64,000 nt of DNA from Soonwooa buanensis (GTDB taxonomy: Bacteria > Bacteroidota > Bacteroidia > Flavobacteriales > Weeksellaceae): the NCBI RefSeq assembly GCF_900167905.1, contig NZ_FUYZ01000011.1, positions 1 to 64,000 of the forward strand, given 5' to 3'. The translations under genes and the position numbers were made by a program. The notes under the pieces were generated by a model. It had not been told where the DNA came from and made no database searches. It was given only the letters and a program-made list of their open reading frames with translations. Shown here one piece after another: positions 1 through 64,000 of this stretch (position 1 is the stretch's first letter; each line of letters opens with the position of its first letter).

Positions 1-94
1 TTATGAATTATGAATTATGAATTATGAATTATGAATTATGAATTATGAATTATGAATTATGAATTATGAATTATGAATTATGAATTATGAATTA
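1..94. repeat. Heptanucleotide tandem repeat (TTATGAA)n
   Basis: About 13 uninterrupted copies of the 7-bp unit TTATGAA start at the window edge and may continue beyond it. The repeat lies downstream of the minus-strand regulator at 138-698. Related 7-bp units (TTATGAA and TTATCAA) recur at 30294-30352 and 38661-38692. The length of such an array could vary by slippage. No coding role is seen. Confidence 0.95.
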
Positions 95-137
95 TCCGTG
101 TTAAACAACTCATCACTTATCATTCATCACTTATAAC

Positions 138-698
138 TTATAACTGATCCAGCGCTTTACGATTATGATCTTTGGCTTTTTTAAATTCTGTAGGTGTAAA
201 TCCTGTATTGTTTTTGAACTGTGTCGAAAGATGTTGAACACTTTTGTATCCGAGTTTTCCTGCAATTTCGGTTAATGTGAATTCGTTGTAGAGGAGGAGT
301 TCTTTTACTTTTTCAATTTTTTGAAGTATAAAATATTGTTCTAAAGTAAAATTTTCATTTTGAGAAAAATTCTTAGAAAGCGCAGAATAATCTTTATGCA
401 AATTATTGCTTAAAAACTCAGAAAGAACAAAGTTTTCGCTAATATCCAAATCCGATATTTTTTGAATGATAAATGTTTTTATTCTATCATTCAATTGATG
501 TGCGGAATCTTTAATTCTTTCAAACCCAAGACCTTTTAAATTGGTTTCCAAAAGTGATAACTCATCATTCGAAATAGAATTTTTCGTATTTACTTCACCT
601 AATTTAATATCATCGATTGGAATTTCTAATTGATTAAAAACTCCTTCAACCGCTGATATACAACGATTGCAGACCATATTTTTGATGAAGATTTGCAT
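138..698 (-). CDS. AraC-family regulator with N-terminal metal-binding-like domain
   Basis: This 186-residue protein has an N-terminal segment (about 1-68) that resembles a heavy-metal-associated domain, with a CNRC motif at residues 10-13. Residues about 128-176 form an AraC-type helix-turn-helix (KVKELLLYNEF, then LTEIAGKLGYKSVQHLSTQF). It is much shorter than classical AraC regulators and has no sugar-binding cupin. The CxxC motif suggests metal or redox sensing, which is inference. It is transcribed divergently from rpsO, with about 140 bp between the two starts. I see no metal exporter or copper chaperone beside it in the window, so its target is unknown. Confidence 0.8.
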   Translation of the reverse strand: MQIFIKNMVCNRCISAVEGVFNQLEIPIDDIKLGEVNTKNSISNDELSLLETNLKGLGFERIKDSAHQLNDRIKTFIIQKISDLDISENFVLSEFLSNNLHKDYSALSKNFSQNENFTLEQYFILQKIEKVKELLLYNEFTLTEIAGKLGYKSVQHLSTQFKNNTGFTPTEFKKAKDHNRKALDQL

Positions 699-792
699 AG
701 TTTTAGTAGAAAATTGAGATGATAAAGTTAAGGAATAGAATCTAATTTGGTAAATAAATTAAAACTAATGTCGCTAGAACTAAAATAAGTTG

Positions 793-800
793 TATATTTG
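793..800 (+). promoter_or_regulatory. rpsO -7 promoter element
   Basis: TATATTTG matches the Bacteroidota -7 consensus TAnnTTTG. It lies 37 bp before the rpsO start. No clear -33 element is visible. Confidence 0.6.
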
Positions 801-837
801 CACCCGAATTACATAATAATCATTAAACAATATTGGA

Positions 838-1107
838 ATGTATTTAACAGCAGAAAAGAAAGCGGAAATTTTCGCAAAGCATGGTAAGTCAGCTACAGAT
901 ACTGGTAGCGCAGAAGGACAAATTGCATTGTTCACTTACAGAATTAATCATTTATCTCAACACCTTAAAGCTAATCACAAAGATTACAACACAGAGCGTT
1001 CTCTAGTGATGTTGGTAGGTAAGAGAAAAAGATTATTAGATTATCTTAAGAAAGTTGAGATCGCAAGATATAGAGCGATTATCGCTGAACTTGGAATTAG
1101 AAAATAA
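838..1107 (+). CDS. rpsO: 30S ribosomal protein S15
   Basis: This 89-residue protein has the full length and typical sequence of S15. Diagnostic stretches are the GSAEGQIALFTYRINHLSQHL region and LVGKRKRLLDYLKK near the C-terminus. S15 binds 16S rRNA early in assembly of the small subunit and contacts 23S rRNA. The gene stands alone, with its own TAnnTTTG promoter element and an intrinsic terminator 24 bp after the stop. In many bacteria rpsO is followed by pnp. Here it is not. Confidence 0.98.
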   Translation: MYLTAEKKAEIFAKHGKSATDTGSAEGQIALFTYRINHLSQHLKANHKDYNTERSLVMLVGKRKRLLDYLKKVEIARYRAIIAELGIRK

Positions 1108-1130
1108 TTTCTTGCTAAGAAAAAACATAA

Positions 1131-1156
1131 AGCAACTCCTAAAGAGTTGCTTTTTT
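1131..1156 (+). terminator. Intrinsic terminator of rpsO
   Basis: The stem AGCAACTC/GAGTTGCT has a 5-nt loop and is followed by a run of T. Confidence 0.9.
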
Positions 1157-1184
1157 GTTGATATTTAGTTTTAATAAGAATCTT

Positions 1185-1192
1185 TAAATTTG
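1185..1192 (+). promoter_or_regulatory. -7 promoter element of the DUF1003-like gene
   Basis: TAAATTTG matches TAnnTTTG 21 bp before the ATG at 1213. A TTG at 1157-1159 could serve as the -33 element, but the spacing is long. Confidence 0.5.
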
Positions 1193-1212
1193 CAAATAGA
1201 AAAATAAGAAGC

Positions 1213-1812
1213 ATGAAATTAACGGATGAAAATCAAGAAAAACTAAGCGCTTTAGAGAATATTGCTAACGGCATTATGTGGTGGATTGGGTCTATACCGT
1301 CTTTGGTTGTGCATACTATTTTCTTTATTTTATGTTTCGCATTACCGATAATTGGTCTTGTAGATTGGGATCACATGTTGTTGGTATTAACAACTTTATT
1401 GTCGTTAGAAGCGATTTATTTAGCGATTTTTATTCAGATGTCAGTTAATAAAAGTAGTGAACACATTGAGGTTCTGAGGGAAGATGTAGAAGAAATTCAG
1501 GAAGATATCGACGAAATCCAAGAAGATATTGAAGAGATTAGTGAAGATATCGAGGAGATTAGCGAAGATATAGAAGATATCAGTGAAGACATCGAGGAGA
1601 TTAATGAAGATATCGACGAAATCCAAGAAGATATTGAGGAAATTAATGAAGATGAAGAAGACGAAGATCACGGCGAACGTGCTAGAACAGTCATGTTAAA
1701 AAGTAAAGTCTCATCTAATCGTTACGAAATAAAACAATTGAGAGATAAAATTTCGGAACTTGAAAGTCTCATCGACAGAATTAAAGAAAAGGAAAAAGAA
1801 GAAGGCGAGTAG
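1213..1812 (+). CDS. DUF1003-like membrane protein with acidic heptad-repeat tail
   Basis: This 199-residue protein has two predicted membrane segments at about 28-50 and 55-77. Around them the sequence (LTTLLSLEAIYLAIFIQMSVN) resembles DUF1003 / low-affinity iron permease-like proteins. Residues 90-145 are eight exact-length heptads of the form EDI[ED][ED]I[QSN]. A short acidic linker and a charged helix (about 172-197) follow. The tail should be a long, strongly acidic, cytoplasmic coiled coil or helix with isoleucine at two positions per heptad. The function is not known. The acidic face could bind cations or basic proteins, but that is speculation. The gene is monocistronic. Confidence 0.8.
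   Translation: MKLTDENQEKLSALENIANGIMWWIGSIPSLVVHTIFFILCFALPIIGLVDWDHMLLVLTTLLSLEAIYLAIFIQMSVNKSSEHIEVLREDVEEIQEDIDEIQEDIEEISEDIEEISEDIEDISEDIEEINEDIDEIQEDIEEINEDEEDEDHGERARTVMLKSKVSSNRYEIKQLRDKISELESLIDRIKEKEKEEGE
1480..1647 (+). repeat. In-frame 21-bp coding repeat, eight units
   Basis: Eight 21-bp units encode the EDIxxIx heptads of the preceding gene (residues 90-145). Units differ mainly by synonymous or conservative changes, for example GAAGATATCGACGAAATCC versus GAAGATATTGAAGAGATTA. The array could expand or contract without a frameshift. Confidence 0.9.
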
Positions 1813-1899
1813 GTCTTCTTTTTTTGTTTAATAAGGAAGGTTTGTATTAAAAGACTCGCTACTCAAAATTAATACAAACGAGTATTTTATAGCCAAAAA

Positions 1900-1946
1900 A
1901 ATTACCTAACAAACCGATTGCATTTAGAGTGGTTTGTTAGGTAATT
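1900..1946 (-). terminator. Long perfect inverted repeat, terminator between convergent genes
   Basis: A perfect 16-bp inverted repeat (AATTACCTAACAAACC and its complement) encloses a 15-nt loop. On the minus strand it is followed by a T-rich tail, so it should end transcription of the permease at 1991-3658. It may also catch read-through from the plus-strand gene ending at 1812. Confidence 0.85.
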
Positions 1947-1990
1947 GCTATAGATAATCAAATATCTCTATGGATTGCTTATGAGACGTG

Positions 1991-3658
1991 TTAAGCTTTA
2001 TTCAGTTTGCTATGTTTTCTACCATAAGTAAAATAAATTACTAAACCGATTGCGAACCAAAGTCCGAACCAAAACCAGTTGTTATGTGTCATTCCTGTTA
2101 GTAAATAAAGACAAGAACTTAAGCCTACAAGCGGAATTAAAGATAGATTTTTGCTAAAAGCTAAATAGCAAAGCACAAAATTTAATATAATATAAATGGT
2201 CATTGACAGTCGGAATTCGCCTTCAATCGGATCGCCCCAATTGAGCAAAGTATGGAAAAAATCGGGCTGCCAAAAGTAGAAGAATATCAATCCACCAAGG
2301 AAAACAATTGGGAAAATATACTTCGAATTAATGTACGGCATGTGGAATCTTCCTTTGATTTTTTCTTTCGGTGGAAGCGTTAAAACACCAGCACAAACCA
2401 GTACAAATGCGAAAATCGTCCCAATACTTGTGAAGTCAAGAATGAAGGTTTTGTCGGTGAAAAAAATCGGAATTCCAACCACGATACCCGTTACAATTGT
2501 TGCAAAAGAGGGTACTTTATTTTTGCTGTGTACTTCTTGGAATTTTTTCGGAATCAAACCATCGCGACTCATTGCCATCCAGATTCTTGGTTGTCCCATT
2601 TGGAATACCAAAAGCACCGTTGTGATCGCAACAATCGCAATTAAAGCCACGACAAATTCCATCCATGGGATGTTAAGATTTTCTTTTTGAAATACAAATG
2701 CCAACGGATCGCCAACACCATCAAATTTTCTATAATCCACTAATCCTGTTAATGTTAAGGTTAAAACAATATAAATAGCAGTACAAAGTCCTAACGAAAT
2801 CATCATTCCTCGCGGTAAGTCACGTTGCGGATTTTTAGTTTCTTCTGATAAAACACTCAACGCATCGAATCCGATATATGCGAAAAATACACCACTAACA
2901 GCACTCATAACACCAGAAAAACCATTAGGCATCATGCTTTTGACACCTTCGTTATTGGTTGGGAACCAATTGCCTGTATTAACATAGGCGACACCAACTG
3001 CGATTACCAAAAGGATTACGAATAGTTTTAATAATACAAAAAAGTTATTGAAATTCTTACTTTCTTTTATCCCTTGATAACAAAGCCAAGTGATAATGCC
3101 GTTGATCATCAAAGCTGGTAAATCGAAAATAACTTTAAGGTTTCCTATAACTGGAGCAGTATTCCATGCATTGATAAGTTCTTTATTGAGAGATCCACCA
3201 GCAACAGCTTTTTTGGCTTCGGTGTAGCTACAGGTCAAATAATCAGGAATATGGATGCCAATTCGACTCATGAAACTTGTGAAATAATCGGACCACGAAA
3301 ACGCGACATAAATATTTCCAAAACTATATTCCATGATCAACGCCCAGCCAATAACCCAAGCGATTAATTCTCCAAAACTGGCGTAGGCATAGGTGTAAGC
3401 ACTACCAGCTGTTGGTATTCTACTCGCAAATTCTGCGTAACAAATGGCTGTAAAAGCACAAGCAAATCCACAGATTAGATATAATATAATAACACCAGGA
3501 CCGCCACGGAAAATCGCTTCGCCCAAACTGCTAAAACTCCCAGCACCGATGATGGCTGCAATCCCGAAAAATACGATGTCCCAAGTGCCCAAAACACGAT
3601 TCAGTTGACCTTGATTAGGATCGGATGAATATTGTTTTCTTCTAAAAAGTGAATTCAT
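1991..3658 (-). CDS. APC-family amino acid permease
   Basis: This 555-residue integral membrane protein is of the amino acid-polyamine-organocation superfamily, closest in feel to the cationic amino acid transporter group. The first helix carries the substrate-binding motif region GIAAIIGAGSFSSLG. Later hallmarks are GFACAFTAICYAEFASRIPTAGSAYTY and SVLSEETKNPQRDLPRGM. About 12-14 hydrophobic segments are visible, with extra helices at the C-terminus. It is expected to import amino acids by cation symport or exchange. The substrate cannot be read from the sequence. It stands alone, with a TAnnTTTG element (TACATTTG on the minus strand, 3688-3695) 30 bp before the start. Confidence 0.88.
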   Translation of the reverse strand: MNSLFRRKQYSSDPNQGQLNRVLGTWDIVFFGIAAIIGAGSFSSLGEAIFRGGPGVIILYLICGFACAFTAICYAEFASRIPTAGSAYTYAYASFGELIAWVIGWALIMEYSFGNIYVAFSWSDYFTSFMSRIGIHIPDYLTCSYTEAKKAVAGGSLNKELINAWNTAPVIGNLKVIFDLPALMINGIITWLCYQGIKESKNFNNFFVLLKLFVILLVIAVGVAYVNTGNWFPTNNEGVKSMMPNGFSGVMSAVSGVFFAYIGFDALSVLSEETKNPQRDLPRGMMISLGLCTAIYIVLTLTLTGLVDYRKFDGVGDPLAFVFQKENLNIPWMEFVVALIAIVAITTVLLVFQMGQPRIWMAMSRDGLIPKKFQEVHSKNKVPSFATIVTGIVVGIPIFFTDKTFILDFTSIGTIFAFVLVCAGVLTLPPKEKIKGRFHMPYINSKYIFPIVFLGGLIFFYFWQPDFFHTLLNWGDPIEGEFRLSMTIYIILNFVLCYLAFSKNLSLIPLVGLSSCLYLLTGMTHNNWFWFGLWFAIGLVIYFTYGRKHSKLNKA

Positions 3659-4057
3659 TAATAGTCGTTTATTTTTGAAAATAAAAACAAATGTAACAAA
3701 ATTTTGATAGGCTGTTAGCTTTATGTTAATAAACTTAAACTTTGTTAAAGTTCGATTTGTTCAGATATTTCAAGAATTAACTATTAAGTTTTTCTTTTTT
3801 AATTATAAAATCTTTTAAACATTGTTAAACAGAGAATTTGTCTTGTTTTTAAAAATAATTTGGATGAAGATTTTTTAGTTGGTTTTTGAGGATTTTTTAT
3901 TTTTAGATTTTTGGAAATGTTTAACACAGAAAAAAGTGATTTTTTATTAAATTTTAATCATATAAAAAGCTTTTGTAAGTTGCTTAGATAATAAGTTTTC
4001 CTTATTTTCGTTACCTAACTAATAACATCAGTTTCAGCAAAAAAGTTTAAGACTTAG
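3659..4057. other. AT-rich divergent intergenic region
   Basis: This 399-bp region holds no gene. It separates the divergent permease and TPR genes. A minus-strand -7 element lies at 3688-3695, and a small dyad AACTTT-GTT-AAAGTT lies at 3738-3752. The rest is AT-rich, with no recognised structure. Confidence 0.6.
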
Positions 4058-7033
4058 ATGAATTCAAAAAAAATAATTCTTGCGTCGTTGATTTCTTTCT
4101 ACGGAATCTCCCAAGCGCAACAATCAAAATACTTTAACGACAAAGAGGCTTATCGCTACAATCTAGCCGAAAACCTTTATCAATCAAAAATCTACGGCGC
4201 ATCTCAGTACGAGTATGCTCGACAGTATTTTTATAACCAAACTTTGTCGGAGTCCAAAAAGGAAGCAGCTTTGTTTTTTAACCAAGTTATTTCGATGATT
4301 CTTCAACAAAATCATTCGGAAGAAGGTTTTGAAGCGTTTATGAAAGAATATCCCAATTCTTCATTTTTTGCGCAAGCTAATGGACCTTTGGCGGATTATT
4401 ATCTAGCGAAGAAAGATTTCCCGAAAGCTTTGGAAACTTTGCAAAAGATTAATCAATACCAATTGAGTCAGGAAGAAAACACGCAATATATCATGAAGTT
4501 GGGTTATGCCAAATTTATGACTGGTGATTCTGCTGGCGCAATTGAGGCTTTGGAAGAGGCGCACAAAAATGCTTCTAACGAAAATGATAAAGCGGGAATG
4601 GCGTATATGTTGGGGCATTTGTATTATGCGAATCATGAGAGTGATAAGGCTTTCACGTATTTTGACCAAGTGAAATTCAATGAACAATATGCGGCTATGG
4701 TGCGTCCATATTACGTTCAGATGTATTTTAATAACAAAGATTATGATAAAGCGATTTCTGAAGCCAAAGATCTTTTAGCATCAGGAACTTCGTCGGCTTA
4801 CGAAAACGAAATCCAAAAGATAATAGGAGAGAGCTACTTTATGAAAGGCGACTATCAGTCCGCTTATCCTTATCTTAAAAAATATATTGACCAATCGAGT
4901 AACGCCACGGAAAGTGATCTTTATGAAATGGGATTTGTTGCAGCTAAAGCTGGAAAGTCCGAAGAAGCAGTTAGTTATTATAACCAATTGATTAATAGTC
5001 AATCGCCATTGGCGCAGAATGCTTACTATCAATTAGGGAACGCTTATTTGCAAACCAACAAAAAGCAAGAAGCACTTTCTGCATACAAAAATGCAGCTGA
5101 AATGAAGTACGATGCTAAGCTTCAACAACTGGCTTTAGAGCAATATGCAAAATTGAGTTACGATATTGGAAATCCTTTTGAGACGGCGCCTAAAGTTATT
5201 CAGCGTTATATTGATAAATATCCAAATTCTCCAAAATCTTCAGAAATGAAGAATCTTTTGGTGAAATCTTATCTGTATTCTGGCAACTATCAAGAGACTT
5301 TAAATGTCTTAAAAAAGATGGATTCCAAAACGCCAGAAACTAACAAAATAGAGCAAGAAGTTGCTTATCTTTTAGGTACAGAAGAGTTTAATAAAGGTAA
5401 TTATGACGCAGCAGAGCAATATTTTAAACAAAGTCTTCAATATAATTTAAATAAAGATTTCGCTAAAAAAGCAAGATATTGGTTAGGTCAAACTTACTAT
5501 CAAAAATCAGATTATCGTTCCGCAATTATTGAATATTTAAAACTTGAAAACGAAACTGCCGAAAACTTCCCAGAGCGCGAACAATTGGATTACGATTTGG
5601 GTTATGCCTATTTTAAAAATAAAAACTTCGAGTCAGCTCAGGAGCATTTTAAAGAATATTTGAGATTCCCGAGACCCGAATTTAAGGCGGATGCAGAATT
5701 GCGTTTGGCGGACACTTACTACGCTGATAACAAGTTAAACGAAGCGATTGATATTTATAATAAAGCCGAAGGTGCAGCAGATTATGTGTTGTTCCAAAAG
5801 TCGATGGCTTTAGGTTTCAAAGGTGATACTGTTGCTAAAATTGTGGAGCTTAAAAAGTTGATTTCGTCTTATCCAAACAGCGATTACAAAGACGATGCGC
5901 AATACGAAATAGGAACTGCTTATACTGCAAATGACGATTTTGCAAATTCAAATTCTTATTTTGATCAAGTTATTAAATCGAGTTCGGACAAAGATTTAGT
6001 AGGAAATGCGCAGATCTATCGTGCCCAAAATTACATTGAACAAAATCAAATTGACAAAGCTTTAACAGAATTAAAACAACTTGGTACGCAATACAAAAAT
6101 TCGGCTTATGCTGATAAAATTGTTGCGGCTTCGCGTCCAGCTTTTGTTAAAAATGGAGACGTTGCAGGTTACGAAAATTTTGCAAAAAGTCTTGGCGTTA
6201 ATATTTCGAGCACCGAAAAAGATCAACTTAATTTGACCTTGGCGCAAGATAGTTATGCTAAAAAAGACTTTACAAAAGCTATTACTTATTACGAGAAATA
6301 TCTAGCAAACGATCCGACAGGTTCTAGTTTTTATCAAGCGCAATACGAGTTGGGCGAAAGTTATTATCAAACTAAAAACTTGAGCAAAGCTTTGTTAATT
6401 CTGCAAAATGTTGCTGATTTCCAAAATGATTATCAGCAAGATGCGCAAGTTAGATTGGCGCAAATCTACATCAACCAGGGTAAATCTGCGGATGCACAAA
6501 AATATCTAGAAGCGGTTGCAACTTCTAACGATGCGAATATTAAAAACTTTGCGTCTTTAGAATTGATGAAAATTTATGCTGATAAAAAAGAGTTTTCGAA
6601 AGCGGAACAATATGCAGATATCGTTCTTAAAAATACTAAAAACTCTGCGGCAGTTTTGGAACAAGCCAAAATTGTAAAAGCGAGAGGCGCGATGCAAAAT
6701 GGAAAAGATAAAGAGGCTCAGACGGCATTTGCAGCGTTAGAGAAATCTTCGAATCCGGCTGTTGCTGCGGAAGCACTTTATGCTAAAGCATTTTATCAAA
6801 ATAAAGGAAAAGCTTTCAAAAGTAGTAACGAAACGATTTTCAAACTCGCAAACAATTACGCTTCCGAAGAATATTGGGGTGCAAAAGCTTTGGTGATCAT
6901 GGCGAAAAATTATTTAGCCTTGAAAGACAATTATCAAGCATCTTATACTTGTGACCAAATTATCAATAACTATGGTGATTTCCCAGATGTTGTGGCTGAA
7001 GCAAAAGAGGTGAAAGCTCAAATTAAAAAGTAA
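4058..7033 (+). CDS. Large secreted tetratricopeptide-repeat protein
   Basis: This 991-residue protein starts with a signal peptide (about 1-20, ending SQA). The rest is almost entirely TPR-type helix pairs, for example SEEAVSYYNQLINSQSPLAQ followed by NAYYQLGNAYLQTNKKQEALSAYKNA. TPR superhelices are protein-binding scaffolds, and this one should sit in the periplasm. No enzyme domain is visible. Downstream, after a palindrome-rich spacer and a beta-lactamase gene, comes an outer-membrane barrel. A TPR-barrel partnership is plausible but not shown. The stop is followed directly by palindromic repeats. Confidence 0.85.
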   Translation: MNSKKIILASLISFYGISQAQQSKYFNDKEAYRYNLAENLYQSKIYGASQYEYARQYFYNQTLSESKKEAALFFNQVISMILQQNHSEEGFEAFMKEYPNSSFFAQANGPLADYYLAKKDFPKALETLQKINQYQLSQEENTQYIMKLGYAKFMTGDSAGAIEALEEAHKNASNENDKAGMAYMLGHLYYANHESDKAFTYFDQVKFNEQYAAMVRPYYVQMYFNNKDYDKAISEAKDLLASGTSSAYENEIQKIIGESYFMKGDYQSAYPYLKKYIDQSSNATESDLYEMGFVAAKAGKSEEAVSYYNQLINSQSPLAQNAYYQLGNAYLQTNKKQEALSAYKNAAEMKYDAKLQQLALEQYAKLSYDIGNPFETAPKVIQRYIDKYPNSPKSSEMKNLLVKSYLYSGNYQETLNVLKKMDSKTPETNKIEQEVAYLLGTEEFNKGNYDAAEQYFKQSLQYNLNKDFAKKARYWLGQTYYQKSDYRSAIIEYLKLENETAENFPEREQLDYDLGYAYFKNKNFESAQEHFKEYLRFPRPEFKADAELRLADTYYADNKLNEAIDIYNKAEGAADYVLFQKSMALGFKGDTVAKIVELKKLISSYPNSDYKDDAQYEIGTAYTANDDFANSNSYFDQVIKSSSDKDLVGNAQIYRAQNYIEQNQIDKALTELKQLGTQYKNSAYADKIVAASRPAFVKNGDVAGYENFAKSLGVNISSTEKDQLNLTLAQDSYAKKDFTKAITYYEKYLANDPTGSSFYQAQYELGESYYQTKNLSKALLILQNVADFQNDYQQDAQVRLAQIYINQGKSADAQKYLEAVATSNDANIKNFASLELMKIYADKKEFSKAEQYADIVLKNTKNSAAVLEQAKIVKARGAMQNGKDKEAQTAFAALEKSSNPAVAAEALYAKAFYQNKGKAFKSSNETIFKLANNYASEEYWGAKALVIMAKNYLALKDNYQASYTCDQIINNYGDFPDVVAEAKEVKAQIKK

Positions 7034-7041
7034 TACGAGAA

Positions 7042-7198
7042 GTCCCGAAGGGACGACTTAACAAAGAATAGGACGTAGTCCTATTATATTAAAACAAAGA
7101 AGAACGTCCCGAAGGGACGAATAACCATAGCCTAGGATGGAATCCTAGGGGAAAGAAGAGATAATTTAACAAAGAATAGGACGAAGTCCTATTATATT
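7042..7198. repeat. Cluster of five short palindromes with GNA triloops
   Basis: Five perfect short hairpins lie in 150 bp: GTCCC-GAA-GGGAC (7042-7054), TAGGAC-GTA-GTCCTA (7069-7083), CGTCCC-GAA-GGGACG (7105-7119), CCTAGGAT-GGA-ATCCTAGG (7131-7149) and TAGGAC-GAA-GTCCTA (7177-7191). Each has a 3-nt loop of the form GNA. A 33-bp stretch around the second hairpin (7058-7090) recurs at 7166-7198 with one mismatch. The pattern resembles REP-type intergenic elements. It lies between the TPR and beta-lactamase genes and could also stop transcription or protect RNA ends. Confidence 0.85.
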
Positions 7199-7208
7199 CA
7201 AAGAAAAA

Positions 7209-8093
7209 ATGAATCACATCACAAAAATATTATCAGCAGCAGTTGTTGTATCATCGCCGTTTTTATTTGCACAAAAAGATTTGAGAACCTCAATTCAAGA
7301 GATTGTTAAAAACAAAAAAGCGAATATTGGTGTTGCAGTTTGGCATCTCGAAAAACAAGATACTTTGAGTGTTAATGGACATCGACATGTTCCTATGCAA
7401 AGTGTTTTCAAACTTCCGATTGGTTTAGCAATTTTAGATTTGGTGGATAAAGGAAAATTTAAAATCGATCAAAAAATTAAATTTACTAAAGAAGAATTGC
7501 TACCAAATACACATAGTCCGCTGCGTGATGCTAACCCAAATGGTGGCGAATTGACACTTCTTGAAATGATAAAATACACCGTAGCAAACAGCGATAATAA
7601 TGGTTGTGATATTTTATTAGACAGAATTGGAGGCGTAGATGTTGTTCAAAAATACATGAACAGAATCGGAATTAAAGACTTCCAGATTGCTACCAATGAG
7701 CAAGAAATGCATGTCGTAACAGAACTTCAATATCAAAACTATTGGAACGCCAATTCTGCGAATGATCTTTTAGAAAAGCTTTATACAAAACCTATTTTAA
7801 AAGAAGCTTCAAAAAAAGAAATGATTAAGATTCTTGAAGAAACCAATACTGGCGTTAAGCGTCTAAAAGGTGAATTACCACAAGGGACTTTGGTGGCGCA
7901 CAAAACAGGAACTTCCTACACCGATGCAACTGGAAAAACTGCGGCTACTAACGACGTTGGCGTTATTACTTTGCCTAATAAAGAACATGTTATTGTCAGT
8001 GTTTTTGTGAGCGATTCTTACGAGAAGGAAGCTACTAATGAGAAAATTATCGCTGATATTGCAAAGGCGAGTTTCGATTATTACTCGAAATAA
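7209..8093 (+). CDS. bla: Class A beta-lactamase, subclass A2 type
   Basis: This 294-residue serine beta-lactamase has a signal peptide (about 1-21, ending FAQ). The catalytic motifs are all present: S65-V-F-K68 (SxxK), S128-D-N130, a probable general-base glutamate in NEQEMH (E164 or E166), and K232-T-G. The NEQEMH omega-loop pattern and overall sequence fit the A2 extended-spectrum group found on Chryseobacterium and Elizabethkingia chromosomes (CIA, CGA and CME type), related to PER and VEB. It should hydrolyse penicillins and cephalosporins in the periplasm. No integron, insertion sequence or resistance neighbour is visible, so it looks like a resident chromosomal gene. It sits between the TPR and barrel genes. 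Confidence 0.93.
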   Translation: MNHITKILSAAVVVSSPFLFAQKDLRTSIQEIVKNKKANIGVAVWHLEKQDTLSVNGHRHVPMQSVFKLPIGLAILDLVDKGKFKIDQKIKFTKEELLPNTHSPLRDANPNGGELTLLEMIKYTVANSDNNGCDILLDRIGGVDVVQKYMNRIGIKDFQIATNEQEMHVVTELQYQNYWNANSANDLLEKLYTKPILKEASKKEMIKILEETNTGVKRLKGELPQGTLVAHKTGTSYTDATGKTAATNDVGVITLPNKEHVIVSVFVSDSYEKEATNEKIIADIAKASFDYYSK

Positions 8094-8199
8094 AATTTAG
8101 AAATAAAACTCAAAATTAATTAAAAAACCGAAAATAAATTATTAGAAAATACATTTACTAAAGACGATTATTCGATTTTTTAATCATTTAAAATAAAAA

Positions 8200-9972
8200 A
8201 TGAACAAACTAAAATACATAGCAGTTATTGCATTTTTGAGCGGATTCGGAAGCCAAAATTCTTTTGCACAGCTTAAGGAAGAAAAATTGGTTTTGGATAG
8301 AAAGCGTGAGCCAGAAGTTAAACGTATCGAAAAAAAGAAAACTTCGGTGCAACAAGAGAAAAATTATCCACCAGAAGCCAAAGCTAATGAAGTTGTAAAG
8401 TACGATGTAACGGACGTTCCGCCAGTTTCGGATTTTAAAACTTCGGAAATCCAAGCGGAAGATATTTCTCCAAAATTCGATTTCGAAAAGCAAAATAACT
8501 ATTTCCAGATTGGTTATGGCAATTATGGGAAATTCTTGGCTGATGCTAATATTTCGGGAAAAGTTAATGATAATGTGGAAGTTGGTGCCGATGTTCATTA
8601 TTTGTCGACAAGCGGCTTGAAGAAAGAATATGATTGGTCTTCTAAACAAAGTCAATTGGGCGCTGGTTTGTTCCTTAATGCTTACACCGAAACTGGAAAA
8701 TTCAATATTGATGCTAATTTCGGAATGGATAAGTATAATTATTATGGAATTTATGCGTTAACGCCGAACGCTGATGTTGATTTGGAACAGAAAGTTAATC
8801 GTTTCAAAATCAATGCGTTTTATGATCATTATTCTAATGAATATCTTAATAATGTTCGTGTAAAATCGTCAATTCTTAGCGATCATTTCGATTCTAAAGA
8901 AACACAAGCCGAAGTTTTAGCAAATCTTTCTATGCACGATGTTGACGTGTATACAGATACAAAAATGAATGCTGATTTGGGCGTTGGTTTAGATTTGGTG
9001 AATTCTAAATTCGGAATTTTGGATAAGAATGAAAGCAATTTGTTTAATTTTAATTTAGGTCCAAAGTTGACGTTTTATAAAGGGAATTCTTATTTAACGA
9101 TTGGTTCCGATTTCTCATTTTTTAATCAAAAACATGAAAGTTTAGTTTTAGAACAAGAAAAAAATAGCAAATTTTATTGGTTTCCAAAAGCTGAATTACA
9201 AATCTCTGCAACCGATCAATTCAAGTTTTTTGGAGGTGTTGAAGGTGGTTTAAAACTAAATTCTTACAATCAATTATTAGAGGAAAATCCTTACATGATT
9301 TCGGATTTATACTTAAAACCAACCGAAACAAAATACCGAATTTATGTTGGAATAAAGGGCGATGTAGACCAAACTTTGAAGTATAACATTAGCGCTGGAT
9401 TTAGCAAACAGAATGACATTTTGTTCTTCAATAACAATAGTTTGATCGATCCAACGATGGCAGACACGCGCAAAGCTTATGATTTTGCAAATACTTTTGG
9501 AGCCATCTATGACAATGGAACAACCAGCGAAGTTAAAGCAAGCGTACAGTTTTTTCCTTTAGAGAATTTAGTTTTGGATGGCGAATTTCAGTTCGTGAAA
9601 TATAAACTGGATAATCTTAAAGAAACCTATTACAAACCTTTGGTACAAACAACTTTCGGTGCGAAATATTCTATGCTAGGGAAGAAGTTAAATCTTGGTT
9701 TTAAAGGGATTTTTGTAACGGATAGAACGGCTAACAGCTACGAATTGACAGAAAATATGGCGACGTATCCAACGACTTATGATATTAAAGAAAATGAAAA
9801 TCAGAAAGTTGGCGGTTATGTTGATCTAAACTTGTCTGCGGAATATAAAGTCCACAAAAATTTCAGTATTTTCGTGCTCGGAAATAACCTTCTAAACACG
9901 AAGTATCAGACATTCTATGGATACAAAGTTTTAGGCGCTCAAGTTATGGGAGGTGTTAAAATTTCTTTTTAA
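8200..9972 (+). CDS. TonB-dependent-receptor-like outer-membrane beta-barrel without a clear plug
   Basis: This 590-residue protein has a signal peptide (about 1-23, ending SFAQ). A charged linker rich in K, E and P follows (about 24-90), then alternating amphipathic strands typical of a beta-barrel. It ends GVKISF with the terminal phenylalanine used for outer-membrane insertion, after FVLGNNLLNTKYQTFYGYKVLG, a motif seen near the end of TonB-dependent receptors. No obvious carboxypeptidase-like or plug domain is present, and it is shorter than most such receptors. Ligand and partner are unknown. It could work with the upstream TPR protein. Confidence 0.7.
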   Translation: MNKLKYIAVIAFLSGFGSQNSFAQLKEEKLVLDRKREPEVKRIEKKKTSVQQEKNYPPEAKANEVVKYDVTDVPPVSDFKTSEIQAEDISPKFDFEKQNNYFQIGYGNYGKFLADANISGKVNDNVEVGADVHYLSTSGLKKEYDWSSKQSQLGAGLFLNAYTETGKFNIDANFGMDKYNYYGIYALTPNADVDLEQKVNRFKINAFYDHYSNEYLNNVRVKSSILSDHFDSKETQAEVLANLSMHDVDVYTDTKMNADLGVGLDLVNSKFGILDKNESNLFNFNLGPKLTFYKGNSYLTIGSDFSFFNQKHESLVLEQEKNSKFYWFPKAELQISATDQFKFFGGVEGGLKLNSYNQLLEENPYMISDLYLKPTETKYRIYVGIKGDVDQTLKYNISAGFSKQNDILFFNNNSLIDPTMADTRKAYDFANTFGAIYDNGTTSEVKASVQFFPLENLVLDGEFQFVKYKLDNLKETYYKPLVQTTFGAKYSMLGKKLNLGFKGIFVTDRTANSYELTENMATYPTTYDIKENENQKVGGYVDLNLSAEYKVHKNFSIFVLGNNLLNTKYQTFYGYKVLGAQVMGGVKISF

Positions 9973-10004
9973 ATAAAACGCTTTTAAAAAATTTTAAAAA
10001 TATC

Positions 10005-10078
10005 GGCTGCGTAGTTCAACTGGATAGAATATCAGATTTCGGCTCTGAGGGTTGGGGGTTCGAATCCCTCCGCGGTCA
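10005..10078 (+). tRNA. tRNA-Arg (anticodon TCG)
   Basis: I folded this by hand. Acceptor stem GGCTGCG/CGCGGTC has two G-T wobbles; D stem GTTC/GAAT; anticodon stem TCAGA/TCTGA with loop TTTCGGC gives anticodon TCG; a 5-nt variable loop; T stem GGGGG/CCCTC with loop TTCGAAT. The discriminator is A. A CCA end is not encoded. A terminator hairpin follows at once, and this terminator is the left copy of the 31-bp direct repeat that bounds the sulfur island. Confidence 0.93.
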
Positions 10079-10080
10079 CA

Positions 10081-10111
10081 AGAAAACATCTTAGAAATAG
10101 GATGTTTTTTT
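10081..10111 (+). repeat. Left copy of 31-bp direct repeat; tRNA-Arg terminator
   Basis: This 31-bp stretch begins AGAAAACATC and ends GGATGTTTTTTT. It forms the hairpin ACATC/GGATGT plus T-tract that should terminate tRNA-Arg. It is identical over all 31 bp to 21825-21855. The two copies enclose the whole sulfate-assimilation cluster. Confidence 0.9.
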
Positions 10112-10323
10112 GTTATTAACGAGTTTTTTTAAATGCTAGCGAATATTAAGTTTTCAAGATGAGACCTGCTTTAGTTTTTATTATTTAGCTGTTGACTTAA
10201 AGAGAATCAATATGCTTTTAAATCTTGTGTTTAATAATAATTTAGACTAGAAAAAAATATGTAATACAGGAGTTACTATCGAATATTTTTTATTTAAATA
10301 AATTATCTTACCTTGCATTTATT

Positions 10324-10734
10324 ATGATGTCAAAACGTTGCAAATATGCTTTAAAAGCAATGGTCAGGTTAGCTAGAAATTACAATCAAGGCTTTCTGTC
10401 TACTTCTGTTATTGCACAAGATGAGAACATTCCAAAGAAATTTTTAGAGCAAATCCTTCTCGAACTTAAAAGGGTTAAACTTGTCAATAGTAAACAAGGT
10501 AAAGCAGGCGGCTATTACCTGCTAAAATCTCCTGATGATGTATCTCTAGCTGATATTTACCGTATTTTCGACGGTCCTATTGCGCTCACCTCGTGCGCTT
10601 CGTTAAATTTTTATGAGGCATGTGATGATTGTGTAGATGAAGCCGTTTGTTATTTGAGAAAAGAATTAATGATCGTTCGTGAAAAGACTAGAAAAAGCAT
10701 GATGGAGGCTACTCTAACTAAGTTTATTAATTAA
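10324..10734 (+). CDS. Rrf2-family transcriptional regulator
   Basis: This 136-residue protein has the Rrf2 winged helix at the N-terminus (KRCKYALKAMVRLA, then IPKKFLEQILLELKRVKLVNSKQGKAGGYYL). The regulatory segment carries cysteines at 91, 100, 103 and 109, similar to those that bind an Fe-S cluster in IscR or NsrR. Other Rrf2 members (CymR) control cysteine synthesis through CysK. Its position 88 bp before cysH suggests it controls the cys operon in response to cysteine, Fe-S status or sulfide, which is inference. ATG at 10324 or 10327 could serve as the start. Confidence 0.88.
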   Translation: MMSKRCKYALKAMVRLARNYNQGFLSTSVIAQDENIPKKFLEQILLELKRVKLVNSKQGKAGGYYLLKSPDDVSLADIYRIFDGPIALTSCASLNFYEACDDCVDEAVCYLRKELMIVREKTRKSMMEATLTKFIN

Positions 10735-10765
10735 AATTATATTTTTTTTATTTAAATTCTACTAT

Positions 10766-10800
10766 TTTGATGGGAGTTATAGAATTAATATATATATTTG
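10766..10800 (+). promoter_or_regulatory. Probable promoter of the cys operon
   Basis: TTTG at 10766-10769 and TATATTTG at 10793-10800 match the Bacteroidota -33 and -7 elements, with a 23-nt spacer (slightly long). They lie 22 bp before the cysH start and downstream of the Rrf2 gene, so the regulator and the operon can be transcribed separately. Confidence 0.6.
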
Positions 10801-10821
10801 CAGCAATTAATTCATAAATCA

Positions 10822-11535
10822 ATGGAAGATAGTCTGAAAATTGAATTCGAAAAACTTAATAAAGTGCTTGTAGGAGAGTCTTCTCCAACCGATTTTTTAC
10901 AAAGCTTGATAGAAAAATTTCCAAATGAAGTTGTTTTCTCTACTAGCTTTAGCTACGAGGATCAGGTGATTACACATTTGATAAAAGATTTAAATATAGA
11001 AATATTCACACTGGATACAGGAAGGCTTTTTGGACAAACCTACCAAACCTGGACATCCACAAAGGCTTTCTTTCAAAAAAACATTAAGGCATATTATCCT
11101 GATACAGATGAACTAAAAGAATTTGTAACAGAAAATGGTCCTGATTCTTTTTATCAATCTGTAGAAAAAAGAATGACTTGTTGCAACATACGAAAGTTAC
11201 ATCCTTTAAGAAAAGCATTGCAAGGGAATAAAGTATGGGTAACAGGCCTTAGATCAGAACATTCTGCCAACAGACAAAATGTGCCTCAATTGGAGTGGGA
11301 TCCAGACAATAAGATTATAAAATTTCATCCAATACTTCATTGGACTTCGGAGCAGGTGATAGCGTATGTAAAGAAACATCATTTGCCATACAATCATCTT
11401 CATAAAATGGGATTTGTAAGCATTGGCTGCGAACCATGTACCAGAGCGATCAAAGAAGGAGAAGATTTCAGAGCTGGACGTTGGTGGTGGGAAGAAGCCA
11501 ACAAAAAAGAATGCGGTCTACATATTCATCAATAA
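10822..11535 (+). CDS. cysH: Adenylyl-sulfate (APS) reductase
   Basis: This 237-residue protein uses the ATG at 10822; an upstream TTG is possible but would overlap the promoter. It reduces APS to sulfite and AMP with thioredoxin. The paired cysteines C120-C121 and C203-x2-C206 are the [4Fe-4S] ligands that mark APS reductases rather than PAPS reductases. C231 in KECGLH is the catalytic cysteine. Other signatures are FTLDTGRLF and GLRSEHSANR. No APS kinase (cysC) is present here, which fits direct reduction of APS. It is first in a tight cys operon, 13 bp before cysD. Confidence 0.93.
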   Translation: MEDSLKIEFEKLNKVLVGESSPTDFLQSLIEKFPNEVVFSTSFSYEDQVITHLIKDLNIEIFTLDTGRLFGQTYQTWTSTKAFFQKNIKAYYPDTDELKEFVTENGPDSFYQSVEKRMTCCNIRKLHPLRKALQGNKVWVTGLRSEHSANRQNVPQLEWDPDNKIIKFHPILHWTSEQVIAYVKKHHLPYNHLHKMGFVSIGCEPCTRAIKEGEDFRAGRWWWEEANKKECGLHIHQ

Positions 11536-11548
11536 AAAATAGAAAAAA

Positions 11549-12457
11549 ATGTCAATACATAAGTTTAATTATTTAGATCAGTTAGAAGCCGAATCTATAT
11601 ATATATTAAGAGAAGTTGCAGGTCAATTTGAGCGCCCTGCCTTATTATTCAGTGGAGGAAAAGATAGTATTGTACTGGCTCATCTGGCTAACAAAGCATT
11701 CTTCCACGGGAAGATCCCGTTTAGCTTTGTTCATGTAGATACAGGACATAATTTTCCGGAAGTTTTAGATTTTCGTGATCAATTGGTAAAACAATTAGAT
11801 GTAAATCTAGCTGTTAGGAAAGTCGAAGACACAATAAAAAGTAGAAAATTAACCGAGGCTAAAGGTAAATTTCCTAGTAGAAATTGGCTACAGACTTATA
11901 CACTTCTTGATACAATTGAAGAGTTTGAATTCGATGCCTGTATCGGAGGAGCTAGAAGAGATGAGGAAAAAGCCCGTGCAAAGGAAAGAATATTTTCTGT
12001 CCGTGATGAGTTTGGACAATGGGATCCTAAACTTCAACGTCCAGAATTGTGGAATATCTTCAATGGAAAAATTCACAAAGGAGAAAATGTGAGAGTCTTT
12101 CCTATCAGTAACTGGACTGAGCTTGATATTTGGAATTATATCCGCAGAGAGAAAATTGCACTTCCTTCCATTTATTTTTCGCATGAAAGAGAAGTGATCG
12201 ACTTTGATGGACAGTGGCTTGCTAACTCCCCACATATTTTGTTGGAGCCAGAGGATATTATCACCACAAAAAAAATACGCTATCGTACCGTAGGAGATAT
12301 GACATGCACTGCGGCTGTAGAATCTAATGCTGTAAGCATTGATGCTGTAATTGACGAAATAATGGCCACCAGAATTTCAGAAAGGGGAGAAACCAGAATT
12401 GACGACAGAGTCACCGAAGCTGCAATGGAGGACAGAAAAAAAGGAGGTTATTTTTAA
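11549..12457 (+). CDS. cysD: Sulfate adenylyltransferase subunit 2
   Basis: This 302-residue protein is the catalytic subunit of ATP sulfurylase, making APS and pyrophosphate from sulfate and ATP. The nucleotide-binding PP-loop SGGKDS is at 35-40, followed by the expected FVHVDTGHNFPEVLDFRD. The C-terminus RVTEAAMEDRKKGGYF is typical of CysD. It pairs with the GTPase CysN encoded 80 bp downstream. Length matches the family. Confidence 0.96.
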   Translation: MSIHKFNYLDQLEAESIYILREVAGQFERPALLFSGGKDSIVLAHLANKAFFHGKIPFSFVHVDTGHNFPEVLDFRDQLVKQLDVNLAVRKVEDTIKSRKLTEAKGKFPSRNWLQTYTLLDTIEEFEFDACIGGARRDEEKARAKERIFSVRDEFGQWDPKLQRPELWNIFNGKIHKGENVRVFPISNWTELDIWNYIRREKIALPSIYFSHEREVIDFDGQWLANSPHILLEPEDIITTKKIRYRTVGDMTCTAAVESNAVSIDAVIDEIMATRISERGETRIDDRVTEAAMEDRKKGGYF

Positions 12458-12537
12458 TTAATCATAAAAAATAATTGATGCGCGACCTCACAGTTTATTT
12501 TCATCAATAATAATTTATCACTTATTACTAAAATCAA

Positions 12538-13776
12538 ATGGATATATTAAGATTTATTACCGCAGGTAGTGTAGATGACGGTAAAAGTACCCTTATCGGC
12601 AGACTGCTTTACGATAGCAAAAGTATTTTACAGGATCAATTGGAAGTTCTTGAAAAACACTCCAAAAACAAAAATGAAGACGGGGTAGATCTAGCTCTTT
12701 TAACAGACGGATTGCGTGCTGAAAGAGAACAGGGGATTACCATCGATGTTGCTTACCGCTATTTTTCAACAACAAAAAGAAAATTTATCATTGCTGATGC
12801 GCCCGGTCATGTACAATATACACGTAATATGATTACTGGAGCATCCAACTCTGATCTCATGATAATTCTTATCGATGCCAGAAAAGGTGTAATCGAGCAA
12901 ACAAGAAGACACTCTATCATCGCTTCTTTATTACAATTGAAGAAAGTTGCGGTAGCGATCAACAAAATGGATATGGTAGATTATGCTGAAGAAGTTTTTG
13001 AAAATATTAAATCAGAATATGCAAAAATTGCTGAAAATTTGGAACTAAATGACGTAAGTTATTTTCCAATATCTGCATTAAAAGGCGATAATATTGTTTC
13101 AAAATCTTCCAAAACAGATTGGTATGAAGGCGATTCTCTTTTAGACTATCTTGAACAAGTAGCATTAGATGATGATAAAAATAAAGGAAGTCGTTTTCAG
13201 GTGCAATATGTGATTCGACCTCAGACGGAAGAACTACATGATTACAGAGGTTATGCCGGACAAATACTTAGTGGAAAATTGACAAAAGGAGATAAAATCC
13301 GCATTCTTCCAGCAGATCTTACTACTGAAATCGCTAAAATTGAAATCAATGGTCTTGAAAAAGAAGTAGCTTTTGAAGGTCAGCCAGTAGTGATACATCT
13401 TGCTCATGATTTAGATATTAGCAGAGGAGATATTTTTGCGACTGAAGAACATCTTCCGACTGTTGAAAAAGACCTTGAAATTCTTTTATGCTGGCTAGAT
13501 CAGAAGCCTTTACAACTAGGGAACAAATATCTTTTGCAACAAAACAATAGACTTGTAAAAGCGGTTGTCAAAGAGATCGATTACAAGATTAATGTCAATA
13601 ACCTTATCAGAGAACAAGCTGATGATGAAATTAAACTAAATGAAATTGTAAAAGTTAGGCTTCGTACAGCGCAACCTTTGGTTTATGATAGCTTTACCCA
13701 TAATAAAACAACAGGCTCTGCCATCTTGGTGGATGAGACGTCTAATTCAACGGTAGCAGCCTGCATAATTCAATAG
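12538..13776 (+). CDS. cysN: Sulfate adenylyltransferase subunit 1 (GTPase)
   Basis: This 412-residue translation-factor-like GTPase drives APS synthesis by CysD. G1 GSVDDGKST is at 10-18, G3 is DAPGH, and G4 is NKMD. Two beta-barrel domains follow. It is shorter than the enteric protein (about 475 residues) and ends without an APS kinase domain, so no PAPS is made by this gene. The start lies 80 bp after cysD, and the next gene begins 4 bp after the stop. Confidence 0.95.
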   Translation: MDILRFITAGSVDDGKSTLIGRLLYDSKSILQDQLEVLEKHSKNKNEDGVDLALLTDGLRAEREQGITIDVAYRYFSTTKRKFIIADAPGHVQYTRNMITGASNSDLMIILIDARKGVIEQTRRHSIIASLLQLKKVAVAINKMDMVDYAEEVFENIKSEYAKIAENLELNDVSYFPISALKGDNIVSKSSKTDWYEGDSLLDYLEQVALDDDKNKGSRFQVQYVIRPQTEELHDYRGYAGQILSGKLTKGDKIRILPADLTTEIAKIEINGLEKEVAFEGQPVVIHLAHDLDISRGDIFATEEHLPTVEKDLEILLCWLDQKPLQLGNKYLLQQNNRLVKAVVKEIDYKINVNNLIREQADDEIKLNEIVKVRLRTAQPLVYDSFTHNKTTGSAILVDETSNSTVAACIIQ

Positions 13777-13780
13777 TACA

Positions 13781-14611
13781 ATGGCAATTTTGGACCAATT
13801 GATTGAAAGAATTCATCACACGAAACAAAACAGTATTCACGGATTCTTTGATAAAAGAATGACAAAAAAATGGGTTAAAGATTTGTATGAAACACTTTTC
13901 TTACCTCAAAAAAGCAATACTGAAGATCAGCTTAAAAGAAGTTTTGAAGAAATTCAGGAAACGCTTTTTGTGTTGATCCTCTCTTTAGCAGTCAATAAGG
14001 ATATTGCAGAATCACAGGTTAATCAATTTTTTGATGCTTTACCAGAACTTTATAATCAGCTGGTGCTGGATGCAAAATCTATTTTAGAATTCGATCCTGC
14101 AGCTGATTCGCTAGAAGAAGTGTATTTGGCATATCCCGGAATTTTTGCCACCTATGTTTACCGTATCTCGCATCAGTTATGGCTTCAGGAAGTGAAAATT
14201 CTACCACGTGTCATTTCAGAATATGCACACAGTAAAACCGGAATTGATATTCATCCTGGTGCAAGCATCGGAAAGTCTTTTTTTATTGATCACGGAACTG
14301 GGATTGTGATAGGCGAAACATCTGTTATTGGGAACAATGTCAAAATTTATCAAGGAGTCACCTTGGGAGCATTAAATGTTTCTAAAGAAAAAGCACATCA
14401 GAAAAGACATCCTAATATCGAAGATGACGTAATTATCTATTCGGGAGCAACTATTTTGGGAGGAGCAACTACTATTGGAAGAGATAGCATTATTGGAGGA
14501 AATGTATGGATTACGCAAAGTGTACCCGCCAATTCCTTGGTCTATCATAAAAGTGAAATAAAAATAAAAGATAATACGTCATTACCAGAATCGCTAAGCT
14601 TTGTGATTTAA
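13781..14611 (+). CDS. cysE: Serine O-acetyltransferase
   Basis: This 276-residue protein acetylates serine to O-acetylserine, the carbon acceptor for sulfide. An N-terminal helical domain (1-150) precedes a left-handed beta-helix of hexapeptide repeats (about 152-257). The signature region is HPGASIG, then IDHGTGIVIGET, then the GVTLGA turn. The N-terminal part is longer than in the shortest EpsC type. It is co-transcribed with cysN (4-bp gap) and cysM (29-bp gap). In many bacteria CysE is inhibited by cysteine. Confidence 0.93.
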   Translation: MAILDQLIERIHHTKQNSIHGFFDKRMTKKWVKDLYETLFLPQKSNTEDQLKRSFEEIQETLFVLILSLAVNKDIAESQVNQFFDALPELYNQLVLDAKSILEFDPAADSLEEVYLAYPGIFATYVYRISHQLWLQEVKILPRVISEYAHSKTGIDIHPGASIGKSFFIDHGTGIVIGETSVIGNNVKIYQGVTLGALNVSKEKAHQKRHPNIEDDVIIYSGATILGGATTIGRDSIIGGNVWITQSVPANSLVYHKSEIKIKDNTSLPESLSFVI

Positions 14612-14640
14612 TAAAACAGGATAAATAAAAATTATAAAAT

Positions 14641-15552
14641 ATGAAATTTCAAAATGCATTAGAAACAATTGGGAATACGCCCGTCGTAAGAATTAATAAA
14701 CTTTTTAATTCCGACTATGAAATCTGGATTAAACTTGAAAAAAGCAATCCTGGCGGAAGCATCAAAGACAGAATTGCACTAGCAATGATTGAAGATGCAG
14801 AAACAAAAGGATTGTTAAATAAAGACAGTACGATCATAGAGCCTACTAGCGGAAACACAGGTATCGGACTTGCATTGGTTGCGGCGGTAAAGGGATACAA
14901 ACTTATCCTTGTAATGCCCGAAAGTATGAGTATAGAACGACGTAAAATTATGGAGGCTTACGGCGCAGAATTCGTGCTTACACCAAGAGAAAAAGGTATG
15001 AAAGGTGCTATTGAGAAAGCCAATGAATTGGCTGAAGAAATACCCAATTCATGGATTCCGAAGCAATTTGATAATCCTGCTAATGTAAAAGCACATGTGG
15101 AAACCACCTCCCAAGAAATTTTAAAAGATTTCCCAGACGGTTTAGATTACATCATTACAGGAGTAGGAACTGGAGGACACATTACAGGAATCGCAAAAAC
15201 GGTGAAAGAAAAATTTCCAAACATAAAAGTAATTGCTGTAGAACCCGAGTTATCGCCTGTATTAAGCGGAGGAAGTCCAGCTCCACATCCATTACAAGGA
15301 CTGGGAGCCGGTTTTGTTCCTAGTATTTTGGATGTTTCTCTTTTGGATGGCGTGATTACAGTAACTAAGGAAGAAGCTTATGAATATGCCATCGATGCCT
15401 CAAAAAAAGAAGGACTTTTTGTGGGCGTTTCGACAGGAGCAGCATTAGCCGCTATTCAAAAATATTTACCCGAAATACAACCTAATTCTAAAATTCTTAC
15501 CATTAATTATGATACTGGAGAAAGATATCTGTCTGTAGAAGGTCTCTTCTAA
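14641..15552 (+). CDS. cysM: Cysteine synthase (O-acetylserine sulfhydrylase)
   Basis: This 303-residue PLP enzyme makes cysteine from O-acetylserine and sulfide. The PLP lysine is K42 in PGGSIKDR, the substrate loop TSGNTG is at 69-74, and the phosphate-binding GTGGHITG follows near 176. Length and sequence fit the CysK/CysM family. Which of the two it is cannot be settled by eye, so the symbol is provisional. It directly follows cysE, whose product it uses. Confidence 0.93.
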
Positions 15553-15575
15553 ACTATTAACTAACAACTACTTTA

Positions 15576-16421
15576 ATGAAAACAAATATAAAATCACCAA
15601 AGGTCTACCTTATCGGTGCAGGACCTGGCAACCCCGAACTTATCACTGTAAAAGCAGTAAAGGCTATTGCAACGGCTGACATTATTCTATGTGATCGTCT
15701 TGTAAGTCCTGAAATTTTGGAAACTTACGTTAATGAAAATACCGAAATCATTTACGTAGGAAAAGAGTGTAGCAAAAATGCTTCTATACCTCAGTCTCAT
15801 ATCAATACTTTGATGGTGGAGCATGCAAAGCAAAATAAAACTATTGTAAGGCTCAAAGGAGGAGATGTTTCCATATTTTCTAATATTTTGGATGAATTGC
15901 AAATTTTAAAACAGAATAAAATTCCTTACAAAATTATTCCAGGAATTACAGCCGCTTTAGGTGCAGCCGCATTTGCTGGGATGCCTTTAACTGCAAGAGG
16001 ATATTCTACATCTGTACGTTTTCTAACCTATTATAAATCGGAGATCGTAACTGAAGAATACTGGAAAGAACTTGCTCTTACAAATGATACACTTGTTTTC
16101 TATATGTCCAAAGGAAATCTTTCGCCTCTTGTTGAAAAACTGAAACAGTTAGATATTTCTGCCGATAAAAAAATTGCAATTATTGAACAGGCTACAACGC
16201 CTTTTCAAAAGGTGTACACATCATCATTTGATGATTTTAATGAAAAAATCGGAGACAAAAACTTCGCTTCACCTTCGTTAGTTGTTGTTGGAAAGATTGT
16301 TAATCTCCACGAAGAGTTTTCTTGGCTTGAAAATGCACAAAAAGAAGGTCTTTATTTTAAATCAGTGGAAAATGGAAGCCTAATTCCTACAACTCAAAAT
16401 TTCTTTGATTATGCTGTCTGA
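15576..16421 (+). CDS. cobA: Uroporphyrinogen-III C-methyltransferase
   Basis: This 281-residue protein transfers two methyl groups from SAM to uroporphyrinogen III, giving precorrin-2 for siroheme. Family motifs are VYLIGAGPGNPELITVKA (GAGPG loop), CDRLV, VRLKGGDVSIF and PGITAALGAAAFAGMPLTARG. It is a stand-alone methyltransferase. The oxidase/chelatase half of siroheme synthesis is supplied by the fusion gene at 20246. Siroheme is the cofactor of the CysI encoded two genes on. It overlaps cysJ by 11 bp. Confidence 0.94.
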   Translation: MKTNIKSPKVYLIGAGPGNPELITVKAVKAIATADIILCDRLVSPEILETYVNENTEIIYVGKECSKNASIPQSHINTLMVEHAKQNKTIVRLKGGDVSIFSNILDELQILKQNKIPYKIIPGITAALGAAAFAGMPLTARGYSTSVRFLTYYKSEIVTEEYWKELALTNDTLVFYMSKGNLSPLVEKLKQLDISADKKIAIIEQATTPFQKVYTSSFDDFNEKIGDKNFASPSLVVVGKIVNLHEEFSWLENAQKEGLYFKSVENGSLIPTTQNFFDYAV

Positions 16422-18123
16422 AACTAAATTAAATGTATTAAAACAAATATCAGGAGAACTGTCCCGAGATGAAGCCGTCTGGGCAAGCGGATATTTGGCT
16501 GGTATTGCGGGAGGATCATCAGTCACAGCCGTTGTGCCAACACAGGAAACGAACACTTTTGTTGAGAATGCCGTTAAAAAAATAACGCTGGCTTACGGAA
16601 CAGAAACCGGAAATAGTAAAAAATTAGCTACAAATTTAGCGGGTATTGTCAAGAAAAAAGGACTTCAGGTAAAGCTGGCAGATCTTTCCCAATACAAGCC
16701 CAAAGATTTGGCTAAAGAAGAATTTTTCTTTGTTGTTATAAGTACGCAAGGAGAAGGCGAACCACCAGCTCTTGCCAAAAAATTCTATGATTATATTTAT
16801 GAAAATGAAATAAATCTTAACGGACTAAAATTCGGAGTTCTAGCACTGGGAGACAGTAGCTATCCTTTGTTTTGCCAAGCTGGAGAAGATGTAGATTCAC
16901 GTTTTGAAATATTGGGAGCCCAACGTGTTATTCCATTAAAAAAATGTGATATTGATTATGAACAGGAAGCTAAACATTGGATAGAACATGTATTTGAAAC
17001 CGTTAATAAAAATATCGATCAGACTACAAAGAGTATTTCAGCTCCAAAGGTTTCTATTGGAAGAAAAAAATATCAAGGAAAAGTTTCAACAACAATTAAT
17101 CTGAATGATATTACCTCCGAAAAAGAAACCTATCACATCGAAATTGAAACCGAGGAATCAATCGTCTATCAACCTGGTGCAGCTTTAGGAATTATTCCTA
17201 TTAATTCAAAATCTATGGTAGATGAAATTATTGCGCTAACCGGGATTGATCCACAAAAGCAGATAGAAACTGCAAAAGTTACAGCGACCGCTGAAGAACT
17301 GTTATACAAACATCTTAACATCAGTTATCTGCTCAAATCTGTGGTTGCCCAATATGCAAAAATAACGGGACATACTATTCCAGAAGTCAGATTAAGTCTT
17401 CTTGATCTGCTTAGGATTTATCCAGTTAAAAATGCAGATGAGTTTGAAGAAATTATTCAGGTATTGACAGCTCAGGCACCTCGTCTGTATTCGATTTCAT
17501 CTTCTCCAGAAACGCATGGTGATACCGAAGTTCATATTACTGTTGCTAAATCAGAGTTCTTTATCGATGATGAGAAACATACCGGATTATGTAGTGGTTT
17601 TCTAAGTGAATTCAAGGAAGGAGAAGATATTGAGTTTTACATTCAGGATAGTGGACACTTCAAGCTTCCTCAACCGGACAAAGATATGATTATGATAGGT
17701 CCTGGCACCGGAATAGCGCCCTTTAGATCATTCCTTTGGGAGCGAGATGCAACAGGTGGAGAAGGAAGAAACTGGCTGTTTTTCGGAGATAGAACCTTCG
17801 TATCAGACTTTCTTTATCAAGCAGAACTTCAGGATTTTCTTAAAACTGGCAGTCTGACTCATTTAGATCTTGCTTTTTCAAGGGATACGGCTAAAAAAGT
17901 ATATGTTCAGCACATATTGCAACAAAAAGCACAGGAAGTATTTTACTGGCTGGAAGGTGGAGCATCTGTATATGTATGCGGAGCCAAGGAACCGATGGCT
18001 TATGATGTAGAGCAAACACTTCTTACAATTATTCAGAATGAAGGAAAAAGAAGTAAAGAAGAGGCGGCCCTTTATTTGGAAGAAATGGAGCTGAGTGGCA
18101 GATACGCCAAAGATGTTTATTAA
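16411..18123 (+). CDS. cysJ: Sulfite reductase flavoprotein (alpha) subunit
   Basis: This 570-residue diflavin reductase passes electrons from NADPH through FAD and FMN to CysI. A short N-terminal segment (DEAVWASGYLAG) resembles the CysJ lead-in. The flavodoxin domain follows (LAYGTETGNSKKLA, about 55-200), then the FAD domain (RLYSISSSPETHGD) and the NADPH domain (GPGTGIAPFRSFLWERD). It ends SGRYAKDVY, the usual flavoprotein tail. I use the ATG at 16411, which overlaps the end of cobA by 11 bp and implies translational coupling. Confidence 0.93.
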   Translation: MLSETKLNVLKQISGELSRDEAVWASGYLAGIAGGSSVTAVVPTQETNTFVENAVKKITLAYGTETGNSKKLATNLAGIVKKKGLQVKLADLSQYKPKDLAKEEFFFVVISTQGEGEPPALAKKFYDYIYENEINLNGLKFGVLALGDSSYPLFCQAGEDVDSRFEILGAQRVIPLKKCDIDYEQEAKHWIEHVFETVNKNIDQTTKSISAPKVSIGRKKYQGKVSTTINLNDITSEKETYHIEIETEESIVYQPGAALGIIPINSKSMVDEIIALTGIDPQKQIETAKVTATAEELLYKHLNISYLLKSVVAQYAKITGHTIPEVRLSLLDLLRIYPVKNADEFEEIIQVLTAQAPRLYSISSSPETHGDTEVHITVAKSEFFIDDEKHTGLCSGFLSEFKEGEDIEFYIQDSGHFKLPQPDKDMIMIGPGTGIAPFRSFLWERDATGGEGRNWLFFGDRTFVSDFLYQAELQDFLKTGSLTHLDLAFSRDTAKKVYVQHILQQKAQEVFYWLEGGASVYVCGAKEPMAYDVEQTLLTIIQNEGKRSKEEAALYLEEMELSGRYAKDVY

Positions 18124-18164
18124 ATGTGACGAAGAGATATTTATAAAAATCAAAGAAAATTATA

Positions 18165-19841
18165 ATGAACAATGATAAAGTAAACCTTTCATCAGTAGAA
18201 AGGATAAAGACAAGTAGTAACGGGCTTAGGGGATCTTTGAAAGAAAGCCTTGCTGATAACTTTACTGGAGCGATAAGAGAAGATGATCAGACTTTGATCA
18301 AATTTCATGGAATGTATCAACAAGATGACAGGGACAGAAGAGAAGAACGTGTCTCTAAAAAACTGGAATGGCTGTATTCTTATATGATCAGATTAAGACT
18401 TCCAGGTGGATTTTTAACTCCTGAACAATGGGTAGGACTTAATGAAATAGCAGAAGATCATTCTACGGGAACCATTAAAGTAACAACAAGACAAACGATT
18501 CAGTTGCATGGTATTTTAAAATCTCATTTAAAACCAACTATTCAGGCTTTTAATCTGCAACATCTAGATTCTATAGCCGCTTGTGGAGATGTCAACAGAA
18601 ATGTGACTTGTACAGCCAATCCATCGGAATCACCTTTGCACAAGGAAGCTTACGAACTCGCTGGGAAAATCAGTGAAATGTGTCTGCCCAAAACCCAATC
18701 TTATTATGACATTTGGATAGATGATGAACTTCTAATAGATAGAAAAGCAGAAGAAGATCCTCTATATCAGGACAGGTATCTTCCAAGAAAGCTTAAAATA
18801 GGAATCGCAGTTCCTCCTAATAATGATGTGGATGTTTTCATCAATGATATTGCCTTGATTGCTATTATCGAAAATGATAAAATAGTTGGTTATAATATTG
18901 CTGCAGGAGGAGGACTAGGAGCAACACACGGAAACGAAACAACATACGCACGTCTTGCTTCAATTCTTGGATTTGTGGATACAGAAGAAAAAGTATTAAA
19001 AGCAGTCTACGAAATTATTACGGTTCAAAGAGATTTCGGAAACAGAAGCGACCGAAAATTATCAAGACTAAAATATACAATTGATAAACTCGGTATTGAG
19101 CAATACAGAACCGAAGTAGAGAAAAGAACAGGTTTCAGTTTTGAACCTGCAAGAGAATTCAAGTTTGAGCAAAGAAAAGACCGCTATGGTTGGACTCAGA
19201 ATCATGAAGGAAAATACTTCTATACAATATTCGTAGAGCATGGAAGAATTCTTAATACTTCAGAATATCCTTTAAAATCAGGGTTATTAAAAATTGCACA
19301 AACAGGTAAGGTCAATTTCCGCTTTACATGTAATCAAAACCTGATTCTTGCTGATATTGATGAAAAAGATAAATCTGACATTGAAAATATTTTAACAGAA
19401 TTCGGAATTTCAGACTATACAAACGGAGCTAGTGCCTTACGCAAAAACTCTGTAGCATGTGTTGCTTTGAATACCTGTTCTTTAGCTTTGGCCGAGGCTC
19501 AGCGCTATTTGCCTTCTTTGGTAACTAAAATTGAACCCATCCTTGAGAAATATGCTTTGCTCGAAGAAGATATCACAATTAGAATGACAGGATGTCCAAA
19601 TGGCTGCGGTAGATCTCCTAATGCTGAAATAGGATTTGTAGGTACAGCCTATGGAAAATATAACCTTCACATTGGAGGAGACCGTCTAGGAATGCGTCTC
19701 AATACAAAATTTAAAGAAAATATTGGTGAAGAAGAAATCCTAGAAACATTGGATAAACTCTTCGAAAAATATGTAAAAGACAGACATGGTGAAGAAAGCT
19801 TTGGCGACTTTTCTTATAGATATTTACAAACTATAACATAA
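18165..19841 (+). CDS. cysI: Sulfite reductase hemoprotein (beta) subunit
   Basis: This 558-residue enzyme reduces sulfite to sulfide by six electrons, using siroheme coupled to a [4Fe-4S] cluster. The cluster ligands are C432, C438, C477 and C481, in the expected Cx5C and Cx3C spacing (TGCPNGCGRS). Siroheme-binding basic residues occur in KVTTRQTIQLHG and CGDVNRNVTC. Length fits the NADPH-linked CysI. It follows cysJ by 41 bp and is the last clearly intact gene before a region of gene decay. Confidence 0.95.
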   Translation: MNNDKVNLSSVERIKTSSNGLRGSLKESLADNFTGAIREDDQTLIKFHGMYQQDDRDRREERVSKKLEWLYSYMIRLRLPGGFLTPEQWVGLNEIAEDHSTGTIKVTTRQTIQLHGILKSHLKPTIQAFNLQHLDSIAACGDVNRNVTCTANPSESPLHKEAYELAGKISEMCLPKTQSYYDIWIDDELLIDRKAEEDPLYQDRYLPRKLKIGIAVPPNNDVDVFINDIALIAIIENDKIVGYNIAAGGGLGATHGNETTYARLASILGFVDTEEKVLKAVYEIITVQRDFGNRSDRKLSRLKYTIDKLGIEQYRTEVEKRTGFSFEPAREFKFEQRKDRYGWTQNHEGKYFYTIFVEHGRILNTSEYPLKSGLLKIAQTGKVNFRFTCNQNLILADIDEKDKSDIENILTEFGISDYTNGASALRKNSVACVALNTCSLALAEAQRYLPSLVTKIEPILEKYALLEEDITIRMTGCPNGCGRSPNAEIGFVGTAYGKYNLHIGGDRLGMRLNTKFKENIGEEEILETLDKLFEKYVKDRHGEESFGDFSYRYLQTIT

Positions 19842-19852
19842 ATCGAAATTAC

Positions 19853-19969
19853 ATGGATCTTATTCTATATCGACGGACAAAATTCAAGAAATTTGATTCT
19901 CAGCTTTTAGGATTCCGAATGTGTATGCGTTGTTTTTTAAACATCACTTTCACATCTATATTAACCTAA
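19853..19969 (+). CDS. Small ORF, possible cysteine-containing leader peptide
   Basis: This 38-codon ORF starts 11 bp after cysI and ends 11 bp before the next ORF. An internal ATG at 19919 would give a 16-residue peptide starting MCMRCF, with cysteines at positions 2 and 5. Such a Cys-rich start just upstream of a sulfur-related receptor could act as a cysteine-sensing leader. The coding status is uncertain, and no known leader family was matched. Confidence 0.3.
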   Translation: MDLILYRRTKFKKFDSQLLGFRMCMRCFLNITFTSILT

Positions 19970-19980
19970 AACAATTGTCA

Positions 19981-20245
19981 ATGAAACCTAAAAGACAGGA
20001 TGTTCTTTTGCCCGAAATAACTACATTATTATTTGCTCAATTTTATGCTCAGCAACAACTGAGTGATGTAATAGAAGTTACTATTTGATGCCTAGGCTAA
20101 ACGAAGCATACCAGAAAATAAAATTCAAATAAAAGTAGGAGCAACCAATCTTCTTAACCGACCTTACTTTCAATATGCGGCAGGTCCAGAAATTGGGGGT
20201 TTGTATTATGTGGCATTCACTTATGATTTAAAAACAATAACTAAA
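19981..20245 (+). pseudogene. Internally deleted TonB-dependent receptor remnant
   Basis: Two pieces of one receptor seem to remain. The first (19981-20088, 35 codons to TGA) starts with ATG and has a signal-like stretch LLFAQFYAQQQ followed by LSDVIEVTI, as at the mature start of a TonB receptor. The second (20096-20245, another frame) has GATNLLNRPYFQYAAGPEIG and ends YYVAFTYDLK, the typical C-terminal strands of such receptors. Almost the whole plug and barrel are missing. The second frame runs without a stop into the next gene. The receptor may once have taken up a sulfur source. Confidence 0.6.
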
Positions 20246-21763
20246 ATGAGCAATACCTTATACCCAGTATTTTTAAAACTTGAAAAACTCTCATTGTTAA
20301 TCATTGGAGGTGGAAATATTGCCTTTGAAAAATTAGAATCTGTTCTTACAAATTCTCCTAAAGTCTCGATAAAGCTTGTAGCTAAAGAAATTCTTCCAGA
20401 AGTTAAAGCATTAAAAACAACATTTCCTGACTTGATATTGTACGAAAGATCTTATGAAAAAAATGACTTTGATGGTGTTGATCTTGTGATTGCGGCGGTT
20501 AATAATATTGCTTTAGCAGAACAAATTCAAAAAGATGCTCATGATTGTAACTTACTTGTCAATATTGCAGATAAACCCGAATTATGTGATTTTTATCTAG
20601 GATCAATTGTTAAAAAAGGAAATCTTAAAATAGCGATATCCACCAATGGAAAATCCCCGACAATTGCCAAAAGAGTTCGAGAAATTCTAATGGACAGTAT
20701 TCCTGACGAAATGGATGAGGTATTGGATAATATGCAGGATATCCGAAATCAGTTAAAAGGAGATTTTAATTATAAAGTAAAAGAACTCAACAGATTAACG
20801 ACTCAATATTTGGACGATAATAAAGAAAAAGCGAAACCATCCGACCTTGAAATAGAGAAATTGATTAAGGTTACAAAAAAAGTTCAGAAAAGAGCTAATA
20901 TTTACTTAGCGGTAATTGGCGTTATGATCCTTTTTGGAGTATTGGGTATTATTATTTATAATTTCAATCTTTCTGAGGATATTCAGGTTTTTCTTAATAA
21001 GGATGGTCATATTTTTTATTGGATGCTTTTGGTAGGTTTTCTTGCAGAAATCGTGGCCGGATCAATGGGAATGGGATACGGTGTAATTTGTACAACCATT
21101 TTGTTACTATTAAATGTACCTCCTCCAGTAATTAGTGCGAGTATTCATTCTGCTGAATCTTTTACCACAGCAGCTGGAAGTTTTAGTCATTACAAATTAG
21201 GAAATGTCAATAGAAAAATGGTCTGGATATTATTTCCTTTGGCAATTATAGGTTCTATTGTTGGAGCTTTAACTTTATCGCATTATGGCGAATATTATGC
21301 ACATATTGTAAAACCTATTATCGCCTGTTATACTTTATACTTGGGGCTTAATATTCTGAGAAATGCTTTTAAAGGCGAAAAGGAAAATTCTTTCAAAACT
21401 AAAAAGAAAACGAATCTTAGAGTATTAGGCTTTGTTGGAGGTTTTATTGATTCTTTTGCTGGAGGTGGATGGGGACCATTGGTTACTGGGACACTCATTA
21501 AAGAAGGAAGAACACCAAGATATGTGGTCGGAAGTTCAACTGTAGCCAAATTTTTGCTGACGATAACAAGCGCGACTACATTTATTTTTACCATTGGTAT
21601 TCATCACTGGAATATTGTATTAGGGCTTCTGCTTGGAGGGGTTTTCACGGCTCCTTTTTCAGCGATGCTCACTTCCAAACTGCCGACAAAGAAAATGTTT
21701 GTAGTTGTAGGTACTTTGGTCATTATCATGAGTTTGATATCTATACTAAAAACCTTACTGTAG
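20246..21763 (+). CDS. Siroheme synthase (CysG N-domain) fused to TauE/SafE-type transporter
   Basis: This 505-residue protein has two parts. Residues 1-220 are a precorrin-2 dehydrogenase / sirohydrochlorin ferrochelatase of the CysG N-terminal/Met8 type: NAD loop GGGNIA (21-26), the catalytic aspartate D109 in NIADKPELCDF, and STNGKSP (132-138). Residues about 228-505 are a TSUP (TauE/SafE) membrane domain with about eight helices and the repeats EIVAGSMGMGYGV and FIDSFAGGGWGP. The soluble half completes siroheme synthesis after CobA. The membrane half may move sulfite, sulfate or another sulfonate. I chose the ATG at 20246. An in-frame extension upstream is only receptor remnant. It is the last gene before the right repeat. 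Confidence 0.85.
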   Translation: MSNTLYPVFLKLEKLSLLIIGGGNIAFEKLESVLTNSPKVSIKLVAKEILPEVKALKTTFPDLILYERSYEKNDFDGVDLVIAAVNNIALAEQIQKDAHDCNLLVNIADKPELCDFYLGSIVKKGNLKIAISTNGKSPTIAKRVREILMDSIPDEMDEVLDNMQDIRNQLKGDFNYKVKELNRLTTQYLDDNKEKAKPSDLEIEKLIKVTKKVQKRANIYLAVIGVMILFGVLGIIIYNFNLSEDIQVFLNKDGHIFYWMLLVGFLAEIVAGSMGMGYGVICTTILLLLNVPPPVISASIHSAESFTTAAGSFSHYKLGNVNRKMVWILFPLAIIGSIVGALTLSHYGEYYAHIVKPIIACYTLYLGLNILRNAFKGEKENSFKTKKKTNLRVLGFVGGFIDSFAGGGWGPLVTGTLIKEGRTPRYVVGSSTVAKFLLTITSATTFIFTIGIHHWNIVLGLLLGGVFTAPFSAMLTSKLPTKKMFVVVGTLVIIMSLISILKTLL

Positions 21764-21824
21764 AATGATTTTATTGATAAAAAGAGAGCTAGCTTATTAA
21801 GTGATAGATATGGAATGAGAATTG

Positions 21825-21855
21825 AGAAAACATCTTAGAAATAGGATGTTTTTTT
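21825..21855 (+). repeat. Right copy of 31-bp direct repeat; terminator
   Basis: Identical in all 31 positions to the tRNA-Arg terminator at 10081-10111. It forms the same ACATC/GGATGT hairpin and T-tract, and would end transcription of the sulfur cluster. Sequence on either side of the two copies differs, so the identity stops sharply at the repeat edges. Confidence 0.9.
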
Positions 21856-21950
21856 ATTTTTATCAATGTTAAATTTGTTTTAAAACTGTTTATAAACTCT
21901 TTTAGATTTAATCAAAATTCATATTTTTAATGAGTTACAAATTTTGAAAA

Positions 21951-22592
21951 ATGACAGAGAACGAAGCATTTATTTTTGAATCGATAGAAAACCAAGTTCG
22001 AATGGGATTTTTATCAATTGACGAAATTAAAGACAATATTTTAGATGAGATTGAAGACAACGAATTCGAAAATGAAATCTCGGAAGATTGGGCAAACAAA
22101 CACATCGAAACCGAATGGCAAGAACGATTAGAAGAAAGTAAAACTTGGAAAAATCCAACTGATACCGAGCGTCTGGTCGCTGCTTTTAATGACCTTTGCG
22201 ATCATAATATCATTGCGCTTCATAATGCTGGGTATACCACAAGCGATGGGGAATATGAAGTGGTAGAAGTGGAGCGAGAATTGAGAAAACACAATATCAT
22301 ATCGGATGGATATTGTTTTTATCATGAACAAGATTTGTCAAGGGCAATTTCGAAAGAGGATTCAAGTTTATATATAGCTTTCCAAAAAGTTGATAATGAA
22401 GATGATGAGGTCACAATTTCTGTTGGACGAAAGCTTGTTGAGATTCTTAATAAACATGGATTTGAAACAATATGGAACCAATCTCCAACCACAAAAATTT
22501 TGATTCCTAATTTCAAATGGGAACTTTTTTATGATGAAAAAAATCTCGATTTATTAGATTATAATTTAGTCGTGCAAAGAATGATTAAATAG
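21951..22592 (+). CDS. DUF6891-like hypothetical protein
   Basis: This 213-residue soluble, acidic protein has no signal peptide or membrane segment. The central stretch AFNDLCDHNIIALHNAGYTTSDG resembles DUF6891 proteins, whose role is not known. The assignment is from memory of the motif and is tentative. It stands alone between the sulfur island's right repeat and a strong bidirectional terminator, and is the first gene outside the island. Confidence 0.6.
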   Translation: MTENEAFIFESIENQVRMGFLSIDEIKDNILDEIEDNEFENEISEDWANKHIETEWQERLEESKTWKNPTDTERLVAAFNDLCDHNIIALHNAGYTTSDGEYEVVEVERELRKHNIISDGYCFYHEQDLSRAISKEDSSLYIAFQKVDNEDDEVTISVGRKLVEILNKHGFETIWNQSPTTKILIPNFKWELFYDEKNLDLLDYNLVVQRMIK

Positions 22593-22605
22593 AAAGGCAT
22601 AAAAA

Positions 22606-22635
22606 AAACGCTTCGAAATTTCGAAGCGTTTTTTA
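22606..22635. terminator. Bidirectional terminator
   Basis: A perfect 13-bp palindrome arm (AAACGCTTCGAAA and its complement) with A-rich and T-rich flanks lies between two convergent genes and should terminate both. Confidence 0.9.
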
Positions 22636-22637
22636 TT

Positions 22638-23051
22638 TTAATGATTCTCAACATATTTATGAAAATTATTGAGAATGTTATAATATTCTTGACGTTGACT
22701 CTCAAAAGAGTTAAGTTTATCAGGTTCTATGTCTTGAGAAATTCTCGTCGTCGTCGGATCAATCGTTTCGAAGTCGACAACCACAGTTCGACCATCTTTT
22801 GTACGATAGATAATCTTTTGGCCAGGGACGATACTTTCAAAAGTGCCAGCGTAGTCAAAAGAATAACTACCATCTTTTAGGCTCATTGTATTTTTAAATT
22901 CGCCACCTTCACGGAAATCGACATTCGACGCACCACATTTCCATCGGTTATCGACGACATTCCATTTTGCAATGTGCGCAGATTGTGTATACAATTCCCA
23001 AACCTTGGAAGCCGGAGCCAAAATAGTGATGTCAATTTTTATCGTTTCCAT
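22638..23051 (-). CDS. SRPBCC-domain (AHSA1-like) protein
   Basis: This 137-residue protein is a single START/Bet v1-like domain. Marks are the N-terminal ITILAPASKVWELYTQ, the middle WNVVDNRWKCGASNVDFREGGEF and the FESIVPGQKIIYRT strand. The AHSA1 subgroup contains Aha1-like and polyketide-cyclase-like proteins that bind small hydrophobic ligands. The ligand here is unknown. It is followed upstream on the same strand by a YdeI-like gene 51 bp away, and such pairs of small fold proteins are common in Flavobacteriia. Confidence 0.85.
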   Translation of the reverse strand: METIKIDITILAPASKVWELYTQSAHIAKWNVVDNRWKCGASNVDFREGGEFKNTMSLKDGSYSFDYAGTFESIVPGQKIIYRTKDGRTVVVDFETIDPTTTRISQDIEPDKLNSFESQRQEYYNILNNFHKYVENH

Positions 23052-23102
23052 ATTTTTTTCTTTAAAGTTAGTAAATTTTATTGAAAATGCACAAAAATCA
23101 TT

Positions 23103-23696
23103 TTATTCTTGAAAACCTTTACCTTGCATAATGTTCGGAATAAACTTCTCAATTCTTGCAAATCGTGTCTTAGATTGTTTTGCAGCCGAAATGTGGAGTA
23201 GATAACCGCGTTGGCGTCCAGGTGTCAATTTTTCAAAAGCAGTTTTCAAATCAGGATTCTCGTTAAACATGAGTTTTAACTCTTCTGGAACTTCATATTC
23301 CGAAGTCGTTTTCATTGCCACTTTTTTACCTTCTTTTTCGTTGTTAATTGCTTGTTTTATAAGATCTCGATAGTCGTTTTTGTGCGAAGCAATTTGGTCA
23401 AGACTTGTAATTTTCACCACACGACTAGACTGCGAGTTTTCACCCATTTGTTCCAACAGATTTTTAGGATCTTCCAGCAAAACGCCTTTGAAAAAACTCA
23501 AAACACAAAAATCTTTGAAAGGTCCAAGGATAATGATATTCTTGCCATTAACTTTATAGCATGGCTGATACCATTTAAAATCCTCCTGAACATCAAATTC
23601 CAAAACCAATTCTCGCAAAGCCGAGATTTCTTGACTCCATTTAGATTTTTTATCAAGGTAAGCATCAACTTTTGGATTTCTTTCTGGCTTTGACAT
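23103..23696 (-). CDS. YdeI/OmpD-associated family protein
   Basis: This 197-residue protein has an N-terminal DUF1801-like domain (FKWYQPCYKVNGKNIIILGPFKDFCVLSFFKG) and a C-terminal helical segment typical of YdeI/OmdA proteins (PEELKLMFNENPDLKTAFEKLTPGRQRGYLLHI, then AKQSKTRFARIEKFIPNI). In other bacteria such proteins are linked with resistance to cationic peptides, but the mechanism is not known. No export signal is seen. Confidence 0.85.
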   Translation of the reverse strand: MSKPERNPKVDAYLDKKSKWSQEISALRELVLEFDVQEDFKWYQPCYKVNGKNIIILGPFKDFCVLSFFKGVLLEDPKNLLEQMGENSQSSRVVKITSLDQIASHKNDYRDLIKQAINNEKEGKKVAMKTTSEYEVPEELKLMFNENPDLKTAFEKLTPGRQRGYLLHISAAKQSKTRFARIEKFIPNIMQGKGFQE

Positions 23697-23776
23697 TTTT
23701 TTTAATTTTTGAAAGATAAATTTAGATATTTTTAGAGCATATTTAGATTTTATTGCTAAAATTTTTAAACAGGTTC

Positions 23777-24712
23777 TTAGTTTAAAATTATCATTAAACT
23801 TCCGATACTAATAACAATCCACAAGATAATTGCAAGTAATAATGGTTTGAAACTAATTGATTTTAGAGCTTCTAATGATAAGGTTGAACCTATTAAAAAC
23901 AAGGTTAAATTTAATCCAAGTTTCGAAATTTTAGTAATAGTTGGACTTATCGAATCAAAAATCGGAAAATAAGTGCTCAATAAAATTGCAAGAATAAAAT
24001 AACCTATAAACCACGGAATTTTAATTTTTGTACCTTTTGTTTTAAACAAAAACATTGTTAAAATCGAAACAGGAATAATCCATAATGCTCTTGCCAGCTT
24101 AACTGTTGTCGCAGTTTTCAAGGCTTCATCACCAAATTTGCTCGCAGCCCCAACCACCGAACTCGTGTCATGAATCCCGATCGCGCACCACAATCCAAAG
24201 TCATGTTGCGTCATCATCAACCAATGTCCAACACTTGGATAGATAAACAATGCAATCGAATTTAATGAAAAAACAATGGCTAAAGCTAGAGAAATTTGTT
24301 TGGTGTCGGCTTTAATAATCGGAGAAACTGCTGCAATGGCGCTACCGCCACAAATCGCTGTTCCTGCAGAAATGAGATAGGCGAGAGGTCGTTCTATTTT
24401 TAAAAGTTTTCCTAAAAAATATCCTAGAATAAAAATAATTGAAATACTAGCAATCGTCAATAGAAAACCAGATTGACCGACTTTTAGCGCTTCATCAAGG
24501 TGCAAACCAAATCCTAAACCAACAATCGAAATTTGCAAAAGCTTGTGAATATAACTAGAAACTTTGCTTTCAAAAGGATTTCCGAGAAAAATTGCCATTA
24601 TTAAACCTAATAACAATGCAATTGGCGAACTTATTAATCCACTGACACTTAGCGTTGCAAGAATGACGAAAATGATGATTTGGTACGAATGCTTTATTTT
24701 AAAAACTTGCAT
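23777..24712 (-). CDS. YeiH-family putative sulfate exporter / UPF0324 membrane protein
   Basis: This 311-residue protein has about ten hydrophobic segments and the family signatures GTAICGGSAIAA and AIGIHDTSSVVGAA. YeiH proteins are annotated as putative sulfate exporters, but the substrate has not been settled. It lies 2 kb outside the right repeat of the sulfur island, so a functional link with that cluster is possible but not supported by operon structure. Monocistronic. Confidence 0.85.
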   Translation of the reverse strand: MQVFKIKHSYQIIIFVILATLSVSGLISSPIALLLGLIMAIFLGNPFESKVSSYIHKLLQISIVGLGFGLHLDEALKVGQSGFLLTIASISIIFILGYFLGKLLKIERPLAYLISAGTAICGGSAIAAVSPIIKADTKQISLALAIVFSLNSIALFIYPSVGHWLMMTQHDFGLWCAIGIHDTSSVVGAASKFGDEALKTATTVKLARALWIIPVSILTMFLFKTKGTKIKIPWFIGYFILAILLSTYFPIFDSISPTITKISKLGLNLTLFLIGSTLSLEALKSISFKPLLLAIILWIVISIGSLMIILN

Positions 24713-24803
24713 GTTCTTTTTTTTGACAAATTTCTAAAATATGATATTACAAAACCAATTGTAAAAATTTATAGTCTATAACTTTTTGTTATGAATGTTT
24801 TAT

Positions 24804-26132
24804 CTAAACAAACCACATCTCAAACGCGGAACCTTTTTCCAATCGACGATAGATGAGATAGCCGTTATGCGCTTCCATAATGCCTTTGGAAAGCGTTAAG
24901 CCAATTCCAGAGCCGTTTTGACGTGTGGTGAAAAAAGGAAGAAATATTTTAGATTCAATTTGTGGATCGATTCCCGAGCCGTTGTCTTCTACGGAAAGTA
25001 AAATCCGATTGTTGACTTCTGAAATTTGAATGTTTATTTTCTTAGAATCTTGTTTTTGTAAAGCCAATTGGGCGTTGGTTAGAAGATTGACCAAAACGCG
25101 TTCAATCATGCTTTCATCAGCTTGAATAAAATAATCTTGAGCCAAAATTTCCAACTGAATAGTGTTTGTTTTAAATTCTGTTTCGAAAATTTTTGTGGCT
25201 TTTTCGATTGTAGTTTTAAGATTTATTTTCTCTTTTTTAGGTTTTGGAAGTTCTGCAATTTGTCGATAACTATCAATGAAATGGAGCAATTGCTGCGATT
25301 TAGAATTGATAATTTTCAAAGAATCTTTGATTTCTTCCTGATCTTCTTGCGTCAATTCTTCTTGAGCCGTCAAATATTCTAAATTATAAATCAAGCTATT
25401 CACGGGCGTTAGCGTGTTGAGAAGCTCGTGCGAAATCACTTTCATCAAATTATTCCACGCTTGTTTTTCCTTTTTGTCGATAATTCGTTGGATGGATTCT
25501 AAAGAAATGACGCAAAATTCATTGCCGTATGTGGCGATTCTGGACGTACGAATCGAGTAGGATTGCGCCGTACTTTCTTGAATTGATATGTCGATAAACT
25601 CTTGTGAATCCTGAAATTCAGAACTTTCAATCAATTGAAAAAAATCGGGCGATTTATCTTTGTAAAAACTCCATTCGTTGTATTTTGGAACTTTCAAAAT
25701 ATTCGAAAAACTCGGATTGGAATAGAAAACTTTCCAATTTTCTTCTTGCTGATTTTTATTCAAAATCAAAAAACCGATTTCCATTTTATTTAAAATCGAT
25801 TCGTACAGATTTTTGTAGGAATAAAGATCTTTGTGCTCTTCTTTGGCCTGATAGTACAACTTAACCACGTTGGCTTTTAAGTCATTTTTCGCATCCATTT
25901 CTGGGAAAAGAGAAAAATCTTTATTTCTGATAGAACTAATGATTTTTTCAGCGTCATTCATTTTGGTCGAAAACTTCATCCAGCAAGCGATTTGCAAAGC
26001 AACAGCAACCGAAAAAAAGATAACGGAGGTGAAATATTTTTGATGAAAATAAGCATCGAAAGCGACGAAACAAGCCACCAAACTCAGAATGCTAAAAATC
26101 AGCCACAGAAAATTGAAATTTTTAAACATCAT
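24804..26132 (-). CDS. Membrane sensor histidine kinase (NtrY-like)
   Basis: This 442-residue kinase has two N-terminal membrane helices (about 9-27 and 34-52) with a very short external loop. A PAS-like domain follows (about 105-215), then the phospho-acceptor histidine H235 in VISHELLNTLTPVNSL. The ATPase domain has NLLTNAQLALQ, DNGSGID and FFTTRQNGSGIGLTLS. The almost absent periplasmic loop suggests it senses the membrane or cytoplasm. Its start overlaps the stop of the sigma-54 activator by one base (TAATG), so the two form a translationally coupled pair. Confidence 0.92.
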   Translation of the reverse strand: MMFKNFNFLWLIFSILSLVACFVAFDAYFHQKYFTSVIFFSVAVALQIACWMKFSTKMNDAEKIISSIRNKDFSLFPEMDAKNDLKANVVKLYYQAKEEHKDLYSYKNLYESILNKMEIGFLILNKNQQEENWKVFYSNPSFSNILKVPKYNEWSFYKDKSPDFFQLIESSEFQDSQEFIDISIQESTAQSYSIRTSRIATYGNEFCVISLESIQRIIDKKEKQAWNNLMKVISHELLNTLTPVNSLIYNLEYLTAQEELTQEDQEEIKDSLKIINSKSQQLLHFIDSYRQIAELPKPKKEKINLKTTIEKATKIFETEFKTNTIQLEILAQDYFIQADESMIERVLVNLLTNAQLALQKQDSKKINIQISEVNNRILLSVEDNGSGIDPQIESKIFLPFFTTRQNGSGIGLTLSKGIMEAHNGYLIYRRLEKGSAFEMWFV

Positions 26133-27469
26133 TATAAGCCAAATTTTTCCATTCGACGGTACAAAGCAGCGCGAGAAAGTCCCAAAGCATCAGCTGCTGC
26201 CGAAATATTTCCTTGGTATTTTTTGAGCGCGTTTTTGATGAGTTTTTCTTCCATTTCTTCCAAATTTAAAGACGATACGGTTTCGTTTTCTGGTTTTGAA
26301 GAATCAAATTTAAGTTGAATTTTCGAAGAATCCGACAAAATTATTTCACGTTCAATGCTGTGTTCCAATTCGCGAATATTTCCTGGAAATCCGTAATTGA
26401 CCAGCTCTTCCATGTTTTCGATTTCAAGATTTTCTTTGTTATATTTCTTTTCAAATTTAGTCAAGAAAAACTCGGTCAAAGCTGGAATATCTTCTTTTCG
26501 ATCACGAAGTGGCGGTAAATTAACTTCCACGGTATTAATTCGGAAATACAAATCTTCTCTAAACTTCCCTTCAGCAACGAGTTTTCTTAATTCGGCATTG
26601 GTTGCAAACAAGAATCGAACATTTGGGAAACGTTCTTTGGTTTCGCCAATTCTCGATAATTTTTTGGTTTGAATTAAAGTCAACAATTTTTGTTGCAGTG
26701 GCAAAGACAAATTTCCGATTTCGTCCAAGAAAACCGTTCCACCATCGGCGTTTTCAATCTTCCCAGCTTTATCAGTTTTTGCATCAGTAAAAGCACCTTT
26801 AGCGTAACCAAATAATTCGGCTTCGAACAAATTCTCAGAAATCGAACCCAAATCAATGTGTACAAAAGGTTCGTTTTTCCTTTGCGAATGCTGATGAATA
26901 TAATCTGCCATCACATATTTTCCAGTTCCATTTTCTCCCAAAAGTAGAACGTTAGCGTCTGTTTTAGCAACTTTTAGCAACGTATTCATCACCAAAATCA
27001 TAGTTGGCGATTGACTTTCTAGACGATAATTCTGCGTACTTTCTTGCAGGTTTTCCCATTGCGATAACTTCTTATTTTTTCGCGAAATATCAACTGCAAG
27101 ATTCACCGAAGCGTAGAGTTTTTCGTTGTTCCAAGGTTTTAAAATAAAATCGGTAGCGCCTTTCTTTAAAGCTTCCACAGCCAATTCTACTTCGCCATAA
27201 GCCGTCATCAAAATCACGGGAATATTGGGATTGACTTCTTTAATTTCGGAAAGCCAATACAAGCCTTCTTTGCCATCTTCGAAACCACGACGGAAATTCA
27301 TATCGAGCAAAATGGCGTCGATTTCGTTTTCATTTAATGTTGATAAAATCTTTTGCGGAGCACTAATTCCAATCACATTGGTGAAGAATTTTTTAAGCCA
27401 CACACGAGCCGAAAACAAAATATCTTCGTCATCATCAACAATCAAAATTCCGGCTTCTTTTTTTCTCAT
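26132..27469 (-). CDS. NtrC-type sigma-54-dependent response regulator
   Basis: This 445-residue protein has a receiver (phospho-acceptor D56 in ILLDMNF), an AAA+ domain with Walker A GENGTGK (178-184), the sigma-54 contact loop GAFTDA (225-230, one residue off the GAFTGA consensus, a variant I have seen often in Bacteroidota) and Walker B near 246-250. The C-terminal Fis-type helix-turn-helix ends the protein (NISAAADALGLSRAALYRRMEKF). It is partnered with the adjacent kinase and divergent from the efflux operon at 27637. Paired dyads and a possible -24/-12 promoter in between suggest it activates that operon. Confidence 0.94.
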   Translation of the reverse strand: MRKKEAGILIVDDDEDILFSARVWLKKFFTNVIGISAPQKILSTLNENEIDAILLDMNFRRGFEDGKEGLYWLSEIKEVNPNIPVILMTAYGEVELAVEALKKGATDFILKPWNNEKLYASVNLAVDISRKNKKLSQWENLQESTQNYRLESQSPTMILVMNTLLKVAKTDANVLLLGENGTGKYVMADYIHQHSQRKNEPFVHIDLGSISENLFEAELFGYAKGAFTDAKTDKAGKIENADGGTVFLDEIGNLSLPLQQKLLTLIQTKKLSRIGETKERFPNVRFLFATNAELRKLVAEGKFREDLYFRINTVEVNLPPLRDRKEDIPALTEFFLTKFEKKYNKENLEIENMEELVNYGFPGNIRELEHSIEREIILSDSSKIQLKFDSSKPENETVSSLNLEEMEEKLIKNALKKYQGNISAAADALGLSRAALYRRMEKFGL

Positions 27470-27491
27470 AGCTTCTTTCTACGTTTTTTAA

Positions 27492-27528
27492 TGTTCGTTT
27501 TCGGACAACAAGTGTTCAATTTCGAACA
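27492..27528. promoter_or_regulatory. Paired dyads, likely activator binding sites
   Basis: TGTTCG-TTTT-CGGACA (27492-27507) and TGTTC-AATTTC-GAACA (27513-27528) are two 16-bp dyads with the same TGTTC half-site. Their centres are 21 bp apart, two turns of the helix, so both face the same side. They lie between the activator gene and its likely target, about 70-100 bp before the possible sigma-54 promoter. This is the usual arrangement of an NtrC-type enhancer. Confidence 0.65.
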
Positions 27529-27593
27529 GTTTTAAAAGTACATATTTTCAATTGGATTCTCATTATCAGTATTTTACAGGTTTATAAACTTCG

Positions 27594-27609
27594 TGGCATT
27601 ATCTTCGTG
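27594..27609 (+). promoter_or_regulatory. Possible sigma-54 (-24/-12) promoter
   Basis: TGGCATTATCTTCGTG matches the -24 half (TGGCA) well, but the -12 half (TTGC) only partly. The predicted start of transcription is near 27619, 18 bp before the adaptor ATG. The adjacent sigma-54 activator supports the call. Confidence 0.45.
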
Positions 27610-27636
27610 TAATAAACTGTGAATCAATCTGATATC

Positions 27637-28881
27637 ATGGATACGAAAGTAGAAAAAAAACAATCAAAAATCAAAATTATACTTATTGCACTTTTGGCGG
27701 TAATCGGAGTTGGGGCTTTTGCGACGTACTTTTTGCAGCAAAAGAAAACCTATAATGTAAAAACGGAAGACCTTCAATTTGGGGATGTAACGGAAGGGAA
27801 ATTCGAAGATATGCTCATGATTACCGCACAAACGCAATCTCTAAACTCATCTTTGGTGAATGTTTTGGAAGGCGGAATGGTGAAAGAAATTTACACAGAA
27901 GATGGACAAATGGTGACGAAAGGACAACCTTTGGCGCGCGTGTATAACCCGAATACGGAATTCAATTATCTGAATCAGGAAACGGGAATTATGCAGCAAA
28001 TTAGCCATATGCGAAGTTCACTTTTAGAATTGAAAAATCAAGAATTCAATCAAAACAAAGAATTATTGCAAAGTCAGAACGATTACAATACAGCGCAACA
28101 AGCTTTTAATCTTCAAAAACGTTTGTATGACGCTGAAATTGGGAAAAAATCGGAGTTTGAATTGGCTCAACAAAATTTGAATTATCAAACCAAACGCAAG
28201 CAAATTACTGAACAAGGCATTGTGAATGAAAATCGCTCTCGAAATCAGCAAATTTCGGCGATTAATACATCAATCAATCAAATGGAAAAAAGCTTGTTGG
28301 TTTTGAAATCCAACAAAAATAATTTCCTCATTATGGCGCCTGTTTCTGGGAGATTGTCGTCTTTCATTTTATCTTTGGGACAGAATCTAACGTCGGGTGA
28401 AAGCATCGGAAATATAGATTTGATGGACGGCTATAAACTCATTGCAAAAGTGGATGAATATTACATCAACAAATTGCAAATCGGAATTAAAGGAACTTTG
28501 GATAACAACGGAAAAAACTACAATGTAATCGTCACAAAAGTCCTTCCAGAAGTGAAAGACGGACAGTTTTCTGTTGAGTTGAATTTCTCGGACAATGAAA
28601 AACCTGAGAATTTAAAAATTGGGATGACGTTCGGTGTGAAATTGAAATTGTCGGCAGACACGCAAAGTGTGATGATTCCGAAAGGAAGTTTCTACAAAGA
28701 CACCAACGGAAAATGGATTTTTGTGGTTAATGGAAATAAAGGAGAGAAGCGAAACATTAGTCTAGGACGTGAAAATCCGATGTATTACGAAGTGACTTCG
28801 GGCTTGAAAAAAGGAGAGAAAGTGATTGTATCCGATTACAGCGATTACAAAAAATATGAAATTTTAGACCTGAAAAACTAA
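27637..28881 (+). CDS. HlyD/MacA-type periplasmic adaptor of an efflux system
   Basis: This 414-residue protein uses the ATG at 27637. An upstream in-frame GTG at 27619 falls near the predicted transcription start. One N-terminal membrane helix (about 13-33) anchors it. A lipoyl-like half (ALARVYNPNTEF region), a long coiled-coil hairpin (residues about 110-220, rich in Q, N and E) and a beta-barrel domain follow. It should bridge the inner-membrane permeases and the outer-membrane channel. It is the first gene of the operon, and its stop directly abuts the next ATG (TAAATG). Confidence 0.9.
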   Translation: MDTKVEKKQSKIKIILIALLAVIGVGAFATYFLQQKKTYNVKTEDLQFGDVTEGKFEDMLMITAQTQSLNSSLVNVLEGGMVKEIYTEDGQMVTKGQPLARVYNPNTEFNYLNQETGIMQQISHMRSSLLELKNQEFNQNKELLQSQNDYNTAQQAFNLQKRLYDAEIGKKSEFELAQQNLNYQTKRKQITEQGIVNENRSRNQQISAINTSINQMEKSLLVLKSNKNNFLIMAPVSGRLSSFILSLGQNLTSGESIGNIDLMDGYKLIAKVDEYYINKLQIGIKGTLDNNGKNYNVIVTKVLPEVKDGQFSVELNFSDNEKPENLKIGMTFGVKLKLSADTQSVMIPKGSFYKDTNGKWIFVVNGNKGEKRNISLGRENPMYYEVTSGLKKGEKVIVSDYSDYKKYEILDLKN

Positions 28882-30294
28882 ATGAAAATTACAAAACTAT
28901 ATGCCGCTTTTAGCTTGATCGCTCTTGGAAATTTGGGGCAAGCGCAAAGCAAAATTGAACCTTATGTGGATGAACGAGTGGAGTTGTTGAGTTCGATTTT
29001 TAGGCTGATAGAAGCCGATGAATACAGCGATAAGAACAATGCGTTGTATGCGGAAGATATCGAAAAGCACTTTGGATCTTTTAAGAATTCGGAATTTCTA
29101 ACGAAGCTTAAAAAAGAACGTAATGAAGATGGTTTGGGTTATGATGCAGTAATGTCGATGGCGGTGAATTTAAATATCAAAAAAGGAACTTTAAGTTTAC
29201 GAGATCCAAAACGTAAAAGTCTAGACAAACGTTGGAAAACAGAGAAGTTACCTTCGTTTTTAAAAGATTTGAACCAATTTTATAAGGCGTCGAAGTTTAA
29301 TCAGTTTTATAAAGATCATCAAGCGGATTATCTACAAGCTGGGAAAGCTTTTAGTGATTCGGTTTTGGTAAAATTAAATCAAGAATGGTATCCGAAATTT
29401 TACGGAAAACAGCCTAATGAAGACTTTAAAGTGGTGATTGGTTACGGAAATGGCGGCGGAAATTATGGTCCACGAGTGAGCCAAGATAACGAAAAAGATC
29501 AAGTCTATGCGATTGTAAGCGGTGGGAATTTTGATGGAAGAACTTTGATTTATACAAGCAGTTACGCACCAACTTTGATTCATGAATTCAACCATTCTTT
29601 TGTTAATTATTTGCTGGAAAATCTAGAATATCAGAAGAAATTGGAGAAGCCTGCTAATCAAATTTTGGAAGCGGTTCGACAGCCAATGAAAGACCAAGCT
29701 TATGGAGACTGGAAAACGCTTATTAACGAATCGATTGTTCGTGCTGCGGTGATTGTTTACATGAAGGAAAATCATTTTTCGGAAAAGGAAATTAAAGCCG
29801 AAATGAAAGAACAGTTCAAACGTAGATTTGTTTGGACTCCTGAATTGGTCGAACTTCTAGAGCAATATCAAGCTAACAGAAAGGAATATCCAAGTTTGGA
29901 ATCTTTTTATCCAAACATCGTCGCGTTTTTTCAATTGGTTGCGATGAATGTCAACAAAATGGTTAGCAATTATGAAGTAAAACTTCCAAAAGTGAATTCT
30001 GTTTTGCCCAATATTAATGGTAAAAATGATGTTGACCCAAATTTAAAAGAAATGATTATTTATTTCGACAAAACCTTAATCGGAAATCAAATGTCCATTA
30101 ATATCGGAAGTTTAGGACGAGAAGGCGTTCCGATAAAAAATAGACCAGTTTATATCGACAATAATAATGCTTTAAAAATTGAATTAGGAATGAAACCTAA
30201 CACCGAATATGAATTTATCCTTGTTGGTAAAAAGTTCGAATCTTTTGACGGTTATCCGTTGCAAGATTATGTGGTAAGGTTTAAAACAAAGTAA
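28882..30294 (+). CDS. Secreted zincin-like protein (DUF4932-like)
   Basis: This 470-residue protein has a signal peptide (about 1-21, ending AQA). Residues 234-238 are HEFNH within TLIHEFNHSFVNYL, an HExxH zinc-binding motif. A glutamate at 283 (INESIVRA) is a candidate third ligand. A C-terminal beta domain (about 380-470) resembles an Ig-like SbsA fold (MIIYFDKTLI, then FESFDGYPLQDYVVRF). The region 225-340 resembles DUF4932. It is likely a periplasmic or surface metallopeptidase, but activity is not established. Its place between adaptor and ATPase genes, with no gap after the adaptor, ties it to the exporter. Confidence 0.75.
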   Translation: MKITKLYAAFSLIALGNLGQAQSKIEPYVDERVELLSSIFRLIEADEYSDKNNALYAEDIEKHFGSFKNSEFLTKLKKERNEDGLGYDAVMSMAVNLNIKKGTLSLRDPKRKSLDKRWKTEKLPSFLKDLNQFYKASKFNQFYKDHQADYLQAGKAFSDSVLVKLNQEWYPKFYGKQPNEDFKVVIGYGNGGGNYGPRVSQDNEKDQVYAIVSGGNFDGRTLIYTSSYAPTLIHEFNHSFVNYLLENLEYQKKLEKPANQILEAVRQPMKDQAYGDWKTLINESIVRAAVIVYMKENHFSEKEIKAEMKEQFKRRFVWTPELVELLEQYQANRKEYPSLESFYPNIVAFFQLVAMNVNKMVSNYEVKLPKVNSVLPNINGKNDVDPNLKEMIIYFDKTLIGNQMSINIGSLGREGVPIKNRPVYIDNNNALKIELGMKPNTEYEFILVGKKFESFDGYPLQDYVVRFKTK

Positions 30295-30352
30295 TTATGA
30301 ATTATGAATTATGAATTATCAATTATCAATTATCAATTATCAATTATCAATT
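30294..30352. repeat. Heptanucleotide repeat (TTATGAA then TTATCAA)
   Basis: About eight 7-bp units follow the zincin stop codon: three of TTATGAA, then five of TTATCAA. The unit is the same as at the start of the window. Confidence 0.9.
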
Positions 30353-30418
30353 GTTTTTCATTAAACCTTAAACTTCAAACTTGAAACAAAAAATATAATA
30401 CAACAAAAAAATAAAAAT

Positions 30419-31138
30419 ATGATCACAACAACTCAATTATCGAAAATATACAAGACGGAGGAAGTGCAGACTACGGCGCTTAACAAAGTCGATTTGAAAA
30501 TCGTAGAAGGCGAATTTGTCGCTATTATGGGGCCTTCAGGTTGCGGAAAATCAACATTGTTGAATATTCTTGGACTTTTGGACGATGCGTCACAAGGTTC
30601 GTACAAGTTTTTAGACCACGAAATTGTTGGAACCAACGAGCGTGGTAGAGCACAACTTCGTAAGAAAAACATTGGATTTATCTTCCAAAACTTCAACTTG
30701 ATTGATGAATTAACGGTATACGAAAACATCGAACTTCCTTTAATTTATAATGGTGTTTCTTCTGCGGATCGTAAGAAAAGAGTAGAAGAAATTATGGAGA
30801 AAATTAACATCATTCATCGTGCAAAGCATTATCCACAACAACTTTCGGGTGGTCAACAACAAAGAGCAGCCGTTGCGCGAGCTTTGGTAACGAAACCAAA
30901 ATTAATTCTTGCCGATGAACCGACAGGAAACTTGGATTCATCCAACGGTAACGAAGTGATGAACCTTTTGGCAGAGCTTCACAGAGAGGGATCAACCATT
31001 GTGATGGTAACACACTCGTCGTATGATGCAGGATTTGCTTCAAGAATTGTGAACATGAAAGATGGCGAAATTTTCAGCGAAGAACACGCAACGCAACGAA
31101 AAGATGTTTTTGAAAAATCAGCGGTAGTAGAAGGCTAG
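30419..31138 (+). CDS. MacB/LolD-type ABC transporter ATPase
   Basis: This 239-residue ATPase powers type VII (MacB/FtsX-like) ABC systems. Walker A GPSGCGKST is at 38-46, the signature is LSGGQQQR, Walker B is LILADEPTG, and the switch histidine is in VTHSSYD. It is the only ATPase in the operon and should serve one or more of the three downstream permeases. The gap to the first permease (74 bp) holds the intergenic repeat described at 31139. Confidence 0.95.
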   Translation: MITTTQLSKIYKTEEVQTTALNKVDLKIVEGEFVAIMGPSGCGKSTLLNILGLLDDASQGSYKFLDHEIVGTNERGRAQLRKKNIGFIFQNFNLIDELTVYENIELPLIYNGVSSADRKKRVEEIMEKINIIHRAKHYPQQLSGGQQQRAAVARALVTKPKLILADEPTGNLDSSNGNEVMNLLAELHREGSTIVMVTHSSYDAGFASRIVNMKDGEIFSEEHATQRKDVFEKSAVVEG

Positions 31139-31212
31139 GACGGAGAATCAAGAATCAAGAATCAAGAAAAGTCTAATATCTAGAATCTCGGTTCTAATAT
31201 CTAAAAAAAGTT
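31139..31212. repeat. Operon intergenic repeat, copy 1
   Basis: The spacer before the first permease has GAATCAA heptamers, then CTAGAATCTCGGTTCTAATATC and a conserved lead to the ATG. It is a variant of the spacers before the next two permeases. No terminator is evident. Confidence 0.8.
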
Positions 31213-33642
31213 ATGTTTAAAAATTGGCTTAAAATAGCATTCATCAATTATAGAAAGAATTGGCTTTCGACCTGCATTAATCTTTTGGGTTTGTCCTTGG
31301 GATTAACGGCTTTCTTGTTGGTTTTTCTGAATTGGCAAGACGAAAAATCTTATGAAAAGTGGATTCCAGAAGGTGATAATGTTTTTTATATTGAAAGGAT
31401 TTTAGGTCCAAAAAACTATAATTCGGTTAGCAGTTATCCGTTTTTAGATACGTCTAAAAAGTTGTTTCCTGAAATTCAGAATTTTTCGGTGATCAATTAT
31501 TGGGACTCTAGTAAATCGAGATTGTTGGCGGATGGACGTTCTAGTTATGCTACGTATGCGGATGTTTCGGAAGACTTTTTTAAAGTTTTACCTTTTCCGT
31601 TAGTTGCAGGGAGTTATGATAATCTTTTTGTGGATGAAAGCTCTATTGCGTTGTCCGAAGATGTTGCAAAACAATTATTTGGAGAAGATTATAAACAAAG
31701 TATTGGAAAAACAATTACCAAGGATGATACGGGTAAAAAAGTAGTGGTACAAGCGATTTATAAATTGCCTTCTGAGTCGGAAAATACGATTTTCAGACCA
31801 GGTTATGCGATGCGTCATGAAGGTATTAAATATGATAAAAATACTTGGAGTAATCACGGTTTTTTCGGATTTTATCGATTGAAACCAAACACCAATATAG
31901 CAGAATTAGAAAATAAATTATCGGCATTACAAAATAAAGAACTGAATATTGCGCTGAAAAAAGAAGGTTGGCCATTGTTGCAGCGACCAATTCAGATTCG
32001 GTTGGTGAATGTAAAAGAAATGCGCTTGGAGTCAAAAACTGGTGGTTTGCAAGGTGTTGACAAAAAAGCAATTGTTATTTTATTATCCTTGGCTGGACTG
32101 ATTTTGTTGCTTTCAGGAATTAATTTCATCAATTTAAATACAGCTCAAGCCTCGCAAAGAGCGAAAGAAGTTGGCGTTAGAAAATCATTAGGCGGTTCAA
32201 AAAAATCCTTGGTTTTCCAATTCCTTGTCGAGACTTTTATATTGTACTTTTTAGCGTTCATCATTTCCATCGTTTTGTTGGAATATTTGCTGCCATTCTA
32301 CGGAAAGTTTTTGGGTAAAACCATCAAAATAGGAAGTCCAATTTTGTATTTATATACGTTTCTAATTGTCGTTGTATTCGCATTTATTTCAGGGATTATT
32401 CCGTCGGTTTATTTGTCCAATTTTAAACCAATAGAAACTTTAAAAGGGAATTTCTCAAGAAGCAAACACGGTATTTGGCTACGGAATTCAGTACTCACAA
32501 TACAAATTATCATTTCCTCATTTTTCATTATTTCGTCATTGGTCATCAACAAACAGGTGAATCACATGATGGAAAAAGATTTAGGATTTAATGGTGAACA
32601 AGTGTATCAGTTGGATTTTATGAAAGATTCTTGGGCGAATGATTTTAACTATCGAAAATACAATTTATATAAAGAAAAAATCAAACATTTTCCTGGAGTA
32701 ATAGATGTTACGGGTTCTTTTCAAACTATTGGTAATGGCGTGCAAGGATCAACTGCTATTAAATACAAACGAGATTCAACGAAATATGTGGATGCTGGTG
32801 TTGGCGCGATTGATTTAAACTTTATAAAATTCTACAAGATAAAATTTGCGGCGGGACGAGATTTTAATCCAAAATTAACCAGTGATACGACTCGCGGAAT
32901 TATCGTCAACGAAGCCTTTGTGAAAGACATTGGTTGGACCAATCAAGAAGCGGTTGGAAAGCAAATGAGCAGCGGAACCGATGCTAAAGCGAAAGACTTG
33001 GAAATTATCGGTGTGGTGAAAGATTTCAATTTTGGAGATGTGCAGCGAGAAGTAAGTCCGGTGATGTTTTTCAATTACGATCGATTTTGGACAAAAAATG
33101 CATTGATGAATCTTCAGATAAAATTGACACCGGAAAATATGGACGAAAATTTAGCGAGAATCAAAAAATATTGGGAAACCGAAGTTGAAGCTGGCTATCC
33201 ATTACAAGGCGAATTTATTAATAAAACTTTTGCAAAAACTTTTGATAAATATAAAAAGCAGCAAACCTTATTTTCAGTTTTAAATATCATGGTTTTAACG
33301 GTTGCTTTATTGGGATTATTCGCGTTGTCATCCTTAATGATTGAGCAGAAATTAAAAACCGTCGTCATCCGAAAAACCCTTGGTGCAAGCGATTCGCAGT
33401 TGATAATGGTCTTAACGAAACAGTTTTTAGTCATCACCTTGGTGGCGGTTTTAATAAGCGTTCCGATTTCGTATTTCTTTATGAACGAATGGCTAAAAGA
33501 CTTCGCTTTCCGAATCGATATGCCTTGGTTTCCGTACATCGCGAGTTTGATTTTATTACTGATTTTGACCTTCGTTGTGGTCAGCATCAAAGCCTATCAA
33601 GCAACCAAAGTAAACCTTGTTAAATACCTGAAATACGAGTAA
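31213..33642 (+). CDS. MacB/FtsX-type ABC permease, copy 1
   Basis: This 809-residue permease has the MacB-type plan twice over: helix 1 near 20-43, a large periplasmic domain (about 50-280), three helices (about 285-420), a second periplasmic domain (about 450-685) and three C-terminal helices. The FtsX-like cores carry the hallmark motifs QRAKEVGVRKSLGGSK and VVIRKTLGASDSQL. It is duplicated in tandem twice more. Its first 20 codons and its last 100 residues are nearly identical to copy 2, while the periplasmic domains differ. It should transfer substrate to the adaptor in a mechanotransmission cycle. Confidence 0.92.
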   Translation: MFKNWLKIAFINYRKNWLSTCINLLGLSLGLTAFLLVFLNWQDEKSYEKWIPEGDNVFYIERILGPKNYNSVSSYPFLDTSKKLFPEIQNFSVINYWDSSKSRLLADGRSSYATYADVSEDFFKVLPFPLVAGSYDNLFVDESSIALSEDVAKQLFGEDYKQSIGKTITKDDTGKKVVVQAIYKLPSESENTIFRPGYAMRHEGIKYDKNTWSNHGFFGFYRLKPNTNIAELENKLSALQNKELNIALKKEGWPLLQRPIQIRLVNVKEMRLESKTGGLQGVDKKAIVILLSLAGLILLLSGINFINLNTAQASQRAKEVGVRKSLGGSKKSLVFQFLVETFILYFLAFIISIVLLEYLLPFYGKFLGKTIKIGSPILYLYTFLIVVVFAFISGIIPSVYLSNFKPIETLKGNFSRSKHGIWLRNSVLTIQIIISSFFIISSLVINKQVNHMMEKDLGFNGEQVYQLDFMKDSWANDFNYRKYNLYKEKIKHFPGVIDVTGSFQTIGNGVQGSTAIKYKRDSTKYVDAGVGAIDLNFIKFYKIKFAAGRDFNPKLTSDTTRGIIVNEAFVKDIGWTNQEAVGKQMSSGTDAKAKDLEIIGVVKDFNFGDVQREVSPVMFFNYDRFWTKNALMNLQIKLTPENMDENLARIKKYWETEVEAGYPLQGEFINKTFAKTFDKYKKQQTLFSVLNIMVLTVALLGLFALSSLMIEQKLKTVVIRKTLGASDSQLIMVLTKQFLVITLVAVLISVPISYFFMNEWLKDFAFRIDMPWFPYIASLILLLILTFVVVSIKAYQATKVNLVKYLKYE

Positions 33643-33732
33643 TAAAGATTCTAGAACCAAGAATCAAGAATCATGAAAAGTTAAAAATCTAGAATCTAGT
33701 ATCTCGGTTCTAGTATCTAAAAAAGAAAAGTT
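33643..33732. repeat. Operon intergenic repeat, copy 2
   Basis: This spacer shares long identical tracts with the spacer at 36148: AAAGATTCTAGA at its start, GAATCAAGAATCA heptamers, CTCGGTTCTAGTATCTAA and the run up to the next ATG. Duplication of the permease genes evidently included this spacer. Confidence 0.85.
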
Positions 33733-36147
33733 ATGTTTAAAAATTGGCTTAAAATAGCATTCATCAATTATAAAAAGAATTGGCTTTCCACCTGCATTAA
33801 TTTGTTCGGTCTAACCATTGGTTTAACGGGATTTATTTTAATCTTAATGCATTGGAATGACGAAGAATCCTACGAAAAATGGAATCCTAAGAAGGATGAT
33901 ATTTATTCATTTCAGGCATATTTCGATGCGCAGAAAGGCTATGGAAGCACGATTTCGTATCCGATGGCGGAAGAAGCTTTAAAGCGAATTCCAGAAATCA
34001 GTCATTTCGCATTACAAAATGGTGCTGGGTATTCAACAAAAATGATCGCCAATGGAAAATCTGTTTTTCAGGATGGTGGATTTCAAGTTTCGGAAGAGTT
34101 TTTTACTTTTTTCCCATTCAAGTTAATTTCGGGAAGCTATACAAACGCGTTGAAAAATGAATCCTCAATTGCGTTGTCTGACAAAGCGGCAAAAAATCTT
34201 TTTGGACGAACCAATGTTGCGGGCGAATCTTTAACTATTAATAGTAAAAACTATGTGGTAACGGCGGTTTATCAGCTTCCAAAAGAAAATACACAGATTA
34301 ATCCTGACTATGTTGCTTTGGCGTATGATCAAATTAAAAATGATAAAGATCAATGGGGAAATTTCAATTACGGTTGTTTTTTCATGTTGAAAAAAGGTGC
34401 GGACCCTCGATTGGTAGAAGAAAAATTTAAAAATGAAGTTCTGAAACTACGAGCGCAACTTGGCGCTAAAGAAGCTGGGATTTCAGTAAAAGAGTACCAA
34501 GATAAATACGGTCCGAACGATGTTTTATTAACGCCTTTGGATAAAATGAAATTGCATGCAAAAGCGTCGTGGTTTGGTGCTCCAGATTTTAAAACAATTT
34601 TGATTTTGTTTATATTCTCGGTACTTATCGTGGTTTTATCCGCTATTAATTTTATCAACCTTAAAACCGCTCAAGCGTCTCAACGTGCGAAAGAAGTGGG
34701 CGTTAGAAAAGCGATTGGAAGTACAAAAGCGAGTTTGATTTTTCAGTTTTTATTAGAAACTTTTTTAATCTGTTTGGCGGCTTTTATTTTGGCTTTAGGG
34801 CTTACAGAACTTGTTTTACCTTCATTTAATAAATATCTGGGAAAAGAATTGAAAATGACCGATCCAATGATTTTCATCTATTCTTTTGGGATGATGGCGT
34901 TGGTAAGTTTAATCGCGGGGATTATTCCAGCGCTATATTTATCGAACTTTAAAGCGATAGAAACTTTAAAAGGAAACTTCGCAAGAAGCAAACACGGTTC
35001 TTGGTTGCGTAACGGAATTTTGACTTTACAATTAATCATTTCATCCTTTTTTATCATCGGTGGACTTATCGTCAATTCTCAAGTGAAATACATGATGAAT
35101 AAAGACTTAGGTTACAATGGAAAGCAAATATTTCTACTTTTTTTCAACGAAAACTCACCTAAACCTTGGCTGAAATACGAACGTCTAAAAACAGAGATGA
35201 AAAAAATACAAGGCGTTGATGAGATTTCCTATGGCGAGGCGGTTCCAGGGCTTAATAGTTCGTCCACTTCCAACATGGATTATATGGACAAAAGTATCCA
35301 AGGTCAGCATGGTTCTATGGATTTCAATTATCTGCAATTTATTGGTGCCAAATTGAAGAAGGGAAGATGGCTTGATCCCAATTTAGCTTCGGATACGATG
35401 ACAAATGTTTTGGTGAATGAGGCTTTTGTTAAAAAAATGGGTTGGACGGATGATGAAGCGATGAAAGAGTATATAAAACCTGGTTTCGATTATCAAAAAT
35501 ATCATATTGTTGGAATTGTTAAGGATTTTAATGTTCGAGGCTTACAAGAAAAAATAGATCCAGTTGTGTTTTTTCATTATAAAGAAACGCAATGGAAACG
35601 TTTTCAAGTCTTTAATATTCAAGTGAAAGTTGATCCAAATGATATTGATGGAACTGTTTCTCGACTTAAAAAATATTGGGAAACCAATGTTGAACCGGGA
35701 TATCCAGTAGAATCGTTTTTCTTGGATAAAAAATTTGCTGAATCCTATGAAAAATATCAAAAGCAAAAAACCTTGTTTACCGTTCTCAATGCGATGGTTT
35801 TAACGGTTGCCTTATTGGGATTATTCGCTTTGTCATCGTTAATGATCGAACAAAAATTAAAAACTGTGGTCATTCGAAAAACACTTGGAGCAAGTGATTC
35901 ACAGTTGATTGTTGGATTAACAAAACAGTTTTTAATCATCACTTTAGTAGCGGTTTTGGTGAGCATTCCGATTTCGTACTATTTCATGAATGAATGGTTG
36001 AAAGATTTCGCTTTCCGAATCGATATGCCATGGTTCCCATACGTGTTGAGTTTGGTTTTATTACTGATTTTGACCTTCGTTGTGGTAAGCATCAAAGCCT
36101 ATCAAGCAACTAAAGTAAACCTTGTAAAATACCTGAAATACGAGTAG
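33733..36147 (+). CDS. MacB/FtsX-type ABC permease, copy 2
   Basis: This 804-residue paralogue of the preceding permease has the same double FtsX-like layout. It shares QRAKEVGVRKAIGSTK in the first core and VVIRKTLGASDSQL in the second. The second core and last 100 residues are almost identical to copy 1, while the periplasmic domain (about 50-280) is clearly diverged. This suggests that ends are kept alike by recent duplication or gene conversion and that the outer domains are selected to differ. It follows copy 1 by 90 bp. Confidence 0.92.
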   Translation: MFKNWLKIAFINYKKNWLSTCINLFGLTIGLTGFILILMHWNDEESYEKWNPKKDDIYSFQAYFDAQKGYGSTISYPMAEEALKRIPEISHFALQNGAGYSTKMIANGKSVFQDGGFQVSEEFFTFFPFKLISGSYTNALKNESSIALSDKAAKNLFGRTNVAGESLTINSKNYVVTAVYQLPKENTQINPDYVALAYDQIKNDKDQWGNFNYGCFFMLKKGADPRLVEEKFKNEVLKLRAQLGAKEAGISVKEYQDKYGPNDVLLTPLDKMKLHAKASWFGAPDFKTILILFIFSVLIVVLSAINFINLKTAQASQRAKEVGVRKAIGSTKASLIFQFLLETFLICLAAFILALGLTELVLPSFNKYLGKELKMTDPMIFIYSFGMMALVSLIAGIIPALYLSNFKAIETLKGNFARSKHGSWLRNGILTLQLIISSFFIIGGLIVNSQVKYMMNKDLGYNGKQIFLLFFNENSPKPWLKYERLKTEMKKIQGVDEISYGEAVPGLNSSSTSNMDYMDKSIQGQHGSMDFNYLQFIGAKLKKGRWLDPNLASDTMTNVLVNEAFVKKMGWTDDEAMKEYIKPGFDYQKYHIVGIVKDFNVRGLQEKIDPVVFFHYKETQWKRFQVFNIQVKVDPNDIDGTVSRLKKYWETNVEPGYPVESFFLDKKFAESYEKYQKQKTLFTVLNAMVLTVALLGLFALSSLMIEQKLKTVVIRKTLGASDSQLIVGLTKQFLIITLVAVLVSIPISYYFMNEWLKDFAFRIDMPWFPYVLSLVLLLILTFVVVSIKAYQATKVNLVKYLKYE

Positions 36148-36237
36148 TAAAGATTCTAGAGTCAAGAACCAAGAATCAAGAATCAAGAAAAGTCTCATGT
36201 CTAGAATCTCGGTTCTAGTATCTAAAAAAGAAAAGTT
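36148..36237. repeat. Operon intergenic repeat, copy 3
   Basis: This spacer carries the same heptamers and CTCGGTTCTAGTATCTAA tract as the spacer at 33643, and the same bases before the ATG. Confidence 0.85.
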
Positions 36238-38652
36238 ATGTTTAAAAATTGGCTTAAAATAGCATTCATCAACTATAAAAAGAATTGGCTTTCCACGATA
36301 ATCAATGTATTTGGGTTGAGCCTTGGTTTGTGTATTTTCTTGTTGGTATTCATCAATTGGCAAGACGAAAAATCCTATGAACAATGGGTTCCGAATAAAG
36401 AAAACATCTATTTGGTGGAAAATTCGGGGAAGGTGTTTGGTACAATGTCCGTTTCTAGTTTTCCCGAATTGTCTGTAACCACACAGAAATACGACGAAAT
36501 TGAAGATTACACCCTTTTAAATAATTGGGGAAAAATGAAAATTTCTTCCGAAGGAAAATCGGTGTATGTAAGCTCAGGAATGAGTGTAAGTTCTATTTTT
36601 TCCTTTTTGGCTATTGAAAAAATTGCAGGCGATTTAAGTCATGCATTGGACAACGAAAACCAAATCGCTCTTTCTGAACAAACTGCAAAGCAACTTTTTG
36701 GTGACGAATATCTGAAATCTTTAGGAAAATCCATTAAAAAAGATGATGACGGTAAAGTTTTTACCGTAAGTGCAATTTATAAAATGCCTGCGGAGAAAAC
36801 GGTTTTTAAACCTGAATTTATGATTAGAATGCCAGGTTTGAAGGAAGCCAATCAGTGGACGAATTATAGTTACACAGGTTTTTTTAGGCTTAAACCTGGG
36901 ACAGATCCTAAGATAGTAGAGGATAAAATAACCAAAGATATGCTGCGTGAAGATGCAATAACAGCCAAAAAATGGGGTTATGAAGCCGATAATAGTTTGA
37001 AAGTTATTTTGACACGAATTGATAAAATGAGATTGGACGCAGCTGGATTTGGAATAGAAAAAGGCGATAAAAAATCGATCCTAATTATGTTGGGTCTTTC
37101 TGTTCTTATTTTGGTTTTGTCAGCGATTAATCTGGTTAATTTAAAAACGGCACAAGCTGCTCAAAGAGCGAAAGAAGTAGGTGTTAGAAAGGCTTTAGGA
37201 ACTTCAAAAGGAAAATTGGTTTTTCAATTTTGGTTAGAAACCTTCGTCATTTGTTTGGTGGCTTATTTTGTTGCTTTTTGCATGATCGAGTTGCTGTTGC
37301 CGAAGTTCAATACATTTTTAAACAAAGAAATTAAGTTAGACGATTTCAGAATTTTTCTGCTGTCTGGATTGTTTTTATTCGTTTTTTCCTTGTTTGCTGG
37401 GGTTTTGCCAGCCTTGTATTTGTCCAATTTTAAACCGATTAATACGCTTAAAGGAAATTTTGCGAGAAGCAAAAGCGGTGTTTGGTTGCGAAATTCTATT
37501 TTGACCATTCAATTAATTATTTCGTCTTTCTTTATCATTTGTTCGGTTATCATTCATTCTCAAGTGAAACACATGATGAATAAAGAGTTAGGCTTTAAAG
37601 GTGATCAAGTGCTTTCGGTGCAATTTAAAAAGCAAAATCGTCAAGAAAAAGATTTTAATCTCAAAAAATATCTGCGAACGAAAGACGAGCTTAAAAGAAT
37701 TGCTGGCGTTGTGGATGTTACAGGATCGATGTCGGAAATTGGGATTGGTATGAGAAATACGTCGATTACAAAATATGCGGCTGATACAACAAAAATGTTA
37801 GAAAATGTGATGGTTGGCGGAATTGATGAAAATTATTTTAATTTCTATAAAATAAAAATGGCTTCTGGTCGCGATTTAGATTGGAAAAAAGCTTCTGATA
37901 CCATTAATGGAGCGGTTGTGAACGAAATTTTCGCTAAAAAAATGGGTTGGAATGATCAACAAGCTTTAGGAAAAGAACTGAAAACGGGTTGGGAAGAAAA
38001 TAAAAATTATAAAATTATAGGCGTTGTCAAGGATTTTTACATTAATGGCGTTAGTCAGCCAGTTACACCAGCAGTTTTCTTTAATTACAATAGAAATTGG
38101 GCAAAAAATCAAATGGATGGTGTTCAAATAAAGCTTTCTAAAAATGATATTGATGGAACGATCACTAGAATTCGTGATTTTTGGATGAAAGAAGTTGATG
38201 AAGGTTATCCGTTTGATTATTCTTTTGTTGACAAAAATTTCCAAAAGACCTTCCAAAAATTTGAAAACCAAAAAATATTGTTTTCAGTCCTAAATATCGT
38301 TGTTTTAGCGGTTGCTTTATTGGGATTATTCTCTTTATCATCATTGTTAATCGAGCAAAAACTAAAAGATGTCGCTATTAAGAAAACACTTGGCGCTGAT
38401 GAAAAAACAATCGTTTGGGATTTAACGAAAAAGTTCTTGATCATCACGGTTGTAGCAGTTATTTTGAGTTTTCCTTTGGGATATTACGCCATGAACGAAT
38501 GGTTGAAAGATTTCGCATATCGAATCGATATGCCTTGGTTTCCGTACGTTTTGAGTTTGATTCTTTTACTCTTATTAACCTTTGCGGTTGTGAGTATCAA
38601 AGCCATTAAAGCCACAAAACTTAACCTTGTTAAATTCTTGAAATACGAATAA
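36238..38652 (+). CDS. MacB/FtsX-type ABC permease, copy 3
   Basis: This 804-residue permease is the most diverged of the three. It has QRAKEVGVRKALGTSK in the first core and VAIKKTLGADEKTI in the second. The N-terminus (MFKNWLKIAFINYKKNWLST) is identical to copy 2. The C-terminus ends LVKFLKYE, against LVKYLKYE in copies 1 and 2. It shares the TM layout of its neighbours and is the last permease in the operon, before a spacer with mobile-type repeats and then the TolC gene. Confidence 0.92.
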   Translation: MFKNWLKIAFINYKKNWLSTIINVFGLSLGLCIFLLVFINWQDEKSYEQWVPNKENIYLVENSGKVFGTMSVSSFPELSVTTQKYDEIEDYTLLNNWGKMKISSEGKSVYVSSGMSVSSIFSFLAIEKIAGDLSHALDNENQIALSEQTAKQLFGDEYLKSLGKSIKKDDDGKVFTVSAIYKMPAEKTVFKPEFMIRMPGLKEANQWTNYSYTGFFRLKPGTDPKIVEDKITKDMLREDAITAKKWGYEADNSLKVILTRIDKMRLDAAGFGIEKGDKKSILIMLGLSVLILVLSAINLVNLKTAQAAQRAKEVGVRKALGTSKGKLVFQFWLETFVICLVAYFVAFCMIELLLPKFNTFLNKEIKLDDFRIFLLSGLFLFVFSLFAGVLPALYLSNFKPINTLKGNFARSKSGVWLRNSILTIQLIISSFFIICSVIIHSQVKHMMNKELGFKGDQVLSVQFKKQNRQEKDFNLKKYLRTKDELKRIAGVVDVTGSMSEIGIGMRNTSITKYAADTTKMLENVMVGGIDENYFNFYKIKMASGRDLDWKKASDTINGAVVNEIFAKKMGWNDQQALGKELKTGWEENKNYKIIGVVKDFYINGVSQPVTPAVFFNYNRNWAKNQMDGVQIKLSKNDIDGTITRIRDFWMKEVDEGYPFDYSFVDKNFQKTFQKFENQKILFSVLNIVVLAVALLGLFSLSSLLIEQKLKDVAIKKTLGADEKTIVWDLTKKFLIITVVAVILSFPLGYYAMNEWLKDFAYRIDMPWFPYVLSLILLLLLTFAVVSIKAIKATKLNLVKFLKYE

Positions 38653-38660
38653 ATAGAATT

Positions 38661-38692
38661 GTTAATTGATAATTATGAATTATGAATTATCA
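38661..38692. repeat. Short heptanucleotide repeat
   Basis: This tract runs through TTAATTGATAATTATGAATT, in which two TTATGAA units are clear. It is related to the repeats at 1-94 and 30294. Confidence 0.7.
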
Positions 38693-38729
38693 TTTTAAGG
38701 AAGGAGAAATCTAATAAATTAAAATAAAT

Positions 38730-38837
38730 CGTCAGTTCGAGTAGATTTCGCAGAAATCGTATGGAGAACTTTTTAATTACTAATAAGGACGAAACTTCTC
38801 GATACAAAATTTTTTAAATTTTTACTCGAAGGGACGA
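38730..38837. repeat. Imperfect inverted-repeat element (108 bp)
   Basis: The element opens CGTCAGTTCGAGTA and closes TACTCGAAGGGACGA, which is nearly its reverse complement. An internal TTCTCGA motif is shared with the element at 62821, so both belong to one dispersed family. It carries no gene and lies between the permease and TolC genes. The intergenic region of 263 bp has no other recognisable feature. Confidence 0.75.
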
Positions 38838-38915
38838 AATAAATTGTAAAAAATATTATGAATTGCGAGCTAAAATTAATTTCGCAAAAAGCATAATCCA
38901 AAACAAAAATCTAAA

Positions 38916-40208
38916 ATGAAAAAATATTCATTCCTACTAATTTTAATTGTTAACCTTTTTTCTGCACAAGAAAATTGGACTTTGCAGCAATGTCTGGATT
39001 ACGCCCAAAAAACGAATCCAGACGTGCGACAAGGGCTTTTGGAAGTCAACAAAAACATCCGTGAGAAAAACATGGCGACTGGGAAATTATTGCCTTCGGT
39101 TAACGCAAATGTTGGTCATAGCTACAGTTTTGGTTCGACCATTAATCCCAGCAACAACGCAAGGGAAGCGCTGAATGTTCAATACGATCAATTTTCGGCG
39201 CAAGCAAATGTTGATTTATTCAATTGGAAAAATTACTTGAATATCGGTTTGTCAAAACTTAATAAAGAAAGCTCCGAATACCGTTCGCAAAGCATTTTGA
39301 ACGATGTGAAACTGAATATCATCAATCTGTTTTTTCAGTATCAAAAAAACAAATCTTGGTTGGAAGTTCTAGAACCGCAAGTTTCGGGGATGAAAGAACA
39401 AATCGCAAGAACGGAAAAAGAAGTGGAAATCGGAAATCGTGCAAAAAGCGATGTTTACGATATTAAAGCCAATTTTGGAACCATTCAAGAGCAATGGATT
39501 TCGGCTCAAAATGATGTCAATATTTCAAAAATAAATCTGCTTTCGGCGTTAAATATCAATCAGGATTCCATCAATTTTGTGATGAATGGAAGCGAAGCTG
39601 AAGCCTTTCCTTTTATTTCAAAAGAGAATTTAATTGAAGAATTGGTGAAGAAAAATCCTGTGTATGCCGAAACACAAAAGAATATTGAAATCGCTAATCA
39701 ACGTTTAAAAATCGCCAAATCTGGTTATTTACCATCTATTTCAGGACAATATCAATGGTCAACATTTTATTCTAAAGTTTTGAATTCAGGAAATATTGCT
39801 CCCAATTTTTCCGATCAATTTTCGCAAAATAAAAATCAACAAGTCTATTTAGGTTTGAATATTCCGATTTTTCAACAATTTCACGTAAAAAACAATGTTG
39901 AAATTTCAAAATTGGATAAACTCAACACCGAATACGACAATCAGAAAAAGATAACCGAACTTTATAAAACATTGAATATCATTGCGGAACAATATTCAAA
40001 TGCCACCGAAAAAAATCGACTTCTCAACGAAAATTTTGAAAATCAAAAACTCTCTTTCGAACGTTCTGAAGAAAAATATCGTGAAGGTTTAATCGATGCG
40101 TATAACTTTTTCGTAGTTCGAAATAATTGGTTACAAGCGAATTACAATCTTATTAACAGTAAATTTGATGTCATGCAACAAACCGAATTGTTGAAGGTTT
40201 TTGAATAG
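38916..40208 (+). CDS. TolC-family outer-membrane efflux channel
   Basis: This 430-residue protein has a signal peptide (about 1-17, ending SAQ) and the outer-membrane factor repeats: WTLQQCLDYAQKTNPDVRQ at the start of the first half, IELLKKNPVYAETQKNIEIANQ at the start of the second, and the coiled coil near 330-400. It should form the trimeric channel of the tripartite exporter encoded upstream. It is the last gene of the apparent operon, although the 263-bp gap with a repeat element might hold its own promoter. Confidence 0.9.
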   Translation: MKKYSFLLILIVNLFSAQENWTLQQCLDYAQKTNPDVRQGLLEVNKNIREKNMATGKLLPSVNANVGHSYSFGSTINPSNNAREALNVQYDQFSAQANVDLFNWKNYLNIGLSKLNKESSEYRSQSILNDVKLNIINLFFQYQKNKSWLEVLEPQVSGMKEQIARTEKEVEIGNRAKSDVYDIKANFGTIQEQWISAQNDVNISKINLLSALNINQDSINFVMNGSEAEAFPFISKENLIEELVKKNPVYAETQKNIEIANQRLKIAKSGYLPSISGQYQWSTFYSKVLNSGNIAPNFSDQFSQNKNQQVYLGLNIPIFQQFHVKNNVEISKLDKLNTEYDNQKKITELYKTLNIIAEQYSNATEKNRLLNENFENQKLSFERSEEKYREGLIDAYNFFVVRNNWLQANYNLINSKFDVMQQTELLKVFE

Positions 40209-40210
40209 TA

Positions 40211-40858
40211 TTACGAGGAAACAGCAATATTATTATCAATGTTCATGTTGGGAATATCTCTCGGGATTTTCCCAATTTCTAAATGCTGAATATATAGGGA
40301 AGGCGGGATGCCAACCACTTGCTTAAAAATTGTCGCGAATTTACTATGTGACGAATAGCCTGCTTCTTCGGCTAAGGAGCTGATTTTGTAGTGTCTATAT
40401 TCTTTATTTTCATTGAGTTGCTTCAAAATATAGTCGATACGAAGTTTGTTAATATACGCGTTAAAATCGCTGTGTTTATAATTTTTTATAATCTTAGAAA
40501 GATACTTTGTGTTGGTTTCTAGATAAGCCGCAAGATATGGTAGAGATAAATTTCGGTTCGTAAAAAGTCCGCTTTTCTCGAATTTTTCAAGCTTTTGAAT
40601 GATTTTGACACGAGTTTCTACCGTCATTAATTCTTGATCTTCGTTACGCTCTTCAGACAGTATTTCTGGGCTAATATTAGCACTCGTTTTTTCCTCTAAT
40701 TTAACATTAGGAGGCGTTTCGTCATTGAATGTAGTAAAAATTAGTGGATTTTGATCCTTTTTTTTCTTCACTAGATAATAATAAGTTGCAATAATCCCAG
40801 TAAGAATTCCTACTAAAATTGCAAGTATAAGGCACGTGAAGAATAAAGTTGTATGCAT
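40211..40858 (-). CDS. Membrane-anchored AraC-type regulator
   Basis: This 215-residue protein has one N-terminal membrane helix (about 5-28) followed by KKKK, a loose linker (about 35-80) and a C-terminal AraC-type DNA-binding domain (about 95-190; LSLPYLAAYLETNTKYLSKIIKNYKHSDFNAYINKLR, then KISSLAEEAGYSSHSKFATIFKQVVG). Transcription factors tethered to the membrane are known but uncommon. It is convergent with TolC (2 bp apart) and lies near the small secreted proteins. Its target is unknown. Confidence 0.88.
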   Translation of the reverse strand: MHTTLFFTCLILAILVGILTGIIATYYYLVKKKKDQNPLIFTTFNDETPPNVKLEEKTSANISPEILSEERNEDQELMTVETRVKIIQKLEKFEKSGLFTNRNLSLPYLAAYLETNTKYLSKIIKNYKHSDFNAYINKLRIDYILKQLNENKEYRHYKISSLAEEAGYSSHSKFATIFKQVVGIPPSLYIQHLEIGKIPRDIPNMNIDNNIAVSS

Positions 40859-41335
40859 AATTATATGTGTAAATAAAATGCGATTAAGCTTAGTTTTAAT
40901 GAAATATATAGCCTTTTTTGAAAGAATAATAAATTTTATAATCTAAATCTGAATTAAATTCATAAATAACAATAAATATAAGAAAAATTGATATTTATAA
41001 TTGATTATTTACTCTGCAAAGTTAAAAAATACATTTTGAATAAGCTTTCTTTTTAGAGGAAAATTTAACATTTGTTAATTTCAGGAAATTGTAAAGCTGT
41101 GAAGAAAACTTATGTTTGAGTTTTGAATTATGTTTAAAACATTGAAAATCAATATGATATTTATGTAGTCGTTTTGTAGTCTTTAGTTTTTTTAATTTTT
41201 TTTGTATTAGAATTCCGTTTTCCTTTAAAAGTGAAAAAGAGGCTTGCTTTATATGTTGTGTAATTTTGCCTCAACACAATTATATGATGAAGACTGATTT
41301 ATTTTCAAAACAATAATAAGTTAAGAATTCAAATC
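40859..41335. other. AT-rich intergenic region with promoter
   Basis: No gene is seen in this 477-bp space between the membrane-anchored regulator and the secreted-protein trio. TAATTTTG at 41261-41268 is an exact TAnnTTTG element 68 bp before the first trio gene. A short direct repeat GTAGTC recurs near 41167 and 41178. The rest is AT-rich with no recognised structure. Confidence 0.6.
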
Positions 41336-42001
41336 ATGAAAAAATTACTTGTAGTGACAAGTATCCTATCACTAACCTATATTGATGCACAAGTTGGTAT
41401 TAATACAACCAGTCCAACAAGGACTTTACATGTACAAGGTAATCTTAGAGTAGCGAATTTGCAAAACGTATCTGAGGATGCGGCATTTGATCGAATTCTT
41501 GTGTCAGATACCAATGGTAATGTCGATTACGCATCGCGTAGTAGCTTTCTACCAAATACTGGTGTTGGGGCTGTAGACAAAGAAAGTTATAGTGAAATCT
41601 ATAATAATACGAGCGCAAATGGTTTGCCAGATCGACGTCTGAAGTGTGGAAAATTCTTTTTCATTTTTGACACTGGTACAGATTCTAATGTTAAACTTGG
41701 TCTTAATGAGAAGCCGGCTGCGAGTGTTAATATCTATATGAATATGGAGCAGAATTGGAATAATGGTTTTCAGTTTTATCAAGGGACTAATGCTACTAAT
41801 GGTGTTGATGCGCCTTTTACTTTTACAACTTCTAATTATGATGTTGCACAAGAGTTTAAAAGTGCAAGACTCGACTCTTACGAGCAGAATGTTATGACTT
41901 TCCAGTATCCTGGTGATGCAGATATTTATAGATTAACAATTTATAAAGTACAACATACAGGTACTAGTTATGATTTTGTATCAGCTTGCGAAAAATTTTA
42001 A
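41336..42001 (+). CDS. Small secreted protein, tandem paralogue 1
   Basis: This 221-residue protein has a signal peptide (about 1-19, ending IDA). Right after it comes QVGINTTSPTRTLHVQGNLR, a motif like those near the start of Bacteroidota surface or phage-tail-like structural proteins. It has a pair of conserved cysteines, one in RRLKCGKFFFIFDTG and one in the last residues SACEKF, that could form a disulfide. The function is unknown. It is the first of three tandem paralogues of about 220 residues that end in the same CEKF motif. Confidence 0.75.
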   Translation: MKKLLVVTSILSLTYIDAQVGINTTSPTRTLHVQGNLRVANLQNVSEDAAFDRILVSDTNGNVDYASRSSFLPNTGVGAVDKESYSEIYNNTSANGLPDRRLKCGKFFFIFDTGTDSNVKLGLNEKPAASVNIYMNMEQNWNNGFQFYQGTNATNGVDAPFTFTTSNYDVAQEFKSARLDSYEQNVMTFQYPGDADIYRLTIYKVQHTGTSYDFVSACEKF

Positions 42002-42004
42002 AAA

Positions 42005-42685
42005 ATGAAGAAAAGTTTTATCTTTTTTAATATGTGCTTTTTAGCACTTTTATACAAAGGACAAAGAGTAGGTATTAATAATACGGATCCTCAAAGGACT
42101 TTGGATGTTAATGGGAATCTAAGAGTTACCAATATCGTTGATAAATCTGCAGTTGCCGGAACAGATCATCTAATAGCAGTTAATCGTCAAAATGGGAATG
42201 TCGACTATATTGATATTAAATCTTTGCAACAATCTGGTAAAAACAATATGGAAGTCGGGCGTTCTATATATAATGCAACGACGGCAGATACAGCTAAAGA
42301 GTGTAGCTGCGGTGATATTATTGTACGTTTTAACGGTAACAAAGCTGAATTTAAATTAAAAACTACTGATGTTTTTACGAGTAATGGAGAAACAAATTTT
42401 AACTTATCTTATGGTATAAAGCGCTTTAGTGGATCTAGTTATTCGTATGTTAATAAAACTAATGTCGCATTCCAAAATGTTAACAATCAAGCCTTAGACT
42501 ATTATAATAAATATAGAAATCTAGATGATATAGATTTTACTGACAGTATGATTGGGATTTATACTTTGGTCTTGCCAAAACAGGATAATCTCTATAGGAT
42601 AACGATGGGACGTTTTAGCAATTCTTCGACTACAAGAACCTATAGTTTAATTTGTGAAAAATTTTATCTACAAGATGCTTTATAA
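42005..42685 (+). CDS. Small secreted protein, tandem paralogue 2
   Basis: This 226-residue paralogue has a signal peptide (about 1-19) and RVGINNTDPQRTLDVNGNLR. The conserved cysteines are in CSCGDIIVRFNG and ICEKF. Unlike paralogues 1 and 3 it does not stop after EKF. It runs six residues further (YLQDAL) and overlaps the start of paralogue 3, as though its own stop had been lost. Spacing to paralogue 1 is 3 bp, so the three are translationally coupled. Confidence 0.75.
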   Translation: MKKSFIFFNMCFLALLYKGQRVGINNTDPQRTLDVNGNLRVTNIVDKSAVAGTDHLIAVNRQNGNVDYIDIKSLQQSGKNNMEVGRSIYNATTADTAKECSCGDIIVRFNGNKAEFKLKTTDVFTSNGETNFNLSYGIKRFSGSSYSYVNKTNVAFQNVNNQALDYYNKYRNLDDIDFTDSMIGIYTLVLPKQDNLYRITMGRFSNSSTTRTYSLICEKFYLQDAL

Positions 42686-43340
42686 AAAATTAAAAAGTTT
42701 TGTACTCTTACTAACAATTGGGGTACTAAATGCTCAAGTGGGGATCAATACAACGACACCTACTAGGACTTTGGATGTTAATGGTGATTTACGCTTAAGA
42801 TCAACAGTAGATAAAGCAACAGACCCTGCATACAATCGTGTTCTTGTAAAAGATGTAGATGGTAAGGTCGACTATTGGACAAAACAAGAAGTGCTTAATA
42901 AAATTGAAGCTCTTTATGTGGTTAATAAAAAATTCACAGCTTCTAAAACGGGACCAGATCCTGCAACAATTGTCGCTTGTGGAAAATTTGAGTTTAGATA
43001 CAATTCGCCTGTAATGCCACAGATAAGACTTGCCACTGCAGGAACAGGTTCAACAAGAATTTATTATAACAGAATACGGAAAAGAGACAGTTCAGCAAAT
43101 GGATTTACCACAGAAACTGGACGCAGCTTTAATTCAAATCAATATGTAACGATTCCTAGAGCGAATACTTGGCAAAATATTGGGGCATCCAGTGATAGTA
43201 CTGGAAATTTTACCAATAATACATTTGATGAATATTATATAACATATCCAGGAGATACTAATATGTACCGTGTTACGTTTTTGGCCAGAAATGCTGGCGG
43301 TGGAAATGTCAATTACTCCATGGTTTGCGAAAAATTTTAA
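42675..43340 (+). CDS. Small secreted protein, tandem paralogue 3
   Basis: With the ATG at 42675 this is a 221-residue protein, the same length as paralogue 1. It has a signal peptide (about 1-18, ending LNA) and QVGINTTTPTRTLDVNGDLR. The conserved cysteines are in IVACGKFEFRY and the terminal MVCEKF. The earlier in-frame GTG at 42654 lies inside paralogue 2 and would precede the signal peptide, so the ATG is preferred. A terminator follows 38 bp after the stop. No sorting domain is present, so the route to the surface is unclear. Confidence 0.75.
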   Translation: MLYKKLKSFVLLLTIGVLNAQVGINTTTPTRTLDVNGDLRLRSTVDKATDPAYNRVLVKDVDGKVDYWTKQEVLNKIEALYVVNKKFTASKTGPDPATIVACGKFEFRYNSPVMPQIRLATAGTGSTRIYYNRIRKRDSSANGFTTETGRSFNSNQYVTIPRANTWQNIGASSDSTGNFTNNTFDEYYITYPGDTNMYRVTFLARNAGGGNVNYSMVCEKF

Positions 43341-43378
43341 GTTCAATTAAATAAAAAAACAACGTTTGTGTTTTTACC

Positions 43379-43416
43379 AAGGTCCCACGAAGCAATAGTT
43401 TCTGGGGCCCTTTTTT
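43379..43416 (+). terminator. Terminator of the secreted-protein trio
   Basis: The stem AAGG-TCCCA pairs imperfectly with TGGGG-CCCTT around a 15-nt loop, and a T-run follows. Confidence 0.65.
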
Positions 43417-43755
43417 ATTACAAAGAGACAGATATTTGCTTTTGCCATAATATAGTCGTAACTTCGTAAAGTTCTCACGAATAAGATATGACGAGTTATA
43501 GATTTCAATATGAAGTTATCCATTGCCAAAGACTTATTGCTTCTTTGTCCTATCTTCGTGATGACGTCTTTCTACAAAGTTCTAAAGAGTTTATCGATTA
43601 AGCCCTGTCGTTAATCGGGACAGGGGTATTTGATGACCGTTTTTAATCAACTATTCATTTCAATGTATTGTACGTATGCAGGTTCTCATAAGAATTTTGC
43701 ATACCCGATTTTGTTATGTATACATTGAGAATTTCAATTTAAAACTTTAAAAAAA
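43417..43755. other. Noncoding intergenic region with inverted repeats
   Basis: There is no gene in 339 bp. Two structures are visible. CACGAATAAGATA (43476-43488) pairs with TATCTTCGTG (43551-43560), and CCCTGTC-loop-GACAGGG forms a stable hairpin (43603-43625). The hairpin could be part of a small RNA or a decayed repeat. Confidence 0.55.
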
Positions 43756-44136
43756 ATGTTAGAACCTATCGTAGTTACAACCGGAATATATGACGCAATC
43801 AAAGATCATTTAAGAAGAAAAAGAACAACAATACAAGAAGAAGTTTTGTTGTTAGATCAACTTAAAAATGCAAAGCAAGTTCTTAGAAGAGAGCTTCCAG
43901 AAGATATTGTAACGGTTAACAGAATCGTGAAAATTAAAGAACATAACGATAATACGGAAGCAGAATATATTTTTGTACCATCAACTAAGGCTAAACCAAA
44001 GAAAAATAAATATTCAATTTTATCAGAAATGGCACTAGCAACTGTTGGTTACAAAGTGGGGGATGTTATCGAATATCCTTTCCCAACGGGTGACAGAAAA
44101 ATCGAAATTCTTAGCGTAGAAAATTTCGAAGCTTAA
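43756..44136 (+). CDS. GreA/GreB-family (Rnk-like) transcription factor
   Basis: This 126-residue protein keeps the C-terminal FKBP-like domain of GreA/GreB (DNTEAEYIFVPSTKAKPKKNKYSILSEMALATVGYKVGDVIEYPFPTGDRKIEILSV). Its N-terminal segment is too short for the full GreA coiled-coil hairpin that reaches the polymerase active site, so it may instead resemble Rnk in binding polymerase without cleaving RNA. An intrinsic terminator follows 25 bp after the stop. Monocistronic. Confidence 0.85.
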   Translation: MLEPIVVTTGIYDAIKDHLRRKRTTIQEEVLLLDQLKNAKQVLRRELPEDIVTVNRIVKIKEHNDNTEAEYIFVPSTKAKPKKNKYSILSEMALATVGYKVGDVIEYPFPTGDRKIEILSVENFEA

Positions 44137-44161
44137 TTTATAATTAAATGCAAAATATAAA

Positions 44162-44189
44162 AATCCTAGGTCTTGACTTAGGATTTTTT
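44162..44189 (+). terminator. Terminator of the Gre/Rnk gene
   Basis: AATCCTA pairs with TAGGATT, closing a short stem that continues with GTC/GAC, and is followed by a T-run. Confidence 0.8.
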
Positions 44190-44355
44190 GTTTTATTAAA
44201 TCTTATTAAGATTCAGTTATGTTTTAATTAATTTGAGAATTTAATAATTTTGTTTATGATTTATTATTAAATATTATTGTTTTTGAATTAAAATATTCTG
44301 ATTCAAGAAAAATTAAGTTAATAAAAATATTGTTTTCGCATTTAATTTAAAATGT

Positions 44356-44363
44356 TATATTTG
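44356..44363 (+). promoter_or_regulatory. -7 promoter element of the E1 gene
   Basis: TATATTTG matches TAnnTTTG, 16 bp before the ATG at 44380. A TTG at 44330-44332 could be the -33 element, with a 23-nt spacer. Confidence 0.6.
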
Positions 44364-44379
44364 TAGAAAATGTATAAAA

Positions 44380-46818
44380 ATGCAAGAGACTTTCATAGAT
44401 ACAGAGGAACTTTCTTTCCAAGATTTTAAGAGTGATATTTTAGCAAATTACAAGCTAGCGAGGATTTCTCGTGAGATGAGTTATTTGGGTAGAAGAGAAG
44501 TATTAACCGGAAAAGCCAAATTTGGTATTTTCGGAGACGGGAAGGAGTTGCCACAATTAGCAATGGCTCAAGTTTTCCGTGATGGCGATTTCCGTTCAGG
44601 ATATTACAGAGATCAGACTTTTGCTTTGGCGATTAATGCGCTAACTGTAGAAAGCTTTTTTGCACAACTTTATGCAGATACCAATGTTGATAGAGAACCA
44701 GCTTCAGGCGGTCGTCAGATGAATGGGCACTATGCAACAAGAACTATTAATGAAGACGGAAGTTGGAAAGATTTAACAAAGATTAAAAACATTTCTTCGG
44801 ACATTTCGCCTACTGCAGGACAAATGCCAAGATTGTTAGGTTTGGCTCAAGCTTCTAATTTTTATAAAGAAATAAAATTCGATGGCGCTGAAAAATTCTC
44901 AGATTCTGGGAAGGAAGTAGCTTTCGGAACCATTGGTGATGCGTCAACGGCTGAAGGTCATTTCTGGGAAACACTTAACGCAGCTTGTGCATTGCAAGTT
45001 CCGATGATTGTTTCGATTTGGGATGATGGCTACGGGATTTCTGTACCAACTAAAAACCAAAGAGCTAAAGCGAATATCACGGAAATGCTTTCTGGTTTCC
45101 AAAGACAAGAAGGCGAAAATCAAGGTTGCGAAATTATCCAAGTTAAAGCTTGGGATTATCCAGCTTTGATGGATGCTTATGCGAAAGCTGAACATTTTGC
45201 AAGAGAAGAAAGTGTGCCAGTTGTTGTTCACGTTATCGAAGTAACGCAACCGCAAGGTCACTCAACTTCAGGTTCGCATGAGCGTTACAAAAATGAAGAG
45301 CGTCTTGCATTCGAAACAGAATTTGATTGTTTAAATAAATTCCGTGAGTGGATCGAGACTTATTCGTTCCAATTCGAGGAAGGTGGTGATGTACAAATTA
45401 TTGCGACCAAAGAAGAGCTTGACCAAATTGAAGCTGAGGCTAAGAAAATTGTAAAAGATGGTCAAAAACAAGCTTGGGAAAACTATCAAACAACGATTAC
45501 AGAATTAAAAAACAAAGCTTTGCCTTTGGTTGAAGCGATGACTTCTCAAAATTCAGAAATTGTTGATTTTGTAAGTAAATTCAAAGCTTTAATTTCTGTT
45601 GGTAAAAAAGATATTTTCCATTTAATTCGTCAAACTTTACTTGCAACAAGAGGAACAAGCTCTGCAGAAAGACAAGCTTTAAAGCAAGCCTACGAAAGCC
45701 TTTTCGCTGTTGAAAAAGATAATTATTCTTCTCATCTTTATTCTCAAAGTGAGTGGAAAGCCACCAATATTGCAGAAGTAAAGCCAGTTTATTCTGACGC
45801 TTCCGAAACGGTTGATGGCAGAATGGTGGTTAGAAATAACTTTGATAAAATTTTTGAAAAATATCCTCAAGCCATGATTTTTGGTGAAGATACTGGTAAC
45901 ATTGGTGACGTTAACCAAGGTCTAGAAGGTCTTCAAGAAAAATATGGTGCATTGAGAATTGCTGACACTGGTATTCGTGAGGCGACAATTCTAGGTCAAG
46001 GTATCGGTCTTGCGATGCGTGGGCTTCGTCCAATCGCTGAGATCCAATATTTAGATTATATTTTGTATTGTTTACAAGGTATGAGCGACGATTTGGCGAC
46101 AGTGCAATATCGTACAAAAGGTGGTCAAAAAGCGCCAGTTATCATCAGAACTCGTGGTCACAGATTAGAAGGTATTTGGCATTCTGGTTCGCCAATGGCA
46201 GGTATTATCAACTTGGTGAAAGGTATCAATGTTTTGGTGCCGAGAGATTTGACAAAAGCAGCTGGATTCTATAATACGATGTTACAAGCGGACGAGCCTG
46301 CTCTTATCGTGGAATGTCTTAACGGATATCGTTTGAAGGAAAAACAACCTGATAACTTAGGCGAATTCACGGTTCCTGTTGGTAAAATTGAAGTGACAAA
46401 AGAGGGTAGTGATGTGACTTTGGTTACTTACGGATCGACTTGGAGAATTGTGATGGAAGCGGCTAAAGAGCTTGAAAAGCTAGGTATCAACGCAGAAGTT
46501 ATCGATATTCAATCTTTAATTCCGTTTGACTTGTCAAGTGAGATTGCAGAAAGCGTTAAGAAAACCAATCGTCTTGTTGTCATCGACGAAGACGTAGAAG
46601 GCGGAACTTCGGCATTTATTCTTCAACAAATTATTGAAAAACAAAATGCGTTTAGATATTTAGATTCTGCACCAATTTGTATTTCGGCGGAGGATCATCG
46701 TCCAGCTTATGCGACGGATGGAGATTATTTCTCTAAGCCATCTGCAGATGATATGGTAGAAAAAATCTACGCAATGTTCCATGAAGTTAATCCTACAAAA
46801 TATCCAGCGATTTACTAA
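44380..46818 (+). CDS. 2-oxoacid dehydrogenase E1, fused alpha and beta subunits
   Basis: This 812-residue protein joins both E1 subunits in one chain. The alpha half (about 1-400) has the TPP motif GDASTAEGHFWETLNAACALQVPMIVSIWDDGYGIS. The beta half (about 470-812) has IFGEDTGNIGDVNQGL, RGHRLEGIWHSGSPMAG and DEDVEGGTSAFILQ. It probably decarboxylates branched-chain 2-oxoacids for branched-chain fatty acid synthesis, as is usual in this order, but the substrate cannot be read from sequence. E2 and E3 are not in the window. A terminator follows. Confidence 0.92.
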   Translation: MQETFIDTEELSFQDFKSDILANYKLARISREMSYLGRREVLTGKAKFGIFGDGKELPQLAMAQVFRDGDFRSGYYRDQTFALAINALTVESFFAQLYADTNVDREPASGGRQMNGHYATRTINEDGSWKDLTKIKNISSDISPTAGQMPRLLGLAQASNFYKEIKFDGAEKFSDSGKEVAFGTIGDASTAEGHFWETLNAACALQVPMIVSIWDDGYGISVPTKNQRAKANITEMLSGFQRQEGENQGCEIIQVKAWDYPALMDAYAKAEHFAREESVPVVVHVIEVTQPQGHSTSGSHERYKNEERLAFETEFDCLNKFREWIETYSFQFEEGGDVQIIATKEELDQIEAEAKKIVKDGQKQAWENYQTTITELKNKALPLVEAMTSQNSEIVDFVSKFKALISVGKKDIFHLIRQTLLATRGTSSAERQALKQAYESLFAVEKDNYSSHLYSQSEWKATNIAEVKPVYSDASETVDGRMVVRNNFDKIFEKYPQAMIFGEDTGNIGDVNQGLEGLQEKYGALRIADTGIREATILGQGIGLAMRGLRPIAEIQYLDYILYCLQGMSDDLATVQYRTKGGQKAPVIIRTRGHRLEGIWHSGSPMAGIINLVKGINVLVPRDLTKAAGFYNTMLQADEPALIVECLNGYRLKEKQPDNLGEFTVPVGKIEVTKEGSDVTLVTYGSTWRIVMEAAKELEKLGINAEVIDIQSLIPFDLSSEIAESVKKTNRLVVIDEDVEGGTSAFILQQIIEKQNAFRYLDSAPICISAEDHRPAYATDGDYFSKPSADDMVEKIYAMFHEVNPTKYPAIY

Positions 46819-46842
46819 TATTTGGAATTAAAAAATATATTG

Positions 46843-46872
46843 AAAGACCTAAGCGATTAGGTCTTTTTTATT
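46843..46872 (+). terminator. Terminator of the E1 gene
   Basis: AAAGACCTAA and its complement enclose a GCGA loop and are followed by T6. Confidence 0.92.
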
Positions 46873-46892
46873 TAAATTTAAACAAAAAATAA

Positions 46893-47189
46893 GTGGACGA
46901 GCTTTTTAAAAATCAGGTTTACGAAATCACAAGACTTATTCCGAAAGGTCGTGTAACGACTTATGGTTCGATTGCAAAAGCAGTTGGTTATCCCAATCAT
47001 TCGCGTCATGTTGGTCGTGCGATGGGCGGTTGTCCAGCGGATGTCCCTGCGCATCGTGTCGTAGGAAGTTGTGGTATTTTATCAGTCCCCGAATTTAAAG
47101 TTAAACTTGAAAAGGAAGGTTTAGAATTTAATAATCAAAGGATCAAAGATTTTAAAAACCTATTTTGGGATCCGTTGATTGAGTTGTAA
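46893..47189 (+). CDS. Alkyltransferase-like protein (MGMT family)
   Basis: This 98-residue protein is the C-terminal DNA-binding domain of the O6-alkylguanine-DNA alkyltransferase family (YEITRLIPKGRVTTYGSIAKAVGYP, then RHVGRAMGGCPAD). The active-site PCHRV is here PAHRV (A53), so the cysteine that accepts the alkyl group is missing. Such alkyltransferase-like proteins bind O6-alkylguanine and hand it to nucleotide excision repair. The start is a GTG at 46893; I see no ATG that keeps the N-terminal helix. Confidence 0.88.
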   Translation: MDELFKNQVYEITRLIPKGRVTTYGSIAKAVGYPNHSRHVGRAMGGCPADVPAHRVVGSCGILSVPEFKVKLEKEGLEFNNQRIKDFKNLFWDPLIEL

Positions 47190-47237
47190 TATTTCCTTTT
47201 TTTTATTTTTTTTCAAAATTAACTACTAAACATAAAG

Positions 47238-47900
47238 ATGAAATTATTATTAAACGTACTTCTATTGACAAGCATTATATCTTGCAATGGAAAAGCAGAA
47301 AAACCAAAAGAAGAACTTAAATCCGAGACTGTGACATCAAAAAAAATGGTGACTTACAAAGGTTTTGATGTTGCTAATATCAATTTTGATGAAACTTTGA
47401 AACAGTTTTTTGATTCATCAGGTTTAAGTCTTTATCAGGATCAAAATCAAACGACAAATCTTAATATGGATTATGAAGAATTTGTTGTTCCAGATGCGCA
47501 AGAAGTAGCGTATTTTGGTGTTGATTTAAGTAAGAAGTTTAAAGAATTTTCGATATTCTATCCGAAAAAAGATCAGAAAATATTTTGTTACGAATTGTCA
47601 ATTACTGACCAAGAAACTTCAAAATCTGTCATTAAAAAATTTGAAGAACAATATGGGAAACCCGTTTTCTCAAAGCAAGAATCTAGCAAGACTGGAACAA
47701 TTTTCTTAGATGAAAACGGTGAAGCGAAGAAAGATGCTTTTCAAAATCTTTATCAATGGAATGACGCAAAATCACATGCAGTATATTTTTTAATTCATTC
47801 TGGATCTGGTCTTAACATTATTGCGCTGGACAAGAATTCTCCAATGTATAAGCAATGGATTGACTTACGAAGTCTTGATATGGTTTTTGATAATAAATAA
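47238..47900 (+). CDS. Hypothetical lipoprotein
   Basis: This 220-residue protein has a signal sequence ending in a lipobox-like SIISC, with the lipid-bearing cysteine at 16. A K/E-rich linker leads into a globular domain of about 180 residues. I do not recognise the domain. It is convergent with recA, separated by the recA terminator. Confidence 0.6.
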   Translation: MKLLLNVLLLTSIISCNGKAEKPKEELKSETVTSKKMVTYKGFDVANINFDETLKQFFDSSGLSLYQDQNQTTNLNMDYEEFVVPDAQEVAYFGVDLSKKFKEFSIFYPKKDQKIFCYELSITDQETSKSVIKKFEEQYGKPVFSKQESSKTGTIFLDENGEAKKDAFQNLYQWNDAKSHAVYFLIHSGSGLNIIALDKNSPMYKQWIDLRSLDMVFDNK

Positions 47901-47929
47901 AATAATTTACAAGTACAATTAAAAACAAA

Positions 47930-47957
47930 AAACCGCTACAAGATTTTGTAACGGTTT
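47930..47957 (-). terminator. Terminator of recA
   Basis: AAACCGCTACAA pairs with TTGTAACGGTTT (one mismatch). On the minus strand the stem is followed by TTTTTTGTTTTT. Confidence 0.85.
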
Positions 47958-47979
47958 ATATTTTAAAATTCAAATAAAA

Positions 47980-48981
47980 TTATTCTCCTTTTATTTTTTC
48001 TTTAATTTTTGTTTCAAGTTCTTCTGCTAATTCAGGATTATCTTTGATGACATCTTTAACAGCGTCACGACCTTGACCAAGTTTTGTACCTTCGTAACTG
48101 AACCAAGATCCACTTTTTTGGATAACACCAAGCTCAACACCTTGATCTAGGATTTCACCAACTTTAGAAACACCTTCGCCGTACATGATGTCAAATTCGG
48201 CCATCTTGAAAGGTGGTGCCACTTTGTTTTTAACAATTTTCACTTTAACACGGCTACCAACAGCTTCGTCACCATTTTTGATTGGTGCACTCGCTTTTCT
48301 GATGTCAACTCTTACAGAAGCATAGAATTTAAGAGCATTACCACCAGTTGTTGTTTCTGGGTTTCCAAACATGACACCGATTTTTTCTCTCAACTGGTTG
48401 ATGAAAATTACAGTACATTTAGTTTTATTAATTGTCGCTGTTAACTTTCTCAAAGCTTGAGACATCAATCTAGCGTGTAATCCCATTTTAGAATCACCCA
48501 TTTCGCCTTCGATTTCGGCTTTTGGTGTTAAGGCAGCAACCGAGTCGATAACTACAATATCAATCGCTCCCGAGCGGATTAGGTTATCAGCAATTTCTAA
48601 AGCTTGTTCTCCGTTATCCGGTTGAGAAATGATTAAATTGTCAAGGTCAATACCTAGCTTTCCAGCATAAGTTCTGTCAAACGCATGTTCTGCATCAATA
48701 AATGCAGCAATACCGCCTTGTTTTTGAGCTTCAGCAATGGCATGAAGTGTCAAGGTTGTTTTACCCGAAGATTCTGGTCCATAGATTTCAATAATTCTAC
48801 CACGAGGATAACCACCAACACCCAAAGCAAGGTCAAGACCTAAAGATCCTGACGGGATAACTTCAATTGTATGGTCAACAGAATCCTCTCCAAGAGTCAT
48901 TACAGTACCTTTTCCGTAAGTTTTATCTAGTTTGTCAAGCACTAATTGGAGTGCTTTCTTTTTATCGTCAATATTGCTCAT
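47980..48981 (-). CDS. recA: Recombinase A
   Basis: This 333-residue protein (ATG at 48981; an upstream in-frame ATG at 49002 would add 7 residues before the conserved [12 protein letters not shown] start) is a standard RecA. Walker [10 protein letters not shown] is at 68-76, followed by the family core [21 protein letters not shown] and the L2 loop region [18 protein letters not shown]. It forms filaments on single-stranded DNA for recombination and DNA repair. A perfect 23-bp palindrome lies 66 bp before the start and could be a DNA-damage operator. Confidence 0.98.
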
Positions 48982-48999
48982 CGTAAATTTTAATAATTT

Positions 49000-49007
49000 C
49001 AAAATTA
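49000..49007 (-). promoter_or_regulatory. recA -7 promoter element
   Basis: TAATTTTG on the minus strand matches TAnnTTTG, 18 bp before the recA start. Confidence 0.6.
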
Positions 49008-49035
49008 CGGAAAATCTTTAGTATATGAATCTATA

Positions 49036-49058
49036 TTTTGATACAAATTGTATCAAAA
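49036..49058. promoter_or_regulatory. Perfect 23-bp palindrome between recA and the T9SS gene
   Basis: TTTTGATACAA, one central A, and the exact reverse complement TTGTATCAAAA. It lies about 30-50 bp upstream of the recA -7 element and about 60 bp upstream of the -7 element of the divergent gene. Its length, symmetry and place suggest a regulator binding site. Confidence 0.7.
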
Positions 49059-49113
49059 ATAAAATACTTTAAAAATACCTAGAATTAGGTATATTTTTTA
49101 TTAAAGATGATAA

Positions 49114-49121
49114 TATATTTG
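49114..49121 (+). promoter_or_regulatory. -7 element of the T9SS-cargo gene
   Basis: TATATTTG matches TAnnTTTG, 20 bp before the ATG at 49141. Confidence 0.5.
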
Positions 49122-49140
49122 AAAAATAAAACTAATAATC

Positions 49141-50565
49141 ATGAAAACACTTTTACTAACTATTGCATTGGTATGTACAATTAATGCGAATGCACAATCT
49201 GAACCTCCTGGTATTATTTGGAATAAGGATATTGCTGCAAGTGTAAGCTCTTCTTTTAATCCTGATAGTATTGTCAAGTTAAGCGATGGGAGTATACTAA
49301 TTATAGGTAACATATTTGGCGATAGTAGTATTATCCCAGAAATAACGAAAGTATCTTCCACGGGAGAAAAAATTTGGCAAAAGACGTATCCTGACTTGTC
49401 TAACTATTACATATTTTCTGGAATTGTTGATAATAACGGAAATATTTTTGCGGTTTTAGAAGGTGCAAGCTCATCCGAAGCGTCGTACGTTAAACTAAAT
49501 TCGTCAGGGGATTTTATCTGGAAAAAAAATGTCATAATAGAAAATTACGACACCTATATTTCTAGATTAGAAGCGCTTTCGGATAATAGTATTTTAATGA
49601 GCTTAGATTTTGAAAGCGAAGATGGTAGTGGTGACGAGTCAGGATTTTCATTTGCAAAATATGATACCAATGGTAATCAGCAATGGATAAAAACTAAAAA
49701 GTATCAGAATATTCCAAATAGTTATGGTGCAGCTATTTCTGCTAAGGATGGTGGTTTTTTCATCGTTGGATCAACGGCGCAAGTCGATGGTGACGAAGTG
49801 GGCTACATTGCAAAATTTGATGCACAACGTAATCAACTTTGGGAAAAAGAAATTGACATTAATACCGTGAATGACACTTACTTTTATGATGCAATCGTAA
49901 ATACTAATGGTGATTTGATGATAGCGGGAGTTTATGAACTAAATAATGGTAACGAAAATTATTTTGTTTCAAAAATAAGCAGTGGTGGGACTGAAGTCTG
50001 GCGAAAAATTTATAGTCTAGGATTAATGGATATCACCGCTCTAAAGTTGATAGAATTCTCTCCAAACGAATATACGTTAGCCTTTGAGTCGATTGGAGAT
50101 GACAGTAGCACAAGAGTTGGTTATTTGAAAAAAATAGACAACGCAGGCAATACTGTTTGGGAGCATTCTTATAAAAATGAGATTTTTAATGGTCTTGTTG
50201 CTTTTATTGATGTAATTAAAACGACCGACAATAACTTATTGATGTTAACAAAAAAGTATGATAATTCTGACAACGTAGGTGCAAAATATGGACTTTACAA
50301 AATGGGAGGTTCTTTAGCTGTTGCAGATATTAAATCAAAATCTGTTAGTATTTATCCAAATCCGTCAAGTCATTTTATTAATATTAAACTTGAACCAAAC
50401 GAAAGTATTAGTAAGTATCAGCTTTATAATTTGTCAGGCCAAATAATTGAAGAACAAAAAGATCCTTCTAGTACTATTTCTATTAAAAAATTAAACTCAG
50501 GAACTTACATTATTAAATTATATATTGGTGAAAATATCTATACCGAAAAAATCATTAAAAACTAA
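49141..50565 (+). CDS. Type IX secretion cargo with C-terminal sorting domain
   Basis: This 474-residue protein has a signal peptide (about 1-19, ending ANA). Residues about 20-390 are repeated beta-strands with GGFFIVGSTAQVDGDEV-type units, like a beta-propeller or Delta-60-like repeat protein. Residues about 395-474 are a type A sorting domain (SVSIYPNPSSHFINI, then YQLYNLSGQIIEEQ and LNSGTYIIKLYI). It should be exported across the outer membrane by the T9SS and attached or released. The ligand is unknown. The downstream barrel gene is 12 bp away and probably co-transcribed. Confidence 0.88.
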   Translation: MKTLLLTIALVCTINANAQSEPPGIIWNKDIAASVSSSFNPDSIVKLSDGSILIIGNIFGDSSIIPEITKVSSTGEKIWQKTYPDLSNYYIFSGIVDNNGNIFAVLEGASSSEASYVKLNSSGDFIWKKNVIIENYDTYISRLEALSDNSILMSLDFESEDGSGDESGFSFAKYDTNGNQQWIKTKKYQNIPNSYGAAISAKDGGFFIVGSTAQVDGDEVGYIAKFDAQRNQLWEKEIDINTVNDTYFYDAIVNTNGDLMIAGVYELNNGNENYFVSKISSGGTEVWRKIYSLGLMDITALKLIEFSPNEYTLAFESIGDDSSTRVGYLKKIDNAGNTVWEHSYKNEIFNGLVAFIDVIKTTDNNLLMLTKKYDNSDNVGAKYGLYKMGGSLAVADIKSKSVSIYPNPSSHFINIKLEPNESISKYQLYNLSGQIIEEQKDPSSTISIKKLNSGTYIIKLYIGENIYTEKIIKN

Positions 50566-50577
50566 ATTAAAATAACC

Positions 50578-51330
50578 ATGAAAACTCATTTACTTCTTAT
50601 CGGATTACTGGCTTCAAGTTTGTTATCAGCACAAAATTTTGGTGGTAGTTCCGAAAAAAAAAATACGATTAAAACTAATGTCACAGCTTACGCTTTCCGA
50701 AACATTAATCTCTCATACGAAAGATCATTTTCTAAAACCATTGCTTTGAATATTGGTTTTGCGACGATGCCAACTGGTGGTGTTCCGTTTATGGATACCT
50801 TCATAAAAGGGGATGATCGTAAAGAAATTGGCGATGTAAAATTAGGTACAACTGCAATTACTATAGAACCTCGTTTTTATTTTGGCGAAAAGTACAACAG
50901 TGGATTTTACCTTGCGCCATATTATCGTTACACTAATGTTAAAGTTGATCAATTACGTTACAACTACGTCATGCACGACGACATTACCAATACAGATGTA
51001 GATAATCCTATTGACCTCAACGGTAAATTTTCTGCTAATAGTTTTGGACTAATGCTTGGTGTACAATGGTTGTTAGGGAGCCAAGATAATTGGGTGTTAG
51101 ACTTTTGGATTGTTGGAGGACATTATGGCTCAGCTTCAGGAGATCTAGTTGGCAAAACCCAATATACCTTAACGCCTGACCAACAAAAAGAATTGCAAGA
51201 TGAACTTAATGATCTAGAAATCCCGCTTGTAAAGCACAAAACAGAAATTAATGCCAACGGCGGAACCGTTAAGTTGGATGGACCTTGGGCTGGTTTACGA
51301 TCTGGGCTTTCTTTCGGTTATCGTTTTTAA
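50578..51330 (+). CDS. Outer-membrane beta-barrel protein (DUF3575-like)
   Basis: This 250-residue protein has a signal peptide (about 1-18, ending LSA) and strands of an eight-stranded-type barrel: NTIKTNVTAYAFRNINLSYERSF at the start and GLRSGLSFGYRF at the end, with the terminal phenylalanine. It resembles DUF3575 outer-membrane proteins. It follows the T9SS cargo by 12 bp and could be an anchor or partner for it, which is inference. Confidence 0.8.
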   Translation: MKTHLLLIGLLASSLLSAQNFGGSSEKKNTIKTNVTAYAFRNINLSYERSFSKTIALNIGFATMPTGGVPFMDTFIKGDDRKEIGDVKLGTTAITIEPRFYFGEKYNSGFYLAPYYRYTNVKVDQLRYNYVMHDDITNTDVDNPIDLNGKFSANSFGLMLGVQWLLGSQDNWVLDFWIVGGHYGSASGDLVGKTQYTLTPDQQKELQDELNDLEIPLVKHKTEINANGGTVKLDGPWAGLRSGLSFGYRF

Positions 51331-51404
51331 ATCATAATACCTTTATAGGTTAGTTTTTCATAGTTTTTTTACTGGAATGTTTCAGTATTTTTTATTCTTT
51401 CATG

Positions 51405-51437
51405 AACTCCTTTGGCCAAGTCGAAGGAGTTTTATTT
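51405..51437 (+). terminator. Terminator of the cargo-barrel operon
   Basis: AACTCCTT pairs with AAGGAGTT around an 11-nt loop, and a T-rich run follows. Confidence 0.85.
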
Positions 51438-51511
51438 TTAAATTAAAATTTTTAAAAAAAATGGTTGAACAATTAGTATTAGTAGCAAATAATTAAAATT
51501 TAAAACAAGAA

Positions 51512-51535
51512 AAACTCTCCAAAGTAGGAGAGTTT
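51512..51535 (-). terminator. Terminator of gapA
   Basis: AAACTCTCC pairs with GGAGAGTTT around a 6-nt loop. On the minus strand a T-rich run follows. Confidence 0.8.
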
Positions 51536-51559
51536 CTATTGTTGATATTAATTCTTGAC

Positions 51560-52567
<1,008 letters not shown>

Positions 52568-52622
52568 TTACTTTTTAAATTTGATAATATATTGTTTCTA
52601 AAATTACAAAATTTTTAATGAA

Positions 52623-53609
52623 CTACATTGCTAATATCTCCGAAATCTTTAGCAAGTCTTTGTCTATTTCGTTATGCTTTTTAATCGCTTCTTCAATAGG
52701 CGTGTATATCAATCGATTAGACTTAACCCCAACCATCACTTTGCTTTTACCTTCCACAAGTCCCATTACGGCACCATAACCCATTTTACTAGCCAATACA
52801 CGATCTGCACAACTTGGAGAACCACCGCGTTGGATGTGTCCCAAAACCGCTACACGAATATCAAAATTCGGGAACTCGTCTTTAGTTGCTTTTGCTAAAT
52901 CATAAATATTACCCAGTTTTTCACCTTCTGCAACAACGACAATACTAGAAGATTTTCCAACTTTTTCAGCTTTTCTAAATGTGCCGAAAAGCTCTTCCAT
53001 ACTATCTTTTTGTTCAGGGATCAAAATATCTAGTGCACCCGTTGCGATACCACTATTAAGCGCTATAAAACCAGCATCACGTCCCATAACTTCTACAAAA
53101 AATACTCTGTTATGAGAAGTTGCCGTATCTCTAATTTTGTCAATAGCTTCCATCGCAGTGTTAAGTGCGGTATCGTAACCTATAGTGTTGTCTGTACCAA
53201 AAATATCATTATCAATCGTCCCCGGAACACCAATTACAGGAAGTCCATATTCTTCATTAAAAACTTTAGCTCCTGTAAAACTTCCGTCTCCACCGATACA
53301 AACCAATGCATCAATATTGTGTTTTTTACAATTTTCAAAAGCTTTATCACGACCTTCAGGTGTTTTAAATTCTGATGAACGGGCCGACTTTAGAATGGTA
53401 CCACCTTCATTAATAATGTTCTTAACAGATCGCGGTCCCATTTTGGTAAAATCACCATGGATAAGACCGTTGTAACCTTCGCGGACACCATAACACTCTA
53501 GACCAAGGCTATTAGCAGTTCTTACAACCGCACGGATAGCAGCATTCATCCCAGGTGCATCACCTCCCGAAGTTAAAACAGCGACTGTTTTTATGTTTTG
53601 ATTTGACAT
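52623..53609 (-). CDS. pfkA: ATP-dependent 6-phosphofructokinase
   Basis: This 328-residue enzyme phosphorylates fructose 6-phosphate to the 1,6-bisphosphate. ATP-loop GGDAPGMN is at 15-22, and the active site PGTIDNDIFGTDNTIGYDTA and MGRDAGFIA follow. I start at the ATG at 53609, preceding MSNQNIKTVAVLTSGG. An upstream in-frame ATG at 53669 adds residues not seen in the family and precedes the promoter element. A TAnnTTTG element (TAAATTTG, minus strand, 53628-53635) lies 18 bp before the start. Confidence 0.97.
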   Translation of the reverse strand: MSNQNIKTVAVLTSGGDAPGMNAAIRAVVRTANSLGLECYGVREGYNGLIHGDFTKMGPRSVKNIINEGGTILKSARSSEFKTPEGRDKAFENCKKHNIDALVCIGGDGSFTGAKVFNEEYGLPVIGVPGTIDNDIFGTDNTIGYDTALNTAMEAIDKIRDTATSHNRVFFVEVMGRDAGFIALNSGIATGALDILIPEQKDSMEELFGTFRKAEKVGKSSSIVVVAEGEKLGNIYDLAKATKDEFPNFDIRVAVLGHIQRGGSPSCADRVLASKMGYGAVMGLVEGKSKVMVGVKSNRLIYTPIEEAIKKHNEIDKDLLKISEILAM

Positions 53610-53627
53610 TGTCTCAAAATTAGTACG

Positions 53628-53635
53628 CAAATTTA
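53628..53635 (-). promoter_or_regulatory. pfkA -7 promoter element
   Basis: TAAATTTG on the minus strand matches TAnnTTTG, and leaves a leader of about 12-15 nt before the chosen pfkA start. Confidence 0.6.
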
Positions 53636-53805
53636 CAAAAAAATAGGTATTTCTTTGAATAATAAACAATTATTAAAATTTGATTTTAATCACGTTTAAA
53701 AAAATAAAGAAATGATAATTTTTAGGTTTTCAAATTTTTTCTATGTGCCTAATCTTTATTATATTTACAAGCATTAATTTTAACAATTATTAAATAGAAA
53801 AATAA

Positions 53806-54732
53806 ATGAAAGTAACTGTTGTTGGCGCAGGTGCCGTAGGTGCAAGTTGTGCAGAGTACATCGCGATGAAAAACTTCGCATCAGAAGTAGTATTAGTTGA
53901 CATTAAAGAAGGTTTTGCGGAAGGTAAAGCTATGGACTTAATGCAATGTGCATCTCTTAACGCTTTTGATACAAAAATTACTGGTACAACTGGTGATTAT
54001 AGCAAAACTGCTGGGTCAAAAGTAGCGGTTATCACGTCTGGTATCCCAAGAAAACCAGGGATGACAAGAGAAGAACTTATTGGTATTAACGCTGGTATCG
54101 TTAAAGAAGTTACTGCTAATTTGGTAAAACATTCTCCTGACGTTATCATTATTGTGGTATCTAACCCAATGGATACAATGGCTTATTTGGTACATAAAAC
54201 GTCTGGTCTTCCTAAAGAAAGAATCATCGGTATGGGAGGTGCGTTAGATTCTGCACGTTTCAAATACAGATTGGCAGAGGCTTTAGAATGTCCAATTTCT
54301 GACGTTGACGGTATGGTTATCGCAGCACATTCAGACACAGGAATGCTTCCATTGGTTAGCAAGGCGACAAGAAATGGTGTGCCTGTAACTGAATTCCTTA
54401 ACGATGAGCAAGTTGCTTACGTTACAGAAGAAACTAAAGTTGGTGGTGCGACATTAACTAAATTATTAGGAACTTCTGCTTGGTATGCGCCAGGTGCGGC
54501 TGTATCTGTATTGGTACAATCTATCCTTTGCGACCAAAAGAAAATGATCCCTTGTTCGTTAATGTTGGACGGTGAGTACGGACAGTCAGATATTTGTCTT
54601 GGTGTTCCTGCGATTATCGGTGCTAATGGTGTTGAAAAAATCGTTGATATTACATTAACGGATGCTGAAAAAGCAAAATTCGCTGAAGCTGCACAAGCTG
54701 TAAGAGAAGTTAATGGTGATTTGAAATTCTAA
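53806..54732 (+). CDS. mdh: Malate dehydrogenase
   Basis: This 308-residue enzyme of the LDH-like MDH type oxidises malate to oxaloacetate. The NAD loop is GAGAVG at 7-12, the substrate arginines are in GIPRKPGMTREEL (R82 and R88), VVSNPMD follows, and the catalytic histidine is H175 in AAHSDTGMLPL. The presence of R82 and RKPGM supports malate over lactate. It stands alone, with a strong terminator. Confidence 0.96.
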   Translation: MKVTVVGAGAVGASCAEYIAMKNFASEVVLVDIKEGFAEGKAMDLMQCASLNAFDTKITGTTGDYSKTAGSKVAVITSGIPRKPGMTREELIGINAGIVKEVTANLVKHSPDVIIIVVSNPMDTMAYLVHKTSGLPKERIIGMGGALDSARFKYRLAEALECPISDVDGMVIAAHSDTGMLPLVSKATRNGVPVTEFLNDEQVAYVTEETKVGGATLTKLLGTSAWYAPGAAVSVLVQSILCDQKKMIPCSLMLDGEYGQSDICLGVPAIIGANGVEKIVDITLTDAEKAKFAEAAQAVREVNGDLKF

Positions 54733-54754
54733 GAATTTCTGTCTTCAAAATATT

Positions 54755-54786
54755 AAGGCGTATCATTTTTGATACGCCTTTTTTTT
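54755..54786 (+). terminator. Terminator of mdh
   Basis: AAGGCGTATC and its complement enclose a 6-nt loop and are followed by eight T. Confidence 0.93.
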
Positions 54787-54876
54787 GATTCATTCCTTTT
54801 TTATAAGTTTAAAATACTTTAAAAATGATTTGTCAACATTTCAGAACGCTAAGGTCATCTATTTAAATTGCCTTTA

Positions 54877-55419
54877 TTAGTGAAAATCTTGTTTTAATAG
54901 AGAATAATATTCTATATCAACAAAGTCGTCGTCAACTTTTTCGGCTTGACGCAATCGACCTTCAAGCTGGAAATTCAACTTATCCATTATCTTTTTAGAG
55001 TTGCTATTTTCTGGTTCAATAATGCATTCGATACGATTGAGGCTTAGGTTTTCAAAAGCATATTTACAAATTTCGCCAAATGCCTCAGCAATATATCCTT
55101 TGCCCCAATTTTCAGGCAATAACCAATAGCCAGCCTCTGTTTTCTGATGATTTTTTTGGTGATTACTAAAGCCACAAGCACCCAATTTTTTTTCTGAATT
55201 TTTATCGCAGATAACCCACCAATAGCCAAGCTTCTTGTTTTTTAAATGTTTGTACCATTCCATTTGTTCTTTAGTGGCTTCCAAATCGGGATAACTAACA
55301 GTTAAAAATTTTGTAACCTTGGGGTTAGAAAAAGCCTTGTAAACAAAATCAATATCAGAATCTTCTACAGGTCTTATAATGAGTCTTTCAGTTTGAAGGA
55401 TAGGATTGTTTTCGGTCAT
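54877..55419 (-). CDS. GNAT-family N-acetyltransferase (RimJ/RimL-like)
   Basis: This 180-residue acetyltransferase has the fold of ribosomal-protein or small-molecule N-acetyltransferases: TERLIIRPVEDSDIDFVYKAFSNPKV at the start, the acetyl-CoA motif LPENWGKGYIAEAFGEICKYAF in the middle, and LNRIECIIEPENSNSKKIMDKLNF near the end. The substrate is not known. Monocistronic. Confidence 0.9.
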   Translation of the reverse strand: MTENNPILQTERLIIRPVEDSDIDFVYKAFSNPKVTKFLTVSYPDLEATKEQMEWYKHLKNKKLGYWWVICDKNSEKKLGACGFSNHQKNHQKTEAGYWLLPENWGKGYIAEAFGEICKYAFENLSLNRIECIIEPENSNSKKIMDKLNFQLEGRLRQAEKVDDDFVDIEYYSLLKQDFH

Positions 55420-55645
55420 GTCATAGTTTTTTTACAAAATTAACTTTATTTTTGTTATATTTTTTAAAAAATTATGTTAAATTGGTTTTATTTTTAATAA
55501 ATATTCATTTTTAGCTTTTGTATTTTGAATACCTTATATAAATGAGCAATTATTTATGCATCCTAAGTAAATTATATACTCCTAAAATATTTATATTTTA
55601 TTTTAAAAAAGTATAGCAAATCGCTAATTTTCATTATTTTCTAAT

Positions 55646-55653
55646 TAAATTTG
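55646..55653 (+). promoter_or_regulatory. -7 promoter element of the phosphorelay cluster
   Basis: TAAATTTG matches TAnnTTTG, 50 bp before the first kinase gene. The rest of the 284-bp spacer from 55420 is AT-rich, with nothing else recognised. Confidence 0.5.
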
Positions 55654-55703
55654 ATTTGCAAAACACAAATGTAAACTAACAAAATAATAGTTTAATTTGA
55701 TTT

Positions 55704-57173
55704 ATGATTTTAATTGTAGACGACAATCAATCCAATATATTTTCGCTGAAAAGGCTTTTGGAATCTCAGGATTTCCCTGTGGATACCGCAAGTTCGGGTG
55801 AAGAAGCTCTTGCAAAAGGGCTTCGCAACGATTATCAATTGATAATTTTGGACGTTCAAATGCCCGATATGGATGGTTTTGAGGTGGCCGAAACTTTTGC
55901 TGGTTATAGCAAAACCAAAGAAATTCCGATTATTTTTCTTTCTGCGGTGAACACCGACAAACGCTTTATTACAAAGGGTTACGCTTCTGGTGGAATCGAT
56001 TATGTGACCAAACCTATTGATCCAGATATCTTGATGTTGAAGGTGAAAACCTACTATAATATTCAAGGACAAAATGCGGAGTTGAAGAAAACGAAACAAA
56101 GCCTTGAACTTGAAGTAAAAGGCCGTCGTGAAACACAAGTTGTAATGAAATCGCAGCTCGATCATTTCCAGCAAATGTTGGAAGCGCTACCTCAGATTGC
56201 TTTTACGTTGAGCAATACGGGCGAAATTGAGTTTGTTAACCGGAGATGGTTCCAATATTCGAAGTCGGATAAAACCTTTCCAGAAGTTCATCCCGACGAT
56301 AAAGCATTGGTGGATGAATTTGGTCGTCAACGAGAAAATCTAGAAGCCATCGCACTTGAGGCTCGAATTAAAAATATCGAAACGGGCGAATACCGGTATC
56401 ATTTGTTGAGAATGTCTCCGATTTTAGAAAATTCGGAAGCGAAAAATTGGGTCGGAACTTTTACGGATATCAATGATCAGAAAAGGGTTGAGAAAGAAAA
56501 AGACGAATTCTTGAGTATCGCAAGTCACGAACTGAAAACGCCGTTAACAAGCATTAAAGCATACGTTCAACTTTTAGATCGTAAGTTAAAATTAGACAAA
56601 GAAAGTCCTGAAGCCAATTACGTGGCAAAAGTTCAGGATCAAATTGATAAACTGAATAATTTGATCACCGATTTGCTCGATGTTTCCAAAATTGAAAATG
56701 GAAAATTGAAGATGAATTTACAACCAACCAATTTGGAAAATGTAATTCATAACGCGATTGAAACGATTATTCAAACCCATGACGAAAACAGCGTAAGCAT
56801 TGAAAGACACGGCCAAAAGCCAGATTTCTTAATGCCGTTTGACGCAATTCGTGTGGAGCAAGTTTTAATCAATTTCTTAACCAACGCCATAAAATATTCA
56901 CCAAAAAATAATAGAGTTATCGTAACCACTTCTGTGGACGAAAACGATGTTAAGATCAGTGTAACCGACTTCGGAATCGGGATTCCCGAGTACAAGCAAG
57001 ATGCGGTTTTTAATAAATTTTATCGTGTTGAAGAATCTTCCCTGCAATTTCAAGGTATGGGAATTGGGCTTTATATTTGTGCAGAAATCATCAAGCAACA
57101 TGGCGGGAGCATCGGTCTTTCCAGCATAATTGATGAAGGATCAACTTTTTATTTCACCTTACCAATAAAGTAA
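55704..57173 (+). CDS. Receiver-PAS-histidine kinase protein
   Basis: This 489-residue cytoplasmic protein has a receiver at the N-terminus (D50 in LIILDVQMPDMDG), a PAS domain (about 158-258, ending VGTFTDINDQKRVEKEK) and a kinase core with H275 in IASHELKTPLTSIKA, then NFLTNAIKYSP and DFGIGIPE. It lacks membrane helices. The receiver in front of the kinase fits a place in the middle of a phosphorelay. The stop is 4 bp before the start of the 1202-residue hybrid kinase. Confidence 0.93.
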   Translation: MILIVDDNQSNIFSLKRLLESQDFPVDTASSGEEALAKGLRNDYQLIILDVQMPDMDGFEVAETFAGYSKTKEIPIIFLSAVNTDKRFITKGYASGGIDYVTKPIDPDILMLKVKTYYNIQGQNAELKKTKQSLELEVKGRRETQVVMKSQLDHFQQMLEALPQIAFTLSNTGEIEFVNRRWFQYSKSDKTFPEVHPDDKALVDEFGRQRENLEAIALEARIKNIETGEYRYHLLRMSPILENSEAKNWVGTFTDINDQKRVEKEKDEFLSIASHELKTPLTSIKAYVQLLDRKLKLDKESPEANYVAKVQDQIDKLNNLITDLLDVSKIENGKLKMNLQPTNLENVIHNAIETIIQTHDENSVSIERHGQKPDFLMPFDAIRVEQVLINFLTNAIKYSPKNNRVIVTTSVDENDVKISVTDFGIGIPEYKQDAVFNKFYRVEESSLQFQGMGIGLYICAEIIKQHGGSIGLSSIIDEGSTFYFTLPIK

Positions 57174-57177
57174 ATTT

Positions 57178-60100
57178 ATGGCAGGAAAAACAATCAGAAA
57201 TCTACAATTTGGCGTCGGAATGTCGCTTTTGTTGCTTATTGCGACCTCAATTGCGTCGTATTTAAGCATTCAAAAACAAATGGAAAACCGTGAAAGTTTA
57301 TCCAATTCCAGACGATCTATAACCGCGATAAAAGATGTTTTGGTGGCGCTTTTAGACGCTGAAACAGGAAATCGAGGCTTTCAAATAACGGGCAAAGAAG
57401 AGTTTTTGGAGCCGTATAATCGTGGTTTGGAAGAATTTCCGAAGGCGATTGCACGTTTAAAAGATTTGGGTAACGACGATAAAATTCAAAAAGATCGAGT
57501 TGACAGTCTTCAAAGTTCGGTGCAGAGCCGGATTGGGGTTTTGCAAAGTATGATTGATAAAAAACGTCAAAATCAGGATGTTTCGCAATCCGATATGCTT
57601 CGTAGCAAGACTTACATGGACAAAAGTCGCAAATTGGTGGCCGATTTTGTGAAGCATGAAGAAGATGTTTTAGAACTTAAAAATGTCGATCTCAAAGAAT
57701 CTGCGTTGATCACCAAGATTTTCCTTCTATTTTCGTCGCTTGGCGCGATTGGGATTACGGCTTTTCTTTATTTTAAACTTCGAAGTGACATTCTCCGTCG
57801 TGACAAATTAGAAAAAGCCTTGGTTTCTAAAGATGAACAAATGACGGCGCGTGTTTCGGCGATTCAAAAGATTGCAAACGGCGTTGCCAAAGGCGATTAC
57901 AGTTTACGAATTGACGATTCTGAATCTGATAATTTGGGAGAATTAGTCGGTTCTTTGAATCACATGACCGATTCCTTGAAAACCTCTTTTGATACCATTA
58001 ATAAAAGCGATTGGCGACAAAAAGGTTTGGCGGTTCTCAACGAATCTTTGGTTGGGAATAAATCCATCAAAGAGATTACTGCAAAGGCTTTGACGCATTT
58101 GGTGGAGTACGGAAATTGCATCAGTGGTGCACTTTATTTATTGAATGATGAAGTGCTAAAACTTGAAAGTTCTTATGGTTTAGAAAGCTCCATGAAAAAC
58201 CACTTTAATCAAGGTGAAGGCATGGTTGGGCAAGTTTTTGTGCAGAAAAAACCTCGTGTTTACAATGATATTTTAGAAAAAGATGTGGTGGCAAGTTTTG
58301 CGAGCAGCAAATTGCATATTAACGGAATTTTGTTGGTTCCGATTATGGTTGGTCGACAAGCGATCGGAATTGTCGAATTAAATTCTGGTAACAATTTCCA
58401 AGAAGATGATGTGGATTTCTTTGCAGAAAGTTGTCGAATTCTCGGGATTGCGTTAAGCGCAGCAAGAGGTCGTGAAAAAGAGCAAAAATTATTGGAAGAA
58501 ACTCAGGCGCAGTCGGAGGAATTGCAAGTTCAACATTCGGAATTAGAGAATTTGAACACCGAATTGGAAGCGCAAACACAAAAATTACAAGCTTCGGAAG
58601 AGGAATTACGTGTTCAGCAGGAAGAATTAATGCAAACCAATGCCGAATTGGAAGAGCGTTCGAAGTTATTAGAAGAGAAAAATCATTTGATTGCAGAACG
58701 TAACATCGAAATTCAGAAAAAGGCTGAAGAATTAGCTTTAAGTACGAAATATAAGTCGGAATTTTTGGCGAATATGTCGCACGAATTGCGCACACCGTTA
58801 AATTCAATTTTGTTGCTTTCTCGTTTAATGGCGGAAGATCCAGACGATAATTTAACCGAAGATCAAATTGAATCTGCAAAAGTGATTCAAAGCTCGGGAA
58901 GCAGTTTATTGACCTTAATTGACGAGATTTTAGATTTAGCAAAAATCGAGTCTGGTAAAATGAATTTGGAATATCAACACGTTCCAATCGACGATGTGGT
59001 GAAGGATTTGCGCAATTTGTTCAATCCAATGATGCAAGAAAAAGGTTTGGATTTCAATATTAATATCGATTCAGATTTAAGTCAAACCATCGAAACGGAT
59101 AGACTTCGCGTCGATCAAGTATTGAGAAATTTAATGTCAAACGCCCTGAAATTCACGTCTAAAGGCAGCATTAGTTTAAATATTAAGAAAGATCCTATTC
59201 AAAAAGGATTCGTTATTTTCTCTGTAAAAGATACGGGAATCGGGATTCCAGAAGACAAACAACGCATTATTTTCGAGGCGTTTCAACAAGCGGATGGCTC
59301 TACCAGACGTAAGTTTGGCGGGACTGGACTTGGACTTTCCATCAGCCGTGAAATTGCAAAATTATTGGGCGGCGAACTTCAATTGACTTCGAAAGTGGAT
59401 GAAGGTTCGGAGTTTAATTTGGTGATTCCGATGACTTCAAAACTGAAGGTGGAATATGTGAATAAGGAACAAGATTTAATTGAAACGATTCAAGAAGACG
59501 TTCAAGAAATCAAAGAAATTATTGCGTTTGACGACGAGTTGCCTGCACCAATCGAAATTTTGGGTATTCCAGAAGACGTTCCCGACGATCGAGATTCCAT
59601 CACAAAAGACGATAAGGTGATTTTGATTGTTGAAGATGACGTTAATTTTGCAAAAGCTTTGGTGAAATACGCGCACACTCAAAATTACAAAGCAATAGCG
59701 ATGGTTCGCGGCGATTATGCGCTTCCTGCCGCGTTGAAATACCGTCCGTCAGCGATTTTATTGGATGTTCAACTTCCTGTAAAAGACGGTTGGCAAGTCA
59801 TGGACGAATTGAAAGGAAACCTTCAAACCAAGCATATTCCGGTGCACATGATGTCCTCACTTCACGTGAAAAAGGAAAGTTTGATGAAAGGCGCCATCGA
59901 TTTCATCAACAAACCAATGGCGTTGGAACAAATGGCGGATGTTTTCAAAAAAATTGAAGAAGCTTTAAGTAAAACCCTTCAAAAAGTGCTTATTGTAGAG
60001 GAAAATGCAAAGCATGCTACAGCGCTTTCGTACTTCTTGAGCAACTTTAATATTTCGGCTTCTGTGGAAGATAAAGCGGAGGATTGTGTGTCGGCTTTCA

Positions 60101-60786
60101 TCGATCAGAACGTAGATTGCGTGATTTTGAATGTTGAAAATTCGCGTGGTGAAGAATATTCAATTATTGAAACGATAAAAAGTCATGAAGGTTTAGAAAA
60201 TCTACCGATTATTATCTTTATTGATCGTAGTTTGTCGAAATCTGAGGAGTTAAAAATCAAGCAATACGCCGATTCTATCGTTGTGAAAACGGCGCATTCG
60301 TATCAAAGAATTTTGGATGAAGTTGGTTTGTTTTTACATTTGGTGGAAGAAAAAAATAGCACCGAAGAAAACAGAAAAAACTCGACGCTTGGCTCATTGA
60401 CAGAGGTTTTGAGTGGTAAAAAAATCTTAATTACCGATGATGATGTTCGCAACATTTTCTCACTCACCAAGGTTTTAGAAAAATATAAAGTGGAAGTTGT
60501 TTTGGCGATGGACGGCAAGCAAGCCTTAGAACAAATGGCTGCAAACCCTGATATCGACGTGGTTTTAATGGATATGATGATGCCTGAAATGGACGGCTAC
60601 GAAACCATCCGCGAAATCCGAAAACAACCAAAATACATGCGACTTCCGGTGATTGCCATCACGGCAAAATCCATGATTGGCGAACGCGAAAAATGTATTG
60701 AAGCCGGCGCTTCCGACTACATTTCTAAGCCCGTGGATACCGACCAATTGTTATCGTTACTCCGCGTTTGGATGTACGAAAGTTAA
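57178..60786 (+). CDS. CHASE3-HAMP-GAF hybrid histidine kinase with three receivers
   Basis: This 1202-residue protein has, in order: a membrane helix (about 13-30), a CHASE3 sensor (about 40-170), a second membrane helix (about 178-198), HAMP (about 200-270), GAF (about 285-430), a long coiled coil (435-520), kinase H535 (MSHELRTPLNSI) with NLMSNALKFT and DTGIGIPED, then receivers REC1 (D863), REC2 (position 985 is N, not D, and the motif is VILNVEN) and REC3 (D1132). REC2 cannot accept phosphate at the usual site. It probably integrates periplasmic and cytoplasmic signals and feeds the free receivers downstream. Confidence 0.92.
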   Translation: MAGKTIRNLQFGVGMSLLLLIATSIASYLSIQKQMENRESLSNSRRSITAIKDVLVALLDAETGNRGFQITGKEEFLEPYNRGLEEFPKAIARLKDLGNDDKIQKDRVDSLQSSVQSRIGVLQSMIDKKRQNQDVSQSDMLRSKTYMDKSRKLVADFVKHEEDVLELKNVDLKESALITKIFLLFSSLGAIGITAFLYFKLRSDILRRDKLEKALVSKDEQMTARVSAIQKIANGVAKGDYSLRIDDSESDNLGELVGSLNHMTDSLKTSFDTINKSDWRQKGLAVLNESLVGNKSIKEITAKALTHLVEYGNCISGALYLLNDEVLKLESSYGLESSMKNHFNQGEGMVGQVFVQKKPRVYNDILEKDVVASFASSKLHINGILLVPIMVGRQAIGIVELNSGNNFQEDDVDFFAESCRILGIALSAARGREKEQKLLEETQAQSEELQVQHSELENLNTELEAQTQKLQASEEELRVQQEELMQTNAELEERSKLLEEKNHLIAERNIEIQKKAEELALSTKYKSEFLANMSHELRTPLNSILLLSRLMAEDPDDNLTEDQIESAKVIQSSGSSLLTLIDEILDLAKIESGKMNLEYQHVPIDDVVKDLRNLFNPMMQEKGLDFNINIDSDLSQTIETDRLRVDQVLRNLMSNALKFTSKGSISLNIKKDPIQKGFVIFSVKDTGIGIPEDKQRIIFEAFQQADGSTRRKFGGTGLGLSISREIAKLLGGELQLTSKVDEGSEFNLVIPMTSKLKVEYVNKEQDLIETIQEDVQEIKEIIAFDDELPAPIEILGIPEDVPDDRDSITKDDKVILIVEDDVNFAKALVKYAHTQNYKAIAMVRGDYALPAALKYRPSAILLDVQLPVKDGWQVMDELKGNLQTKHIPVHMMSSLHVKKESLMKGAIDFINKPMALEQMADVFKKIEEALSKTLQKVLIVEENAKHATALSYFLSNFNISASVEDKAEDCVSAFIDQNVDCVILNVENSRGEEYSIIETIKSHEGLENLPIIIFIDRSLSKSEELKIKQYADSIVVKTAHSYQRILDEVGLFLHLVEEKNSTEENRKNSTLGSLTEVLSGKKILITDDDVRNIFSLTKVLEKYKVEVVLAMDGKQALEQMAANPDIDVVLMDMMMPEMDGYETIREIRKQPKYMRLPVIAITAKSMIGEREKCIEAGASDYISKPVDTDQLLSLLRVWMYES

Positions 60787-60801
60787 TTTGCTTTTAGAAT
60801 T

Positions 60802-61167
60802 ATGAATAAGAAAGTGCTCATCGTGGACGACGATCCACGCAACATATTTGCCCTAAAACTCACCTTAAAATCACGAGGTTTTCAATTGGAAAGTTCAACT
60901 TCTGCGCAAGAAGCCATCCAAATGTTGAAGTCTCAAAACGATTTTGATGTCGTATTGATGGACATGATGATGCCCGAAATGGACGGTTATGAAGCCACGA
61001 AAATCATCAGAAAATCGGAGGATATAAAGCAAATTCCGATTATTGCAGTGACGGCGCAAGCGATGCCTGAAGATAAGCAAAAATGTTTGGATGCGGGAGC
61101 GCAAGATTACGTCTCGAAGCCGATAAATGTTGATGTTTTGATGAACGCCATGGAAAAACTATTTTGA
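60802..61167 (+). CDS. Single-domain response regulator
   Basis: This 121-residue receiver has D54 in VVLMDMMMPEMDGYE, the acid pair DD at 9-10, and the lysine in DYVSKPINVDVL. No output domain is attached, so it likely passes phosphate on or acts by protein contact. Its stop overlaps the CheR start (TGATG). It is nearly a match in style to REC3 of the preceding hybrid kinase, suggesting shared ancestry. Confidence 0.93.
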   Translation: MNKKVLIVDDDPRNIFALKLTLKSRGFQLESSTSAQEAIQMLKSQNDFDVVLMDMMMPEMDGYEATKIIRKSEDIKQIPIIAVTAQAMPEDKQKCLDAGAQDYVSKPINVDVLMNAMEKLF

Positions 61168-61997
61168 TGCTAGAACCGAGTATTGTAAAAGATGAAGAGG
61201 TTGAATATCTGATTAAAGATGTCCACGAATTGTATGGTTACGACTTTTCGCAGTACAGTCGCGCCTCGTTCAAACGTCGTATTAATCGCATTTGTTTGAT
61301 CGATCGCTTCACGAGTTACGCCGAATTGCGTTACACGGTGATGAACGATCCCGAATATTTGAAGCGTTTTGTGGAAGAAATCACTGTAAACGTCACCGAA
61401 ATGTTTCGTGATCCAAGTTTTTTTAAGGCGTTGCGCGAAGATATTTTGCCGCAATTGGGAACTTATCCGCTGATTCGGATTTGGGTTGCGGGTTGTTCAA
61501 CAGGCGAAGAAGCTTATTCCATCGCTATTTTGTTGAAAGAAGCAGGTTTGTATCATAAATGTTTGATTTACGGAACCGACATCAATCCGTCGGTTTTGGA
61601 GAAAGCCAGAGCAGGCGTTTTCCCCATCCAACAAATGAAATTATACACCGAAAATTACATTCTTTCGGGCGGAAAAAAAGAGTTTTCAGATTATTATACA
61701 GCGAATTATGACAGCGTAAGATTTGATTCAAGTTTAAAAGAAAAACTGATTTTATCAACGCATAATTTGGTTTCAGATTCATCTTTTAACAGCTTTCAGT
61801 TGATTATTTGTCGCAATGTTCTGATCTATTTTGATAAAACTTTGCAAGAGCGCGTTTTCAAATTATTTGATGAAAGTTTGGAGAATTTGGGCTATTTGGC
61901 GTTGGGTTCCAAAGAAACGTTAAGGTTTTCAAATTTGGATAAAAACTACAACCAAGTTGACGATCAAAAGATTTGGAAAAAAGTGGAGCATCATTAA
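61167..61997 (+). CDS. cheR: CheR-type methyltransferase
   Basis: This 276-residue protein (ATG at 61167, overlapping the receiver stop) has the CheR N-terminal helical domain (YDFSQYSRASFKRRI) and SAM domain: ITVNVTEMFRDPSFFKAL, then RIWVAGCSTGEEAYSIAI, then IYGTDINPSVLEKA. It should methylate glutamates of chemoreceptors or receptor-like coiled coils. No methyl-accepting receptors, CheA, CheW or flagellar genes are in the window. The coiled coil of the 1202-residue kinase could be its substrate, but that is speculation. Confidence 0.93.
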   Translation: MLEPSIVKDEEVEYLIKDVHELYGYDFSQYSRASFKRRINRICLIDRFTSYAELRYTVMNDPEYLKRFVEEITVNVTEMFRDPSFFKALREDILPQLGTYPLIRIWVAGCSTGEEAYSIAILLKEAGLYHKCLIYGTDINPSVLEKARAGVFPIQQMKLYTENYILSGGKKEFSDYYTANYDSVRFDSSLKEKLILSTHNLVSDSSFNSFQLIICRNVLIYFDKTLQERVFKLFDESLENLGYLALGSKETLRFSNLDKNYNQVDDQKIWKKVEHH

Positions 61998-62020
61998 AGT
62001 TTTAAATTTATATAAAAGTC

Positions 62021-62091
62021 TGTCATTTTGAATGAAACGAAATGAAATGAAAAATCTCTTATTGTGAGATTTCGCCTTCGTCGAAATGATA
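62021..62091. repeat. Imperfect inverted-repeat element
   Basis: The element opens TGTCATTTTGAATGAAACGA and closes TCGTCGAAATGATA; AAATCTC-TTATTG-TGAGATTT forms the inner stem. It belongs to a family of dispersed intergenic repeats seen again at 62692. Confidence 0.75.
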
Positions 62092-62106
62092 ATACGAAAA
62101 TAAAAA

Positions 62107-62679
62107 ATGAACAACAAAAAGACGGAAATCGTAGTTATAGGTGGCTCTGCAGGAAGTTTGCAGGTCATTCTCGACATGATTAAATCTTTGGATTCTGATC
62201 TTGGATTTCCGATTATCATTGTTGTTCACCGAAAAGCGCAAGCAACCAACGTTTTGCCGTATCTGTTGCAACAGTTTTTAGAGATGGAAGTCCTCGAAAT
62301 TGAAGACAAAACGGAAATCGAAATCAATAAAATGTACGTTGTGCCAGGCGATTATCACATGCTTTTTGAATCTAAAAATAGAGTATCTTTGGATGCCTCA
62401 GAAAAGGTGAATTATTCGCGTCCGTCGATTGATGTAACCTTTAAATCGGTTGCTGAACTATTTGGAAAAAATGCAGTCGCGATTTTACTTTCTGGCGCAA
62501 ATGCCGATGGCGTAGAAGGTTTAGAATATATTAAGCGAAACGGTGGTAAAGTTTGGATTCAGAATCCTGAAACCGCAGAAGTGGATTATATGCCGAAACA
62601 TGCGATGGCACAAGTGGATTACGATTGTGTTTTTGATCCGAAAGACTTGGCTGGGAAAATTAATAAGTTAAAGATTTAA
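62107..62679 (+). CDS. cheB: CheB-type methylesterase without receiver
   Basis: This 190-residue protein is the catalytic domain of CheB alone. The triad is S14 in GGSAGS, H41 in VVHRK and D134 in LSGANADG. It has no receiver domain, so its activity is not set by direct phosphorylation; one of the free receivers may contact it. With CheR it forms an adaptation pair. Family members sometimes act on targets other than chemoreceptors. Confidence 0.92.
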   Translation: MNNKKTEIVVIGGSAGSLQVILDMIKSLDSDLGFPIIIVVHRKAQATNVLPYLLQQFLEMEVLEIEDKTEIEINKMYVVPGDYHMLFESKNRVSLDASEKVNYSRPSIDVTFKSVAELFGKNAVAILLSGANADGVEGLEYIKRNGGKVWIQNPETAEVDYMPKHAMAQVDYDCVFDPKDLAGKINKLKI

Positions 62680-62691
62680 GTCACTATGTTT

Positions 62692-62764
62692 TGTCATTCA
62701 GAATGAAGCGTAGCGGAATGAAGAATCTTTTTGTTTATAGAGATTCCTCCTACGTCGGAATGAC
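62692..62764. repeat. Imperfect inverted-repeat element
   Basis: The element opens TGTCATTCAGAATGAAGCG and closes TACGTCGGAATGACA; AGAATC and GATTC form inner arms. It shares the outer sequence with 62021-62091 and lies between cheB and the next receiver gene. Confidence 0.8.
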
Positions 62765-62820
62765 AGATATTGTTAATGAATTAAGGGAAATTAATAAGTT
62801 GAATAATTAAAAAGAACGAA

Positions 62821-62933
62821 CGTCATTTCGAGTGTTTTTCGAAGCGAAGCGAAGAAAAATGTATCGAGAAATTTGATTTGAAAAATAAATTCTCGATCCA
62901 AATTCTGTTCAGAATTTTACTCGAATTGACGGA
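62821..62933. repeat. Imperfect inverted-repeat element (113 bp)
   Basis: The element opens CGTCATTTCGAGT and closes ACTCGAATTGACG; TATCGAGAA and TTCTCGA form an inner pair. It is the same family as 38730-38837. Confidence 0.8.
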
Positions 62934-62968
62934 TTGTACAACAAGAAATATTTTTGAAAATAAAGAAA

Positions 62969-63331
62969 ATGAGTAAGAAAAAAATACTAATTTTTGACGA
63001 TGATGCCATTATTTTGGAGGTGGTGAGCATCATTTTTGAAGATGCAGGTTACGAGGTGAAAATCTCCGAAACCTCGCACGATATTATCGAAAAAGTAGCG
63101 GAGTTTCAGCCCAACGTCATCCTTATGGACAACTGGATTCCGAATATCGGTGGTGTCGAAGCAACTAAACTTTTGAAAGCTCACGACGAATTTAAATCGA
63201 TTCCCGTTATTTATGTAACCGCCAACAACGATATTTCTGCTCTAGCCAAAGAAGCACAAGCAGATGATTTCATCGCGAAGCCATTTAATCTAGAGGATTT
63301 GGAGGAAAAGGTTGAGAAATATTGTAAATAA
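62969..63331 (+). CDS. Single-domain response regulator
   Basis: This 120-residue receiver uses the ATG at 62969. Phospho-acceptor is D54 in VILMDNWIPNIGG, and the conserved lysine is in FIAKPFNLEDL. It is more diverged than the receiver at 60802. No output domain is attached. The gap from cheB holds two repeat elements, so it may have its own promoter. Confidence 0.92.
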   Translation: MSKKKILIFDDDAIILEVVSIIFEDAGYEVKISETSHDIIEKVAEFQPNVILMDNWIPNIGGVEATKLLKAHDEFKSIPVIYVTANNDISALAKEAQADDFIAKPFNLEDLEEKVEKYCK

Positions 63332-63340
63332 TTTTACTTG

Positions 63341-63844
63341 ATGAATTTTAGAAAAGCAACATACCAAGACGTTGATGAGATTTGGGAAATCTTACAATTC
63401 GCCATTCAAAGTCGAAAAAATGATGGTAGCGAACAATGGCAAAATGGCTACCCAAATCAGGCTTCTATTACTGAAGATTTAGAAACCGGCTCCGCTTATG
63501 TGATTGAAGACGAACACGGAATTTTAGCTTACGGTGCTGCAATTTTTGATGTAGAGCCGGCCTATAATGACATTCAAAAAGGAGAATGGTTGACCAACGG
63601 CGATTATGTCGTGATACACCGCGTTGCGGCGGCTGAACGTTCGAAAGGAATGGGCATTGCAACTCGATTCTTTAATGAGGTTGAAGCGCTTGCGAAGTCT
63701 AAGAATATTTTCAGTGTGAAGGTCGATACCAATTTCGATAATCTTGCGATGTTGCGTATTATGGATAAACTTGGTTACCAATATTGTGGCGAAGTTTTTG
63801 TTGGAGGTGGTGTTAGAAAGGCTTTTGAGAAGGTATTGAGTTAA
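63341..63844 (+). CDS. GNAT-family N-acetyltransferase
   Basis: This 167-residue protein uses the ATG at 63341, 9 bp after the receiver stop. It has the GNAT fold with the acetyl-CoA motif VIHRVAAAERSKGMGIATRFF and VKVDTNFDNLAMLRIMDKLGYQYCGEV. The substrate is unknown. Its stop overlaps that of the convergent gene on the minus strand (TTAA). Confidence 0.9.
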   Translation: MNFRKATYQDVDEIWEILQFAIQSRKNDGSEQWQNGYPNQASITEDLETGSAYVIEDEHGILAYGAAIFDVEPAYNDIQKGEWLTNGDYVVIHRVAAAERSKGMGIATRFFNEVEALAKSKNIFSVKVDTNFDNLAMLRIMDKLGYQYCGEVFVGGGVRKAFEKVLS

Positions 63845-64000
63845 TTTTTCGCTGGTATTTCTAACGTTAAATCCACATCTTTAGTAAATTTTAATTCATA
63901 ATTTAAAGTTTGTTTTTCTTTTACAATTTTTGCATTTTCAACTAAAATATTTTCATTAGAATCAAAATCTTGATTTAACTCAAACGGATGTAAAGCTATT
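63841..64000 (-). CDS. C-terminal fragment of an unidentified gene, cut by the window edge
   Basis: The last 52 codons are visible on the minus strand, ending LTLEIPAKN and a stop. The reading frame is open to the window edge, and the stop overlaps that of the GNAT gene. The visible part is beta-rich (KFTKDVDLTLEI), with no domain I can name. Confidence 0.6.
   Translation of the reverse strand, partial: IALHPFELNQDFDSNENILVENAKIVKEKQTLNYELKFTKDVDLTLEIPAKN

Follow-up and report, generated by a model that had tools for sequence, protein, structure and literature searches.

Three tandem genes on the forward strand (the trio) lie in the 64,000-nucleotide stretch of Soonwooa buanensis DNA that was analysed, the window, and their features are listed in Table 1. 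The preliminary description had reported three tandem genes whose products share a start motif, a cysteine pair and a terminal CEKF, and we find the same: the lengths are those of Table 1, the N-termini resemble signal peptides, and each protein shows a Sec-type signal, then VGINxTxPxRTLxVxG and then a CG...CEKF domain. Identity to protein 1 is 30% for protein 2 and 33% for protein 3; in the alignment of the three proteins, both cysteines are invariant, and the VGIN start motif accounts for many of the invariant residues. The GC content of the trio (0.341) is window-like (0.348 for the window). For gene 3, the open reading frame list starts at GTG 42654; we prefer ATG 42675, since this start gives a normal signal peptide and the same start is read in a second genome of the genus, G001. 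Genes 2 and 3 then overlap, as they do in G001, which likely results in translational coupling. The −7 box of the Bacteroidota type has the consensus TAnnTTTG, and a possible copy, TAATTTTG, precedes gene 1. Among the 18 sets examined in the window and related genomes, the candidate is found at −75 in the window set, −72 in G136 and G276 and −73 in G001 and is absent there in the other 14; on this weak evidence, it may be the −7 box of the trio.

Table 1. Features of the trio in the window and positions of the small-protein pairs at other loci
Feature	Location	Coordinates	Strand	Description
Possible Bacteroidota-type −7 box	Window	41261..41268	+	TAATTTTG; 75 bp before gene 1
Gene 1 (type 1)	Window	41336..42001	+	221 aa; predicted signal peptide, capping loop and tip; C-terminus ACEKF
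Capping-loop motif, gene 1	Window	41393..41440	+	VGINTTSPTRTLHVQG; from sequence, PDB profile matches and the published motif (PMC10769870, available text)
Gene 2 (type 2)	Window	42005..42685	+	226 aa; CxCG...CEKF, then conserved tail
Capping-loop motif, gene 2	Window	42068..42115	+	VGINNTDPQRTLDVNG; from sequence and trio alignment
Type-2 tail	Window	42665..42682	+	YLQDAL after CEKF; same residues in G001, encoded with synonymous codon changes
Overlap of gene 2 end and gene 3 start	Window	42675..42685	+	11 bp; same overlap in G001
Gene 3 (type 3)	Window	42675..43340	+	221 aa from ATG 42675; C-terminus VCEKF
Capping-loop motif, gene 3	Window	42738..42785	+	VGINTTTPTRTLDVNG; from sequence and trio alignment
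Small-protein pair	L092	8096-8838
Small-protein pair	L171	6059-6787
Small-protein pair	L172	5359-6139
Small-protein pair	L175	3802-4642
Small-protein pair	L177	4964-5708

Searches of Pfam and NCBIfam at E ≤ 1 return no informative domain for the trio proteins, and Pfam lists zero families. Neither library contains a match to a type IX secretion C-terminal sorting domain at this threshold, in agreement with the preliminary description, and the C-terminal S74 chaperone-protease domain is absent from the Pfam results (E ≤ 1). The best PHROG matches (9563, 13535 and 28668) cover the N-terminal part only and belong to families without an assigned function. No surface anchor was recognised in the trio proteins, which may therefore be periplasmic.

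The N-terminal motif resembles a known structural element. It begins at residue 20-22 of the trio proteins, immediately after the signal peptide. When a profile of nine trio proteins was compared with 177,635 PDB sequences, the top two matches were MyRF (E = 0.093) and Bd2133 of Bdellovibrio (E = 0.11); each is weak alone, and both align on VGIN..P...L. In the available text of PMC10769870, this element is the capping loop of beta-helical trimers, common to the MAT fibres and MyRF, and a PDB search with the loop returns MyRF. The consensus printed there, V-G-G/N-pi-X-X-P-X-X-X-L, is one position shorter than the MyRF loop, so a symbol has probably been lost from the text. The stalk of MyRF is described as the triple beta-helix of a homotrimer (PMC8326128, passages available). 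Outside the trio family, capping-loop genes occur as 34 singles, 13 pairs and 10 triples at hand-chosen, non-random loci, counted after removal of fragments of interrupted sets. The members of one such triple, in G016, are 47-50% alike and match those of a triple in G011 irrespective of position.

To follow the trio across relatives, a search for which had been suggested in the preliminary description, we compared a nine-row trio profile with 320 genomes of the family. Full-length homologues are found in 18 of them, the window genome included, and form 20 sets, in all of which types 1, 2 and 3 follow one another in this order along the same strand. Of these sets, 15 are open throughout, that of G275 contains an assembly gap in gene 2, and a single gene is interrupted in each of the remaining four (gene 1 in G267, gene 2 in G259, gene 2 in the Algoriella set G265b and, within the signal peptide, gene 1 in G001). 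In G342, an extra truncated type 1 copy lies between genes 1 and 2 (L088 4661-5944). G022 holds a trio relic only, beside a 244-aa protein gene and a gene that we take to be mnmE-like; the same two neighbours are found near the G259 set, with one more gene between. The genera with a trio include Chryseobacterium, Epilithonimonas, Algoriella, Empedobacter and Vaginella; the window genome belongs to genus g1, and the Chryseobacterium-like genomes G125 and G101 belong to genus g21, so an origin of the window in Chryseobacterium is not supported. The neighbouring genes differ between genera, so the trio behaves as one unit. In two wider samples of 395 genomes each, one of the order (family members included) and one of the phylum, full-length matches are confined to family members; outside the family, six genomes of the order sample and three of the phylum sample have matches, which cover the N-terminal part only. 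Searches by tblastn with protein 1 against plasmids and with protein 3 against phages gave no matches.

A tree of 61 rows, with a long-branch warning for G247_s and G261_1, resolves one clade per gene position, and the support values are 97/91 for type 1, 94/94 for type 2 and 100/99 for type 3. The position groups require three changes on this tree, which is the minimum, versus a mean of 30.7 after shuffling. The interrupted genes of G267 (gene 1), G265b (gene 2) and G259 (gene 2) and the G022 relic were excluded; the fragments of these three genes each best match the expected type. Conservation of the trio exceeds chance. From the position clades, the trio probably predates the divergence of the genera in question, barring its transfer from one to another. 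In the 18 sets in which spacing was measured, the genes overlap or are separated by no more than 25 bp, except for gaps of 757 bp in G342 and 264 bp in G265b that contain an intervening truncated copy or an interruption. The exact spacings vary with the ATG chosen; values of −41 and −32 and one of +24 reflect the choice of the script.

The middle gene had been described as having lost its stop codon and reading into the next start, but the comparison gives a different picture. The C-terminus of gene 2 reads ICEKFYLQDAL. All 18 type-2 rows extend 3-6 residues beyond CE[KR][FYH], mostly as FYxQxL, and such a tail is present in 0 of the 39 type-1 and type-3 rows. The tail and the overlap also occur together in G001. 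Since all type-2 rows carry the tail and its codons differ from those of G001 by synonymous changes, the apparent loss of the stop is a conserved feature of this chain, and degeneration of the middle gene is ruled out.

The cysteine pair distinguishes the trio from its solitary relatives. Cysteine occupies the two columns in 58 of 58 and 57 of 57 trio rows, one truncated row having no residue at the latter. We compared these with 11 solitary homologues having the same tip, which are the examined full-length or tip-covering matches outside sets from the family and order-sample searches. Cysteine is found in none of the 11 at either column; the first is occupied by A, I or V and the second by A, L, M or V. 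Likewise, no orphan with the cysteine pair is present among the matches listed in the family profile search, which extend to near E = 1e-13. The joint absence of both residues from the solitary homologues suggests that the two cysteines pair, and they probably form a disulfide, within or between chains. The solitary homologues are 224-439 aa long with 1-3 capping-loop matches each, and five of the 11 have further motif matches inside the chain, with three in the 439-aa protein (L176).

To examine the part of the chain beyond the motif, we modelled proteins 1 and 3 as single chains with AlphaFold, each from a 32-row alignment (window and L108-L117 proteins). The mean pLDDT is 80.6 for protein 1 and 81.2 for protein 3. 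The tip blocks are predicted to be all beta with pLDDT mostly 80-96, falling in places to 76 for protein 1 and to 61-64 for protein 3. Residues at about 20-40 have pLDDT of 51-60 in these single-chain models, a pattern that a chain folding only as a trimer could show and that by itself is no evidence of one. When the protein 3 model was compared with viral models by Foldseek, 13 matches reached E ≤ 1e-3, the best at 8.1e-7. Those with a name include an Aeromonas phage tail fibre (rank 4, 1.3e-5) and a collagen-like phage protein (1.3e-4), and most are nameless; query TM-scores are low (0.15-0.44) and the rmsd is often large. Fold searches of the PDB with the models of proteins 1 and 3 yield zero matches at E ≤ 1e-3. 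Most of what these searches list are common beta arrangements (legume lectins, carbohydrate-binding modules, ASF1 and transglutaminase), none of them at E ≤ 1e-3. VIA gives best Z values of 6.2, with 103 aligned residues at an rmsd of 4.1, and 5.9, with 90 at an rmsd of 3.4; the tool rates such values as common. Structure prediction, proposed as a check in the preliminary description, gives an all-beta tip, and its likeness to phage tail fibres is seen among viral models at low TM-scores.

A second three-gene family repeats this arrangement. The window genome itself has a second triple on contig C29 (L044 5096-7615), and its proteins match those of a triple in G021 position by position, at 46, 49 and 39%, against about 28-33% across positions. 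With a profile of the second family at E ≤ 1e-20, 152 of the 320 family genomes are matched, 146 of them with at least three matches. Every one of the 22 loci read (those of the window genome and of G021, and 20 selected among the best listed matches) carries exactly three consecutive genes, always in the same order. The position clades have support of 99/98, 100/99 and 100/99 in a tree in which the rows of the window genome are flagged as long branches. Beyond residue 25, two cysteines are present in each of the 66 proteins. In five genomes that were followed up and have a full triple, further matches reach at most positions 1-168 of the 262 in the profile. Elsewhere, G079 has two triples and G260 has three genes that form a divergent set; in G017 and G142, the matches are partial only. 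Profile comparison of the two families gives an alignment in the N-terminal part only; they show the same plan with two tips that have no detectable relation.

Taken together, a stalk motif of trimers, a paralogous set that is kept, genes that are close or overlapping and the repetition in the second family make a heterotrimer the simplest reading. From the genes and single-chain models, we propose, with a probability of roughly 0.6, that the operon supplies the three chains, each different, of a single small trimeric fibre that is exported. The Sec pathway would export each of them, as the signal peptides suggest, and each would contribute one capping-loop segment, recognised at the sequence level, to a short triple-beta-helix stalk; a C-terminal tip domain that is all beta and has one pair of cysteines would follow. 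Chains 1, 2 and 3 would co-assemble 1:1:1, with tight spacing and the gene 2/3 overlap keeping their synthesis balanced, and the tip would show three different faces, unlike that of a homotrimeric fibre. By its resemblance to fibre tips, the tip probably binds a surface glycan or protein, and on the same resemblance the function of the trio is probably adhesive. The preliminary description had suggested a surface role, or one in competition, for a secreted paralogous trio; the paralogous trio with export signals stands, and the surface role fits the fibre-like architecture predicted by sequence and models.

The main rival to the heterotrimer is that each of the three proteins from the operon forms a homotrimeric fibre tip by itself and binds a ligand of its own, and that the set is kept as the specificities cooperate. 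We consider it rather unlikely, although several observations agree with it. The characterised relatives are symmetric or homotrimers, namely MyRF (PMC8326128) and the MAT fibre Bd3182 (PMC10769870), as described in the parts of these papers available. The same bacteria commonly carry capping-loop genes singly or in pairs, and identity among the three proteins is only about 30%. Operon linkage can also hold three homotrimers together; genes of an operon are inherited together, so a fixed composition is no proof of one complex. Against three homotrimers, all three types are represented in each of the 20 sets, though four have one interrupted gene, and the order is constant; the second family repeats the count of three; and the cysteine pair is missing from the 11 solitary homologues examined.

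Two further readings dispense with a trimer. The shared N-terminus may be an export or docking signal instead of a stalk, and the trio would then be monomeric secreted proteins. The motif does lie directly after the signal peptide in the trio proteins and is common to proteins that show no relation in their C-terminal parts; however, the further in-chain motif matches in five of the 11 solitary homologues are as found in fibres, and trimers are known to use this motif as a structural loop (PMC10769870, available passages). We judge a docking signal improbable. A role in interbacterial competition, which the preliminary description had hinted at and which could take the form of a toxin/immunity set, agrees with the divergence of the tip sequences between species. 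This proposal finds no support in Pfam, NCBIfam or PHROGs, where no toxin, immunity or effector family is matched by the trio, and a cytoplasmic immunity partner is not apparent among three proteins that all have export signals; we regard it as very improbable.

The proposed heterotrimeric fibre shares features with several known systems. Like the MAT fibres of Bdellovibrio, the trio proteins have a signal peptide, the capping-loop motif and variable C-terminal tips, and there are several genes per genome. However, MAT fibres are typically about 1,000 aa long and have a conserved beta-rich domain of ~130 aa after the signal peptide, and the crystal structure described for them is a symmetric trimer of one chain (PMC10769870, available text), whereas three chains are proposed here. 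In the trio, the capping loop directly follows the signal peptide, so there is no room for such a domain. MyRF and the phage S74 (ICA) spikes have in common with the predicted fibre a triple beta-helix stalk, and MyRF also has the VGIN..P...L loop, but these proteins contain a self-cleaving chaperone domain and are described as homotrimers (PMC8326128, available text). A likeness in gene arrangement is found in the tail of the virophage DSLV2, where three consecutive proteins are reported to form a stable 1:1:1 heterotrimer that binds cyanobacterial cells (PMC12724248, passages available). Both have three consecutive genes of comparable length, conserved as a set; although the DSLV2 receptor-binding fibre is a reported complex, the trio is known here from genes and single-chain models. 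The DSLV2 tail also differs in being viral and gp37-like, with no secretion signal in the passages available, and the two are likened by description and not by sequence (PMC12724248). The DSLV2 complex indicates that an arrangement of three consecutive genes can work as a heterotrimer. C1q of the animal immune system is likewise a heterotrimer with globular heads encoded by three adjacent paralogous genes, but with a collagen stalk. Anabaena phage A-1(L) was rejected as a fibre precedent, because its heterotrimeric parts, in the text available, belong to the baseplate wedge and not to fibres. A literature text search for the motif strings VGINTT and VGIGTT returned nothing, nor did one for Chryseobacterium with 'tail fiber domain-containing protein'.

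More tentatively, and with slightly less than even chances in our estimate, the Weeksellaceae may make a class of exported, cysteine-bearing heterotrimeric fibres from operons of three paralogues in fixed order, with at least two tips that have no detectable relation, as bacterial counterparts of C1q or the virophage tail with three different binding faces on one tip. The characterised beta-helix fibres in the available parts of the papers cited here are homotrimers or symmetric trimers. If the fibres are obligate heterotrimers, each tip would have three different surfaces, and assembly must pick the right partners. Within a single bacterial family, the same solution would then serve two or more tips that show no detectable relation, and gene sets that are nameless in the libraries used, for example the second family with its three or more profile matches in 146 of 320 genomes, would gain a testable function.

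Regarding the neighbouring genes, the membrane-anchored AraC regulator noted beside the trio is indeed found, as a divergent gene at 40211-40858 that encodes an AraC-type helix-turn-helix protein with an N-terminal hydrophobic segment. By tblastn, it is present at only one of the 18 other trio loci (which include G259, G267 and the three G265 sets), the same-genus one, and it was rejected as a dedicated regulator of the trio. Two proteins beside genes for putative fibres at other loci (L092 3867-4838 and L104 6011-6865) have hydrophobic segments and weak LuxR-type helix-turn-helix matches below the curated cut-off; together with the AraC protein of the window, they give hints of membrane-anchored regulators near fibre loci. 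At five loci, a pair of small proteins that look similar by eye lies beside such genes (Table 1), and the pair in L172 has weak helix-turn-helix matches. In the adjoining transporter cluster, positions 31213-38652 of the window encode three permease-like proteins in tandem (809, 804 and 804 aa) that look alike. Lastly, gene 1 in G001 is interrupted (L042 about 10456-10530) because its reading frame breaks within a T-rich part of the signal peptide. The AraC gene beside that trio is also frame-broken in the same assembly, so a sequencing error is likely; phase variation is a possible explanation of the break in gene 1.
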